From assembly GCA_015066045.1 (NCBI GenBank), contig SVPD01000017.1:1-47137 (forward strand): 47,137 bases of DNA, read 5' to 3'. Of the stretch, positions 1-47,137 are shown piece by piece. This DNA is from Oscillospiraceae bacterium. Its GTDB lineage: Bacteria > Bacillota > Clostridia > Oscillospirales > Acutalibacteraceae. Position 1 is the stretch's first letter, and each line of letters starts with the position of its first letter. Position numbers and translations under genes: made by a program. The notes under the pieces were generated by a model, which did not search any database, was not told the DNA's origin, and saw nothing but the letters and a program-made list of their open reading frames with translations.

Positions 1-93
1 AATCTCCTTTTGTTATTATTGCTGTTGGTAGCCGCTTTACTTTCAAAAGGAGCTTTTCTTTATTCTACTGAACGCTAAAGCTTTTTTTGAACT

Positions 94-114
94 CCCCGGC
101 ACAGCCGGGGGTTT
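94..114 (+). terminator. Rho-independent terminator of an upstream gene outside the window
   Basis: A 7-bp GC stem CCCCGGC/GCCGGGG with a 3-nt ACA loop is followed by TTTT. Its orientation fits a plus-strand gene ending left of the window. Bases 1-90 show no gene I can support. Confidence 0.7.
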
Positions 115-121
115 TCGTTAA

Positions 122-165
122 CAAAAAAAAGAACTGCTCACACTGAACAGTTCTTTTGATTTTTT
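122..165. terminator. Bidirectional terminator after the GPH transporter
   Basis: The stem AAAAGAACTG/CAGTTCTTTT (127-136 and 148-157) has an A-run on the left and a T-run on the right, so it can end transcription on either strand. It lies just past the stop of the minus-strand transporter gene and also backs up the terminator at 94. Confidence 0.75.
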
Positions 166-175
166 AGTTAGAAGA

Positions 176-1762
176 TTATTTAGCGTTTGCAGCCTTTCTT
201 GCCTCGATTTCAGCGACGATTTCTCTCTGTCTCTTTTCAGTAAGAGTGTAGAAGAACATGGGAACTGCGCAGGCAAACATACTGATAACACCGGAAAGAA
301 TAAGTACGTTCCAGAGCTTGTCGGGGTTAGCAACATGGCCTGTAGCTGCATCGATACCTGCGATGCTCATAGACATAACACCGATGAATGCACCGACTGC
401 CATACCGATTTTATTGATAAGAGTCTGCATAGCGAAGCAGATACCCTCACCTCTTTCGCCGGTCTTCCACTCAAGATAATCTACGGTGTCACCGATCATA
501 GCGTAGCTCATAATATTGTTAACACCCTGAGGAATACCGAGAAGAACGAGACCTACTGCGGAAACGATAAGCTTCCAGGGAGCATCGTAGCCGACGAAAT
601 ACATAATAGCCATTACTACACCGCCGAACAGATGAACGAGAATGTAGGTGTATTTCTTCGTAAATTTCTTTGTAAGCCAGGGAACGAGAACAGAAGCAAC
701 GAGACCGCCGGGAATAACGAGAAGAGTAATTATGCCGTATAAGCCTTCGTTCTTAAGAACATACTTTGCGAAATAAAGACCGCCGGTGTAGGAGTAAACC
801 ATTCTGGCGCCGCCGAGAACACCGGAAATAACGATGAGAAGAAGCTCTTTATTCTTAAACAGGAGCTTGAGGTTGTGACTGAATGAGGGAATCTCTTCAT
901 AGTCTGCAGTGATATGCTCTTTGGTGTTTTTGAAGCCGTAGAAGAACATGGGAACTGCTGCGACAACAAATACAACTGCACAGATGAAGTATGTCCATTT
1001 GAGTGTATCGGCGTTTGCCTGAACACTGCTGTTCATAACAGTACCGATAAAGCTGCGTGCTGCTTCTTCAGCAGTTTTGCCCTGATTTGCTACCATAGTA
1101 GCAATCTGCTCTGCTTTGTCAGTCATAATGAGAGAGAGGTCAGCCTCAGTGTACTTGAACTTAGCGGTAACTGCATTAGTGATGATGGGAACGCCTACTG
1201 TTACGATACCTGCACCTACGGTACACACGAGACGTACTACTGTGAGGATGTTACCTCTGACGGTAGTGTCATTGGTAAGGCAGGTAGCAAGTCCCCAGTA
1301 AGGAACGTCAGCTACGGTGTAGGTAACGGACCAGATAACATAGAGGACAGAAATAACTGCGAATGTCCACATTGCCTTTGCTTCGTAAATGGGAAGGAAG
1401 CAAAGAATGGTGCATATAGCGATGGGAATGGCCATCCATTTGAGATAAGGGCGGCATTTACCCCACTTTGTTCTGGTTTTGTCAACGATTGAGCCCATAA
1501 TGGGATCGTTACAGGCGTCAAAAACTCTGGTGCCGAGCATAAGGAATGCTACTGCGATAGCACCGTCCATAGCACCGACCTTTACGCCCTCAGCACCGAA
1601 AAGAAGTGCGTCAGTCATAAAAACAGTAAGGTAGGAGCCGATGATGGTGCAGATAAAGTTCTGACCGAAGCCGGCTACACCGTAGGCAACTGCTTCTCTG
1701 GGCTGAACACCTTTACCGGGTGTGGTTCCGAACAGTTTGTGTAAAAATTCATTTACTTTCAT
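176..1762 (-). CDS. MFS sugar:cation symporter, GPH (MelB-like) family
   Basis: A 528-aa polytopic membrane protein of the glycoside-pentoside-hexuronide:cation symporter family (MFS_2). The family signature is clear after the second predicted helix: DPIMGSIVDKTRTKWGK (Asp, Gly, Asp-[KR]-Thr, Gly-[KR] pattern), and about twelve hydrophobic helices follow. A loop of about 60 residues in the middle (around residues 220-285) is longer than I would expect for MelB. Members import glycosides or oligosaccharides with Na+ or H+; the substrate cannot be read from sequence. An in-frame extension upstream is possible, but ATG 1762 is preceded by GGAAA and gives the usual N-terminus. The gene stands alone, without a glycosidase beside it, and has a promoter with an operator-like palindrome (1800-1860), so it is probably substrate-regulated. 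Confidence 0.9.
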   Translation of the reverse strand: MKVNEFLHKLFGTTPGKGVQPREAVAYGVAGFGQNFICTIIGSYLTVFMTDALLFGAEGVKVGAMDGAIAVAFLMLGTRVFDACNDPIMGSIVDKTRTKWGKCRPYLKWMAIPIAICTILCFLPIYEAKAMWTFAVISVLYVIWSVTYTVADVPYWGLATCLTNDTTVRGNILTVVRLVCTVGAGIVTVGVPIITNAVTAKFKYTEADLSLIMTDKAEQIATMVANQGKTAEEAARSFIGTVMNSSVQANADTLKWTYFICAVVFVVAAVPMFFYGFKNTKEHITADYEEIPSFSHNLKLLFKNKELLLIVISGVLGGARMVYSYTGGLYFAKYVLKNEGLYGIITLLVIPGGLVASVLVPWLTKKFTKKYTYILVHLFGGVVMAIMYFVGYDAPWKLIVSAVGLVLLGIPQGVNNIMSYAMIGDTVDYLEWKTGERGEGICFAMQTLINKIGMAVGAFIGVMSMSIAGIDAATGHVANPDKLWNVLILSGVISMFACAVPMFFYTLTEKRQREIVAEIEARKAANAK

Positions 1763-1799
1763 ATTTTCCTTTTTCCTTTCATTATGTATATTTTTACTA

Positions 1800-1860
1800 A
1801 AATACACAAATCGTGTGCATTTAACTTGACGATTATAACACAAATAAAAAGTAAAGGCAA
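1800..1860 (-). promoter_or_regulatory. Promoter plus operator-like palindrome for the GPH transporter
   Basis: On the minus strand, -35 TTGCCT (1855-1860) and -10 TATAAT (1832-1837) are 17 bp apart. Just downstream of the expected start lies an imperfect 23-bp palindrome (1800-1822), half-sites AAATGCACA and TGTGTATTT. A repressor there would block early elongation. The -35 overlaps the left arm of the uvrA terminator. Confidence 0.6.
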
Positions 1861-1882
1861 GTTAAATAAGACCGCCTTTACT
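1850..1882 (-). terminator. Terminator of the uvrBA operon
   Basis: Stem AGTAAAGGC/GCCTTTACT (1850-1858 with 1874-1882), followed on the minus strand by TTTTT, 12 bp after the uvrA stop. Confidence 0.7.
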
Positions 1883-1894
1883 CTTATTAACAAT

Positions 1895-4726
1895 TTATTT
1901 AAAATATCTTTTGAGGTATTGACCTGTGTAGGAGCTTTCATTCTCCGCTATTTCCTCGGGAGTACCCGTCGCAACTACCGTTCCTCCCCCGTCTCCGCCC
2001 TCAGGTCCGAGGTCTATTACATAATCGGCAGATTTGATTACATCCAGATTATGCTCGATAACTATAACACTGTTTCCCTTGTCAACCAAGGTCTGCAGCA
2101 CATTTATGAGTCTGTGGACATCGGCAGTGTGAAGACCTGTGGTAGGCTCGTCGAGAATATATACGGTTTTACCCGTAGACGGTCTGGCAAGCTCAGTGGA
2201 AAGCTTTACTCTCTGCGCTTCACCGCCCGAAAGAGTAGTGGCGGGCTGACCGATTTTCACATAGCCTAAGCCTACATCATAAAGCGTTTTAAGCTTTTTA
2301 TGAATTTTGGGTATGTTTTCGAAAAATATCATACCCTCCTCAATGGTCATTTCAAGCACATCATAAATGGTTTTGCCTTTATATCTTACGTTAAGCGTTT
2401 CAGTGTTATATCTTTTACCCTTACACACCTCGCAGGGAACATAAACGTCAGCGAGAAAGTGCATTTCAATTTTGACTATTCCGTCGCCCTCGCAGGCCTC
2501 GCAGCGACCGCCCTTGGTATTGAACGAAAATCTGCCTGCAGTGTATCCCTTTGCTTTCGCATCCGTAGTGGCGGCGAAAAGCTCACGGATATCGGTAAAC
2601 ACGCCCGTATATGTGGCGGGATTTGAGCGGGGCGTTCTGCCTATGGGAGACTGGTCGATATTTATAACCTTGTCTAAATTTTCGATACCCTGCATCTTTC
2701 TGAATTTTCCCGCAATAAGCTTGGCACCGTTCAGCTCGTTTGAAAGATGCTTATTAAGTATTTCATTTATCAGTGAGGATTTACCCGAGCCGGACACACC
2801 CGTCACCGCTACAAGCTCACCGAGAGGAATTTCTACATCGATATTTTTCAGATTATTCTGAGCCGCACCGAAAATTTTAAGGAGCTTTCCGTTTCCCCCT
2901 CTTCTTTCCTGCGGGATAGGAATGAATTTTCTTCCGCTGAGATATTGCCCCGTAACGGACTGCTCGCAGGCAAGAATATCCCCGACCGTGCCTGCCGCTA
3001 CGATGTTTCCGCCGTGAATACCTGCTCCGGGGCCCACATCAACCACATAATCAGCCTCGAGCATAGTGTCCTCGTCGTGCTCAACCACAATCAGAGTATT
3101 TCCGATGTCACGCAGATGCTTAAGTGTGCCGATAAGCTTACCGTTGTCACGCTGATGAAGACCGATGCTCGGTTCGTCGAGAATATAAAGCACTCCCACC
3201 AGAGAAGAGCCTATCTGTGTAGCGAGTCTGATTCTCTGACTTTCACCGCCGGAAAGAGAGCCCGACTGACGTGCCAGAGTGAGATAATTGAGACCTACAC
3301 TGTTCAGAAATGAAAGTCTCTCGGTAATCTCTTTTATAATAAGATTTGCGATAGTCATTTCACGTTCGGTCAGCTTTTCGGGCAGAGTTTTGATAAATCC
3401 GAGAGAATCTGCCACCGACATGGAGCATACCTCGAAAATATTTTTGCCGTCAACGGTAACACTGAGTGCTTCCCTGCTGAGCCTGGCACCGTTACATTCC
3501 TTACATTCGGTCACGGTCATCAGTGCCTCGATTTCTTTTTTGGAGGCCTCTGAGGCAGAGTCAGTATATCTGCGCTGAAGATTATTTAAAACACCCTCAA
3601 ATTCAGCGAGATATGTGCCGCTGCCGTAGCTGGTGGTTCTTTCCATTTTAAGCTTTTCACCCTTAGTACCGTACAGAAGAGCATCGAAAGCCTCGGGAGA
3701 GATATCTTCGATAGGTGTATCAAGGTCAAAGCCGTATCTTTTACCCAGAGCAGTATAATACATACCCGAAATAGAGTTTTCGTCCCTGCACTGCCAGCCT
3801 GCGGCTTTAACGGCACCCTGTCTGATGGAAAGCTTTCTGTCCGGAATAATCATAGAGGGAGAAATCTCCATAAACACTCCGAGTCCCGAGCACTTCTTAC
3901 ACGAGCCGAAGGGACTGTTAAAGGAAAACATACGGGGAGTAATCTCACCGAAGCTTACTCCGTGCTCCGGACAGGCATAATTCAGCGAAAACATAACTTC
4001 CTCGCCGCCGATAACATCCACCAGCAAAAGCCCCTCTGCGAGCTTAGTGGCGGTTTCGATGGAGTCGGCTAATCTCGATTTGATGCTTTCTTTTACTACC
4101 AGACGGTCAACGACCACCTCAATATTATGCTTTTTATTCTTCTCTAATTTTATGCTTTCAGAAAGGTCATAGATAATCGAATCGATTCTTACACGCACGA
4201 AGCCCGATTTCCGCACTGACTCGAGCTCTTTTACATATTCACCCTTTCTGCCTCTGACTATAGGTGCCAAAAGCTGAATTTTAGTGCCCTCGGGGTAGGT
4301 TAAAATTTTATCGACGATCTGATCAACTGTCTGCTGCCTGATTTCCTTGCCGCACACGGTGCAGTGAGGTATACCTATTCTCGCATAAAGCAGACGGAGA
4401 TAATCGTAAATTTCGGTAATGGTGCCCACCGTGGAGCGCGGATTTTTTGATGTGGTTTTCTGGTCGATGGATATGGCGGGAGAAAGCCCCTCGATGTAAT
4501 CCACATCGGGCTTATCCATCTGTCCGAGAAACTGTCTGGCATAGGATGAAAGAGACTCGACATATCTTCTTTGTCCCTCTGCATAAATAGTATCAAAGGC
4601 AAGAGAGGATTTACCCGAGCCGGAAAGCCCCGTAAAAACTATGAACTTATCTCTGGGGAGAGTCAGATCGACGTTTTTAAGATTATGCTCTCTCGCCCCT
4701 TTTATGGTGATGTATTTCTGTGACAT
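1895..4726 (-). CDS. uvrA: Excinuclease ABC subunit A
   Basis: A 943-aa UvrA, the normal full length. It is the damage-sensing ATPase of nucleotide excision repair, which loads UvrB onto lesions. Both ABC modules are complete: Walker [10 protein letters not shown] near residue 35 and GVSGSGKSS near 645, and signature motifs LSGGESQR and LSGGEAQR. Zinc-site cysteine clusters are present (CTVCG, CPEHG followed by CKKC, and CEACEGDG with CEVCKGK in the second module). ATG 4726 is the family start ([18 protein letters not shown]). It lies 9 bp after uvrB and is evidently cotranscribed with it. I saw no LexA-type box in front of the operon. Confidence 0.99.
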
Positions 4727-4735
4727 AATTACCTC

Positions 4736-6700
4736 TTATTTCATCATGCTTTTTAATTTTTCTATCTTGTCACGAAGGAATGCTGCGTGCTCAAATTCGA
4801 GAAGCTTTGCCGCCTCCTTCATCTCAGCGGTAAGCTGTCTGATAACCTTGTCCTTTTCGTTTCTCGGAAGCTTCTTAAAGGTCTTGTCGTTATCGAGCTT
4901 CTTTTCTGAAATTTCGATAATATCACGCACCTGCTTGACGATAGTTCGGGGCACAATGCCGTTATCGATGTTATACTGATTCTGTATTTCACGTCTTCTT
5001 TTGGTTTCATTTATGGCATAGCTCATTGACGGTGTTATCCTGTCGGCATACATAATAACCTCACCGTTTGCGTTACGTGCCGCTCTGCCGATAGTCTGTA
5101 CCAAGGATGTCTCCGAGCGTAAAAAGCCTTCCTTGTCAGCATCGAGAATAACCACCAGAGACACCTCGGGTATGTCAAGACCTTCTCTGAGAAGGTTAAT
5201 GCCTATAAGCACATCAAACTCTCCGAGACGGAGGTCTCTGATAATCTCCATTCTTTCTATGGTGTCCACATCATAGTGCATATATCTGACCTTTATGCCG
5301 AAGTTTTCGAGATAATCAGTAAGAGACTCAGCCATCTTTTTGGTAAGAGTGGTGATCAGAACTCTCTCTTTACGCTGAGTACGGATGTTGATTTCGCTGA
5401 CTATGTCATCTATCTGACCGTCTGTAGGTCTAACACTGATTACGGGGTCCAGAAGTCCCGTGGGACGGATGATTTGCTCTACTATCTGACTGCTCTTTTC
5501 CTTTTCAAAGGCTCCGGGAGTGGCACTTACAAATATTTTCTGCCCGACCATATCATAAAATTCATCGAATTTCAGCGGTCTGTTATCATAGGCAGAGGGC
5601 AGACGGAAGCCGTATTCTATCAGAGATTCCTTACGTGATCTGTCACCGCCGTACATAGCACGCACCTGCGGAAGCATTACGTGTGATTCATCCACGAAAA
5701 GAAGAAAATCATCGGGAAAATAATTAAGCAAGGTAAAGGGTGCCGCTCCGGCAGGTCTGTCAGACATAATTCTGGAATAATTTTCTATTCCCTTACAGAA
5801 GCCCGTTTCCCTGAGCATTTCGAGGTCATACAGTGTTCTTTGCTTTATTCTTTCAGCCTCTAAAAGCTTTCCCGCTTTCGTAAACTCTACCACACGGTCT
5901 TCCATTTCCTGCTTTATATCATCGAGAGCTTTTTCGAGCTTGTCCGGTGCCACCACGTAATGGGAGGCAGGATAAATCGCCACGTGTGAAACATTGTTTT
6001 TAACCTCGCCCGTCAGAGGATTGATTTCAGAAATACGGTCTATTTCGTCACCGAAAAACTCCACTCTGATGGCGGTGTCGGATGTGTATACGGGGTAAAT
6101 TTCTACTACATCTCCGCGCACACGGAATTTGTTTCTGATGAAGTTTACGTCGTTTCTGTCGTACTGTATTTCTACGAGCTTTTCTATTAAATCCTCTCTG
6201 CTTTTTTCCATACCCACACGCAGAGAAATAACCATATTACGGTAATCGATGGGATTACCGAGAGTGTATATGCAGGAAACACTGGCTACTATGATTACGT
6301 CACGTCTTTCGGAAAGAGCAGATGTGGCCGAATGGCGCAGCTTATCTATTTCATCGTTTATGGCGGAGTCCTTTTCGATGTAGGTGTCCGTGGTGGGAAT
6401 GTATGCTTCGGGCTGGTAGTAGTCATAATAGGAAACGAAATATTCTACGGCATTTTCGGGAAAAAACTCTTTGAATTCGCTGCAAAGCTGACCTGCCAAT
6501 GTTTTGTTATGCGCCAGAACAAGAGTGGGCCTGTTCAGCTCAGCGATAATATTCGCCATAGTAAATGTTTTGCCCGAGCCGGTAACACCCATAAGAGTCT
6601 GCTCCTTATAGCCTTTTCTGACACCGTCTGCGAGAGCAGCTATCGCCTGCGGCTGATCGCCCGTAGGCCTGTAATCCGAAACGAGCTTGAAGCGGTCCAT
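4736..6700 (-). CDS. uvrB: Excinuclease ABC subunit B
   Basis: A 654-aa UvrB helicase-like damage-verification subunit of nucleotide excision repair. Visible motifs are Walker A GVTGSGKT near residue 38, the beta-hairpin region [12 protein letters not shown] that clamps damaged DNA, DESH, helicase motif [11 protein letters not shown] and a C-terminal UvrC-binding UVR domain ([18 protein letters not shown]). Two in-frame ATGs occur at 6706 and 6700. AAAGGGG ends right at 6707, so only ATG 6700 has normal spacing (6 nt) and I prefer it. First gene of uvrBA. Confidence 0.98.
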
Positions 6701-6733
6701 ATACATCCCCCTTTCATTGGTTTAATCTATAAT

Positions 6734-6763
6734 ATTATACTACATTCCGCATAAAAAAGTAAA
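6734..6763 (-). promoter_or_regulatory. Promoter of uvrBA
   Basis: -10 TATAAT (6734-6739) and a weak -35 TTTACT (6758-6763), 18 bp apart, on the minus strand about 35 bp before the uvrB start. Confidence 0.5.
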
Positions 6764-6814
6764 GCAATTTATATGAAAACAAAAGGATAAAAAACATTAT
6801 AATTTTTTAAGTTA

Positions 6815-6843
6815 TTGATAAAGTAGAAATAATATGATATAAT
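6815..6843 (+). promoter_or_regulatory. Promoter of pgsA
   Basis: -35 TTGATA (6815-6820), 17-bp spacer, -10 TATAAT (6838-6843), 26 bp before the pgsA start. Divergent from the uvrBA promoter. Confidence 0.75.
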
Positions 6844-6869
6844 AAAAAAAACTTGCATTGAGGTGTAAA

Positions 6870-7406
6870 ATGAATATTGCAAACAAATTAACGGTTTTCA
6901 GAGTGATTCTGGTGCCCTTTTTCGTAATCTTTATGCTTACGGATTTCACCGATTATAACAGATGGATAGCCTTCGCTATTTTCGTCATAGCCACCATTAC
7001 CGACAAATTAGACGGAACTATAGCCCATAAGTATAATATGGTCACAAATTTCGGTAAATTTATGGATCCCATCGCAGATAAGCTTCTGGTATGCTCGGCT
7101 CTCATCTGTCTTACCGCTACAGGTGAGGTTCCCGCCTGGGTAACCATACTCATCATCGGCAGAGAGTTCGCTATAAGCGGAATAAGATTGGTCGCTGCAG
7201 ATAACGACGTAGCCATTGCGGCCACATGGTGGGGTAAAAGCAAAACAATAGCTCAGATGGCAATGATAATTATAATCCTTATGAATGTACCCGCTCTGCA
7301 CATTTTAGGACAGATTGTGATGTATGTTTCCGTCGTACTGACCGTGGTTTCACTGGTGGATTACATAATCAAAAACAAAAATGTTTTAGTTTTTGAGGAT
7401 AAATAA
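6870..7406 (+). CDS. pgsA: CDP-diacylglycerol-glycerol-3-phosphate 3-phosphatidyltransferase
   Basis: A 178-aa integral membrane enzyme that makes phosphatidylglycerophosphate from CDP-diacylglycerol and glycerol-3-phosphate. The CDP-alcohol phosphotransferase motif (residues about 49-73) reads DKLDGTIAHKYN then G-x3-D-x3-D in NFGKFMDPIADK. The aspartates that bind metal are all present, but the family's DG-x2-AR reads AH, an unusual substitution at the conserved arginine. ATG 6870 has GAGG 6 nt upstream. It is followed by its own terminator, so it is probably monocistronic. Confidence 0.93.
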   Translation: MNIANKLTVFRVILVPFFVIFMLTDFTDYNRWIAFAIFVIATITDKLDGTIAHKYNMVTNFGKFMDPIADKLLVCSALICLTATGEVPAWVTILIIGREFAISGIRLVAADNDVAIAATWWGKSKTIAQMAMIIIILMNVPALHILGQIVMYVSVVLTVVSLVDYIIKNKNVLVFEDK

Positions 7407-7407
7407 C

Positions 7408-7440
7408 AAATAAAGGGCCTTCTGAGGCTCTTTATTTATT
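7408..7440 (+). terminator. pgsA terminator
   Basis: 12-bp stem AAATAAAGGGCC/GGCTCTTTATTT with one G-T pair and a TTCTGA loop, directly after the pgsA stop. Confidence 0.75.
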
Positions 7441-7447
7441 TTAAATA

Positions 7448-7477
7448 TTGACAAAAGGCAGATAATATTGTTAAAAT
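7448..7477 (+). promoter_or_regulatory. Promoter of metG-tatD
   Basis: -35 TTGACA (7448-7453) and -10 TTAAAA/TAAAAT (7471-7477) at 17-18 bp spacing, 39 bp before metG. No T-box or S-box is visible in the short leader. Confidence 0.65.
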
Positions 7478-7515
7478 ATATGTTGATACTTTATAATTTG
7501 AAAGGAAGTAATAAT

Positions 7516-9453
7516 ATGAATAAGGGTAAGTTTTATATAACAACCGCTATCGCATATACTTCGAGAAAGCCTCATATAGGCAATAGCTATGAAATCGTTC
7601 TTACCGACGCTATCGCTCGCTATAAGAGACTTCAGGGCTACGACGTGTATTTCCTCACAGGCACCGATGAGCACGGACAGAAAATCGAGGAATATGCAAA
7701 GGCTGCCGGTGTTTCACCGAAGGAATATGTGGACAAGGTAGCAGCAGAAATCAGAGACATCTGCGACACCCTCAATACAACCTACGATAAATTTATCAGA
7801 ACCACTGACGATTATCACGAAAAGGTAGTACAGAAAATCTTTAAAAAGCTTTATGAGCAGGATGATATTTATAAGAGTGAATATGAAGGCCTTTACTGCA
7901 CTCCCTGTGAGTCCTTCTGGACAGAGTCTCAGCTCGTGGACGGCAAATGCCCCGACTGCGGAAGAGAGGTAAAAAAGGCGAAAGAGGAAGCATACTTCCT
8001 GCGTCTTTCCAAATATCAGAAGCAGCTCGAGGATTACATCGAAAGCAACGATAATTTCATCTATCCCGAAAGCCGCAAAAAGGAAATGCTTAACAACTTC
8101 ATCAAGCCCGGACTTCAGGACCTCTGTGTTTCCAGAACCTCCTTCAAATGGGGTATTCCCGTTTCCTTCGATGACAACCACGTAATTTATGTGTGGATTG
8201 ACGCTCTTTCAAACTATATCACCGCATTAGGCTACGATCCCGACGGCTCCGGTGAGCTTTACAAAAAATACTGGCCCGCTGATGTTCACATTATCGGTAA
8301 GGATATCGTGCGCTTCCACACCATCTACTGGCCCATTATGCTTATGGCATTAGGTGAGGAGCTTCCCAAGCAGGTTTACGGCCATCCCTGGCTTCTTTTC
8401 GGAGAGGACAAAATGTCAAAATCAAAGGGTAATGTAATTTATGCTGACGAGCTGGCAAAGCTTATCGGTGTCGATGCCGTAAGATATTATCTTTTATCCG
8501 AAATGCCTCACGCAAATGACGGCTCTATCTCCTATAGCACTATTATCGAGCGCTTCAATTCCGATCTTGCAAACACACTCGGTAATCTCGTAAACAGAAC
8601 CGTCGCTATGACAAACAAATACTTCGCAGGAACAGTTATGGCTCCCGTCTGCGGTGATGCCACAGACGAAGAGCTTAAGACCTTCGCACTCGAAACAGTA
8701 AAAACTGTAGAAGCAAAGATGGAAACCTACCACATCGCCGATGCGGTAGAGGCTATTATGAATCTGGCAAAGCGCTGCAACAAATACATCGACGAGACCG
8801 CTCCCTGGACTCTTGCCAAAGACGAAGCAAACAAGGAAAGACTCGGAACCGTTCTTTATAATCTTCTCGAGGGCATCAGATTTATCTCCGTTCTCCTTTC
8901 ATCCTTTATGCCCGAAACTGCCAAGGCTATCAACGCTCAGATTAACTGCGATATCGACACCTACGACAGTCTTTCAGCCTTCGGTGCTCTTAAATCCGGT
9001 AAAACCGTAGGCACCGCCACTCCCCTCTTTGCACGTATAGATGCAGAAAAGATGATGGAGGAAATCAAGGCTCAGCAGGAGGCTGCACAGGCCTCTGAAA
9101 AGAAATTCAACGAAATCGAAGGTATCGCTCAGATCGGAATCGACGATTTCGCCAAGATTGACCTCAGAGTAGCCAAAATAACCGACTGTGAGCCTGTTAA
9201 AAGAGCGAAGAAGCTGCTTAAGCTCACACTCGATGACGGTACAGGCACTCCCAGAACCGTCGCATCAGGCATCGCAAAATGGTACAAGCCCGAGGACCTT
9301 ATCGGTAAGAGTATCATCGTTGTCTCCAACCTCAAGCCTGCCGTCCTCTGCGGTGTGGAAAGTCAGGGTATGATTTTAGCCGCCGACTGCAGTGAGGACG
9401 ACGTAAAGGTTATCTTCGTAGACGGCATTCCCGAAGGCTCAAAGGTGAGATAA
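7516..9453 (+). CDS. metG: Methionyl-tRNA synthetase with C-terminal tRNA-binding domain
   Basis: A 645-aa class I synthetase that charges tRNA-Met. The HIGH motif appears as KPHIGNSYE (HIGN variant). TGTDEHGQK, the zinc-knuckle cysteines CTPC/CPDC and the KMSKS loop (KMSKSKGNV) follow in order. The last 110 residues form an OB-fold tRNA-binding domain (GIDDFAKIDLRVAKI). ATG 7516 has AAAGGAAG upstream; longer in-frame starts lack a ribosome site. Its stop overlaps the tatD start by 1 nt (TAATG). Confidence 0.97.
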   Translation: MNKGKFYITTAIAYTSRKPHIGNSYEIVLTDAIARYKRLQGYDVYFLTGTDEHGQKIEEYAKAAGVSPKEYVDKVAAEIRDICDTLNTTYDKFIRTTDDYHEKVVQKIFKKLYEQDDIYKSEYEGLYCTPCESFWTESQLVDGKCPDCGREVKKAKEEAYFLRLSKYQKQLEDYIESNDNFIYPESRKKEMLNNFIKPGLQDLCVSRTSFKWGIPVSFDDNHVIYVWIDALSNYITALGYDPDGSGELYKKYWPADVHIIGKDIVRFHTIYWPIMLMALGEELPKQVYGHPWLLFGEDKMSKSKGNVIYADELAKLIGVDAVRYYLLSEMPHANDGSISYSTIIERFNSDLANTLGNLVNRTVAMTNKYFAGTVMAPVCGDATDEELKTFALETVKTVEAKMETYHIADAVEAIMNLAKRCNKYIDETAPWTLAKDEANKERLGTVLYNLLEGIRFISVLLSSFMPETAKAINAQINCDIDTYDSLSAFGALKSGKTVGTATPLFARIDAEKMMEEIKAQQEAAQASEKKFNEIEGIAQIGIDDFAKIDLRVAKITDCEPVKRAKKLLKLTLDDGTGTPRTVASGIAKWYKPEDLIGKSIIVVSNLKPAVLCGVESQGMILAADCSEDDVKVIFVDGIPEGSKVR

Positions 9454-10217
9454 TGTACAGAAATATTTTTGACACACACGCCCATTATGATGACCGGCGC
9501 TTTGATGAAGACAGAGCTGAGCTTCTGTCTTCTCTTTTCGGTGGCTCGGTCAGCGGAATTATAAACTGCGGCTGCGACCTCAAATCCTCACTCGAGACTG
9601 TCGCTCTTACGGAAAAATACCCTAATCTTTACGGTGCAGTGGGTGTTCACCCCCACGAGGCCGAGGAAACCACTCAAGAGGACCTCGAAAAAATCAAAGA
9701 GCTTTATAAAAAAGAAAAAATCGTCGCAGTGGGTGAAATCGGGCTCGATTATTTTTATGACTTTTCACCGAGAGAAAAGCAGATTGAAATTTTCCGCAGG
9801 CAGCTTGTAACCGCTAATGAGCTTAATCTTCCCGTTATCATACACGACAGAGATGCTCACGAGGACACTCTGACCATCTTAAAGGAGCTTAAGCCTAAGG
9901 GCGTGGTTCACTGCTTTTCGGGCAGTGCCGAAATGGCCCGTGAAATTCTGAAGCTCGGTCTTTACATCGGTATCGGCGGTGCAGTCACCTTTAAAAACGC
10001 CAGAAAGCCTGTAGAGGTGGTTGAGATGCTCCCCCTCGACAGACTTCTGCTGGAAACTGATGCACCCTATATGACTCCCGTACCCTTCCGAGGCAAAAGA
10101 TGCGATTCCTCGCATATAGCTTACACTGCCGAAAAAATAGCAGAAATCAAAGGAATGGATGTGCAGGAATTAATCGATAAGTGCGCTGAAAATGCTAAAG
10201 CATTGTTCGGCATTTAA
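9453..10217 (+). CDS. tatD: TatD-family metal-dependent deoxyribonuclease
   Basis: A 254-aa TIM-barrel hydrolase. Metal ligands are all visible: DTHAHYD at the N-terminus, the Glu in VGEIGLDY, His in IIHDRDAHED, His in VHCFSGS and Asp in LLETDAPY. Family members act as 3'-5' DNA exonucleases in DNA quality control. The metG-tatD pairing is common in Firmicutes, and the two are translationally coupled here by a 1-nt overlap. Confidence 0.95.
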   Translation: MYRNIFDTHAHYDDRRFDEDRAELLSSLFGGSVSGIINCGCDLKSSLETVALTEKYPNLYGAVGVHPHEAEETTQEDLEKIKELYKKEKIVAVGEIGLDYFYDFSPREKQIEIFRRQLVTANELNLPVIIHDRDAHEDTLTILKELKPKGVVHCFSGSAEMAREILKLGLYIGIGGAVTFKNARKPVEVVEMLPLDRLLLETDAPYMTPVPFRGKRCDSSHIAYTAEKIAEIKGMDVQELIDKCAENAKALFGI

Positions 10218-10464
10218 AGAAAAGGAATGTAAACGCAGATATTATGAAGATAGTAATATTTATCTGACTGTTTATTTAGATAACGGTGAATATTACTGTG
10301 CGTGCTACACTACCTCCCGTGACATTTACGCACTCGAAGAAATCACAAAGCTTCTGAAGGACAAGGAAAAAACCGTCAATTCACATGATTTACAGGATTT
10401 CATCGGCAAACACGATTTCTCCGATGAGGAGCTGAAGGTAATATTCAGACTTTTTGAAAAATAA
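10192..10464 (+). CDS. Small protein of unknown function downstream of tatD
   Basis: A 90-aa soluble, charged protein that I do not recognise. It begins inside the tatD 3' end (26-nt overlap in another frame). The ribosome site is weak (GCTGAAA), so the start is uncertain. The body from about residue 20 reads like a beta-strand pair (IYLTVYLDNGEYYCACYTT) followed by helical acidic/lysine-rich segments. Coding character and position at the end of metG-tatD support a real gene. Nothing in the sequence gives a function. Confidence 0.55.
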   Translation: MLKHCSAFKEKECKRRYYEDSNIYLTVYLDNGEYYCACYTTSRDIYALEEITKLLKDKEKTVNSHDLQDFIGKHDFSDEELKVIFRLFEK

Positions 10465-10471
10465 AACATTT

Positions 10472-10667
10472 AAAGAGGCTGCCGCAGTAAGCGCAGACCA
10501 AAAAGCAAAACATAAACAGATGTGTTTAAGCTCTTCTGACTTATAAAACACATCTGTTTTAACTTTTATATGGAATAATATGGTGTTGTATATAATTATA
10601 TTTTCTTTTCAGATGTTTTTTCGCACCTCGAAAAACACCTTTTGCATTTTACTGCAACAACCTCTTT
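10472..10667. mobile_element. MITE-like element with imperfect terminal inverted repeats
   Basis: About 196 bp without a gene. Its ends are inverted repeats: left AAAGAGGCTGCCGCAGTAA and right (complement) AAAGAGGTTGTTGCAGTAA, 15 of 19 matching. Inside lie a perfect 14-bp stem AAACAGATGTGTTT with an 18-nt loop (10514-10559) and a smaller TTTTTCG/CGAAAAA hairpin (10604-10636). I see no clear target duplication. It sits between convergent genes and could serve both as terminator. Alternative: a large native bidirectional terminator. Confidence 0.5.
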
Positions 10668-10672
10668 TTCTT

Positions 10673-11434
10673 TTATCCGAAAATTACATCCAGACTCATC
10701 ATCAGTAAAAATCCCACAGAAAAAAGAAGCGTTATGCTCCCCTTTCTCTTTGTCTTTTCATACATATCGGGTATAAGCTGCTCGGTAACCACATAAATCA
10801 TGGCACCCGCTGCAAAGGACATAAAAAACGGCAATATCACTGACATAAATTCAGCTGCGAGTATAGCGATAATCGCGCCTAAAGGCTCGACTATCCCCGA
10901 GGCAAAGCCCCATAAAAACGTCTTTCTTCTGTCTGCATTCTCAGCCATCAGCGGCATAGTCACTATGGCACCCTCTGGAATATTCTGGGCAGCGATACCG
11001 AGTGAAAGCAGAAAAGCAGAGCTGAAATCTCCCTCGGTAGCACCTGCTAAAACTGAAGCGAAAACCATACCTACCGCCATTCCCTCGGGTATGTTATGAA
11101 CGGTTACGGCTATTAACTGCATAAGTGTTTTCCGTGCATAGAGAGTGTATTTTTCGCATCTGCTCAAAGCTCTGTCAACTGCTCTGTCTGCCCATATCAT
11201 CGAAGCCACACCTGTGAGAACACCCGAAACAGTCTGCAGAACACCCTCTTCTGCTTCCACGGAGGGTAAAATCAGACTCCATACACTCGCCGCAAGCATT
11301 ATACCTCCGGCGAGTGCGGAAAGGATATTTTTGATTTTAACGGAAACATCTTTTTTTATTAAAAAAATCGCTGATGAGCCTGACATGGTACCTATGAAAG
11401 GTATCATTATTCCTGTCAGAACCTTTAAAAACAT
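10673..11434 (-). CDS. ZIP-family metal transporter (paralogue 1)
   Basis: A 253-aa membrane protein with about eight helices, of the ZIP (ZupT/GufA-like) family that brings divalent metals such as zinc, iron or manganese into the cytosol. The two binding-site helices carry HNIPEGMAVG and AAQNIPEGAIV; the Gln in the second motif is typical of GufA-type members rather than E. coli ZupT. A GTG at 11443 is possible, but GGGGTG lies at proper distance from ATG 11434. It is a clear paralogue of the gene at 12688, on the other side of the flavodiiron gene. Confidence 0.88.
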   Translation of the reverse strand: MFLKVLTGIMIPFIGTMSGSSAIFLIKKDVSVKIKNILSALAGGIMLAASVWSLILPSVEAEEGVLQTVSGVLTGVASMIWADRAVDRALSRCEKYTLYARKTLMQLIAVTVHNIPEGMAVGMVFASVLAGATEGDFSSAFLLSLGIAAQNIPEGAIVTMPLMAENADRRKTFLWGFASGIVEPLGAIIAILAAEFMSVILPFFMSFAAGAMIYVVTEQLIPDMYEKTKRKGSITLLFSVGFLLMMSLDVIFG

Positions 11435-11482
11435 ATCATTCACCCCGTATTATAACGCTATATTTATAATATGAGGCAAAGG

Positions 11483-11505
11483 AAAAAGGGTGCAGAGCAC
11501 CCTTT
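11483..11505 (-). terminator. Terminator of the flavodiiron gene
   Basis: Perfect 9-bp stem AAAGGGTGC/GCACCCTTT with a 3-nt loop and a T-run on the minus strand, 2 bp after the stop codon. Confidence 0.8.
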
Positions 11506-11507
11506 AG

Positions 11508-12659
11508 TTATTCGCAGATTTCTTTGGCAAGAGCTTTAATACGGTCTGTGTTTTCGCTTTTAACTGCAGAATGAATCGTAACTACAGTGTCGGTAAAGGT
11601 AATTCCCTTGCTGCTTTCGAACATTTTCTTCATAGTCTTGGCTGCGACGGGCATCCAGCTTCCGTTTTCCATAAGGCCGATTTTTCTGTTTCTGTAGCCT
11701 CTTTCCGTAAGCTCCTGAATAAATGTACGCATAAACGGGAAAATTTCACCGTTATAGGTGGTGGTGGCAAGAATAATTCTGCCGTAGCGGAAGGCATCCT
11801 CTACCGCCTCTGCCATATCGTCACGGGCAAGGTCGGTAACTGCAACCTTCGGGCAGCCTGTCTTTTTAAGCTCATCAGCCAGAAGACCGACTGCTTTTTT
11901 AGTGTTTCCGTAAACAGATGTGTAGAAAATAGCTACGCCCTCTGTCTCCACACCGTATGAGGACCATGTGTTATAAAGGTCGAGATAGTATCCGAGATTT
12001 TCCTTAAGAACAGGACCGTGTAAGGGACAGATTATTTCTATATCGAGTCCTGCCGCCTTTTTGAGCACGTTCTGTACCTGTGCACCGAATTTGCCTACTA
12101 TTCCGAAATAATATCTTCTCGCCTCGCACGCCCAGTCTTCATCGGCATCCATAGCACCGAACTTACCGAAGCCGTCGGCAGAAAAGAGAACCTTGTCAAA
12201 ACTGTCGTAGGTCATAATTACCTCAGGCCAATGCACCATGGGAGCGGCAATAAAGCTGAGCGTATGCTTACCGAGGGAAAGAGTGTCACCCTCCTTAACG
12301 ATTACTCGCCTGTCGGAAAAATCCGTTTCGAAATAGTTCTGCATCATTTTAAAGGCTCTGTCAGAGGAAACAATAACAGCCTCGGGATAAGCCTTGGCAA
12401 AAATTGCGATATTGGCCGAATGGTCGGGCTCCATATGCTGAACTATAAGATAATCAGGTGTTCTGTCACCTAAAACGGACTTGATATTTGAAAGCCATTC
12501 GTCACCGAATTTTCTGTCAACCGTGTCCATTACTGCGATTTTCTCATCGATAATAACATATGAGTTATAAGCCATACCTTCGGGAACGACAAACTGTCCC
12601 TCAAACAAATCAATATCACGGTCATTTACACCTACATATTTAATATCCTTCGTTACCAT
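11508..12659 (-). CDS. Class A flavodiiron protein (FprA-like)
   Basis: A 383-aa cytoplasmic two-domain enzyme that reduces O2 to water and/or NO to N2O in anaerobes, with electrons from rubredoxin or F420-type donors. The N-terminal metallo-beta-lactamase-like domain has the diiron ligands HMEPDHSAN, His in APMVHWPEV, Asp in SADGFGKFG and His in CPLHGPV. The C-terminal flavodoxin domain opens with the FMN loop IFYTSVYGNTKKA near residue 255. ATG 12659 has AAAGGAG. Placement between two ZIP transporters suggests a link between iron supply and oxygen/NO defence (inference). Confidence 0.95.
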   Translation of the reverse strand: MVTKDIKYVGVNDRDIDLFEGQFVVPEGMAYNSYVIIDEKIAVMDTVDRKFGDEWLSNIKSVLGDRTPDYLIVQHMEPDHSANIAIFAKAYPEAVIVSSDRAFKMMQNYFETDFSDRRVIVKEGDTLSLGKHTLSFIAAPMVHWPEVIMTYDSFDKVLFSADGFGKFGAMDADEDWACEARRYYFGIVGKFGAQVQNVLKKAAGLDIEIICPLHGPVLKENLGYYLDLYNTWSSYGVETEGVAIFYTSVYGNTKKAVGLLADELKKTGCPKVAVTDLARDDMAEAVEDAFRYGRIILATTTYNGEIFPFMRTFIQELTERGYRNRKIGLMENGSWMPVAAKTMKKMFESSKGITFTDTVVTIHSAVKSENTDRIKALAKEICE

Positions 12660-12687
12660 TTTAAAACTCCTTTATATTAATTAAATT

Positions 12688-13446
12688 TTATCCGAGCAAA
12701 ACATCAAAAACGAGCATCACGCAGAAGCCCGAGAGCAGTGAAAAGGTAGCACCGCTTTCGTTTCCGTGAGAATGTGTCTCCGGTATCATCTCGTCACTTA
12801 TGACATAAATCATCGTGCCTCCGGCAAAGGCTAATGCAAAGGGCAGAATTGCATTTGAAACACTGACGGCAAAGAAGCCGAGAAGAGTGCCGAGCACCTC
12901 GATTATTCCGGTCATCGCCGCAGCTATAAAGGTCCTGCCGTGGCTCATACCGGCCGCAAGCATCGGGGCAATAATAACCATACCCTCGGGTATATTCTGT
13001 AAGGCTATGCCTGCAGCAATCATAAGCGCATCATTTGTGTTTCCCGTACCGAAGCCTACACCGGCCGCAATACCCTCGGGCAGATTATGAATGGCGATAG
13101 CGATAACGAAAAGCAAAATTTTATTCAGCTGCTCCTGCTTTCCTGGATGCTTTTCGGCATCGATGCCCGTGAGTCGGTGAAGATGAGGCACCAGCTTATC
13201 GATAAGATTAATGCAGACGGCACCGCAGAAAACACCCGCAACGGTAACGAGCAATTTATATTTACCGCCGTAATCAAGCGACGGGATTATCAAACCGATA
13301 ATGGCCGCTGAAAGCATAACACCGGCAGCGAAGGACAGTACAATATCGCTGAACTTATGGCTCATCCTTTTAAAGATAAAGCCCAGTGCCGCACCGAAAA
13401 CCGTAGCACCACCCACACCGAGTGCCGTCAGTAAAACCATCTGCAT
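12688..13446 (-). CDS. ZIP-family metal transporter (paralogue 2)
   Basis: A 252-aa ZIP family protein with about eight transmembrane helices and binding motifs HNLPEGIAAGVG and ALQNIPEGMVI. It resembles the protein at 10673 throughout but is clearly diverged, so the duplication is not recent. The cytoplasmic loop between the third and fourth helices (about residues 88-105) has two His residues. ATG 13446 follows AAAGGATG. It lies 28 bp before the flavodiiron gene on the same strand, without a terminator between, so the two are likely cotranscribed. Confidence 0.88.
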   Translation of the reverse strand: MQMVLLTALGVGGATVFGAALGFIFKRMSHKFSDIVLSFAAGVMLSAAIIGLIIPSLDYGGKYKLLVTVAGVFCGAVCINLIDKLVPHLHRLTGIDAEKHPGKQEQLNKILLFVIAIAIHNLPEGIAAGVGFGTGNTNDALMIAAGIALQNIPEGMVIIAPMLAAGMSHGRTFIAAAMTGIIEVLGTLLGFFAVSVSNAILPFALAFAGGTMIYVISDEMIPETHSHGNESGATFSLLSGFCVMLVFDVLLG

Positions 13447-13507
13447 ATTATCATCCTTTCATATTTTAACATATTCCGTGTGAAAATTATTTTAAAACGG
13501 GAAAAAT

Positions 13508-14254
13508 TCAGAAAATGTTTTCTTTTAAGGGAATAATTCCGCCGAAATCAGTGAGCGGAAAATCAAAGCTTATTATTCTTATGCCTCTTTTGTCTAAAAA
13601 AGCCTTTATTCTGCCGTAATCTCTGTGCTGCGTAATGTTACCGAAGAAAACCACCTCATCCCTCGAAAGCTTTCCGCTCGCACCGCCTATAAAGCCGTAG
13701 CCGTGACCTTCGAGGAAAATATCACCCTTGCCTATCAGAAGGCAATCAAGCCCCTTTTCGGCAGCGTTACGTGCGATTGACTCGTCATCGGTTATCAGTG
13801 AGCCTTCGTCAACCACCAGAACAGAGCATTTACAGTAGCCCTGATTAACAGGAATGATTTCGAGGTTTTCGGTTAAAGCCTTTACGGAAAGGTCAAAAAT
13901 TTTACTGTTTCCGATAATGTACTTACCCGCTATAGTGTGGTTGAGTATGCAGTCATCGGGATATGCTCCCTCTACCCTTTTACGGGATTCGGTTACATTC
14001 AGCCCCAAGGAATTAAGCCTTTCTGTAAGCTCGGGCTGTCCCCTGTCCGCTATTATTCTGCCCTGACCGAGATAAAGCACCGAAAGATCAGCGTGCGTTG
14101 ACACGGCTTTGTCGCCGGCTCCGTTTTCATTCGTGAAAATAAGCTCGATATTTCTTCTTCTGAAATAATCCGTCAGCTCACCGTTCAGTCTGCCGCAGAC
14201 AAGAGCGGAAACCTCGCCCTCGGGCAGATTAGGCTTTACGATAAAGCGGCTCAT
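13508..14254 (-). CDS. Uncharacterised protein, possibly pentein (GME) fold, DUF6873-like
   Basis: A 248-aa soluble protein. The overall look (repeated beta-strand units, GHGYGFIGGASGKL, and the end FPLTDFGGIIPLKENIF) fits what I remember of the DUF6873 guanidino-modifying-enzyme-fold group. That assignment is from memory and unverified. Cysteines occur at YCKCSVL in the middle. No catalytic Cys-His-Asp set can be named with confidence. ATG 14254 overlaps the radA stop by 4 nt, so translation is coupled to radA. Role unknown. Confidence 0.6.
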   Translation of the reverse strand: MSRFIVKPNLPEGEVSALVCGRLNGELTDYFRRRNIELIFTNENGAGDKAVSTHADLSVLYLGQGRIIADRGQPELTERLNSLGLNVTESRKRVEGAYPDDCILNHTIAGKYIIGNSKIFDLSVKALTENLEIIPVNQGYCKCSVLVVDEGSLITDDESIARNAAEKGLDCLLIGKGDIFLEGHGYGFIGGASGKLSRDEVVFFGNITQHRDYGRIKAFLDKRGIRIISFDFPLTDFGGIIPLKENIF

Positions 14255-15630
14255 AATATTATCGCCTCGAAGGCCTGCCTGATAGTCCTGACGCCGACTA
14301 TTTCTATTTCTTTTTTAAGCGATGCTGAGATATTTTTCAGATTGGCATAAGGAACGATGCATTTACTGAAGCCGAGACGGGAGGCCTCTCTGATTCTCTG
14401 CTCACAGTGAGAAACACCTCTTATTTCTCCGGCAAGACCGACCTCACCGAAGGCTAAAACATCATCCCGCAGAGCATAATCCTTAAGGGAAGACACCAAG
14501 GCCATAACTATGGTCAGATCGAGTGCAGGCTCGTCCAGCTTCATTCCGCCGACGATATTGATGTAAGCGTCCATATTACCGAAGAAGTATCCGCCCCGTT
14601 TTTCGAGAACGGCGATAAGCATAGCCAGACGGTTAAAATCGAAGCCGTTTGATATTCTTCTGGGATTTCCGAAGCCGGTAGCGGTTACAAGACCTTGAAT
14701 TTCTGCTAAAATAGGTCTTGTGCCCTCCATAACACAGGCTACACACGAGCCCGGAGTGTTTTTCGGTCGCCCCGAAATAAGCATTTCAGAGGGATTTTCT
14801 ACCTCCTTGAGACCTGTATCGAGCATTTCAAAGACGCCAATTTCATTCGTAGAGCCAAATCGGTTTTTAACTGCACGTAAAATTCTGAAGGAAAGATTTC
14901 TTTCGCCCTCAAAATACAGAACCGCATCCACGATATGCTCCAGAACCTTCGGTCCCGCTATGTTGCCGTCCTTATTTACGTGGCCGACCAAAATCACGGG
15001 AATACCGAGTGCCTTGGCGGTTCTCATAAGCAGATTTGAGGATTCTCTTACCTGAGTGACACATCCGGGAGAGGAGTTAAGCTCCGTGAAATTCATAGTC
15101 TGTATGGAGTCTATCATCACAAGGTCTGGTGAAGCGGACTGAATATGCTCACAAATCGCCTGAACATCCGTTTCACACAGTACAAACAGATTTTCTGACT
15201 TTACCTTGAGTCTGTCGGCACGAAGCTTAATCTGACTGTAGGACTCCTCACCGGAAACATAGAGAATTTTAAGCTTTTTACCGAGATGACGGCATATCTG
15301 CAGCAAAATGGTAGATTTACCTATGCCCGGATCACCGCTCAGAAGCACGAGAGAGCCCTTTACTATTCCGCCGCCGAGCACTCTGTCCAGCTCGCCCATA
15401 CCCGTTTTATATCTGAGCTCATTGTCGGGCTTTATCTGCTCGAGCTGATAGGAGGATACACTTTTTGCCTTCAGAGTGCCTGCTGCAGCCTTGGCTTTGG
15501 AGGTTTCGGTCTGTCTTACCTCCTCTTCAAAGCTCGCCCATTCACCGCATTCGGGACATTTTCCCAGCCATTTAGCGGTTTCATAGCCGCAGCTACTGCA
15601 TACGAAAATACTTTTTGTTTTCACTGCCAT
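14251..15630 (-). CDS. radA: DNA repair protein RadA (Sms)
   Basis: A 459-aa RecA-related, DnaB-like helicase that extends D-loops in recombination and repair. It has an N-terminal C4 zinc finger (CSSCGYETAKWLGKCPECG), Walker A GDPGIGKST near residue 93, the RadA-specific KNRFG motif (AVKNRFGSTNE) and a C-terminal Lon-like domain. ATG 15630 gives the family N-terminus MAVKTKSIFVCSSCG and is preceded by AAGGAGAAG, which lies inside the end of cwlD (38-nt overlap). Confidence 0.98.
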   Translation of the reverse strand: MAVKTKSIFVCSSCGYETAKWLGKCPECGEWASFEEEVRQTETSKAKAAAGTLKAKSVSSYQLEQIKPDNELRYKTGMGELDRVLGGGIVKGSLVLLSGDPGIGKSTILLQICRHLGKKLKILYVSGEESYSQIKLRADRLKVKSENLFVLCETDVQAICEHIQSASPDLVMIDSIQTMNFTELNSSPGCVTQVRESSNLLMRTAKALGIPVILVGHVNKDGNIAGPKVLEHIVDAVLYFEGERNLSFRILRAVKNRFGSTNEIGVFEMLDTGLKEVENPSEMLISGRPKNTPGSCVACVMEGTRPILAEIQGLVTATGFGNPRRISNGFDFNRLAMLIAVLEKRGGYFFGNMDAYINIVGGMKLDEPALDLTIVMALVSSLKDYALRDDVLAFGEVGLAGEIRGVSHCEQRIREASRLGFSKCIVPYANLKNISASLKKEIEIVGVRTIRQAFEAIIL

Positions 15631-16378
15631 TATTTACTTCTCCTTCGGGATTACTTTCTATAAACTTTATCAGTCCGTCGGCTATGGCCTGCGCCATATT
15701 CTGCTGATATTCTTCGCTTCTGAGCCTTTCGGCCTCTGCTTCATTTGACATAAAGCCGCATTCAACCATAACAGACGGCACCTGAGAATGATAAAGCAGA
15801 TAAATATCGGTTCCGCTTTCTTTTATCTGCCGTGAATTATCGGGCTGAAGCGAAGAAACTATCGCACCCTGTATCTCCTGCGCCAAAAGCTTACTGTCGG
15901 GGTTATTTTTGGAATAAAACACTTGCGCACCGCTGTATTTGCTCTCGGGAAAATAGTTCTGATGAACGGAAAGCAGTACGCAATCCTCGTTTTTCTCCAC
16001 TATTTTCAGTCTGTTATGTATGTCGGAAACCTTTTTCTCACGCTGAGTAGAGGCTGACGAATCATAAATCATACGGTCGTCACTTCGTATCATTACTGTT
16101 TCGAAGCCTTTGTTTCTTAGGATTTCATCTAATTTTATACTTATTGCAAGATTGATTTCCTTTTCTAAGGTGCCGTCAGCCGACTGTGTGCCACCGTCCT
16201 CACCGCCGTGCCCCGCATCTATTACGATTACCGGTAAGCCGTCAGCCTTACCCGAAACAGTGTCGGACAAATCACGGGTAAGATTTGCTATCATAACCAA
16301 TGTAAAGAAAAGAACAACCGTAACGGACACACTCAGAGTTTTTTTGAAGTTTAAAGTCAGATATAAACCGCTTTTCAT
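15593..16378 (-). CDS. cwlD: N-acetylmuramoyl-L-alanine amidase, CwlD-like
   Basis: A 261-aa amidase_3 family enzyme with an N-terminal signal anchor (residues about 12-32). Zinc ligands and catalytic residues are visible: DAGHGGEDGG, the Glu of EINLAI, SVHQNYF and MVECGFMSN. CwlD removes stem peptides from muramic acid so that spore cortex muramic-lactam can form; length and layout match CwlD better than bulk autolysins, which suggests a spore-forming lineage. It ends in TAG, the only TAG stop I found among host genes here, with a TGA four codons on. It overlaps radA by 38 nt. Confidence 0.87.
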   Translation of the reverse strand: MKSGLYLTLNFKKTLSVSVTVVLFFTLVMIANLTRDLSDTVSGKADGLPVIVIDAGHGGEDGGTQSADGTLEKEINLAISIKLDEILRNKGFETVMIRSDDRMIYDSSASTQREKKVSDIHNRLKIVEKNEDCVLLSVHQNYFPESKYSGAQVFYSKNNPDSKLLAQEIQGAIVSSLQPDNSRQIKESGTDIYLLYHSQVPSVMVECGFMSNEAEAERLRSEEYQQNMAQAIADGLIKFIESNPEGEVNNGSENKKYFRMQ

Positions 16379-16496
16379 AATATCACCTATTAAATGTTAT
16401 GGGAAAAAAGCGATTTATATAACACATATTATTTTACAATAATCGAAAGGAATAATCAATAGAACTGAGAAAAATAAAGAGGCATAATCTGAACGC

Positions 16497-16535
16497 AAAA
16501 ATCACCGATAATGCTGACACATATCGGTGATTTTT
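16497..16535 (-). terminator. Terminator of the oxidoreductase-ilvE operon
   Basis: Stem AATCACCGATA/TATCGGTGATT with an 11-nt loop and U-tracts on both sides. It lies 45 bp after ilvE. The rest of 16379-16578 has only AT-rich sequence that should hold the cwlD promoter; I cannot place it with confidence. Confidence 0.75.
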
Positions 16536-16578
16536 CATATAAAGTAAGTTTATTCGCTTTTTTGTCAGAAAAAGAAGA

Positions 16579-17646
16579 TTATTTAACCTCTACTCTCCAG
16601 CCGTAGGGATCTTCTCTTTTACCCCACTGGATACCGGTAAGCTCATCGTAAAGTCTCTGAGTAAGCTCACCGATGCCACCGTCACCGATGGTCATAACGT
16701 CATCTACATAGCGAAGCTTACCTACAGGGGAAACTACTGCTGCAGTACCTGTACCCCATACCTCTTCGAGAGTGCCGTTTTTGGCGGCGGCAACAACCTC
16801 ATCTACAGAAATTCTTCTTTCCTCTACCTCGTAGCCCCATGCCTTACAAACGTTGATGATGGAGTTACGTGTGATACCGGGAAGTATACTGCCGTTGAGG
16901 GCGGGAGTGATAACCTTTCCGTCGATTTTAAACATAATATTCATAGCACCGACTTCTTCGATGTACTTTCTTTCCACACCGTCGAGCCAAAGAACCTGAG
17001 AGTAGCCGCTGTCGTGAGCCTTGACCTGTGCGATAAGAGATGCAGCATAGTTACCGCCTGTTTTGGCGAAGCCCATACCGCCTTTTACTGCTCGTACATA
17101 TTCGTCCTCGATCCAGATGCCTACAGGGGCAAGACCGCTTTCATAGTATGCACCCGAGGGTGAAAGAACGATGATGAATAAATATGTCTTTGACGGAGCA
17201 ACACCGAGAAATTCATCAGTAGCGATTACGAAGGGACGGATGTAAAGAGATGTGCCCTCGTCGGAGGGTACCCAATCTCTGTCGATGTCAACGACCGCCT
17301 TTACGGCATCCACAAAAATATCCTCGGGAATTTCGGGAATGCAGAGTCTTTCGTTTGATGCGTTGGCTCTTTTTGCATTCATATCGGGACGGAAAAGATA
17401 AATTTTGTCGTCCTCGCCGCGGTATGCCTTGAGACCTTCAAACATTTCCTGACCATAGTGGAAAACCATAGCACTGGGAGCAAGTGAAATTTCACCGTAG
17501 GGCTCGATGCGGGCGTCGTGCCAGCCCTTACCCTCAGTGTAATTCATAATAAACATATGGTCGGTAAAAATGTGACCGAAGCCAAGCTTCTCACCCTTGG
17601 CAGGCTTTGCCTTGGGTGCAGTTGTTTTAGTAATTTTGATTTCCAT
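16579..17646 (-). CDS. ilvE: Branched-chain amino acid aminotransferase
   Basis: A 355-aa fold-type IV PLP aminotransferase that interconverts Val, Leu and Ile with their 2-oxoacids. The PLP lysine lies in GFAKTGGNYAASL and the cofactor glutamate in EEVGAMNIMF. Length and these motifs fit the larger, eukaryote-like BCAT group. An upstream GTG (17655) is possible, but AGAGGTG is correctly spaced for ATG 17646. It is the last gene after the 2-oxoacid:ferredoxin oxidoreductase subunits (16-bp gap), which indicates that the oxidoreductase handles branched-chain 2-oxoacids. Confidence 0.95.
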   Translation of the reverse strand: MEIKITKTTAPKAKPAKGEKLGFGHIFTDHMFIMNYTEGKGWHDARIEPYGEISLAPSAMVFHYGQEMFEGLKAYRGEDDKIYLFRPDMNAKRANASNERLCIPEIPEDIFVDAVKAVVDIDRDWVPSDEGTSLYIRPFVIATDEFLGVAPSKTYLFIIVLSPSGAYYESGLAPVGIWIEDEYVRAVKGGMGFAKTGGNYAASLIAQVKAHDSGYSQVLWLDGVERKYIEEVGAMNIMFKIDGKVITPALNGSILPGITRNSIINVCKAWGYEVEERRISVDEVVAAAKNGTLEEVWGTGTAAVVSPVGKLRYVDDVMTIGDGGIGELTQRLYDELTGIQWGKREDPYGWRVEVK

Positions 17647-17662
17647 TTCAAACACCTCTGAA

Positions 17663-18196
17663 TCAATAATCGTAGCCCGTTCTGAGAGCTTTAAGGTTAA
17701 TTTCGGTAAGATTTGCCTTTTTGGGAGGCACTACTTTTTTCAGAACATCCTCAGTTCCGTCAAAGTCAAAAGCATCGCATTCCTTGATAAGCTTGCCCAT
17801 AAGAATCATATTGGCAAGAGTGGAGAAGCCTTCGTCGTTGGCCATTTTGGTGGAAGGAACGGCAAACACGGTTACGTCGTCTCTGACAGGCATTTCACCG
17901 ATAAGTGTGGAGTCAATGATGATGATACCGCCCGAAACCACGTCGTACTCATACTTTTTGAGTGAAGGAAGGTTCATAGCCACGAGACAGTCGGGATTGG
18001 TAACGATAGGTGAACCGATGGGCTCATCACTGATGATAACACTGCAATTGGCTGTACCGCCGCGCATTTCAGGGCCGTATGAAGGGAGCCAAGAGACCTG
18101 CTTTCCGCTTAAAAGCCCCTTATAGGCGAGAAATTTACCTGCGAAAAGGACACCCTGACCGCCGAAGCCTGCAATTAAAATCTGAGTTGTATTCAT
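17663..18196 (-). CDS. 2-oxoacid:ferredoxin oxidoreductase, gamma subunit
   Basis: A 177-aa gamma subunit (POR gamma domain). GFGGQGVLFAGKFLA at residues 9-23 is the family nucleotide/CoA-contact motif and EMRGGTANCSVIIS follows. It forms a complex with the alpha, beta and ferredoxin-like subunits encoded upstream. ATG 18196 follows GGAGGGGAG. With ilvE directly downstream, the preferred name is a branched-chain (VOR-type) enzyme, but a 2-oxoglutarate (KOR-type) role cannot be excluded from sequence. Confidence 0.92.
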   Translation of the reverse strand: MNTTQILIAGFGGQGVLFAGKFLAYKGLLSGKQVSWLPSYGPEMRGGTANCSVIISDEPIGSPIVTNPDCLVAMNLPSLKKYEYDVVSGGIIIIDSTLIGEMPVRDDVTVFAVPSTKMANDEGFSTLANMILMGKLIKECDAFDFDGTEDVLKKVVPPKKANLTEINLKALRTGYDY

Positions 18197-18208
18197 TGTC
18201 TCCCCTCC

Positions 18209-18964
18209 TTATTCACCTTTATTTTCAGCATCTCTGTCTTTATAAACACCCAAAGGATAATAAGGAATCATCTTTTCCTCTACCCATTCGAGAGCCTTTT
18301 CGGGAGTCATACCCCAGTTTGTGGGACAAGTGGAAACAACCTCAATAAGAGAGAAGCCTTTTTTATCAATCTGATTCTGGAAAGCCTTTTTGATCGCTTT
18401 TTTAGCGTTTCTGACATTCTTTACGTTATTAACCGCTACTCTTTCGATGTAGCCGGCTCCGTCGAGCTGAGAAAGCATTTCGGAAACCTTTACGGGGAAG
18501 CCGCAGTGGTCTGTGTCTCTGCCGTAGGGAGAGGTCTGTGTAACCTGACCGGGAAGAGAGGTGGGAGCCATCTGGCCGCCTGTCATACCGTAAATGGCAT
18601 TGTTTACGAAGATGATAGTGATGTTTTCGTTTCTGGCGGCGGAATGAACAGTTTCAGCCATACCGATAGAAGCGAGGTCACCGTCACCCTGATATGTAAA
18701 GACGATGTGATTGTCGGGATCGGAACGCTTGAGGCCGGTAGCTACTGCGGGGGCTCTGCCGTGTGCAGCCTCAACCATATCACAGTTAAAATAGTTGTAA
18801 GCAAGAACGGAGCAGCCTACAGGTGCCACACCGATGGTTTTACCCTCGATGCCTAATTCGTCGATGGTTTCAGCCACGAGACGGTGGATAATACCGTGTG
18901 TGCAGCCGGGACAGTAATGAAGAGGAACATCAGCGAGTGATTTGGGTTTGTCAAATACTACCAT
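18209..18964 (-). CDS. 2-oxoacid:ferredoxin oxidoreductase, beta subunit (TPP-binding)
   Basis: A 251-aa thiamine-diphosphate subunit. HYCPGCTHG at residues 16-24 and the TPP/Mg motif GDGDLASIG followed by NNAIYGMTGGQ are complete. It catalyses the CoA-dependent oxidative decarboxylation of a 2-oxoacid, or the reverse carboxylation with reduced ferredoxin. It overlaps the alpha gene stop by 1 nt (TAATG), so subunit synthesis is coupled. Confidence 0.94.
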   Translation of the reverse strand: MVVFDKPKSLADVPLHYCPGCTHGIIHRLVAETIDELGIEGKTIGVAPVGCSVLAYNYFNCDMVEAAHGRAPAVATGLKRSDPDNHIVFTYQGDGDLASIGMAETVHSAARNENITIIFVNNAIYGMTGGQMAPTSLPGQVTQTSPYGRDTDHCGFPVKVSEMLSQLDGAGYIERVAVNNVKNVRNAKKAIKKAFQNQIDKKGFSLIEVVSTCPTNWGMTPEKALEWVEEKMIPYYPLGVYKDRDAENKGE

Positions 18965-20028
18965 TATTTTGTACCTCCTTTACAGTGTGCTTTAATTGAT
19001 TCGAGAACAAGCTCGGGAGACGGAATCATACCGCCGACTCTGTTGCAAAGATAAACAGGCTTTTTGCACTCTGAGGCCAGTCGGATATCCTCGATCATCT
19101 GTCCCATAGAAAGCTCTACGGAAATAAAGCAGTCAACCTTGTCAGCTGCCTTTCTGAAGGCTTCGTTCGGGAAGGGCCAGAGTGTGATAGGTCTTATGAG
19201 ACCTGCCTTTACGCCTTCCTTTCTCGCTGCATTAATAGCATTCTTTGCTACTCTGGCAGCGATACCGAAGGCTGCGATACAGATTTCAGCATCGTCCATC
19301 ATATATTCTTCATACATAACTTCGTTTTCTTCGATAGCCTTGTATCTTTCGAATCTGGCGAAATTAAGCTTTTCGAGCTCCTCGGGAACGAGAGAAAGAG
19401 AATTGATGATATTCTTTTTTCTTTCGCATTTAGTGCCCGTTACAGCCCATGATTTGTCATATTCGTTAACCTTGACCTCTTCGAGAGAAACAGGCTCCAT
19501 CATCTGTCCCATGGTACCGTCGGCTAAAATCATAGAAGTCATTCTGTATTTTTCGGCGAGATCGAAGCCTTTGATGGTAAGGTCAGCCATTTCCTGCACT
19601 GAGGAGGGAGCGAGAACTATCATTTTAAAGTCACCGTGACCGCCACCCTTGGTAGCCTGAAAATAGTCAGACTGAGAGGGCTGGATACCGCCGAGACCGG
19701 GGCCACCGCGCTGAACATTTACGACAAGAGAGGGAAGGTCACTGCCGGCAAGATAAGAAAGACCTTCTGCCTTGAGTGAAATTCCGGGGCTTGAGGATGA
19801 TGTCATAACTCTTTTGCCCGTACCTGCCACACCGTAAACCATATTGATGGCAGCCACTTCGCTTTCAGCCTGAAGGAAGCATCCGCCGATTTTAGGCATC
19901 TTTTTGGCCATATAGGCAGCAATTTCCGTCTGAGGAGTAATGGGATAACCGAAGTAATGGCGGCAGCCTGCGAGAATAGCAGCCTCAGCGATAGCTTCGT
20001 TACCCTTCATAAGTACTTTTTCAGCCAT
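18964..20028 (-). CDS. 2-oxoacid:ferredoxin oxidoreductase, alpha subunit (VorB/KorA-like)
   Basis: A 354-aa alpha subunit with an N-terminal pyrimidine-binding domain (GCRHYFGYPITPQTEIAAY) and a C-terminal transketolase-like domain. Its length matches what I recall of clostridial and archaeal VorB (about 350 aa), not fused pyruvate oxidoreductases. GTGKRVMTSSSSPGISL is the conserved TPP-side loop. ATG 20028 has GAGGTG. The order delta-alpha-beta-gamma is the usual four-subunit layout. Confidence 0.93.
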   Translation of the reverse strand: MAEKVLMKGNEAIAEAAILAGCRHYFGYPITPQTEIAAYMAKKMPKIGGCFLQAESEVAAINMVYGVAGTGKRVMTSSSSPGISLKAEGLSYLAGSDLPSLVVNVQRGGPGLGGIQPSQSDYFQATKGGGHGDFKMIVLAPSSVQEMADLTIKGFDLAEKYRMTSMILADGTMGQMMEPVSLEEVKVNEYDKSWAVTGTKCERKKNIINSLSLVPEELEKLNFARFERYKAIEENEVMYEEYMMDDAEICIAAFGIAARVAKNAINAARKEGVKAGLIRPITLWPFPNEAFRKAADKVDCFISVELSMGQMIEDIRLASECKKPVYLCNRVGGMIPSPELVLESIKAHCKGGTK

Positions 20029-20040
20029 TTTATCAGCACC

Positions 20041-20247
20041 TCACTTTTCTACTTTGATAATGCAGTCGGGACACATAGTAGCACAGAAAGCGCAGCCGAT
20101 ACATTTGGTTTCATCTGTCATTTCTGCGGGAGAATGCCCCTTTGCATTGATTTTGTCTTTGGCAATTACGAGAATTTTTTTCGGGCAGGCTATTACACAT
20201 AAGCCACAGCCCTTACACATATCTGTTTTAAACGTTACTTTAGGCAC
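20041..20247 (-). CDS. Ferredoxin-like delta subunit, 2x[4Fe-4S]
   Basis: A 68-aa dicluster ferredoxin: CKGCGLCVIACPKK and CIGCAFCATMCPDC provide two complete C-x2-C-x2-C-x3-C sets. It passes electrons between the TPP subunit and external ferredoxin. An ATG at 20262 is open but has no ribosome site. GGAGG sits 8-9 nt before a GTG at 20247, giving the expected N-terminus (M)PKVTFKTDMCKGC, so I chose the GTG. Confidence 0.9.
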   Translation of the reverse strand: MPKVTFKTDMCKGCGLCVIACPKKILVIAKDKINAKGHSPAEMTDETKCIGCAFCATMCPDCIIKVEK

Positions 20248-20262
20248 AGTAAATACCTCCAT

Positions 20263-20925
20263 TTAAAATAATTTGCTTTGTAATTTCAGAGGGAAAATCT
20301 CTTTTCCGCACTCCTTCAGCTCTTCATAGAGTCTGTTTTCGCAGCAGGTAAACAGTACAGGCAGACCGCTCAGCTCAGAAAGCCTTTCGGCCTCACCTAC
20401 AGATGAAAGCACGTCACCTGCATCCGTTTCGTTACCTAAATTTGAATTATTGGCGATAGAAGTAAATTTCAGAGACGATGCAGCCTCTATTTCCTTCATA
20501 ACCCCGTAGGCCTCCTCGGCCGTTCTGGTAAGCGGTCGGTAAAAGTTCGCCACGAAAACCATTTCGTAGTTATTTTCTTCTGCGATAGAGGGTGCAAATC
20601 TGCCCAAGGCTATAGCACCCGCATCGTCGCCGCCTATATCCATAACCGCACGGTATCTTTTATCGTTTACCACACGGTACATATTTTTCGGCAAAGAGGG
20701 TATGTCGAGGTTTGTATTGGCAAAGTCGGAGCAGATAAGCTCTATCCCCTTTTCCGCCAGCTCCTTTTCACTGTCCTTTGTGCGGAAATAGGGATTAACT
20801 ATGTCCAGATCGGCTATGAGAACGGGGTAGCCCTCATCCTTAAGCCTTACTGCATAGTTAACTGCGATATTGGTTTTACCGCTGCCGTAATGCCCTGCGA
20901 AAAGCACTATTCTTTTATCTGTCAT
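20263..20925 (-). CDS. P-loop ATPase (MinD/ParA-like SIMIBI) of the oxidoreductase operon
   Basis: A 220-aa soluble ATP-binding protein. Walker A is AGHYGSGKTN at residues 10-19; IADLDIVNPYF is the downstream deviant-Walker/switch region and MDIGGDDAG the Walker B region. The fold type resembles MinD/CooC-type ATPases that mature metalloenzymes or act in partitioning. Being first in the operon, 2 bp or less from the ferredoxin gene, suggests help in cofactor insertion for the oxidoreductase (inference). It has its own promoter and an AAAGGGTG ribosome site. Confidence 0.75.
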   Translation of the reverse strand: MTDKRIVLFAGHYGSGKTNIAVNYAVRLKDEGYPVLIADLDIVNPYFRTKDSEKELAEKGIELICSDFANTNLDIPSLPKNMYRVVNDKRYRAVMDIGGDDAGAIALGRFAPSIAEENNYEMVFVANFYRPLTRTAEEAYGVMKEIEAASSLKFTSIANNSNLGNETDAGDVLSSVGEAERLSELSGLPVLFTCCENRLYEELKECGKEIFPLKLQSKLF

Positions 20926-20940
20926 AACAACGCACCCTTT

Positions 20941-20969
20941 ATTATATTACAATCGTTTATGTATTTCAA
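20941..20969 (-). promoter_or_regulatory. Promoter of the ATPase-ferredoxin-oxidoreductase-ilvE operon
   Basis: -35 TTGAAA (20964-20969), 17-bp spacer, -10 TATAAT (20941-20946) on the minus strand. No terminator is visible between the preceding acyl-CoA synthetase gene and this point, so readthrough from the Ile T-box operon is also possible. Confidence 0.65.
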
Positions 20970-20986
20970 CATCTGACAGAAAAAAA

Positions 20987-23257
20987 TTAAAGTTTATTTC
21001 TCTGGATTTTACCGCTGATTGTTTTGGGAAGCTCGTCACGGAATACTACTATTCTGGGATACTTATAAGGAGCGGTATTCTTTTTGACGTAATTCTGAAT
21101 TTCCTTTTTAAGCTCCTCTGTAGGCTCGGTTCCCTTGGTGAGAACGACGCTCGCCTTTACAACCTGTCCTCTTATTTCATCGGGGGCAGCAGAAACGCCG
21201 CATTCGAGAACATAGGGAAGCTCCATAATTACATTTTCGATTTCGAAAGGTCCGATTCTGTAGCCGGATGATTTGATAACATCATCGATACGGCTGACAT
21301 ACCAATAATAGCCGTCTTCATCGCACCAAGCGGTATCACCGGTGTGATACATTCCGTCGTGCCATACCTCGTCTGTTTTATCCTGCTCGTTATAATAGCC
21401 CTTAAAGAGACCGCAGGGAACCTTTTTGTCGGTTCTTACCACGATTTCACCGGTTTCACCTACGGCACATTCATTTCCGTCGGGATCAACGATAGCGATA
21501 TCATAGCAAGGAACAGGCTTACCCATAGCACCGGGCTTCGGAGTGGTTCCGACGAGATTTGCGATGGTAAGAGTGGTTTCGGTCTGACCGAAGCCCTCCA
21601 TAATCACGAGCCCCGTGGATTTGTGGAACTGATGGAATACCTCGGGGTTAAGAGCTTCACCCGCCGTAGTGGCATATCTGATGGATGAGAGGTCATACTT
21701 CGAAAGGTCCTCTTTGATGAGCATTCTGTACATAGTCGGAGGAGCACAGAATGTGGTAATCTGATATTTGGCAAACATAGGAAGAATATCAGAAGCATCG
21801 AAGCGGTCAAAGTCATAGGTGAATACTGCGCCCTCACACATCCACTGTCCGTAAAATTTACCCCACATAGCCTTACCCCAGCCTGTGTCTGAAATGGTAA
21901 GGTGCAGGTCATTGGGCTTGATTGAGTGCCAGTATTTGGCAGTGATGAAATGGCCGAGAGCGTATTTGTAGGAATGAGCCGCAATCTTAGGATAGCCGGT
22001 AGTACCGGAGGTGAAGAACATAAGCATAGTGTCATCACCGCAGGGGCTTTCATCAGTTCTTTCGTAAATGCTTCTGAAAAGCTTATATTCCTTATCAAAG
22101 TTATGCCAGCCTTCTCTGTCATTGCCTACGATAACCTTGTGAGCGAGACCGTCATAGTTTTCGGCAGCCTTATCGATCTGAGCTGCAGTCTGACCGTCGC
22201 TTGTGCAAAGAATAGCGGAAATACCTGCTGCCTTGAAGCGATATTCAAAGTCGTGCTCTACGAGCTGATTGGTGGCGGGAATGATGATAGCACCGATTTT
22301 ATGTAAGGCCAGTGCGCAAATCCAGAACTGATAGTGACGCTTAAGAACGAGCATTACTCTGTCGCCCTTTTTTATACCGATGCTGATAAAGTAGTTTGCA
22401 GCACGTGCAGACTCCTTTTTCATATCATTATAGGTAAATCTTCTTTCAGTCTTGTCTGCGGAAATGTGAAGCATAGCGAGCTTATCGGGGTATTTATTCG
22501 CTACGGCATCCACTACATCGAAGGCGAAATTGAATTCGTTTTCGTTTTTATAATCAAGCTTGGTAAGAACGCCTTTTTCATTTTCTTCGGTTTCGATGAA
22601 TTTTCTGACCTCGAGCTCGTGAGAAACCTTGGTCGAAGAAAGCTCAACCTCAGCCTCGGCTTTGACGGTTTTCTCTTCACCGGCTACAACCACGGCGATA
22701 AACGTGCAGTCCTCACCGTCAACGGCAATCATACCGTGAGGAGTGGAGCTATTGTAGTAAATACTGTCGCCCTCTGAGAGAATTTCTGTGTGATTACCTA
22801 CTCTGACCTTAAGCTTTCCTGAAAGAACATAGTCAAACTCCTGACCGCTGTGAGTAGTGGTATTTATAGGCTTATCCTGAAGCTCTTTTTTGTATTCGTA
22901 TTTGGCAAGATAAGGCTCGGCGAGCTTCTTTCTGAAAAGAAGGGCAAGATGATTGATTTCGATGCCGTCTTCCTTAGAGGTTATTTTGCCCTGTCCCTTT
23001 CGTGTAACGGTGTAGGAAGAAAGATTACTGCTTCTTCCCTCGAGAAGGTCAGTCTTTCCTATGCCGAAAATCTTGGCGCATTTGTGGATGAAGGAGAAAG
23101 GAAAATCATCGGCACCCTGCTCGTATGAGGCATACTGCTCGGCGCTGATATCCACCTTTTCAGCCATTTCCTCCTGTGTGTAGCCTGCGATTTCACGCAT
23201 TTCCTTGATTCTGAAGGCTACTTCCTTAAGCTCGTTATTCATTTTATTAAGTTCCAT
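20987..23257 (-). CDS. XRE HTH - cupin - acyl-CoA synthetase fusion protein
   Basis: A 756-aa three-part protein. Residues about 8-70 are an XRE helix-turn-helix (IAGYTQEEMAEKVDISAEQY). Residues about 115-195 are a cupin (THSGQEFDYVLSGKLKVRV, STPHGM). From about 240 to the end is an adenylate-forming acyl-CoA synthetase of the medium-chain ACSM type, with the ATP motif FFTSGTTGYPK at 414-424, EGFGQTET, YHTGDTAW and a C-terminal lysine in KTISGKIQR. HTH-cupin is a common stand-alone regulator layout; joined to an enzyme it could sense acid, acyl-AMP or CoA ester and control transcription directly. One uninterrupted frame; ATG 23257 has AAGGAGA. It lies behind the Ile T-box. Confidence 0.92.
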   Translation of the reverse strand: MELNKMNNELKEVAFRIKEMREIAGYTQEEMAEKVDISAEQYASYEQGADDFPFSFIHKCAKIFGIGKTDLLEGRSSNLSSYTVTRKGQGKITSKEDGIEINHLALLFRKKLAEPYLAKYEYKKELQDKPINTTTHSGQEFDYVLSGKLKVRVGNHTEILSEGDSIYYNSSTPHGMIAVDGEDCTFIAVVVAGEEKTVKAEAEVELSSTKVSHELEVRKFIETEENEKGVLTKLDYKNENEFNFAFDVVDAVANKYPDKLAMLHISADKTERRFTYNDMKKESARAANYFISIGIKKGDRVMLVLKRHYQFWICALALHKIGAIIIPATNQLVEHDFEYRFKAAGISAILCTSDGQTAAQIDKAAENYDGLAHKVIVGNDREGWHNFDKEYKLFRSIYERTDESPCGDDTMLMFFTSGTTGYPKIAAHSYKYALGHFITAKYWHSIKPNDLHLTISDTGWGKAMWGKFYGQWMCEGAVFTYDFDRFDASDILPMFAKYQITTFCAPPTMYRMLIKEDLSKYDLSSIRYATTAGEALNPEVFHQFHKSTGLVIMEGFGQTETTLTIANLVGTTPKPGAMGKPVPCYDIAIVDPDGNECAVGETGEIVVRTDKKVPCGLFKGYYNEQDKTDEVWHDGMYHTGDTAWCDEDGYYWYVSRIDDVIKSSGYRIGPFEIENVIMELPYVLECGVSAAPDEIRGQVVKASVVLTKGTEPTEELKKEIQNYVKKNTAPYKYPRIVVFRDELPKTISGKIQRNKL

Positions 23258-23283
23258 AAGCCAGTCTCCTTAATAATAATTTT

Positions 23284-23551
23284 AAAAAAATAAACCCGTC
23301 TCAAAGAAAAAACTTTGAGACGAGTAAAATACAATACCCGCGGTACCACTCAAATTGCGGAATAGCCGCCCCTTCAAGCTCTGACAAGCTCTATGCACTG
23401 ACGTAGCATTCACGGAAAGGACTACTGCAGGTTCGCCCTTTCGGCTCAGAAGTGATGGGATTTGAAAATTCACATTACCGACTTTCCAGCACCGTCGGCT
23501 CTCTGTTAACGCTCCGATTCATCCGTCTTCGTCATAGCCTTTTATTTAATT
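23284..23551 (-). promoter_or_regulatory. T-box riboswitch, specifier ATC (Ile)
   Basis: Minus-strand leader of the HTH-cupin-acyl-CoA synthetase gene. It has the stem I distal loop AGAGAGCCGACGG, the T-box core GAGTGGTACCGCGGG (23337-23351) and terminator CGTCTCAAAG/CTTTGAGACG with a T7 tail. The specifier is placed by the constant distance to the K-turn GAGC: ATC-A-CTTCT-GAGC, with ATC at 23454-23456. Uncharged tRNA-Ile should block termination, so the gene is expressed on isoleucine starvation. Confidence 0.9.
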
Positions 23552-23557
23552 ATTAAG

Positions 23558-23586
23558 ATTTTAGCACTTTAAAACATCTTTGTCAA
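23558..23586 (-). promoter_or_regulatory. Promoter of the Ile T-box transcript
   Basis: -35 TTGACA (23581-23586), 17-bp spacer, -10 TAAAAT (23558-23563). Confidence 0.8.
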
Positions 23587-23612
23587 TACAAATTTCAGTT
23601 TTTTTGAAAAAA

Positions 23613-24425
23613 TTAAAATATTTTATCTTCATCGATGCCGAAAAGCTTAGCGGAATTTTTACAGAGTATTTTTTCAGCCTCTTCATCCTCCAGCCCGAGG
23701 GCAGCAAATCTCTTTATTTCTTCCTCGTAAAACCACATAGGATGGTCTGTTCCGAACAGGACACGGTCCGCCCCGTAGGCTCTTACCAGCTGTCTGCCTC
23801 TTTCGGGTGAAACCGCATAAAGAGTCGATGAGCAGTCCACATAAAAGTTCTGATAGTCGCAAAGCTTGCTGACCGCCTCATCCCAAACGGACCAGCCACC
23901 GAAATGTGCGCCGATAACAGTCAGATCAGGATATTTTTCGAGAATACGTGCCATTCTGTCGGGATTGGAAAAGTCGTATCTGTAGTCACCCGTGTGCAGA
24001 AGCACAGGCAGCTCACCTCTGCAGAGCTGATAAATTTTTTCGCATCTCTCATCGTCGATAGCTATTTTCTGAAAATCGGGGTGTAGCTTAACGCCCCTGA
24101 GCCCCAGACTTTTAAGATGCTCATAGTCCCCTGCCATATCCTCGGAATCGGGATGCAGAGAGCCGAGACCGGTCATAATACCGGCACTGCTCTTTACGGT
24201 TTCAGCGATAAAGGCATTGATAGTCTGTACCTGCTTGGGTGTGGTCGCTACAGAAAAAACTACATAATGCTTTATTCCGTATTTTGCTCCCTCTCTCACG
24301 AGAGTAGAGCATCTGCCGTCATAGCCCAAATCAATATCGTAAAAATTTCTGATGCTTTCCACGGCTCTGTCAGCTATCCTGTCGGGATAAACGTGACAAT
24401 GACAGTCAATTATGGGATAATCCAC
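23613..24425 (-). CDS. Amidohydrolase-2 family metal-dependent hydrolase
   Basis: A 270-aa TIM-barrel protein of the amidohydrolase-related (ACMSD-like) family. Metal-ligand motifs are IDCHCHVYPD at the N-terminus, GVKLHPDFQ, LLHTGDY, IGAHFGG and FGTDHPMW. Members hydrolyse or decarboxylate small carboxylates; the substrate is not evident. The start is GTG 24425, 15 bp after the preceding synthetase gene, so it is the third gene of the Leu T-box operon. Its presence in a branched-chain acid operon suggests a side step in acid metabolism (inference). Confidence 0.88.
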   Translation of the reverse strand: MDYPIIDCHCHVYPDRIADRAVESIRNFYDIDLGYDGRCSTLVREGAKYGIKHYVVFSVATTPKQVQTINAFIAETVKSSAGIMTGLGSLHPDSEDMAGDYEHLKSLGLRGVKLHPDFQKIAIDDERCEKIYQLCRGELPVLLHTGDYRYDFSNPDRMARILEKYPDLTVIGAHFGGWSVWDEAVSKLCDYQNFYVDCSSTLYAVSPERGRQLVRAYGADRVLFGTDHPMWFYEEEIKRFAALGLEDEEAEKILCKNSAKLFGIDEDKIF

Positions 24426-24440
24426 TTAATCACTCTTTTC

Positions 24441-26960
24441 TTATGCAGTTACGACTGAATCAGCCTTCTGCAGGCCGTATTTTTCTATAGCCTCTTCACG
24501 CATTTTGTATTTAAGGATTTTACCTGCTACGTTCATGGGGAAGCCGCTGACAAAATCGATATACTTAGGCACCTTATGCTTAGCCATATGATCACGGATA
24601 TACTGCTTCATTTCATCCTCGGTCATAGTCACGCCGTCCTTAAGAACGATCCAGGCGGCGATTTCTTCGCCGTATTGCTCATCGGGAACACCGATAACCT
24701 GAACATCCTTTACTTTTTCGTGGGTATAGATAAACTCTTCTATTTCCTTGGGATAAATGTTTTCACCGCCACGGATAATCATATCCTTGAGTCTGCCGGT
24801 GATTTTATAGTTTCCGTCCTCTGTTTTGCAGGCAAGGTCACCTGTATGGAGCCAGCCCTGTTTGTCGATAGCAGCCGCAGTAGCCTTGGGCATTTTATAA
24901 TAGCCCTTCATAATGTTATAGCCTCTGGCTACAAATTCACCTGTTTCGCCCACAGGCATATCTTCGCCCGTTTCGGGATCGACTATCTTACATTCGATTT
25001 CGGGAAGAGCACGGCCGACAGTGCTTACTCTGACCTCGAGAGAATCATCGGTAGAGCTCATGGTACAGCCGGGTGATGCTTCGGTCTGGCCGTAAACGAT
25101 GGTGATTTCCTTCATATTCATTTTATTGACTACATCCTGCATAACGGAGATAGGACAGGGTGAACCTGCCATAATACCTGTTCTCATATAAGAGAAATCA
25201 GTTTTCGGGAAATCGGGATGCTCCAGAAGTGCGATAAACATAGTCGGAACACCGTGGAAGCAGGTAATCTTTTCCTGATTAATGCAGGCCAAGGCCGGCT
25301 TCGGGGTGAAGTACGGAATGGGAGAAAGAGTTACACCGTGAGTCATAGATGCGGTCATAGCCAGAACCATGCCGAAGCAGTGGAACATAGGCACCTGAAT
25401 CATCATTCTGTCAGCAGTGGAAAGATCCATTCTGTCACCGATGCACTTACCGTTATTTACTACATTGTAATGTGTAAGCATAACGCCCTTCGGGAAGCCT
25501 GTAGTACCGGATGTGTACTGCATATTGCATACATCGTCGGGATTTACGGTGGCTGCTATGCGGTAAACCTCTTCCAGAGGTACGTTTTCACTTCTGGCGA
25601 TAGCCTCATCCCATTCGAGACAGCCTTTTTTCTTAAAGCCGACAGTGATAACATTACGCAGGAATGGAAGTCTCTTACTGTGTAAGGGCTTGCCCGGCTC
25701 GAGAGCTTCAAGCTCAGGACAAAGCTCACCGATGATTTCGGCATAATGAGAATCACGGTAGCCCTCTACGAGAATGAGTGTGTGAGTATCGGACTGTTTG
25801 AGAAGATACTCTGCCTCGTGAATCTTATAGGCGGTGTTCATGGTAACAAGCACTGCTCCGAGCTTCGTGGCTGCCCAGAATGCGATGTACCACTGAGGGA
25901 TGTTAGTAGCCCATACCGCTACGTGTGAGCCCGGTCTGATGCCCATAGAAAGGAAGGCACGGCAGCACTCGTCTACATCATCTCTGAACTGAGCGTATGT
26001 TCTGGTGTAATTGAGAGTAGTATATTTGAAAGCATACTGGTCAGGGAACTCTTCTACCATAGTGTCGAGAACCTGAGAGAAGGTCTTGCGGATAAGAGCC
26101 TCCTTTTTCCATACGAAATTACCTGTACCTCTTTTATTACGGTAAAGATGACTCTTTTTTCTGGAGGGAGTCTGGAACTGCTGCATATACTGGTAGAAAT
26201 GAGCATAAATTACGTCGATTTCTTTAAGATCCTCCATCCAGTCGGGATTCCATTCGAGAGAAATGAAGCCGTCATAGTTTACGGATGCGAGAGCGTTAAT
26301 CATAATCTCAGTGGGAATTTCACCCTCACCCATAAGGCAGTATTCACGCTTTCCGTCGATTTCCGCCGAGTCCTTTATATGAACGTGCTTTATGTAAGCC
26401 CCGAGGTTGGTTATGGTTTTTTCGGGGTCCTCCCCTTCCTCACAGAAGGTATGGTACATATCCCACAGAGCAGCCACGGAATCGCAGGCAAACTCGATAA
26501 GAATATCACGTAAGGCAGCCGTATTTCTGAACATACCTGTGGTTTCGATAAGCACGGTTACATTCTTTTCGGCTGCAAATTCGGTGATTTCACTCAGACA
26601 TCCGAGAACGTTCTCTCTGGCATTTTCGCTTTCGCCCGATGCGTAAACACGCACATAGGGAGAACGGATAGAGGAAGCAAATTCGATATATTTTCTGATA
26701 TGCTCTCTGTTTTCAGCGATATTACTGTCAGAAACATCCACGCTGATGTCTACGCAGGGAACGGAAATACCCTTGTCGTTAAGAGAACGGACTGTAGCTG
26801 CTGAATTATACTTATGGAAGGGGCCGTCCTTTTCATATAAGGAGGAGCCGATAACATTATGAAGCTCTATGCCGCAAAAACCGTTTTCCTCGGCAAGAGT
26901 AACAAAATCCTGCCAGGAATAATCCTTCCAGCCGTTGATAGAAAAAGAAAGTTTATTCAT
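24441..26960 (-). CDS. Sugar-phosphate isomerase-like TIM barrel fused to acyl-CoA synthetase
   Basis: An 839-aa two-domain protein. Residues 1 to about 262 are a xylose-isomerase-like/AP-endonuclease-2 TIM barrel with apparent metal ligands Glu139 (VLIETTG), Asp167 (LWDMYH), His194 (HVHIKD) and a Glu near 236 (SLEWNPD). Residues about 290-830 are an AMP-forming acyl-CoA synthetase with YTSGTTGFPKG, YGQTEASPG, LHTGDLA and the C-terminal catalytic lysine in AGKILKYKM. Both halves look active. One continuous frame with GGAGG before ATG 26960; second gene behind the Leu T-box. The acid substrate is presumably a branched-chain fatty acid (inference). Confidence 0.92.
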   Translation of the reverse strand: MNKLSFSINGWKDYSWQDFVTLAEENGFCGIELHNVIGSSLYEKDGPFHKYNSAATVRSLNDKGISVPCVDISVDVSDSNIAENREHIRKYIEFASSIRSPYVRVYASGESENARENVLGCLSEITEFAAEKNVTVLIETTGMFRNTAALRDILIEFACDSVAALWDMYHTFCEEGEDPEKTITNLGAYIKHVHIKDSAEIDGKREYCLMGEGEIPTEIMINALASVNYDGFISLEWNPDWMEDLKEIDVIYAHFYQYMQQFQTPSRKKSHLYRNKRGTGNFVWKKEALIRKTFSQVLDTMVEEFPDQYAFKYTTLNYTRTYAQFRDDVDECCRAFLSMGIRPGSHVAVWATNIPQWYIAFWAATKLGAVLVTMNTAYKIHEAEYLLKQSDTHTLILVEGYRDSHYAEIIGELCPELEALEPGKPLHSKRLPFLRNVITVGFKKKGCLEWDEAIARSENVPLEEVYRIAATVNPDDVCNMQYTSGTTGFPKGVMLTHYNVVNNGKCIGDRMDLSTADRMMIQVPMFHCFGMVLAMTASMTHGVTLSPIPYFTPKPALACINQEKITCFHGVPTMFIALLEHPDFPKTDFSYMRTGIMAGSPCPISVMQDVVNKMNMKEITIVYGQTEASPGCTMSSTDDSLEVRVSTVGRALPEIECKIVDPETGEDMPVGETGEFVARGYNIMKGYYKMPKATAAAIDKQGWLHTGDLACKTEDGNYKITGRLKDMIIRGGENIYPKEIEEFIYTHEKVKDVQVIGVPDEQYGEEIAAWIVLKDGVTMTEDEMKQYIRDHMAKHKVPKYIDFVSGFPMNVAGKILKYKMREEAIEKYGLQKADSVVTA

Positions 26961-26962
26961 AC

Positions 26963-28375
26963 TTATGCCTCCTCGTAAACGATTTTATTGAGAGCATTGA
27001 GATATGCTCTTATGCTGGCACCGATAATATCGGTAGAGATACCCTTGCCCGAATAAAGTCTGCCGTTTGAACGAAGCTTTACCAGAGCAGAGCCCATAGC
27101 CTCACGTCCCTCTGTAACGGACTGAATCTGGAAATCGTCAAGCTCATAATGACGGCCGACAATCTGCTCTATGGCAAGAAAGGATGCATCGATAGGACCG
27201 TCGCCGATGCTTAAGCCGCTTACTTTTTCGCCGTTTTTATTAAGAGTGATATTAGCGGTAGCGGAAATAACATTACCGCTGTTTATAACATAGCTGTCGA
27301 TTACATAAGTAGCGGGAACCTGTAAAGCCGCTGAAGCTACGATAGCATCGAGCTCCTTTGCGCCTACGTTCTTTTTACCGCTGATACGTCTGAATTCCTC
27401 GTAAACCTTGCCGATATCCTCCTGAGAGAGGTCGTAGCCGAGCATTTTTACCGCCTTGGTAACCTCTGTAATGTCATCGTGCTCATTAAGAACGAAATCA
27501 TCGGCATAAAAATCAGCTACGGAGCTGAGACCTGTACCCTTGTCGTTTTTGGAAGAAAGTATCCATTCTATCTGCTTTGAAACTCTGCAAAGCTCTGTGG
27601 TTTTAACGTCGCATTCACATCCGATTTCATCGCCGTGTACGCTGATAACCTTGCATACCGAGTCAAGATAAGCCGCATCGGTAGTGCCGATAACGGAGGC
27701 TTTGATTTCGTTGACACCGGATTTTACCGCAGTAACGGTGCAGGCAGCGGCCATACCGAGCGTATTGATGCACTTGACGCCGAAATTTACGCTTCCGCAC
27801 TCTGAAACGCTGGCTTTTACGTCATCGATAAACACACTGATTTCATCGGTAAGCATAGTACCGGCAGCATCGCTCAGGGTTACCGTGGCGGCACCTGCCG
27901 AAATAGCGGTGCTGATGGCCTTGGTGAGAAATTCGGGCTCACTTCTGGTAGCATCCTCTGCGATGAATTCCACGTCAGAGACATACTCTTTAGCCTTTTT
28001 AACGAGTCTGTCAATCATTTCGATGACCATAAGCGGCTTTTTACCGCAGACAAACTCCATCTGCACGGTAGAAGTAGGAACTACGACCTGAATTCTGGGC
28101 TTTACGGCATTTTTAAGGGCCTCGGCCACTCTGTCCACATCCTCTTCGGCAAGACAGACGGGAACGGCAACCACACTGTTTTTAACGCAGGAGGCTATTG
28201 ATTTGATAAGAAGAACATCCGTTTTTTCCTTTTTTATTTCGGGAAGCTCGATTACGCTGACATTTACCTTGTCAAGCAATTTAGCGATTTCGATTTTCTC
28301 TCTGAAAGAAAGGGAAGAATCAGCTGACTTTGCAGCTTCCTTTAATGTAACGTCTGCGATTAATAATCTTTCCAT
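26963..28375 (-). CDS. LeuA-like (HMGL-type TIM barrel plus LeuA dimer domain) protein lacking catalytic residues
   Basis: A 470-aa protein with 2-isopropylmalate synthase architecture: a TIM barrel (FIAEDATRSEPEFLTKAI is family-like) and a C-terminal LeuA regulatory domain (IGDGPIDASFLAIEQI, LYSGKGISTDIIGASIRAY). The active site is altered: the universal TLRDGEQ reads TLKEAAK (residues 10-16), the metal-binding H-x-H reads GVKCINTLG (Lys201, Ile203), and the NGIGERAGN loop reads GTTDAAYLD. It can hardly be a normal synthase. A regulatory or leucine-sensing role is possible. It is the first gene behind the Leu T-box, and ATG 28375 has AAGGAG. Confidence 0.85.
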   Translation of the reverse strand: MERLLIADVTLKEAAKSADSSLSFREKIEIAKLLDKVNVSVIELPEIKKEKTDVLLIKSIASCVKNSVVAVPVCLAEEDVDRVAEALKNAVKPRIQVVVPTSTVQMEFVCGKKPLMVIEMIDRLVKKAKEYVSDVEFIAEDATRSEPEFLTKAISTAISAGAATVTLSDAAGTMLTDEISVFIDDVKASVSECGSVNFGVKCINTLGMAAACTVTAVKSGVNEIKASVIGTTDAAYLDSVCKVISVHGDEIGCECDVKTTELCRVSKQIEWILSSKNDKGTGLSSVADFYADDFVLNEHDDITEVTKAVKMLGYDLSQEDIGKVYEEFRRISGKKNVGAKELDAIVASAALQVPATYVIDSYVINSGNVISATANITLNKNGEKVSGLSIGDGPIDASFLAIEQIVGRHYELDDFQIQSVTEGREAMGSALVKLRSNGRLYSGKGISTDIIGASIRAYLNALNKIVYEEA

Positions 28376-28414
28376 AACTAAGACTCCTTAAATAAAATTC
28401 ATCACATACACAAG

Positions 28415-28691
28415 AAAAAATGCCCTTGAAATTACTAAGTAACTTCAAGGGCGAATTAAATCCGCGGTACCACCTTGTTTACTGTCTGTGACAGTCACTC
28501 TTCAAAGCTCTGACAAGCTTTTAGCCATGATAACGGGGCCTCCGTGACCGCCTACACAATCTGAATAGACCTTCAGCAGTCCTGCTCTGAAACGAGACTG
28601 AATTATCCGCATCTGCCGATTCGCACCAACCACCGACTCTCTGAAAGCATGGGAAGATAACTCATAATTTCTTCAACGCATTTGTGATATT
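28415..28691 (-). promoter_or_regulatory. T-box riboswitch, specifier CTC (Leu)
   Basis: Minus-strand leader of the LeuA-like operon, with stem I distal motif AGAGAGTCGG, T-box core AAGGTGGTACCGCGGA (28461-28476), and terminator GCCCTTGAA/TTCAAGGGC (28422-28452) with a T6 tail. The specifier register is the same as in the Ile T-box: CTC-G-TTTCA-GAGC, with CTC at 28594-28596. Uncharged tRNA-Leu should turn the operon on. Confidence 0.9.
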
Positions 28692-28697
28692 GAAAGG

Positions 28698-28726
28698 ATT
28701 TTATCACCTGCAGGTGAATTTGTCAA
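28698..28726 (-). promoter_or_regulatory. Promoter of the Leu T-box transcript with palindrome in the spacer
   Basis: -35 TTGACA (28721-28726), -10 TAAAAT (28698-28703), 17-bp spacer. A perfect 14-bp palindrome TCACCTGCAGGTGA (28704-28717) fills the spacer next to the -10, a classic position for a repressor or MerR-like activator site. Confidence 0.75.
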
Positions 28727-28803
28727 GAGTTTTCCCGTAAAAAAGTAAAATTTTCTTTAACAGATAAAACGGTCAGGTATATCTTGCCGAAAGGAAACGA
28801 GGC

Positions 28804-29436
28804 TTATTTCGTGCCGAAAATCCTGTCTCCCGCATCGCCGAGTCCGGGAACAATATAGCCCTTCTCATTGAGCTTTTCATCCAGTGCGGCACAGTAAACG
28901 TGAACATCCGGATGCGCCTTCGAGAATGCCTCAATGCCTTCGGGAGCGGCGATGATGCACATAAATTTGATAGAACGGGGATTACGGAGCTTAATCTGTG
29001 AAACAGCATCGATGCCCGAGCCGCCTGTAGCAAGCATAGGATCGACGACGAAAACATCTCTTTCACTGATGTCCTTCGGTAATTTACAGTAATACTCGAC
29101 GGGAGTAAGAGTTTCCTCATCTCTGTAAAGTCCGATATGTCCTATACGGGCAGACGGAACCAAAGAAACGATACCCTCTACCATACCAAGACCTGCACGG
29201 AGAATAGGCACGATAGCGAGCTTTTTACCGCAGATATGCTTTGCTGTCATTTTACAGATGGGGGTTTCGATTTCAACATCCTCAAGCGGTAAATCTCTCG
29301 TTGCCTCATAGCCCATAAGTGTGGCTATCTCCGAAACGAGTGCTCTGAAATCCTTTGAGCTGGTCTCTTTATTACGGAGTATGGAGAGCTTATGCTGGAT
29401 AAGGGGGTGATTGAAGATTGTTACGTTACTGTTCAT
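28804..29436 (-). CDS. upp: Uracil phosphoribosyltransferase
   Basis: A 210-aa type I PRTase that salvages uracil to UMP with PRPP. The PRPP loop is [14 protein letters not shown], and the uracil-binding C-terminus reads [17 protein letters not shown]. Full length and typical. Monocistronic, with its own promoter at 29476-29503. Confidence 0.98.
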
Positions 29437-29475
29437 TTGACATTTCCTCTTTTCTTCATATTTCCTTCAGTAATT

Positions 29476-29503
29476 ATTATACACTTAAAATTTAATAAAT
29501 CAA
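29476..29503 (-). promoter_or_regulatory. Promoter of upp
   Basis: -35 TTGATT (29498-29503), 16-bp spacer, -10 TATAAT (29476-29481) on the minus strand. Confidence 0.65.
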
Positions 29504-29532
29504 GGATATACGGTTAAATTTTTCGTGATATA

Positions 29533-29586
29533 AAAAAGCACCCACAGTAAAGTGAGTGCTTTTCTGAAAATGGTCGGAGTGACGGG
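29533..29586 (-). repeat. 54-bp repeat, copy A: tRNA 3' end plus terminator
   Basis: Identical to 29814-29867 except one base, offset 281 bp. It holds a tRNA-Pro 3' end (CACTCCGACCA on the minus strand) and a terminator with a 9-bp stem AGCACTCAC/GTGGGTGCT followed by T6. The pair indicates tandem duplication of a tRNA-Pro unit. Confidence 0.85.
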
Positions 29587-29745
29587 TTGCGGGTGTACGG
29601 TGGACACCTCTGTGCGAAGCACAGAAGCAACGACCGAGGCGGCAGCCGAGACCTTGAACCCATGGCTACCTCTTGCGGTTCCCAAAATCGCTTCTCGGCT
29701 TGGAGCGCCGAGCGATTTTGACCGCTGCGCCACAGTCACACTCCC
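29572..29745 (-). pseudogene. Relic tRNA-Pro with expanded arms
   Basis: A degenerate tRNA-Pro copy. The acceptor stem still pairs (GGAGTG with CACTCC, CCA end encoded) and the T-stem halves ATGGG and CCCGT remain. The T-loop has gained about 60 nt containing the hairpin TCTGTGC-GAA-GCACAGA, and the anticodon arm is a long stem AAAATCGCT...CGGC with a GCTCCAA loop that lacks T33. It is not a functional tRNA; whether the RNA is made is unknown. Confidence 0.5.
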
Positions 29746-29813
29746 TTTATCCGCCACAGGCGGCGGTCGTGTTCTGTGCCTGGTCCCTCAGGTTCGGGCC
29801 CAATCGGCCAAAG

Positions 29814-29867
29814 AAAAAGCACCCACGGTAAAGTGAGTGCTTTTCTGAAAATGGTCGGAGTGACGGG
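29814..29867 (-). repeat. 54-bp repeat, copy B: tRNA 3' end plus terminator
   Basis: Second copy of the 29533-29586 repeat. It overlaps the left attachment site of the integrative element and carries the terminator that presumably served the original tRNA-Pro gene before integration. Confidence 0.85.
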
Positions 29868-29898
29868 ACTTGAACCCATGGCCTCTTGGTCCCGAACC
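29847..29898. other. Left attachment site (att) of the integrative element
   Basis: 52 bp identical to 34683-34734, i.e. the 3' two-thirds of tRNA-Pro from the anticodon loop to just past CCA. Beyond 29898 the sequence departs from the tRNA, so this copy is the displaced 3' end and gives no complete tRNA. The tract 29899-29980 holds a GTTGC-TGTC-GCAAC hairpin and a few tRNA 5'-like bases (ACCAAACTTCGCCAC) but no gene. Confidence 0.9.
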
Positions 29899-29980
29899 GT
29901 TGCCGCGATGTGTTGCTGTCGCAACACCAAAAAACCAAACTTCGCCACGCTTGAACGCACTTGGTATAAATTAATTAATT

Positions 29981-30475
29981 TTACTTTTCATAATCGATTG
30001 AATTATCAACAGATTTATTGTTTTTATATACTCTAAATTTCTCAAGTTCTTGAAATCTACCAACAGCAATAAAAACAGTACTTAATATCTTTAGTACGGC
30101 TTCGATTATATCTGTAGTTAATAATTGTATTTTAACATAATCGCTTGTGTCCTTATAAAATATATCACCGAATTTGTATGGCTCATCATTTCCATAGGTT
30201 AATATATCTTCCAAAAGATGATATATTGCTTTAAGTTTTTCATTTAAATATACCCAATCATCATTGTAAAAGGTTTCCATATAGATATTTTTTATTATCA
30301 GTTCCCAAACAAGAACGGCAAATAATAATGCATATCCGTATATCTCTATTTTTCTTGCAGTTCTATCCGATAACTTTACAACGCTGTTATAAAAATAAAC
30401 GAATATAAAAACAAATCCTAATACGACTAATAAAATTAACAGAATAGGAAAAATAGGTTTTAAAATATCAAACAT
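29981..30475 (-). CDS. Membrane protein of unknown function (element)
   Basis: A 164-aa protein with two strong transmembrane helices (residues about 7-30 and 47-65) and a mainly helical, charged C-terminal half with a third hydrophobic stretch near 125-140. I recognise no family. ATG 30475 lies 13 bp after the serine recombinase stop; its ribosome site GGGGG overlaps that stop, so the two are probably cotranscribed. Toxin, immunity or phage-exclusion roles are imaginable but not shown. Confidence 0.7.
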   Translation of the reverse strand: MFDILKPIFPILLILLVVLGFVFIFVYFYNSVVKLSDRTARKIEIYGYALLFAVLVWELIIKNIYMETFYNDDWVYLNEKLKAIYHLLEDILTYGNDEPYKFGDIFYKDTSDYVKIQLLTTDIIEAVLKILSTVFIAVGRFQELEKFRVYKNNKSVDNSIDYEK

Positions 30476-30485
30476 AAAAGACCCC

Positions 30486-31088
30486 CTATTCCGTCATACT
30501 AACGAGTTTGTAAAAACTCGTTCTTTTTGTTTCTGTCATTTCCATTGCGGTCTTTGCGGTTATTTCTCCCGCTTTCCAAGAGGCATAAACCTCAGACCAA
30601 TTTTCAGGAAATGTCAATGCGGGTCTGCCTAATTTCTTGCCTTTTTGCTTTGCGGCTTCAATGCCCTCAGCCTGACGCTTTTTAATTGTTTCGCGTTCCT
30701 GCTCGGCTATCGTTCCCAAAACCTCAATAAGAATGTTGTTTACCATTTCAAAGACCCATTCCTGACCCTCAGGTAAGTTCATCATAGTTGTTGGTAAATC
30801 AATAACTTTGAGCCTTATGCCATTATCCTTAAAATATTGAAGTTCGTTTTTTATATCGGCTTTGTTTCGGCTTAGTCTGTCGAGTGATTTAATAACAAGT
30901 GTATCACCGCGACGGAGCATTGCATTTTTTAAAGCCTGATAACCTGAACGGTCTAAGTTCTTGCCGCTTTCTTTATCTGTTATTATATCTCTCTCGGTTG
31001 CTCCAAGAGACTTAAAAGCAGATATTTGGCGGTCAAGGTTTTGGTCTTTGCTTGATACTCGTGCGTAAAAATATGTGCGGCTATCCAT
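30486..31088 (-). CDS. Serine recombinase (resolvase/invertase family)
   Basis: A 200-aa small serine recombinase. Catalytic serine lies in FYARVSSKDQN (residues 7-17), followed by LVIKSLDRLSRN and the arm EQERETIKKRQAEGI. A short DNA-binding region (GRPALTFPENWSEVY, ITAKTAMEMTETKRTSFYKL) ends the protein as in Tn3/Hin-type enzymes. It may resolve element multimers or invert DNA. It ends in TAG; if that TAG were read, TGA would stop translation five codons later. ATG 31088 has AAAGGGG. Confidence 0.92.
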   Translation of the reverse strand: MDSRTYFYARVSSKDQNLDRQISAFKSLGATERDIITDKESGKNLDRSGYQALKNAMLRRGDTLVIKSLDRLSRNKADIKNELQYFKDNGIRLKVIDLPTTMMNLPEGQEWVFEMVNNILIEVLGTIAEQERETIKKRQAEGIEAAKQKGKKLGRPALTFPENWSEVYASWKAGEITAKTAMEMTETKRTSFYKLVSMTE

Positions 31089-31119
31089 GTTCGCGCCCCT
31101 TTCTTTATCTTATGTTTGT

Positions 31120-31197
31120 ATTATATCATAAGTGTTCGTAAATATCAATATATTTGCGAATATATTTGTAAATTATTTTATATATTTAACGAACAAA
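31120..31197 (-). promoter_or_regulatory. Recombinase promoter and inverted repeat, possible res/operator site
   Basis: -10 TATAAT (31120-31125), 17-bp spacer, -35 TTGATA (31143-31148). Overlapping it is a dyad with outer arms TGTTCGTAAATAT and ATATTTAACGAACA (one extra A) near 31134-31197, with CGAATATAT-type repeats between. Such a layout fits a resolvase binding region upstream of its own gene. Confidence 0.5.
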
Positions 31198-31288
31198 GAA
31201 AACACGGTGAATTTGTGTGTTTATAAAGGTGTACCTTTGCGAACACAAAATATAGAGCGAACTATTGTCCGCTCTATAGACTACTTAT

Positions 31289-31684
31289 TTATTTTTTCAT
31301 TAATTCTTTTGGGAATGCATAATTGCTTCCTTGAAGTTTTAATATCTCATCGATGATTTCCCAACTAAGCACCAAATCACCGTTTGTAACATTAAATGTT
31401 GTTACAAGGATATCGTCTTTAATTTCCCATATTCCATCTGTTATCATTTCTGCATCGTTTACTGTATTTTTACGTACTACTTGCAATGTACCACCTTTAT
31501 ATATGTTCATGGTTAATTCAATTTCATCGCCCGAATTGAATTCCTTGTAATTATAAGAGAACTTACTTTGGTTTGTATATTTTCCTATCCATTCTCCAAT
31601 AACTGTTTCTGAACTATCAGCACCACAAGCAGCAAACAACATACACATAACAACTACTAAAAGAAGAGCAACTATTTTTTTCAT
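31289..31684 (-). CDS. Lipoprotein of unknown function (element)
   Basis: A 131-aa protein with a lipoprotein signal: MKKIVALLLVVVMCMLFAAC, lipobox LFAAC with Cys20. The mature part is beta-rich and looks like a lipocalin-type or DUF-style small domain (IGEWIGKY, GIWEIKDDILVTTF). It is anchored outside the membrane. Surface lipoproteins on small mobile elements can act in exclusion, but nothing here proves it. Confidence 0.8.
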   Translation of the reverse strand: MKKIVALLLVVVMCMLFAACGADSSETVIGEWIGKYTNQSKFSYNYKEFNSGDEIELTMNIYKGGTLQVVRKNTVNDAEMITDGIWEIKDDILVTTFNVTNGDLVLSWEIIDEILKLQGSNYAFPKELMKK

Positions 31685-31702
31685 TTTTACACCTCGTTAT
31701 TT

Positions 31703-31888
31703 TTATTTTTGTTGAGATAAATTCTGCACCGCTAATCTGATGCTCTGCGGTACGCCATTCATTTTTACATACTTTGAAACTGTTGAGCCGCTTCTTCCTA
31801 TTTGTCTGCCAACCTCGGCATAATTGCCATATTTAGCATAAAGGCGGTGCATTTCAACAATTTCTTCGGGTGTTACTCGTTTAGCCAT
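31703..31888 (-). CDS. Small helix-turn-helix protein (element)
   Basis: A 61-aa protein with a recombinase-type HTH (residues about 15-45, YGNYAEVGRQIGRSGSTVSKYV). An upstream extension in frame is possible, but ATG 31888 is only 1 bp from the stop of the preceding gene, so translation is coupled. Its HTH resembles the DNA-binding arm of serine recombinases; it may bind element DNA as regulator or directionality factor (inference). Confidence 0.75.
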   Translation of the reverse strand: MAKRVTPEEIVEMHRLYAKYGNYAEVGRQIGRSGSTVSKYVKMNGVPQSIRLAVQNLSQQK

Positions 31889-31889
31889 A

Positions 31890-32111
31890 TTATTCAGCCT
31901 TTTTACGGAAAGGTTTATCACCCTTAACAACGCACTTATCAGAATTAGCGATGCAATCTTTCCAAAGTTCATCAATGTAACCTATAAAGGTTTTTTTCTT
32001 GCTTTCATCATCACTCACTTGCATAATAATTTCATTGATAGCATCGAGCTTCTGCTGATAGTTCCAAGGTACTGTGATTGTTTTCTTGTCTGTGTCGAGA
32101 ATAATTCTCAT
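31890..32111 (-). CDS. Small conserved element protein, function unknown
   Basis: A 73-aa charged protein (MRIILDTDKKTITVPWNYQQ at the start, lysine-rich end). From memory, similar small proteins beginning with a beta-strand and ITVP occur on Firmicute plasmids and islands, but I cannot name the family. ATG 32111 has GGAGG. First gene of the minus-strand operon behind the (TA)n promoter. Confidence 0.75.
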   Translation of the reverse strand: MRIILDTDKKTITVPWNYQQKLDAINEIIMQVSDDESKKKTFIGYIDELWKDCIANSDKCVVKGDKPFRKKAE

Positions 32112-32160
32112 GATTTTCTACCTCCAAAAGTAAAATAAAAATGCACGAATATGCCATTTT

Positions 32161-32215
<55 letters not shown>

Positions 32216-32532
32216 GCATTTACACGAAAATAATTGAAAAACTTTAAAAATACAATCTTTCGCGTAAAAATCAAGAAAATTCAAATAAATTCGGTGAGTT
32301 TTGATGCGTTTTTGGTTGTTTTGCATTGTATTCATGTATATTCAAGTGTATTTAATTATAATGAACGAAAACCAAAAGAAATGCACGAAAACGATAACGG
32401 TCAAATAAAAATAACTCTTGACCGCGGAGCTACCCACATTTATTGACTATGCTCAATGCAATTTTAATTTCTCCCGTATTACCGCCCGCCCTCATATAGG
32501 AGAATTATACACTAACCGTCAGGCGGTCTCCT
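32216..32532. other. Gene-poor AT-rich stretch; possible origin or regulatory region
   Basis: About 320 bp without a convincing gene. It contains an inverted repeat CGGTCAA/TTGACCG (32398-32424), TTCATGTAT/TTCAAGTGTAT-type near-repeats around 32330-32352, and a weak terminator-like stem AGGAGA/TCTCCT (32499-32535) before T-rich sequence. Its position before the putative replication operon would suit an origin, but no clear iterons are visible. Confidence 0.35.
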
Positions 32533-32561
32533 TTGATTTTTTATAAAAATTTTAGTATAAT
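32533..32561 (+). promoter_or_regulatory. Promoter of the TAG-containing operon
   Basis: -35 TTGATT (32533-32538), 17-bp spacer, -10 TATAAT (32556-32561). Transcription would start near 32568, 55 bp before the first gene. Confidence 0.75.
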
Positions 32562-32623
32562 ATATATGTAAGTTAAAGATAAAAACTCACAGAAAAAATA
32601 TTGATGAAAGGAGAGAACGCCCG

Positions 32624-32857
32624 ATGTATAAAAGTTCATTTGAACGCTATCTTGAAGCATTGACTAAGTCTATGGATATTACTTTATAGTATCAATTCCA
32701 AAAGGACATGATAAAACAGAATTTATTAAGCGACCGTGAAATAGATGTTATTGCTGATAAAGTTATTCAGCGTTTAAATATAAGTGTCGATGTTACTGAT
32801 ATTATCAAGGAAATTGACAACCTGAACGATAAAATAAAGAACCTCGGAAACTACTGA
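32624..32857 (+). CDS. Small protein with one in-frame TAG, read as Gln (element)
   Basis: A 77-aa protein if TAG at 32687-32689 is glutamine: ...MDITL-Q22-YQFQKDM..., ending at TGA 32855. ATG 32624 has AAAGGAGAG at 8 nt. After the TAG the frame stays open for 55 codons to the end. It is amphipathic and helical, with heptad-like hydrophobics near the C-terminus (IIKEIDNLNDKIKNL), suggesting a coiled coil. Family unknown. It could instead be a nonsense-mutated gene, or give a 49-aa product from an internal ATG (32708), which has AAAAGG close by. Confidence 0.65.
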
Positions 32858-32886
32858 TAAATTAGAGAAAAAGGAGAAAATGTGAT

Positions 32887-33498
32887 ATGCCAAAAGTAAC
32901 ATATCCCAATCAGAGAAACATTAAAATCAACCGTGAACGCGCGACGGTTGATTTCCTCGGTATCAAAAATGAAAATTGGTAGGCGGCAAGTCGCGACCTC
33001 GGAGCAACTGCTCTGAGGCTGTACCTATATCTTGCCTCTAATGCCAACGGCTATACAATAGCCTTGTCTCCTGCGGCTGTTCGCAGGGATATAGGTATGG
33101 CAAGGTCAACATATCACGATTAGTTTCATATACTTGTTGACAAAGGTTATTTAGTTCCTGCGGCGGGCAGTACCTTTGAATTCTTCGAAAAGCCTCAACC
33201 GCGTACCGTGAACAACCCCAAAAATGAAGTGTTGACAGACGGATTGAATTTTGAAACAAGCACGGCTGCCGATGAGGGCATACCGCAAAACGGTCAAGGT
33301 GTAATGAGAGAGAATATAGAAATAAATAATACAACTGATATAACAGATAATAGTATAAATACAAGTCAGGTTGAAACCGAAGAAAAGAAACCACCCTTTG
33401 TGCCAAAAGTGACGGAAATAAAAATACCCTCGCCCTCAGCATAGGGTAATAAAAGACCAACATACATACCACCTAAAAAGGGTGAATTTGTATTTTAA
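32887..33498 (+). CDS. HTH replication-initiator-like protein with three in-frame TAG codons read as Gln
   Basis: A 203-aa protein if three TAGs (32980, 33121, 33442) are glutamine: NENW-Q32-AASRDLG, STYHD-Q79-FHILVDKG and PSPSA-Q186-GNKRP. The true stop is then TAA 33496, 9 bp before a strong terminator. A winged-helix-like region (residues 33-92, ALRLYLYLASNANGYTIALS ... IGMARSTYHD) resembles the helix-turn-helix/replication proteins of small Firmicute elements, where, from memory, WQAA and YHDQF occur. Ordinary Gln codons CAA and CAG are used five times too. No frameshift, TAA or TGA occurs. AAAGGAG lies upstream. Confidence 0.75.
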
Positions 33499-33506
33499 AT
33501 AGATTA

Positions 33507-33539
33507 AGCGGGAGATGTTCGTCTCCCGCTGATTTTTTT
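33507..33539 (+). terminator. Terminator of the TAG-containing operon
   Basis: Perfect 9-bp stem AGCGGGAGA/TCTCCCGCT, 6-nt loop, then GA and T7. A 14-bp perfect palindrome GCCCTCATGAGGGC (33540-33553) follows directly and with the T-rich tract after it may be a second terminator. Confidence 0.9.
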
Positions 33540-33631
33540 GCCCTCATGAGGGCATTTATTTTTTATAGACAACTTTCACAACTTAATAAACAAAACGCCT
33601 CTGCCGCCGTTATACGGAGCGTGGCACATCG

Positions 33632-34579
33632 TCAAGACCGTTTCGGCATTTTTATTCTCTCACTATTGGTACTTAATTTGGCAAGAGGTGAAAAACTGTC
33701 AAAGTCTTTTGTTATCTCTGTATCGAATATAGCACAATAATGTTTTGTCATATCAAGTGTCAAGTGTCCCAATAACTTTTGAAGCATGAGGGCATTGCCG
33801 CCACAATCAACTAAATATTTCTTTGCAAATGTGTGACGGAATAAATGTGTGCTTGTTTTTGTCACGCCGCGGCTACGATTATAATTTACAATACTGCAAC
33901 GAAAACCGCTTTCCGTCATTTGCTCACCGCTTTCACTCGGAAACAAATAATCATCTTGTTTACCGCCTCGGATTTTCATGTATTCCATAAGAACGGCTGA
34001 CATCTGAGAGCATAAAGGAATAACAAGTGCTTTTCTGTTTTTCGTGTGCCGTGCATAGATAACATTGTTTTCCATATCCACATCACGGTTTTGTATATTT
34101 CGGATTGTCGCGGCTCGGCTACCGCTGTTTATGAGGAAATTTACAACTACCCAAGTTCGGTATTCGGCAAAGGTACATTTCTTCATGTTTGGCTTTTGGA
34201 GCAATATTTTCAGTTCTTCATCGGTATAGGTTTCTTTTATCGTTTCTTCACCTTTGTACTTTTTCATATTCAGGCTTGTTATGCCCTCAGCATTACACCA
34301 AGATAAAAAGGCTTTCAGGGTGATTGTATAACTCTTTATTGAGTTCGGTGCAAGTCCTTTGTCCTGCATTGATACTATCATCTTTTTTAAGTCCGTGGCG
34401 GTCATTTCTGCTATCTCTTGGTTAATGTCAAGATGTTTTGAAATAGCATGAAAATGTTGCTTGTATGTTTCGATCGTTCTTGGTTTTACGCCGTCAGCGC
34501 GCTTGGTTAGTAAAAACAGTTCAAACACCTCGGCGGCTGTTTCCTTAGATTTCATGCGGATTGTAGGCTTTTTTCTCAT
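33632..34579 (-). CDS. int: Tyrosine recombinase integrase
   Basis: A 315-aa phage-type integrase. N-terminal SAM-like core-binding domain (residues about 10-95). Catalytic domain with Arg155 (NSGSRAATI), Lys180 (HTKNRK), H245-x2-R248 (THLFRHTF), His272 (LLGHL) and nucleophile Tyr281 (TKHYCAIF). ATG 34579 has GAGGGAAAG; in-frame starts further up lack a ribosome site. Its C-terminus faces the TAG operon, and its start lies about 110 bp from tRNA-Pro, the usual place beside an attachment site. It contains no in-frame TAG. Confidence 0.96.
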   Translation of the reverse strand: MRKKPTIRMKSKETAAEVFELFLLTKRADGVKPRTIETYKQHFHAISKHLDINQEIAEMTATDLKKMIVSMQDKGLAPNSIKSYTITLKAFLSWCNAEGITSLNMKKYKGEETIKETYTDEELKILLQKPNMKKCTFAEYRTWVVVNFLINSGSRAATIRNIQNRDVDMENNVIYARHTKNRKALVIPLCSQMSAVLMEYMKIRGGKQDDYLFPSESGEQMTESGFRCSIVNYNRSRGVTKTSTHLFRHTFAKKYLVDCGGNALMLQKLLGHLTLDMTKHYCAIFDTEITKDFDSFSPLAKLSTNSERIKMPKRS

Positions 34580-34642
34580 AGTTTTCTTTCCCTCTTGGTT
34601 CATTAGATTTTTATTAAAAAACCAAGCGCGAACAAGACATAT

Positions 34643-34678
34643 AAAAAAATGCCTGAAACCTTGTAGTTTCAAGCATTT
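34643..34678 (-). terminator. Terminator of tRNA-Pro supplied by the element
   Basis: Stem TGCTTGAAAC/GTTTCAGGCA, then T7 on the minus strand, directly after the tRNA 3' end. It differs from the terminator at the left att, so the element brought its own. Confidence 0.8.
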
Positions 34679-34682
34679 TAGG

Positions 34683-34734
34683 GAAAATGGTCGGAGTGAC
34701 GGGACTTGAACCCATGGCCTCTTGGTCCCGAACC
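34683..34734. other. Right attachment site (att) inside tRNA-Pro
   Basis: 52-bp copy identical to 29847-29898. Integration here restores a complete tRNA. Confidence 0.9.
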
Positions 34735-34764
34735 AAGCGCGATACCAAACTTCGCCACACCCCG
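34688..34764 (-). tRNA. tRNA-Pro (CGG anticodon)
   Basis: A complete 77-nt cloverleaf with encoded CCA. Acceptor CGGGGTG/CACTCCG (one G-T pair), D-arm GCGA...TCGC, anticodon arm CTTGG-TTCGGGA-CCAAG (anticodon CGG, reads CCG) and T-arm ATGGG-TTCAAGT-CCCGT. It is the integration target of the element to its left. Confidence 0.96.
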
Positions 34765-34777
34765 AAGTGCTTTATGT

Positions 34778-34806
34778 ATTATACACGAAGAGTTTAGAAA
34801 AATCAA
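34778..34806 (-). promoter_or_regulatory. Promoter of tRNA-Pro
   Basis: -35 TTGATT (34801-34806), 17-bp spacer, -10 TATAAT (34778-34783), 14 bp before the tRNA. Confidence 0.75.
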
Positions 34807-34850
34807 CCTTTTTATAAAAATATTTTGTCTGCATTTCCCGTAAAATAACT

Positions 34851-34886
34851 GCTGCTCTGTGACACACGTCATGTCTGCAGAGCAGC
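34851..34886 (-). terminator. Terminator-like hairpin after the membrane protein gene
   Basis: Perfect 9-bp stem GCTGCTCTG/CAGAGCAGC with an 18-nt loop, 5 bp after the stop at 34892. Only a weak T-tract follows. Confidence 0.6.
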
Positions 34887-34891
34887 GAAGG

Positions 34892-35647
34892 TTATACCGT
34901 TATTTCTTCGGCTTTATCTTCTTCAGAGAAAGCAGCCTTCCTCTCTTTTTTCCTGTACCACCACCAAAGTGCTACGGCTGCAGGGATACATCCGACTATC
35001 GCACACATCATATCTACATTTGTGTCGAAAACTCTCCACTGGTTTTCATTCTGTACTCCGTAACCGAAAATCATAAAAAAGAAACGGTCTCGCTCAGGAT
35101 TTATATTGTAGGCCTGATTTGATGAGTCCACGATGTAATAATCTGCAAAAAACTCAAAGACCTCCCACAGAACGACTGCGATAAACGAAAAGCCTACACC
35201 GGCATAGCTGCGGAACAGGGGTGAAATTTTATCCCTTTTATCCAGAAACATACCTGTGATTCCGTCACCGATAAAAACTACTATCGCGCCGGAAATGAGA
35301 TGGAGCACCTTATCCCAGCTGGTAATTTTATGGTTCCATTCGAGTCCCTGCGCAAGAAATGATCCGAAAAAAATCATTACATTAAGCCACGTCTGACTGT
35401 GAAAGGAAAGTCTTTTAAATATCCGCTTCGGAAAAAGTAAAAGCCTTACCAGAGGCACCGTAAAGGTAGCCAGAAGATTAAGAGAGAGCAGAACTACATT
35501 GTTATTCGCAGGATCCTTGATTGCTAATCTGACCAGAACGAAAATCTGTGCCGCACGAACAAGCCACCACAATATGTACTCGGGGACAGATAACTCACTT
35601 TTAAGAGCAGCTGCCTCGTCTTTTATGAAATTTTTTACTCTGTCCAT
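34892..35647 (-). CDS. Integral membrane protein, possibly DUF2238/YjdF-related
   Basis: A 251-aa protein with about six transmembrane helices. Conserved-looking features are KVLHLISGAIVVFIGDG, LWEVFEFFADY and DTNVDMMCAIVGC, which recall the YjdF/DUF2238 pattern (His-Ser-Gly, Trp-Glu, Asp-x2-x-Asp). This similarity is from memory. Function unknown. ATG 35647 follows GGAGG. It is the first host gene right of tRNA-Pro and appears monocistronic. Confidence 0.7.
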   Translation of the reverse strand: MDRVKNFIKDEAAALKSELSVPEYILWWLVRAAQIFVLVRLAIKDPANNNVVLLSLNLLATFTVPLVRLLLFPKRIFKRLSFHSQTWLNVMIFFGSFLAQGLEWNHKITSWDKVLHLISGAIVVFIGDGITGMFLDKRDKISPLFRSYAGVGFSFIAVVLWEVFEFFADYYIVDSSNQAYNINPERDRFFFMIFGYGVQNENQWRVFDTNVDMMCAIVGCIPAAVALWWWYRKKERKAAFSEEDKAEEITV

Positions 35648-35758
35648 ATTCAGCCTCCGAAATAAATTCTAACTGAATTTTAACACATATAAGTTTAATT
35701 AAAAGCCTTTTCGTCGAATTGTAAGAATATATTAATTTTTACGTAAAAACTATATACT

Positions 35759-36355
35759 TTATTCTTTGTTTTCTCCGTAATAAAGCATCGAATAATTATA
35801 AATCTTCCCCTTTTTCAGCTCCTGCTCAGAAATAACTCTGAAGCCGAGTCTTTCATAAAGAGAAATATTGTCAGGGTTCTGAGTTTCCAGTCCAAGATTA
35901 TATCCGAGCGGGAGCAGCTCATCAATACCCTGTCTGATGAGTGCAGTGGCAACACCCTTGCCCTGATGCTCCTTGGCCACGAAAACCGGCTCAATGAGAA
36001 GAGTATTGTCCGGAAAAACAGATAAATCACGTCTGCCGTAAATTATGAGTGTACGGACAGTCGAAATCCAGTAAACGACCAGAAAAATCCAGTGCGGACA
36101 TCTGAGAAAATCGAGCACGGTGTAGTCGTTATCGGCAGCTCTCCAGATGCACATTCCCCTGCCCTCTTTATCAAGATAGATATAATCCGTACCGTTTGAC
36201 GAAGAAAAGCGTTCCATCATAAAGTGATAAAGAAAGCGCTTTCTGATTTTCAGCACCTTGGTGCAGTTTTTATGGACGGGATCCTCTGTATAGACCTCCG
36301 AAGCCGTAAGAGCCATCTTTTTAAGTGTTTTTTTATCAAGCTTAATCTTTTCCAT
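35759..36355 (-). CDS. GNAT-family N-acetyltransferase
   Basis: A 198-aa GNAT protein. The acetyl-CoA binding motif A is FVAKEHQGKGVATALIRQGI near residue 130, followed by LGLETQNPDNISLYERLGF, typical of motif B. The N-terminal third is less typical. Substrate unknown. A TTG at 36367 is open, but GAGGTG suits ATG 36355. Monocistronic. Confidence 0.88.
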   Translation of the reverse strand: MEKIKLDKKTLKKMALTASEVYTEDPVHKNCTKVLKIRKRFLYHFMMERFSSSNGTDYIYLDKEGRGMCIWRAADNDYTVLDFLRCPHWIFLVVYWISTVRTLIIYGRRDLSVFPDNTLLIEPVFVAKEHQGKGVATALIRQGIDELLPLGYNLGLETQNPDNISLYERLGFRVISEQELKKGKIYNYSMLYYGENKE

Positions 36356-36417
36356 AGGCCACCTCAAAAAAGTGTTTTCTTGATTTTATCACAAAAATAC
36401 TGATAATACAACAGAAC

Positions 36418-36443
36418 AAGCTGCGAAGCAGTCTCCGCAGCTT
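36418..36443 (-). terminator. Terminator of the arg operon
   Basis: Stem AAGCTGCG/CGCAGCTT after argD with a weak T-tract (TGTTCTGTTG). Confidence 0.55.
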
Positions 36444-36450
36444 ATATTTT

Positions 36451-37632
36451 TTATAATTCCGAAAGTGCATCAGCCATTGAGGCAAGACCTTTATCTATCT
36501 CTTCGTAGCTGATGGTGAGCGGCGGGAGAAGACGTACCTTTGCTTTGGCAGTGAGAAGAAGTGCGCCCTTTTCGATGCCCTTTTTCACCACATCGGCACT
36601 TTTTACCGTTTCGTCCAGACGAACACCCATCATAAGGCCTAATCCGTCTATGCCGACCACATGGGGCATACGCATAATCCTTTTGCGCATATAGTCCCCT
36701 TTTGCCCTTACCTCATCGAGAAAGGCTCTGTCCATACGGCTGAGAATGTGTGCAGCACCTGCAGTAGCGACGGGATTACCGCCGAAGGTAGTGGCATGGT
36801 CACCTGCGGAAAATACCGACTCAGTCTTTTCACCGAAGATAACGCAGCCCAGAGGAAGTCCTCCGCCTATACCCTTGGCAGTGGTTACAATATCGGGGCT
36901 TATGCCGAAATGCTGAAAAGCGAAAAGCTCGCCTGTTCTGCCTACACCCGTCTGTACCTCGTCAACAATGAAAATTATGTCGTTTTCGTTACAGATGCTT
37001 TCGAGCTCCTTTACATAATCGACATCCAAGGGCATTACTCCGCCCTCACCCTGAATAAGCTCCACCATTACTGCACACACGGTACCGTCGAGAGCCTTTT
37101 TAAGCTCTGAAATATCGTTTGCGGGAACAAACTCAAAGCCCTCGGTAAAGGGGAAGAAAAACCTGTGGAAAACATCCTGTCCCGTAGCGGCCAGAGTGGT
37201 CACGGTTCTGCCGTGGAAGGAATTTACCAGTGTAATTACCTTGCTTCTGCCGTCGCCGTACTTTTCATAGCTGTATTTACGGGCACACTTTATCGCACCC
37301 TCATTACTCTCGGCACCGCTATTTGAGAAGAACACCTTTTTCATTCCAGTTTTTTCACACAGAAGCTTAGCCGCATCGGTGCAGGGCTTGGTGTAATAAA
37401 GATTTGAAATGTGCTGCAAGGAATTCAGCTGAGCCGTCACGGCTGCTATCCACTCCTTATCGCAGAAGCCGAGAGAATTTACACCTATACCGCTGGAAAA
37501 ATCGATATATTCCTTTCCGTCGAAATCATAGCAGGTAGCATTATTTCCCTTTTCTATAGCCACGGGAAATCTGCCGTAGGTACCCGCCACAAAGCTTTGG
37601 TCGGCTTCCTTTATCAAATCAAAATTACTCAT
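36451..37632 (-). CDS. argD: Acetylornithine aminotransferase
   Basis: A 393-aa class III PLP aminotransferase: N-acetylornithine and 2-oxoglutarate to N-acetylglutamate semialdehyde and glutamate. The PLP lysine is in TTAKGIGGGLPLG; FSNSGAESNEGAIK and FIVDEVQTGVGRTG are family motifs. ATG 37632 overlaps the argB stop by 8 nt and has AGGGGAG. Last gene of argCJBD. Confidence 0.95.
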   Translation of the reverse strand: MSNFDLIKEADQSFVAGTYGRFPVAIEKGNNATCYDFDGKEYIDFSSGIGVNSLGFCDKEWIAAVTAQLNSLQHISNLYYTKPCTDAAKLLCEKTGMKKVFFSNSGAESNEGAIKCARKYSYEKYGDGRSKVITLVNSFHGRTVTTLAATGQDVFHRFFFPFTEGFEFVPANDISELKKALDGTVCAVMVELIQGEGGVMPLDVDYVKELESICNENDIIFIVDEVQTGVGRTGELFAFQHFGISPDIVTTAKGIGGGLPLGCVIFGEKTESVFSAGDHATTFGGNPVATAGAAHILSRMDRAFLDEVRAKGDYMRKRIMRMPHVVGIDGLGLMMGVRLDETVKSADVVKKGIEKGALLLTAKAKVRLLPPLTISYEEIDKGLASMADALSEL

Positions 37633-38503
37633 CTGCTTCACTCCCCTGCATAAGTGTGCCAATGCCCTCTTTTGAGAACATTTCAATGATAATAGAATGA
37701 GGTATTCTTCCGTCAATCATAACCGCCTTTTTAACACCCGAGCGGATTGCCTTTTCGCAGCTTTTGATTTTCGGTATCATACCGCCGTAAATCACGCCCG
37801 ACTCAATAAGTGAGTCGATTTCATCGATGTGAATTTCAGGTATAAGTGAGGTTTTGTCGTTAACATCGTGCATAAGACCGGGAATATCCGACAGTGTGAT
37901 TATATTCTCAGCACCCAGTGCCGCAGCTATTTCCGCTGCAGCAGTGTCAGCATTTATGTTATAAACCTGTCCGTTATCGTCGATACCGACAGTAGCTATT
38001 ACGGGGATGTAATCCTCCTCGAGAACCTTTTTTATCGGCTTGGCATCCACCGAAACTATTTCACCTACATAGCCGTAGTCAAAGCTTTCATCCTCTAACT
38101 TTTCAGCCTTTATCATTCCGCCGTCGATACCGCACAGACCGATAGCCTTGCCGCCGCAAACACCGATAAGAGAAACCAAATCCTTATTTGTTTTTCCTGC
38201 CAGCACCATCTGTACTACCTCTGCGGTGTCGGAGTCAGTGTAACGCAGACCGCCCACAAATTTCGATTCTATGCCGAGCTTTGTAAGCATACCGCTGATT
38301 TCGGGACCGCCGCCGTGAACGAGAACGATTTTGATACCGACGAGAGAAAGCAGAATAATATCGCTCATAACCGCTTTTTTCAGCTCGGGATTAATCATAG
38401 CGTTCCCGCCGTATTTTACTACTACGGTTTTACCGTAGTATTTCTGTATGTAAGGAAGGGCGTCTGTCAGTATTTTCGCCCTTGTAGCATCATTGATTTC
38501 CAT
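37625..38503 (-). CDS. argB: N-acetylglutamate kinase
   Basis: A 292-aa amino acid kinase that phosphorylates N-acetylglutamate. VVKYGGNAM at the start and VLVHGGGPEISG bind ATP and substrate; NINADTAAAEIAAAL is typical. The longish N-terminal helix (TRAKILTDALPYIQKYYGK) is the element seen in arginine-inhibited hexameric enzymes, so feedback inhibition is likely. Confidence 0.97.
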   Translation of the reverse strand: MEINDATRAKILTDALPYIQKYYGKTVVVKYGGNAMINPELKKAVMSDIILLSLVGIKIVLVHGGGPEISGMLTKLGIESKFVGGLRYTDSDTAEVVQMVLAGKTNKDLVSLIGVCGGKAIGLCGIDGGMIKAEKLEDESFDYGYVGEIVSVDAKPIKKVLEEDYIPVIATVGIDDNGQVYNINADTAAAEIAAALGAENIITLSDIPGLMHDVNDKTSLIPEIHIDEIDSLIESGVIYGGMIPKIKSCEKAIRSGVKKAVMIDGRIPHSIIIEMFSKEGIGTLMQGSEADE

Positions 38504-38515
38504 TTTTATACCACC

Positions 38516-39730
38516 TTAAGTACGGTAATCACCGTTAATTTTTACATAATCGTAGGTAAGGTCGCAGCCCCATGCGGTAGCCGAGCAATCACCCTGATTC
38601 ATTTCGATATCAAGCACTATTTCGTCCTCTGAAAGGATTTCCTTGGCCTTTTCCTCGGAAAACTGAATACCGAAGCCGTTTTCACACACCTTTACCTTAC
38701 CCTTGCACGAGGATAGGTAAACATCTATCTTGTCTACAGAAAAATCTCCCTCGGTATAACCGATAGCGCATAAAATTCTGCCCCAGTTGGCATCGGCGCC
38801 GAACATAGCGGTTTTCACCAGTGAAGAACAGATTATGCTCTTTGCGATATCCTTAGCAGTTTTTTCGTCGGTGCAGGAGGCAACATTACACTCGAGAAGC
38901 CTCTGTGCACCCTCACCGTCACCGGCGATAAGACGTGAAAGCTTAACCGAAACGGCCGTAAGAGCCTGCTTAAAGACAAGATAATCCTCATTTTCACTGC
39001 TGATAAGAGGGTTTTCAGCCTTTCCGTTTGCCATAATGCAGACCATATCGTTAGTCGAAGTGTCACCGTCTACGGAAATCATATTAAAGGTATCCTTGAC
39101 CGTTTCTGAAAGTGCCTTCTGAAGCATAGCAGAAGAAATCGCACAGTCTGTAGTCATAAAGCAAAGCATAGTGGCCATATTGGGATGTATCATTCCCGAG
39201 CCCTTGCAGCAAGCTCCCAGAGTTACGGTTTTTCCGCCGAGAGTGAAGGTTACTGCACATTCCTTTGCCACGGTATCGGTGGTCATAATAGCCTCGGCAG
39301 CATCGTGTCCGCCCTCTCCGCTCATCTGTGAAGCGAGTTTCACGGCACTTTCAGCTATGGGAGTAACGTCAAGACTCATACCTATTACGCCCGTAGAAGC
39401 TACTATAACGTCATTCTTTTCTACCTTTGCCGCCTCTGAGGCGATTTTACACATAAGCTCAGCCTTTTCCACGCCGTCGTGATTACAAGTGTTTGCGTTG
39501 CCGCTGTTTACGATTACTGCCTGTGCCATACCGTCTTTCAGATTTTCTCTGGTTACGGTTATGGGTGCTCCGTAAACCTTATTCTGAGTATAAACCGCAG
39601 CAGCAGAGCATCTCACCTCGCTTTTAATCATAGCAAGATCCTTTTTGGTCTGATTTTTTCTGATGCCGCAGTGGATACCAGAGGCGATAAAGCCCTTGGC
39701 TGCCGTTACACCGCCATTTATAAATTCCAT
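38516..39730 (-). CDS. argJ: Bifunctional glutamate N-acetyltransferase/ornithine acetyltransferase
   Basis: A 404-aa ArgJ that recycles the acetyl group from acetylornithine to glutamate. The self-cleavage site is MIHPNMATMLCFMTTD: cleavage between Ala and Thr makes Thr the nucleophile of the beta chain. ATG 39730 is preceded by GGAGGTATTATT. No argA or argE is visible, consistent with the cyclic pathway. Confidence 0.97.
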   Translation of the reverse strand: MEFINGGVTAAKGFIASGIHCGIRKNQTKKDLAMIKSEVRCSAAAVYTQNKVYGAPITVTRENLKDGMAQAVIVNSGNANTCNHDGVEKAELMCKIASEAAKVEKNDVIVASTGVIGMSLDVTPIAESAVKLASQMSGEGGHDAAEAIMTTDTVAKECAVTFTLGGKTVTLGACCKGSGMIHPNMATMLCFMTTDCAISSAMLQKALSETVKDTFNMISVDGDTSTNDMVCIMANGKAENPLISSENEDYLVFKQALTAVSVKLSRLIAGDGEGAQRLLECNVASCTDEKTAKDIAKSIICSSLVKTAMFGADANWGRILCAIGYTEGDFSVDKIDVYLSSCKGKVKVCENGFGIQFSEEKAKEILSEDEIVLDIEMNQGDCSATAWGCDLTYDYVKINGDYRT

Positions 39731-39743
39731 AATAATACCTCCG

Positions 39744-40670
39744 TTATATGAGTGCCGTATCAATCGGGAAGCCGAGAGCAATATTCATATTCTCGATAGC
39801 TGCCGACGATGCACCCTTTCCTAAATTATCAAAAACGGATGTGACAGTTACTCTGTCATCATTACCGCAAATATAAATTTCCATTTTATTGGTACCCTCG
39901 AGTCCTATGGGAGAAAGCATTGGCTTTTCCGCCCTGTGAACAGAAATAAAGGTACTGTTTTTATAAAAATCACTGTAAAATCCATAAAGTGACTCTGCTC
40001 TCATTCTCTTGTTAAAAAGCTTAGTAAACAAGGGCACGGTAACTGCCATTCCGCAGTAGTAGTCACTTACTATAGGAGAAAAAACAGGATAATCGCTCAG
40101 TCCCGTGACGGCCTTCATTTCGGGAAGATGCTTATGCAGCTGCGAAAGAGCGTACTGCCTGGGTGTACCTATCTCCTCGTCTCTTTCGGGATTTTCATAG
40201 TCGGCTATCATTTTGTTTCCTCCGCCACTGTAGCCCGTTATACTGTGACATACCACGGGATAATCGGGAGGAATTATCCCCTCTGATACCAGCGGGTAAA
40301 CTGCGGAAATGAAGCCTGTAGCGTGGCAACCCGGATTAGCTATACGTTTGGAGCTTTTAATGTCAGCGAAATGCTTTTCGGAAAGCTCGGGAAAGCCGTA
40401 GGTCCAGCCCTCAGCCACTCTGTGTGCCGTGCTGGCATCAATCACTACAGTTTCAGGATTTGTTACGAGTCTGACTGCCTCTTTGGCCGCCTCATCGGGA
40501 AGACAGAGAAAAACCACATCGCTTTCATTCATAAGCCTTTGTCTCTCTGCTGCATCCTTACGTTTGCTTTCTTCGATTTCGACCAGCTCCACATACGGAT
40601 GCTCTGAAAGCTTCGCCTTAAGCTGCAGGCCTGTGGTGCCTGCCTGGCCGTCAATAAATACCTTTGCCAT
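39744..40670 (-). CDS. argC: N-acetyl-gamma-glutamyl-phosphate reductase, type 2
   Basis: A 308-aa short-form ArgC. The N-terminal NAD(P) motif reads FIDGQAGTTGLQL, the catalytic cysteine is in RIANPGCHATGF, and HSITGYSGGG follows. It reduces acetylglutamyl phosphate to the semialdehyde. First gene of the operon; the spacing to argJ is 13 bp. Confidence 0.96.
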   Translation of the reverse strand: MAKVFIDGQAGTTGLQLKAKLSEHPYVELVEIEESKRKDAAERQRLMNESDVVFLCLPDEAAKEAVRLVTNPETVVIDASTAHRVAEGWTYGFPELSEKHFADIKSSKRIANPGCHATGFISAVYPLVSEGIIPPDYPVVCHSITGYSGGGNKMIADYENPERDEEIGTPRQYALSQLHKHLPEMKAVTGLSDYPVFSPIVSDYYCGMAVTVPLFTKLFNKRMRAESLYGFYSDFYKNSTFISVHRAEKPMLSPIGLEGTNKMEIYICGNDDRVTVTSVFDNLGKGASSAAIENMNIALGFPIDTALI

Positions 40671-40680
40671 AAATTACCTC

Positions 40681-40748
40681 TTTAATATTTTTATACACAA
40701 TTTCTGTATATTTTCTAATTATTATACATTATTTGTAGGTTTTGTCAA
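40681..40748 (-). promoter_or_regulatory. arg operon promoter with candidate ArgR box
   Basis: -35 TTGACA (40743-40748), 16-bp spacer, -10 TATAAT (40721-40726). Between the start point and argC the minus-strand sequence TTGTGTATAAAAATATTAAA (40681-40700) resembles half of the Firmicute ArgR/AhrC box (GAATAAAAAT core). ArgR control is inferred. Confidence 0.55.
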
Positions 40749-40825
40749 TAGAATATGCATAAATATTTGCTGAATACAATTAAATACGGAGAAATATTCA
40801 TCCGAACCTTTCTCCGTATCTGCTT

Positions 40826-41965
40826 TTAAAAAATATTTTCAACTACTGCTTTCACCGCTCTGACAAAAGCAGAAATGCGTGCGAGGAAAAGATTTTCGTT
40901 ATGCCAACCGAACAAATTATCCGCCTGACCGATACAGACACGGTCAACGGGGAAGGAAGTGGATTTGATTTCAAAAGGTGAGTCTACCTGACTGTAGCAG
41001 GTGGCGGCAGACTCGTAAATATGATAAACCTTATCACCGTAAAAGGCGAAATTCTGAACCAAGGGCGGAAGAAAATATGTATCCTTCTTTTTAAGAGTGA
41101 TGCCTTCCGTGCCGTATGACTCTACAGTGTAAAGATATACCTCTGAAAGATTTTTTCTGCCGTATGATGAGCCTACCACGAGACAGGTCTCGTCTTCATA
41201 GTCGTAAAAAGCGGCACCGTTAGCCTTGGCGGGAATTTTTACCGAGGCCACCTTTTCGAGGCGGAGCTTATCACCGAAGGTGAAGCCGTTAAGCTCACCG
41301 TCAGCATTTTCATTGAAAACGCCAACCCAGAGAATACCCTTATGGTATGTAACAAAGGAAGCCGTGCAACCGCAGTCCGAGGATAAATCGTAGTTTACCT
41401 TTACGGTAAGAGATTTCGTCTGCATGGCAAGATTAATCTGTGCCGAGGAAATCACACTTATCTGCTTATCACTGCTTTTGGCGATAAAGAGATTTTTTCC
41501 GTCCGTGGCAAGACCGCCCACATGGTTATCGTCGGGAAGCACAAGTGTTTTCAGATATGCACCGGTTTCACGGTCGAGAATGTAAATAACTGAGTTATGT
41601 ACCTTATGGTCCGCCTCAGCTGAAAGCTTTTCTTCATTTTTACCGTAGGATACATTTTCCTCAAGGTCTGTTTTATATCTTTTTACACCGCAGTAAGCAG
41701 AAATAAAAATGAATTCCTCGCTCACGCAGAGTCCCTGAGGAGTCATAGCGTCGCATACCTCATCGCCCGAAAGAACGGTGCTTTCGAGTCCCGGTAAGGC
41801 ATAATGCTCCTCGGTTATAAGCGAAAGATCGTTAAAGGCTAAAAGAGCAGCGTCAAAGCGACTGTCATATCTGTAGGAAACGGAGGTTTGTGCAGCCGAA
41901 GCGCATAAGGTAATGCACGAAAGAACAGTAATGACAGAAACAAGGTAAGACAAGAATCTTTTCAT
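40826..41965 (-). CDS. Secreted protein of unknown function, beta-propeller-like
   Basis: A 379-aa exported protein with signal peptide MKRFLSYLVSVITVLSCITL and likely cleavage after ASA (residues 22-24). The mature part is built of repeated short beta units (EEFIFISAYCG, YILDRETGAYLKTLVL, HVGGLATDGKNLFIAKS, ISVI) like NHL/WD-type propellers. I know no specific family. ATG 41965 follows GGAGTG. It stands alone between the arg operon and tsf; function unknown. Confidence 0.75.
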   Translation of the reverse strand: MKRFLSYLVSVITVLSCITLCASAAQTSVSYRYDSRFDAALLAFNDLSLITEEHYALPGLESTVLSGDEVCDAMTPQGLCVSEEFIFISAYCGVKRYKTDLEENVSYGKNEEKLSAEADHKVHNSVIYILDRETGAYLKTLVLPDDNHVGGLATDGKNLFIAKSSDKQISVISSAQINLAMQTKSLTVKVNYDLSSDCGCTASFVTYHKGILWVGVFNENADGELNGFTFGDKLRLEKVASVKIPAKANGAAFYDYEDETCLVVGSSYGRKNLSEVYLYTVESYGTEGITLKKKDTYFLPPLVQNFAFYGDKVYHIYESAATCYSQVDSPFEIKSTSFPVDRVCIGQADNLFGWHNENLFLARISAFVRAVKAVVENIF

Positions 41966-42036
41966 AGAACATCACTCCTGATTATTTATCTCAGATAATA
42001 TATCATTAAATGTCTTTTATGTCAATTAAAACACAG

Positions 42037-42064
42037 AAAAAATCCACCCCCGAGAGAGTGGATT
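42037..42064 (-). terminator. Terminator of rpsB-tsf
   Basis: Stem AATCCAC/GTGGATT followed by T6 on the minus strand, 16 bp after tsf. Confidence 0.75.
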
Positions 42065-42079
42065 AAAGCCAAAGGCTGA

Positions 42080-43183
42080 TTATTTAACCATAGAAGCGAT
42101 TTCTGCTGCGAAATCGTCTACCTTCTTTTCGATACCCTCGCCCTTTGCGAAACGAACAAAGCTCTTAACCTTGATGTCTGCACCGAGAGCCTTAGCTACT
42201 GAGTTTACATAGCCGTTTACGTCGCCCTCGAAAAGGTCGGAACGTACGAAAGCCTGCTCAAGAAGGCAAACCTCTTTGATCTGCTTTGAGAGACGGCCCT
42301 GAACAAGGCCTACGAAGATTTTGTTTTCGGAAATCTCAGCCTTGTGAGAAACTGCGATTTCAGCGAGAGTAGCAAGAGCTTCCTTTGAAATGAAGTTTGT
42401 GAAGTTCTTTCTCTGCTTCTGGTCAAGTCCCTGATAAATAGCGATGTCCTCGTCGCTCCATTTTTTGTCGTTGGTAGCTTCTGCGATGAGGCTGTTAAGA
42501 ACGGGAACGGGAAGTGTTTCGGGCTTATTGAGAGCACTGTCAATGGTAATTGACTTCATCTTAGCAAGCTCTTCGTCAGAAATGTCAGCCTTGCTTAAAT
42601 ATTCGGGGCTCATAGCAGCGATCTGCATAGCTACGTTTTTGCTCATTGCTACAAATTCATCGTTAGCAGCGGTAGCGTCGTCAACATCGAATGCAACGAG
42701 AACACCTACTGTGCCGCCTGCATGAATGTAAGATGCTGTGTGTCCCTCAACGAGAGCAAATCTGCGGACCTTCATATTTTCACGAAGAGCAAGGAATACC
42801 TCCTGAACTTCTTCGTCAACTGTTTTGTCAGAGTCAACTGCTTTAGTAGCAAGAAGAGCTTCAAGATCGGCGGGCTTTGCAGCAACAACTGTCTTGACAA
42901 CCTTGTTAGCAAGATTTACGAAGGGAGCACCCTTAGCAACGAAGTCAGTTTCACAGTTAATTTCAACGAGAGCGCCTGCGTTTGCATCGTTATATGCGGC
43001 AACGATACCTTCAGCAGCTACACGGCTTGCCTTCTTAGCCTGAGAAGCAAGTCCCTTTTCTCTAAGGATGTCCATAGCCTTATCGATATCGCCGTCAGCT
43101 TCGACAAGAGCCTTTTTGCAGTCCATCATACCAACGCCGGTCTTTTCACGAAGAGCCTGTACGTCTTTAGCTGTAAATGCCAT
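42080..43183 (-). CDS. tsf: Translation elongation factor Ts
   Basis: A 367-aa EF-Ts, the GDP/GTP exchange factor for EF-Tu. MAFTAKDVQALREKTGVGMMDCKKAL at the N-terminus and INCETDFVAK are diagnostic. It is longer than the 280-310 aa I would expect; the extra part is around residues 205-275 (KKWSDEDIAIYQGLDQKQRK), between the two core subdomains, and may be lineage-specific. ATG 43183 has AGGAGG. Confidence 0.97.
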   Translation of the reverse strand: MAFTAKDVQALREKTGVGMMDCKKALVEADGDIDKAMDILREKGLASQAKKASRVAAEGIVAAYNDANAGALVEINCETDFVAKGAPFVNLANKVVKTVVAAKPADLEALLATKAVDSDKTVDEEVQEVFLALRENMKVRRFALVEGHTASYIHAGGTVGVLVAFDVDDATAANDEFVAMSKNVAMQIAAMSPEYLSKADISDEELAKMKSITIDSALNKPETLPVPVLNSLIAEATNDKKWSDEDIAIYQGLDQKQRKNFTNFISKEALATLAEIAVSHKAEISENKIFVGLVQGRLSKQIKEVCLLEQAFVRSDLFEGDVNGYVNSVAKALGADIKVKSFVRFAKGEGIEKKVDDFAAEIASMVK

Positions 43184-43221
43184 AATAAAATTCCTCCTAT
43201 AATCTGTTATCTTTTTCAAAG

Positions 43222-43245
43222 AAACCCCGTTTTACCACGGGGTTT
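43222..43245 (-). promoter_or_regulatory. Hairpin between rpsB and tsf
   Basis: Perfect 8-bp stem AAACCCCG/CGGGGTTT with an 8-nt loop and a short T-rich tail. Possible attenuator that sets the S2:EF-Ts ratio. Confidence 0.5.
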
Positions 43246-43258
43246 AATTAATACTGAA

Positions 43259-43990
43259 TTATTCAGCAGCTTCTTCTGCTGCTTCCTCGGCTACGGGAGC
43301 GTTTGATTCGCCCTGTCTGCCTTCGATAACTGCATCAGCCATAGCGCCTGCGATAAGTCTTACGGCTCTGATAGCGTCGTCGTTACCGGGGATAACGTAA
43401 TCAACCTCATCGGGATCACAGTTTGTGTCAACGATAGCTACGATGGGGATACCGAGCTTGTGTGCTTCTGCTACTGCGATTCTTTCTTTTCTGGGGTCAA
43501 CGATGAAGAGTGCAGCGGGCTGCTTCTTCATTTCAGTGATACCGCCCATAAACTTCTCAAGCTTTTCGATTTCGAGGTTGAGCTTGATAACTTCCTTTTT
43601 GGGAAGAAGAGCAAATGTGCCGTCCTGCTCCATAACCTTAAGCTGAGCAAGTCTTTTGATTCTCTTCTGGATGGTGCCGAAGTTTGTGAGCATACCGCCG
43701 AGCCAACGGGCGTTAACATAGGGCATACCTGCACGGATAGCTTCCTCACGGATAGAATCCATAGCCTGCTTCTTTGTGCCGACGAAGAGAACCTCGCCAC
43801 CGTTCATTGATACTTCACGAACGAAAGAATAAGCTTCTTCGAGCTTCTTTACGGTCTTCTGAAGGTCAATGATGTAAATTCCGTTTCTTTCTGCGAAAAT
43901 GTACTCACCCATTTTCGGATTCCATCTTCTTGTCTGGTGACCGAAGTGCACACCTGCTTCAAGAAGCTGTTTCATTGATACTACTGACAT
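43259..43990 (-). CDS. rpsB: 30S ribosomal protein S2
   Basis: A 243-aa S2 with typical [32 protein letters not shown] and [26 protein letters not shown]. It ends in an acidic, Ala/Glu-rich tail. ATG 43990 is preceded by AAAAGGAGGACATTACA; longer starts fall inside the leader and are rejected. Confidence 0.98.
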
Positions 43991-44125
43991 TGTAATGTCC
44001 TCCTTTTGTTTTTTTAACCACCGCAAGTTCAAAAGCATGCAACACCCGAACAGGCGAAACGGGCATACCAATCCCTATGCGTGCGTTATCTCGAAGAGTA
44101 TATCACAAGAAAAAGCAAAATGCAA
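43991..44125 (-). promoter_or_regulatory. rpsB promoter and structured leader
   Basis: -35 TTGCAT (44120-44125), 17-bp spacer, -10 TATACT (44097-44102). The roughly 100-nt leader holds the stem GCATAGGG-ATTGGTATGC region (44063-44080), which could take part in S2 autoregulation. That is inference. Confidence 0.6.
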
Positions 44126-44143
44126 GTAAAATTTAAAAGTTTT

Positions 44144-44374
44144 TTACTTATTTTTACTCTTTTCTTTAAGTTTTTTCTGCATAAGAAGGAGTTTGCGGCG
44201 TCTTTCATCCTTTTCGGCATCGGCTCTGACATATGCTTCACCGTCGAATAAAAGCACATCTCCCTCTTTTACGGAAAAGTCAAAGAGTGAAAGCGGCACG
44301 GAAAAATGGCTTAAATCCTCTTTTTCCAGCAGAACCGTCTCCCCTTCTATTCTTTCTGCGATAAGCCTTTCCAT
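44144..44374 (-). CDS. DUF3006-like small protein
   Basis: A 76-aa charged protein (MERLIAERIEGETVLLEKED, then EGDVLLFDGEAYV, then a lysine-rich tail). This layout matches DUF3006, often next to ComEC-like metallo-beta-lactamase proteins as here. ATG 44374 lies 1 bp from the stop of the neighbour and has AAAAGGTGG at 6 nt. Function unknown. Confidence 0.8.
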   Translation of the reverse strand: MERLIAERIEGETVLLEKEDLSHFSVPLSLFDFSVKEGDVLLFDGEAYVRADAEKDERRRKLLLMQKKLKEKSKNK

Positions 44375-44375
44375 A

Positions 44376-45272
44376 TTAATCCACCTTTTCATAGCCTTCG
44401 GCCGTACATCTGAAAACTATGTCACCGTTTTTATCTGTACGGTAAAGAAGCATACCGTTCTGCGAAACATAGTTAAGTGCCTCCTTATGGGGATGGCCGT
44501 AGGAGTTATCCTTGCCGCAGGAAATAACCGCTACATCGGCATCCACCGCATTCAGGAATTTTTTATGAACCGAGGTACTGCTTCCGTGATGCCCCATAAC
44601 CAGAATATCGGATTTATACACACCGGAGACAGTCTCGAAAACAGAGGAAAGCTCCTCTTTTTCGGCATCACCCAGAAGCATAATCTTGCTGCCGTAAATG
44701 CTCACTCTGCAGATAAGAGACATATTATTGAGATCCTCAGACTGCTTTGCGGGGCCTAAAAATGAAATGGCGGTGTCACCGAGTCCTACGGTGTCCCCTA
44801 CCTCGGGAAACATTACATCGAGGTCGTTATCCAGAATGTATTCCATCATATTTTCATATACACGTGTGGTGGGTATATTCTCCTGCGAAAGCTCGGGCAT
44901 TACCACCGTACCCACCTTAAACGCTCTGAATACATCGACTATACCGCCTATATGGTCGGAATGAGGATGAGAAGCGATAACGTATTCGAGCTCATCCACT
45001 CCACAGGAATTGATGTAGGAAACCAGATAATCACTGTAATCCGCTTCTCCCGTGTCGATAAGGATGCCCTTGCTTCCCTCCTGAATCAGTGCTGAGCTGC
45101 CCTGTCCCACGTCGATGATGTGAACATAAACCTCACTGTCACCGAGATAGGAGTTCGTTGCCTTACCCGGCTCCGTTTCACCGAAAAAGAACGAGCAAGC
45201 GAGTACAATGACTGCAACCAGCAAGCCCAAAAGACTGTTTTTTCCTTTTTTACCTTTTCGTCTTTTTGCCAT
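44376..45272 (-). CDS. ComEC/Rec2-related metallo-beta-lactamase-fold hydrolase
   Basis: A 298-aa protein with an N-terminal signal anchor (LLGLLVAVIVLACSFFF) and an MBL domain: SHPHSDHIGGI, LGDAEKEE, VMGHHGSSTSV and YGHPHKEAL bind the metals. It is like the C-terminal domain of ComEC, a candidate extracellular nuclease or phosphodiesterase; without the channel domain it is not full ComEC. ATG 45272 has AGGTG; it overlaps the ygiQ end by 23 nt. Confidence 0.9.
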   Translation of the reverse strand: MAKRRKGKKGKNSLLGLLVAVIVLACSFFFGETEPGKATNSYLGDSEVYVHIIDVGQGSSALIQEGSKGILIDTGEADYSDYLVSYINSCGVDELEYVIASHPHSDHIGGIVDVFRAFKVGTVVMPELSQENIPTTRVYENMMEYILDNDLDVMFPEVGDTVGLGDTAISFLGPAKQSEDLNNMSLICRVSIYGSKIMLLGDAEKEELSSVFETVSGVYKSDILVMGHHGSSTSVHKKFLNAVDADVAVISCGKDNSYGHPHKEALNYVSQNGMLLYRTDKNGDIVFRCTAEGYEKVD

Positions 45273-47127
45273 AAGCTTTAGCACCTGCCTTACTGTTTTT
45301 ATTGCCTCTGTATGCGCCTTTGGTCTTATTCGGTGACCTGTCTGGCCTTACGAGGCATTTATCACCGTCGCCGATAAGGTCATATCTGCCGCACTTTTTC
45401 AGTGCCTTGAGAATTATATCCCTGTTTTGAGGGTTATAATACTGCAACAGTGCTCTCTGCATAGCCTTTTCCTCAGCGGTTACGGCTACGTAAACCTCTT
45501 TCATGGTGTAGGGATCAAGACCTGTATAAAACATACACGTAGAAACCGTGCCGGGTGTGGGATAAAAGTCCTGCACCTGCTCGGGGCGGATATTGCGATT
45601 TTTGAGGAAGGATGCCAGCTCCACTGCCTCCTCCAGTCTCGAGCCCGGATGCGAAGACATAAGATACGGGACAAGATACTGCTCCTTGCCCACGCTTTTA
45701 GTAAGCTCGAAATATCTTTTGGAGAAATTTACGTAAGAATCGATATAGGGCTTACCCATTTTTTCCAGCACCATAGCCGAGCAGTGCTCGGGTGCCACCT
45801 TAAGCTGACCGCTGACGTGGTGCCTTATCAGCTCTTTGAAAAAGGTTTCGTCCTCATCCTGCAGCATATAGTCATAACGGATGCCCGAGCGTATGAAAAC
45901 CTTTTTTACGCCCTTTATTTTACGTACGCTTCTGAGTATGTCCACATATTCGCTATGGTCAGCCTTAAGAGCCGGACACACCTTCGGAGCGAGACATTTT
46001 TTGCCCTTGCACAGACCTGCGGTTTTCTGCTTTTCACAGGAGGTGTCACGGAAATTTGCGGTAGGGCCGCCTATATCGTGGATATAGCCCTTAAAATCGG
46101 GCAATTTGGTAAGAAGCTCTGCTTCACGCAGGATAGATTCCTTGCTGCGTGAGGTAACATATCGTCCCTGATGAAAAGCGATGGAGCAGAAATTACATCC
46201 GCCGAAGCAGCCTCTGTTATGTGTTATGGATAATCTGACCTCTTCTATGCCCGGTACACCCCCTTTTTCATCGTAGGAGGGATGATAGCTTCTCATATAA
46301 GGCAGACTGTACACTTCATCCAGCTCAGCAGTGGTAAGCGGAGGCATAGGAGGATTCTGCACGAGCATTTTGTTTCCGTGACGCTGCTTAATGAGCTTTC
46401 CTCGGATATGGTCCTGTTCATCCTGCTGAATACGGCAGGAAACCGCATACTCCTTTTTGCTCGCACATACATTTTCGTAGGAGGGACATTCGGCACCCGT
46501 GAGAGGCGTGTCCTTTACATCGCATACATAGCAGGTGCCTCTGACATCGGTGATGGTCTTTATGCTTTCACCGCTACGAAGCCGCTCTGCTATCTCTATA
46601 GTCTGCTTTTCGCCCATACCGTAGGAAATCAGGTCGGCCTGTGAGTCGAAAATAATGGAGCGTCTGATTTTGTCATCCCAATAATCGTAATGGGCAAAGC
46701 GGCGCAGAGATGCCTCAAGACCGCCGATAATCACGGGAACATCACCGTAAGCCTCACGTATACGGTTACAGTAAACGATAACGGCTCTGTCAGGTCTTGC
46801 CCCGGCTTTACCTCCGGGAGTGTAGGCGTCGTCACTTCTTTTCTTTTTGGCGGCAGTGTAATGCGCTACCATAGAGTCTATATTGCCCGAGGACACCAAA
46901 AAGCCAAGGCGAGGACGCCCGTATTCACGAAAGTCCTCTGCACTGTGCCAGTCCGGCTGCGATATTATACCTACCGTAAAGCCGTTATATTCGAGCACAC
47001 GGGTAATAATAGCAGGGCCGAAGGAGGGGTGATCCACATAGGCATCACCCGTGACATAAACAAAATCCACTTCATCCCAGCCTCTTTCGAGTGCTTCTTT
47101 TTTAGATAAAGGTAAAAATCCAGTCAT
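45250..47127 (-). CDS. YgiQ family radical SAM protein
   Basis: A 625-aa UPF0313/YgiQ protein. The N-terminal region (LGFLVSSGNIDSMVAHYTAAKK) and the radical SAM cluster CFGGCNFC (near residue 310) in RGCFGGCNFCSIAFHQGR are typical, and a cysteine-rich stretch follows (SCEKQKTAGLCKGKKCLAPK). Reaction unknown. The C-terminus is very basic. ATG 47127 has AAGGTG just inside the window edge, so the gene is complete. Confidence 0.95.
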   Translation of the reverse strand: MTGFLPLSKKEALERGWDEVDFVYVTGDAYVDHPSFGPAIITRVLEYNGFTVGIISQPDWHSAEDFREYGRPRLGFLVSSGNIDSMVAHYTAAKKKRSDDAYTPGGKAGARPDRAVIVYCNRIREAYGDVPVIIGGLEASLRRFAHYDYWDDKIRRSIIFDSQADLISYGMGEKQTIEIAERLRSGESIKTITDVRGTCYVCDVKDTPLTGAECPSYENVCASKKEYAVSCRIQQDEQDHIRGKLIKQRHGNKMLVQNPPMPPLTTAELDEVYSLPYMRSYHPSYDEKGGVPGIEEVRLSITHNRGCFGGCNFCSIAFHQGRYVTSRSKESILREAELLTKLPDFKGYIHDIGGPTANFRDTSCEKQKTAGLCKGKKCLAPKVCPALKADHSEYVDILRSVRKIKGVKKVFIRSGIRYDYMLQDEDETFFKELIRHHVSGQLKVAPEHCSAMVLEKMGKPYIDSYVNFSKRYFELTKSVGKEQYLVPYLMSSHPGSRLEEAVELASFLKNRNIRPEQVQDFYPTPGTVSTCMFYTGLDPYTMKEVYVAVTAEEKAMQRALLQYYNPQNRDIILKALKKCGRYDLIGDGDKCLVRPDRSPNKTKGAYRGNKNSKAGAKAYGKKTKR

Positions 47128-47137
47128 AAAACACCTT

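Follow-up and report, generated by a model that had tools for sequence, protein, structure and literature searches.

Stop-codon recoding in systems linked to bacteria is known from phages, which are assumed to bring the decoder with them. The gut phages described by Borges and colleagues in 2022 reportedly use code 15, in which TAG is read as glutamine. In the passages concerned, recoding is given as prevalent in phages of Firmicutes and Bacteroidetes, with the recoded proteins thought to be made late (PMC9523058), and infection of Bacteroidota or Bacillota is depicted with phage-borne suppressor tRNAs (PMC10879173). Satellites with very few genes also exist, PICMI of the Vibrionaceae being the example set out in parts of PMC10803314. 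Among the literature matches listed, no title or abstract described a satellite or mobile element with a suppressor tRNA or an alternative code; the sole joint match for 'phage satellite' and 'suppressor tRNA' was PMC10879173, where, within the text matched, the word occurs only in a reference title.

The locus examined here lies in a 47,137-nucleotide stretch of contig SVPD01000017.1 (the window) from an Oscillospiraceae bacterium, in which a first-pass annotation had noted two genes of a mobile element interrupted only by in-frame TAG codons. Like the code-15 gut phages, as far as the excerpts portray them, the elements described below combine one gene set in which TAG appears to mean glutamine with a TAG-free integration gene (seen in the phage contig G1285) and standard-code hosts. 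Unlike those phages, they are integrative elements of 4.8–10.9 kb (four measured), in which structural genes and a suppressor tRNA of their own were not found. The likeness to PICMI, as drawn in the parts of PMC10803314 concerned, lies in the very small size, an integrase, a regulator and a replication gene, and no capsid genes. The differences are that the elements occupy tRNA sites (tRNA-Pro in the window) and not a site next to fis, have Clostridia relatives, carry different genes and include a recoded operon. The AlpA regulator and the DUF3987/DUF5906 primase of PICMI had no Pfam match among the window element proteins and gene 2.

Layout of the element and make-up of its family

The integrated element is 4,836 bp long (29847..34682, no strand assigned) and has 52-bp exact direct repeats at both ends. 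The left repeat (29847..29898, + strand) is identical to the right repeat (34683..34734, +), which extends into the 3′ part of a tRNA-Pro(CGG) gene (34688..34764, −; ARAGORN and Rfam), the site of integration. A third copy of the att core, 21 bp at 29566-29586, lies 281 bp to the left of the left repeat and is likely the remnant of a different insertion at this tRNA-Pro. When the host genome was searched with a 1,001-base query from the element region, one copy was found. The satellite traits present are an integrase, a site-specific att, a replication gene (by weak profiles only) and no structural genes; no structural phage families were seen among the proteins scanned from this 4.8-kb att-bounded element and from the elements of relatives.

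Gene 1 (32624..32857, +) encodes a small protein of 77 codons and runs from ATG at 32624 to TGA at 32855–32857, with one in-frame TAG at 32687 (codon 22); its relatives make up alignment A3. Gene 2 (32887..33498, +), with 203 codons, encodes a winged-helix, replication-initiator-like protein according to profile matches, and runs from ATG at 32887 to TAA at 33496–33498 with TAGs at 32980, 33121 and 33442 (codons 32, 79 and 186). These frames are as first annotated: neither contains an internal TAA, TGA or frameshift, and both also use CAA and CAG for glutamine (two and two in gene 1, three and two in gene 2). The C-terminal F-x-F of gene 2 is retained downstream of its three TAGs. The strong terminator reported after gene 2 was likewise recovered, as an intrinsic hairpin followed by a T-run (33507..33530, +), in a scan that returned 5 terminator-like sites against 1.2 expected. 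The promoter described as intact fared less well. A promoter-like site lies 5′ of gene 1 (32533..32561, +), but it was not above chance in the consensus scan; since 5 such sites were found and 5.9 were expected, the scan provides no evidence for it.

The remaining genes of the element are on the minus strand. A tyrosine integrase (33632..34579, −; Pfam Phage_integrase, 2.7e-24) has no in-frame TAG and ends in TGA, its ATG being chosen to match the start of the integrase in the sibling element L171. A serine resolvase (30486..31088, −; Pfam Resolvase, 1.6e-30) has no TAG before its end and terminates in TAG, at a position that coincides in the alignment with the end of two relatives. An HTH_38-like small DNA-binding protein (31703..31888, −) scored below the curated cut-off and has siblings in L155 and L160. 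The cargo consists of a small lipoprotein-like gene (31289..31684, −) and a low-GC gene that is membrane-protein-like by eye (29981..30475, −), both with no family above cut-off.

The profile matches of gene 2 are weak and point to a replication initiator-like protein. Among the PHROG profiles, phrog_270 (replication initiation) was matched weakly by 14 of 15 members (best E 3.5e-8), a DnaD-like profile by six and an O-like profile by five; HTH_36 was matched weakly by seven of 15. Gene 2 differs from these families in its short variable C-terminus ending in F-x-F and in its in-frame TAGs. For gene 1 there was no useful family match, with Pfam and PHROG among the profiles tried. In some relatives the operon has a third gene, encoding a GIY-YIG nuclease, which was not seen in the window's element. 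The two nucleases tested matched the phrog_1111 endonucleases (E 1.6e-10 and 1.8e-8), and the Pfam GIY-YIG match fell just under cut-off; the nucleases are unlike phrog_1111 in that six of the seven copies counted contain TAG.

Relatives of gene 2 were sought in genome samples that overlap, and several of the matches were weak. A piece of the window gene 2 gave a match with E <= 0.001 in 2 of 147 genomes, the protein of an intact relative gave matches in 7 of 300 and 10 of 394 genomes, and alignment A1 in 12 of 246, 3 of 63 and 7 of 391 genomes. One scan of genome contigs returned the locus on the query's own contig (roe deer) and four others, in two Clostridia MAGs (water buffalo and rabbit), an Oscillospiraceae MAG (goat) and a contig of an Alphaproteobacteria bin (roe deer). 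The named relatives are mostly Clostridia MAGs. A TAG-rich copy, L051, is on a 3.6-kb contig (JAFUQI010000074.1) of an Alphaproteobacteria MAG, a placement that is probably a binning error. Neither the phage nor the plasmid collection contained a match to gene 2; of the searches of viral contigs, one was empty and another gave a single distant relative, on a contig that looks standard-code by eye. The GIY-YIG protein had no match in the phage collection. A single match to solved structures was obtained, at E 0.3.

The family of small mobile elements, carried by gut bacteria, comprises 22 counted elements with 42 usable gene copies (gene 1, n = 14; gene 2, n = 21; nuclease, n = 7). Weak or short gene-2 matches were dropped before counting (L007, L008, L009, L081/L170, L082, L083, L084-L088 and L092-L095); L083, a poor gene-2 match, has three TAGs. 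From L163 (G349), only the nuclease was used, its distant gene-2 relative holding one TAG. Other TAG carriers outside the counts are gene 1 of L158 (one TAG), the nuclease of L171 (three) and minus-strand genes of L157 and L054. The last two (L157 6739-7475 and L054 3322-3459, both minus) are small element genes with in-frame TAG outside the three counted families, and the larger of them had no Pfam or PHROG match at 0.001.

Exact att repeats surround four elements: that of the window, L156 (4,993 bp, tRNA-Ala), L157 (9,618 bp, tRNA-Leu) and L052 (10,878 bp, tRNA-Lys). At nine other loci tested, several of them truncated by contig ends, none were found. An integrase is present at 15 loci, and cargo varies between elements. 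In L052, the 10.9-kb relative, the cargo (4491-9339) includes one TIR-TPR and one SPFH protein with a possible anti-phage role, and L157 carries a ParA-like ATPase and a WYL regulator; with this ParA-like gene, a plasmid-like life would fit L157 as well. Of nine cargo proteins given to PADLOC, the ParA-like ATPase alone had a match, to a candidate system (3.4e-9); the L052 TIR-TPR and SPFH proteins had none.

Use of TAG across the family

The internal stops in the 42 operon genes were 43 TAG, no TAA and no TGA. If nonsense codons arose by C-to-T change at glutamine codons, the chance of TAG alone 43 times would be about 7e-15. For 39 of the 43, the gene continues for over 20 more codons. TAG is found in nine of 14 rows of gene 1, 10 of 21 of gene 2 and six of seven of the nuclease, and 15 of the 22 elements have at least one. 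Siblings with other stops or frameshifts, a pattern that the first-pass annotation had associated with decay, were not seen among the 42 genes counted. In three relatives codon 9 of gene 2 is TAG, in place of the window's CAG.

Each operon frame was extended past TAG as far as the following TAA or TGA, so the absence of genes ending in TAG follows in part from the procedure; for this reason a Fisher test of the stop codons (p 0.026) was set aside. However, 18 of 21 gene-2 rows reach the C-terminal F-x-F directly before TAA or TGA, so an early TAA or TGA is not hidden there by the way frames were cut, and 14 of 14 gene-1 rows end in TAA or TGA at a common place. The terminators of these rows are therefore truly TAA or TGA. 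The nuclease and two short gene-2 rows, also read through TAG by construction, are no test of TAG as terminator, and in L158 gene 2 and the L171 nuclease, a TAG lies at most four codons from the end and could be a stop. In L158 and L159, which belong to a single genus, gene 2 is short (113 and 107 codons) and has no F-x-F, and both have TAG at the codon-79 glutamine site.

Substitution rates beyond the TAGs show purifying selection in close pairs, as judged by dN and dS: for L154 and L155, gene 2 after codon 9 gave dN 0.167 and dS 0.665, and gene 1 after codon 22 gave dN 0.078 and dS 0.337; for L158 and L159, gene 2 after codon 76 gave dN 0.181 and dS 0.344 over just 31 codons. Several more distant pairs were near saturation. 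The pair formed by the window and L051 showed little constraint past codon 79 (dN 0.652, dS 0.808), which counts against selection. Taken together, the counts and the comparisons make a very strong case for TAG as a sense codon, and its being kept by selection is well supported.

The other genes of the same loci treat TAG differently. The 15 integrases, 23 genes of an upstream gene family and six resolvases have 346 CAA or CAG codons and no TAG inside the gene; their frames were read as in the operon, and the 14 TAGs that these contain are either before the first Met (eight) or at or beyond the ends of aligned relatives (six). Compared with the 43 TAG to 260 CAA or CAG of the operon, this gives a Fisher p of 1e-15; restricting the operon to the 39 TAGs distant from gene ends gives 2e-14. 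Six of these 44 genes end in TAG: the integrases of L051, L052 and L164, the upstream-family genes of L158 and L159, and the window resolvase. In L051, L052 and L164 the integrase thus terminates in TAG and the operon of the same element has TAG as sense. At the sequence level, these elements are shown to retain TAG as a sense codon in one operon and as a stop in their other genes. As a stop in the host TAG is rare, ending one of the 35 chromosomal genes listed in the window.

The residue at TAG, the decoder and recoded phages

That TAG encodes glutamine, the central claim of the first-pass annotation, is supported by the homologue columns. The clearest sites are gene 2 codon 9 (Gln in 18 of 18 other rows), codon 79 (Gln in 15 of 17 non-TAG rows and Tyr in the remainder, TAG being common to four elements) and the LNTQIP site of the nuclease (Gln in five of five other rows). 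At codon 32, Met and Gln are tied at seven each among 19 rows. Codon 186 is mainly Glu (seven), with Gln outside the six commonest residues, and codon 22 of gene 1 has no Gln in non-TAG rows, with TAG there in four elements (the window and three relatives). Of the four sites proposed for such an alignment, gene 2 codons 32 and 79 thus favour glutamine, whereas codon 186 and gene 1 codon 22 are silent.

Profile inference used 37 of the 43 TAGs, six being dropped because fewer than three other residues stood in the column. Glutamine scored +22.9 nats and the next residue, Glu, −13.3; 14 of 14 control sense codons were recovered correctly. When each TAG column was counted once (25 columns), the lead of glutamine was modest (+4.8 against −3.4 for Glu), and it was the best residue in only 1,290 of 2,000 bootstraps. 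Any Gln at all was present in 11 of the 25 TAG columns (14 had none), compared with 93 of 407 other columns. Glutamine is the best-supported residue for TAG; this reading is based on a small number of conserved columns together with the code-15 precedent. The early account of the locus therefore stands as to glutamine; it had overlooked the use of TAG as stop in the element's other genes and that a decoder was not found.

In the host, no CUA tRNA was present among the 42 of 42 tRNA matches typed, nor among those typed in two other TAG-bearing genomes (G234, 35 of 35; G739, 33 of 34). The 34th tRNA-like match of G739 (L153 119-183) is weak, was not called by ARAGORN and has no CUA anticodon by eye. 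ARAGORN found no CUA tRNA in the window and the element loci, some of which are cut by contig ends, and in Rfam the tRNA-Pro alone was above cut-off in the window element. The assemblies are split into many contigs, and since tRNA-Cys and tRNA-Ile(GAU) are missing from the 42 of the host, this tRNA set is incomplete. A pattern scan of 11 genomes produced suppressor candidates at 10 places in nine genomes, of which nine were tRNA-Arg(TCT) and one was uncalled by ARAGORN; all were rejected. When 394 genomes from the order were scanned in turn, 33 matched, and the 30 loci that were typed were tRNA-Leu, other ordinary tRNAs or no tRNA, with no CUA. These searches, in which both scans relied on patterns uncalibrated on a known suppressor tRNA, are suggestive of a decoder absent from host and element.

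Viral contigs scanned with the nuclease alignment gave 24 loci. In L172, L175, L176, L177 and L178, reading TAG as sense gave a higher coding density than giving that role to TGA or TAA, and a gain of at least 0.16 over the standard code; L175 and L176 look alike, and, L171 (described below) aside, the other 18 loci did not show both density features. L172 (record G1285) is the clearest case: its mean ORF lengthens from 158 aa in the standard code to 284 aa when TAG is sense. Its terminase large subunit (Terminase_3, 1.8e-61) has ten TAGs, and ten chosen ORFs together have 120 CAA, 40 CAG and 49 TAG. The G1285 integrase (Phage_integrase, 8.6e-30) has no TAG, and in its nuclease relative TAG occupies the LN-x-IP site, as in the element nucleases. 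No CUA or suppressor tRNA was found in this code-15 contig, which is a fragment.

Another viral record, G1284, contains the end of a sibling element (L171), with three TAGs in the nuclease and an integrase region 90.6% identical to that of the window. The element adjoins an att-like core (L198, near record position 19296-19347), followed by ORFs in the standard code, among them a GH25 lysin (7.6e-33) and one of 2,911 aa without Pfam match. The sibling element sits beside a phage-like region, as if both shared the tRNA-Pro att site.

Explanations for two codes in one element

From these sequences we infer, with moderate confidence, that the element is a dual-code hitchhiker, whose replication operon would be translated when a code-15 phage supplies a suppressor tRNA-Gln; dependence on such a helper is part of this proposal. 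The integrase and resolvase would follow the host code, with TAG as stop, and the operon of genes 1 and 2 (plus the GIY-YIG nuclease in some relatives) would read TAG as glutamine, as code-15 phages do. In an ordinary cell, translation of the operon would halt early in the first gene, as is to be expected given that neither host nor element yielded a CUA suppressor tRNA. Low-level readthrough would presumably be useless to L051, whose gene 1 has three TAGs and whose gene 2 has four. Infection by a TAG-recoded phage, or induction of a recoded prophage, would bring the suppressor tRNA-Gln and allow the operon to be translated. The gene-2 replication initiator would then drive replication of the element, which would spread in the particles of that phage, the genetic code itself serving as helper sensor. 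More tentatively, the code may have become an induction switch: the operon would be unreadable in the normal cell, and a class of phage would be detected by its code and not by a specific protein. Counting against such gating, the sole phage-like region seen beside an element, in G1284, uses the standard code, and seven of the 22 elements are without TAG in the counted genes, so recoding is not required for the life style.

It is unlikely, in our judgement, that the operon is truly in code 15 and decoded by the host with no phage needed, through a CUA tRNA that is missing from the assembly or highly divergent, or through a near-cognate tRNA-Gln. The host genomes are indeed incomplete (97.9%, about 97% and about 88%), the typed host tRNAs are without Cys and Ile(GAU), and the rarity of TAG as host stop means that suppression would be cheap; but there was no CUA among the typed tRNAs of all three TAG-bearing genomes or the 30 loci typed from the 394-genome scan, and the TAGs of L051 would hardly be passable by percent-level readthrough. 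Less probable again is that the operon came from code-15 phages, or that the element is a dependent part of a phage, with the TAGs inherited and decoded with the phage and not selected for gating. This would accommodate the nuclease relatives in recoded phage contigs, the elements without TAG and the share of TAG among glutamine codons, which at 43/303 is of similar order to the 49/209 of the ten ORFs chosen from G1285. It sits poorly with the four sets of exact att repeats, the integrases at 15 loci, the differing cargo and the absence of structural phage families among the element proteins scanned. Its difference from the hitchhiker explanation is more one of purpose than of mechanism.

Decay, in the form of four C-to-T changes in a dying operon, was rejected and is very improbable. 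One change from CAG yields each of the four window sites, but the internal stops are TAG in 43 of 43 cases, TAG sites are common to elements of different genera and occur where other copies keep Gln, dN/dS is low downstream in close pairs, and F-x-F persists past three TAGs in the window.

If the dual-code hitchhiker explanation is true, an element operon in a foreign code, without its own decoder, would represent genes reliant on the genetic code of another replicon. This would give a reason for the persistence of recoded genes in standard-code hosts, and the idea of recoding as a regulatory switch would become directly testable. TAG-recoded operons of this kind can be misannotated as pseudogenes.
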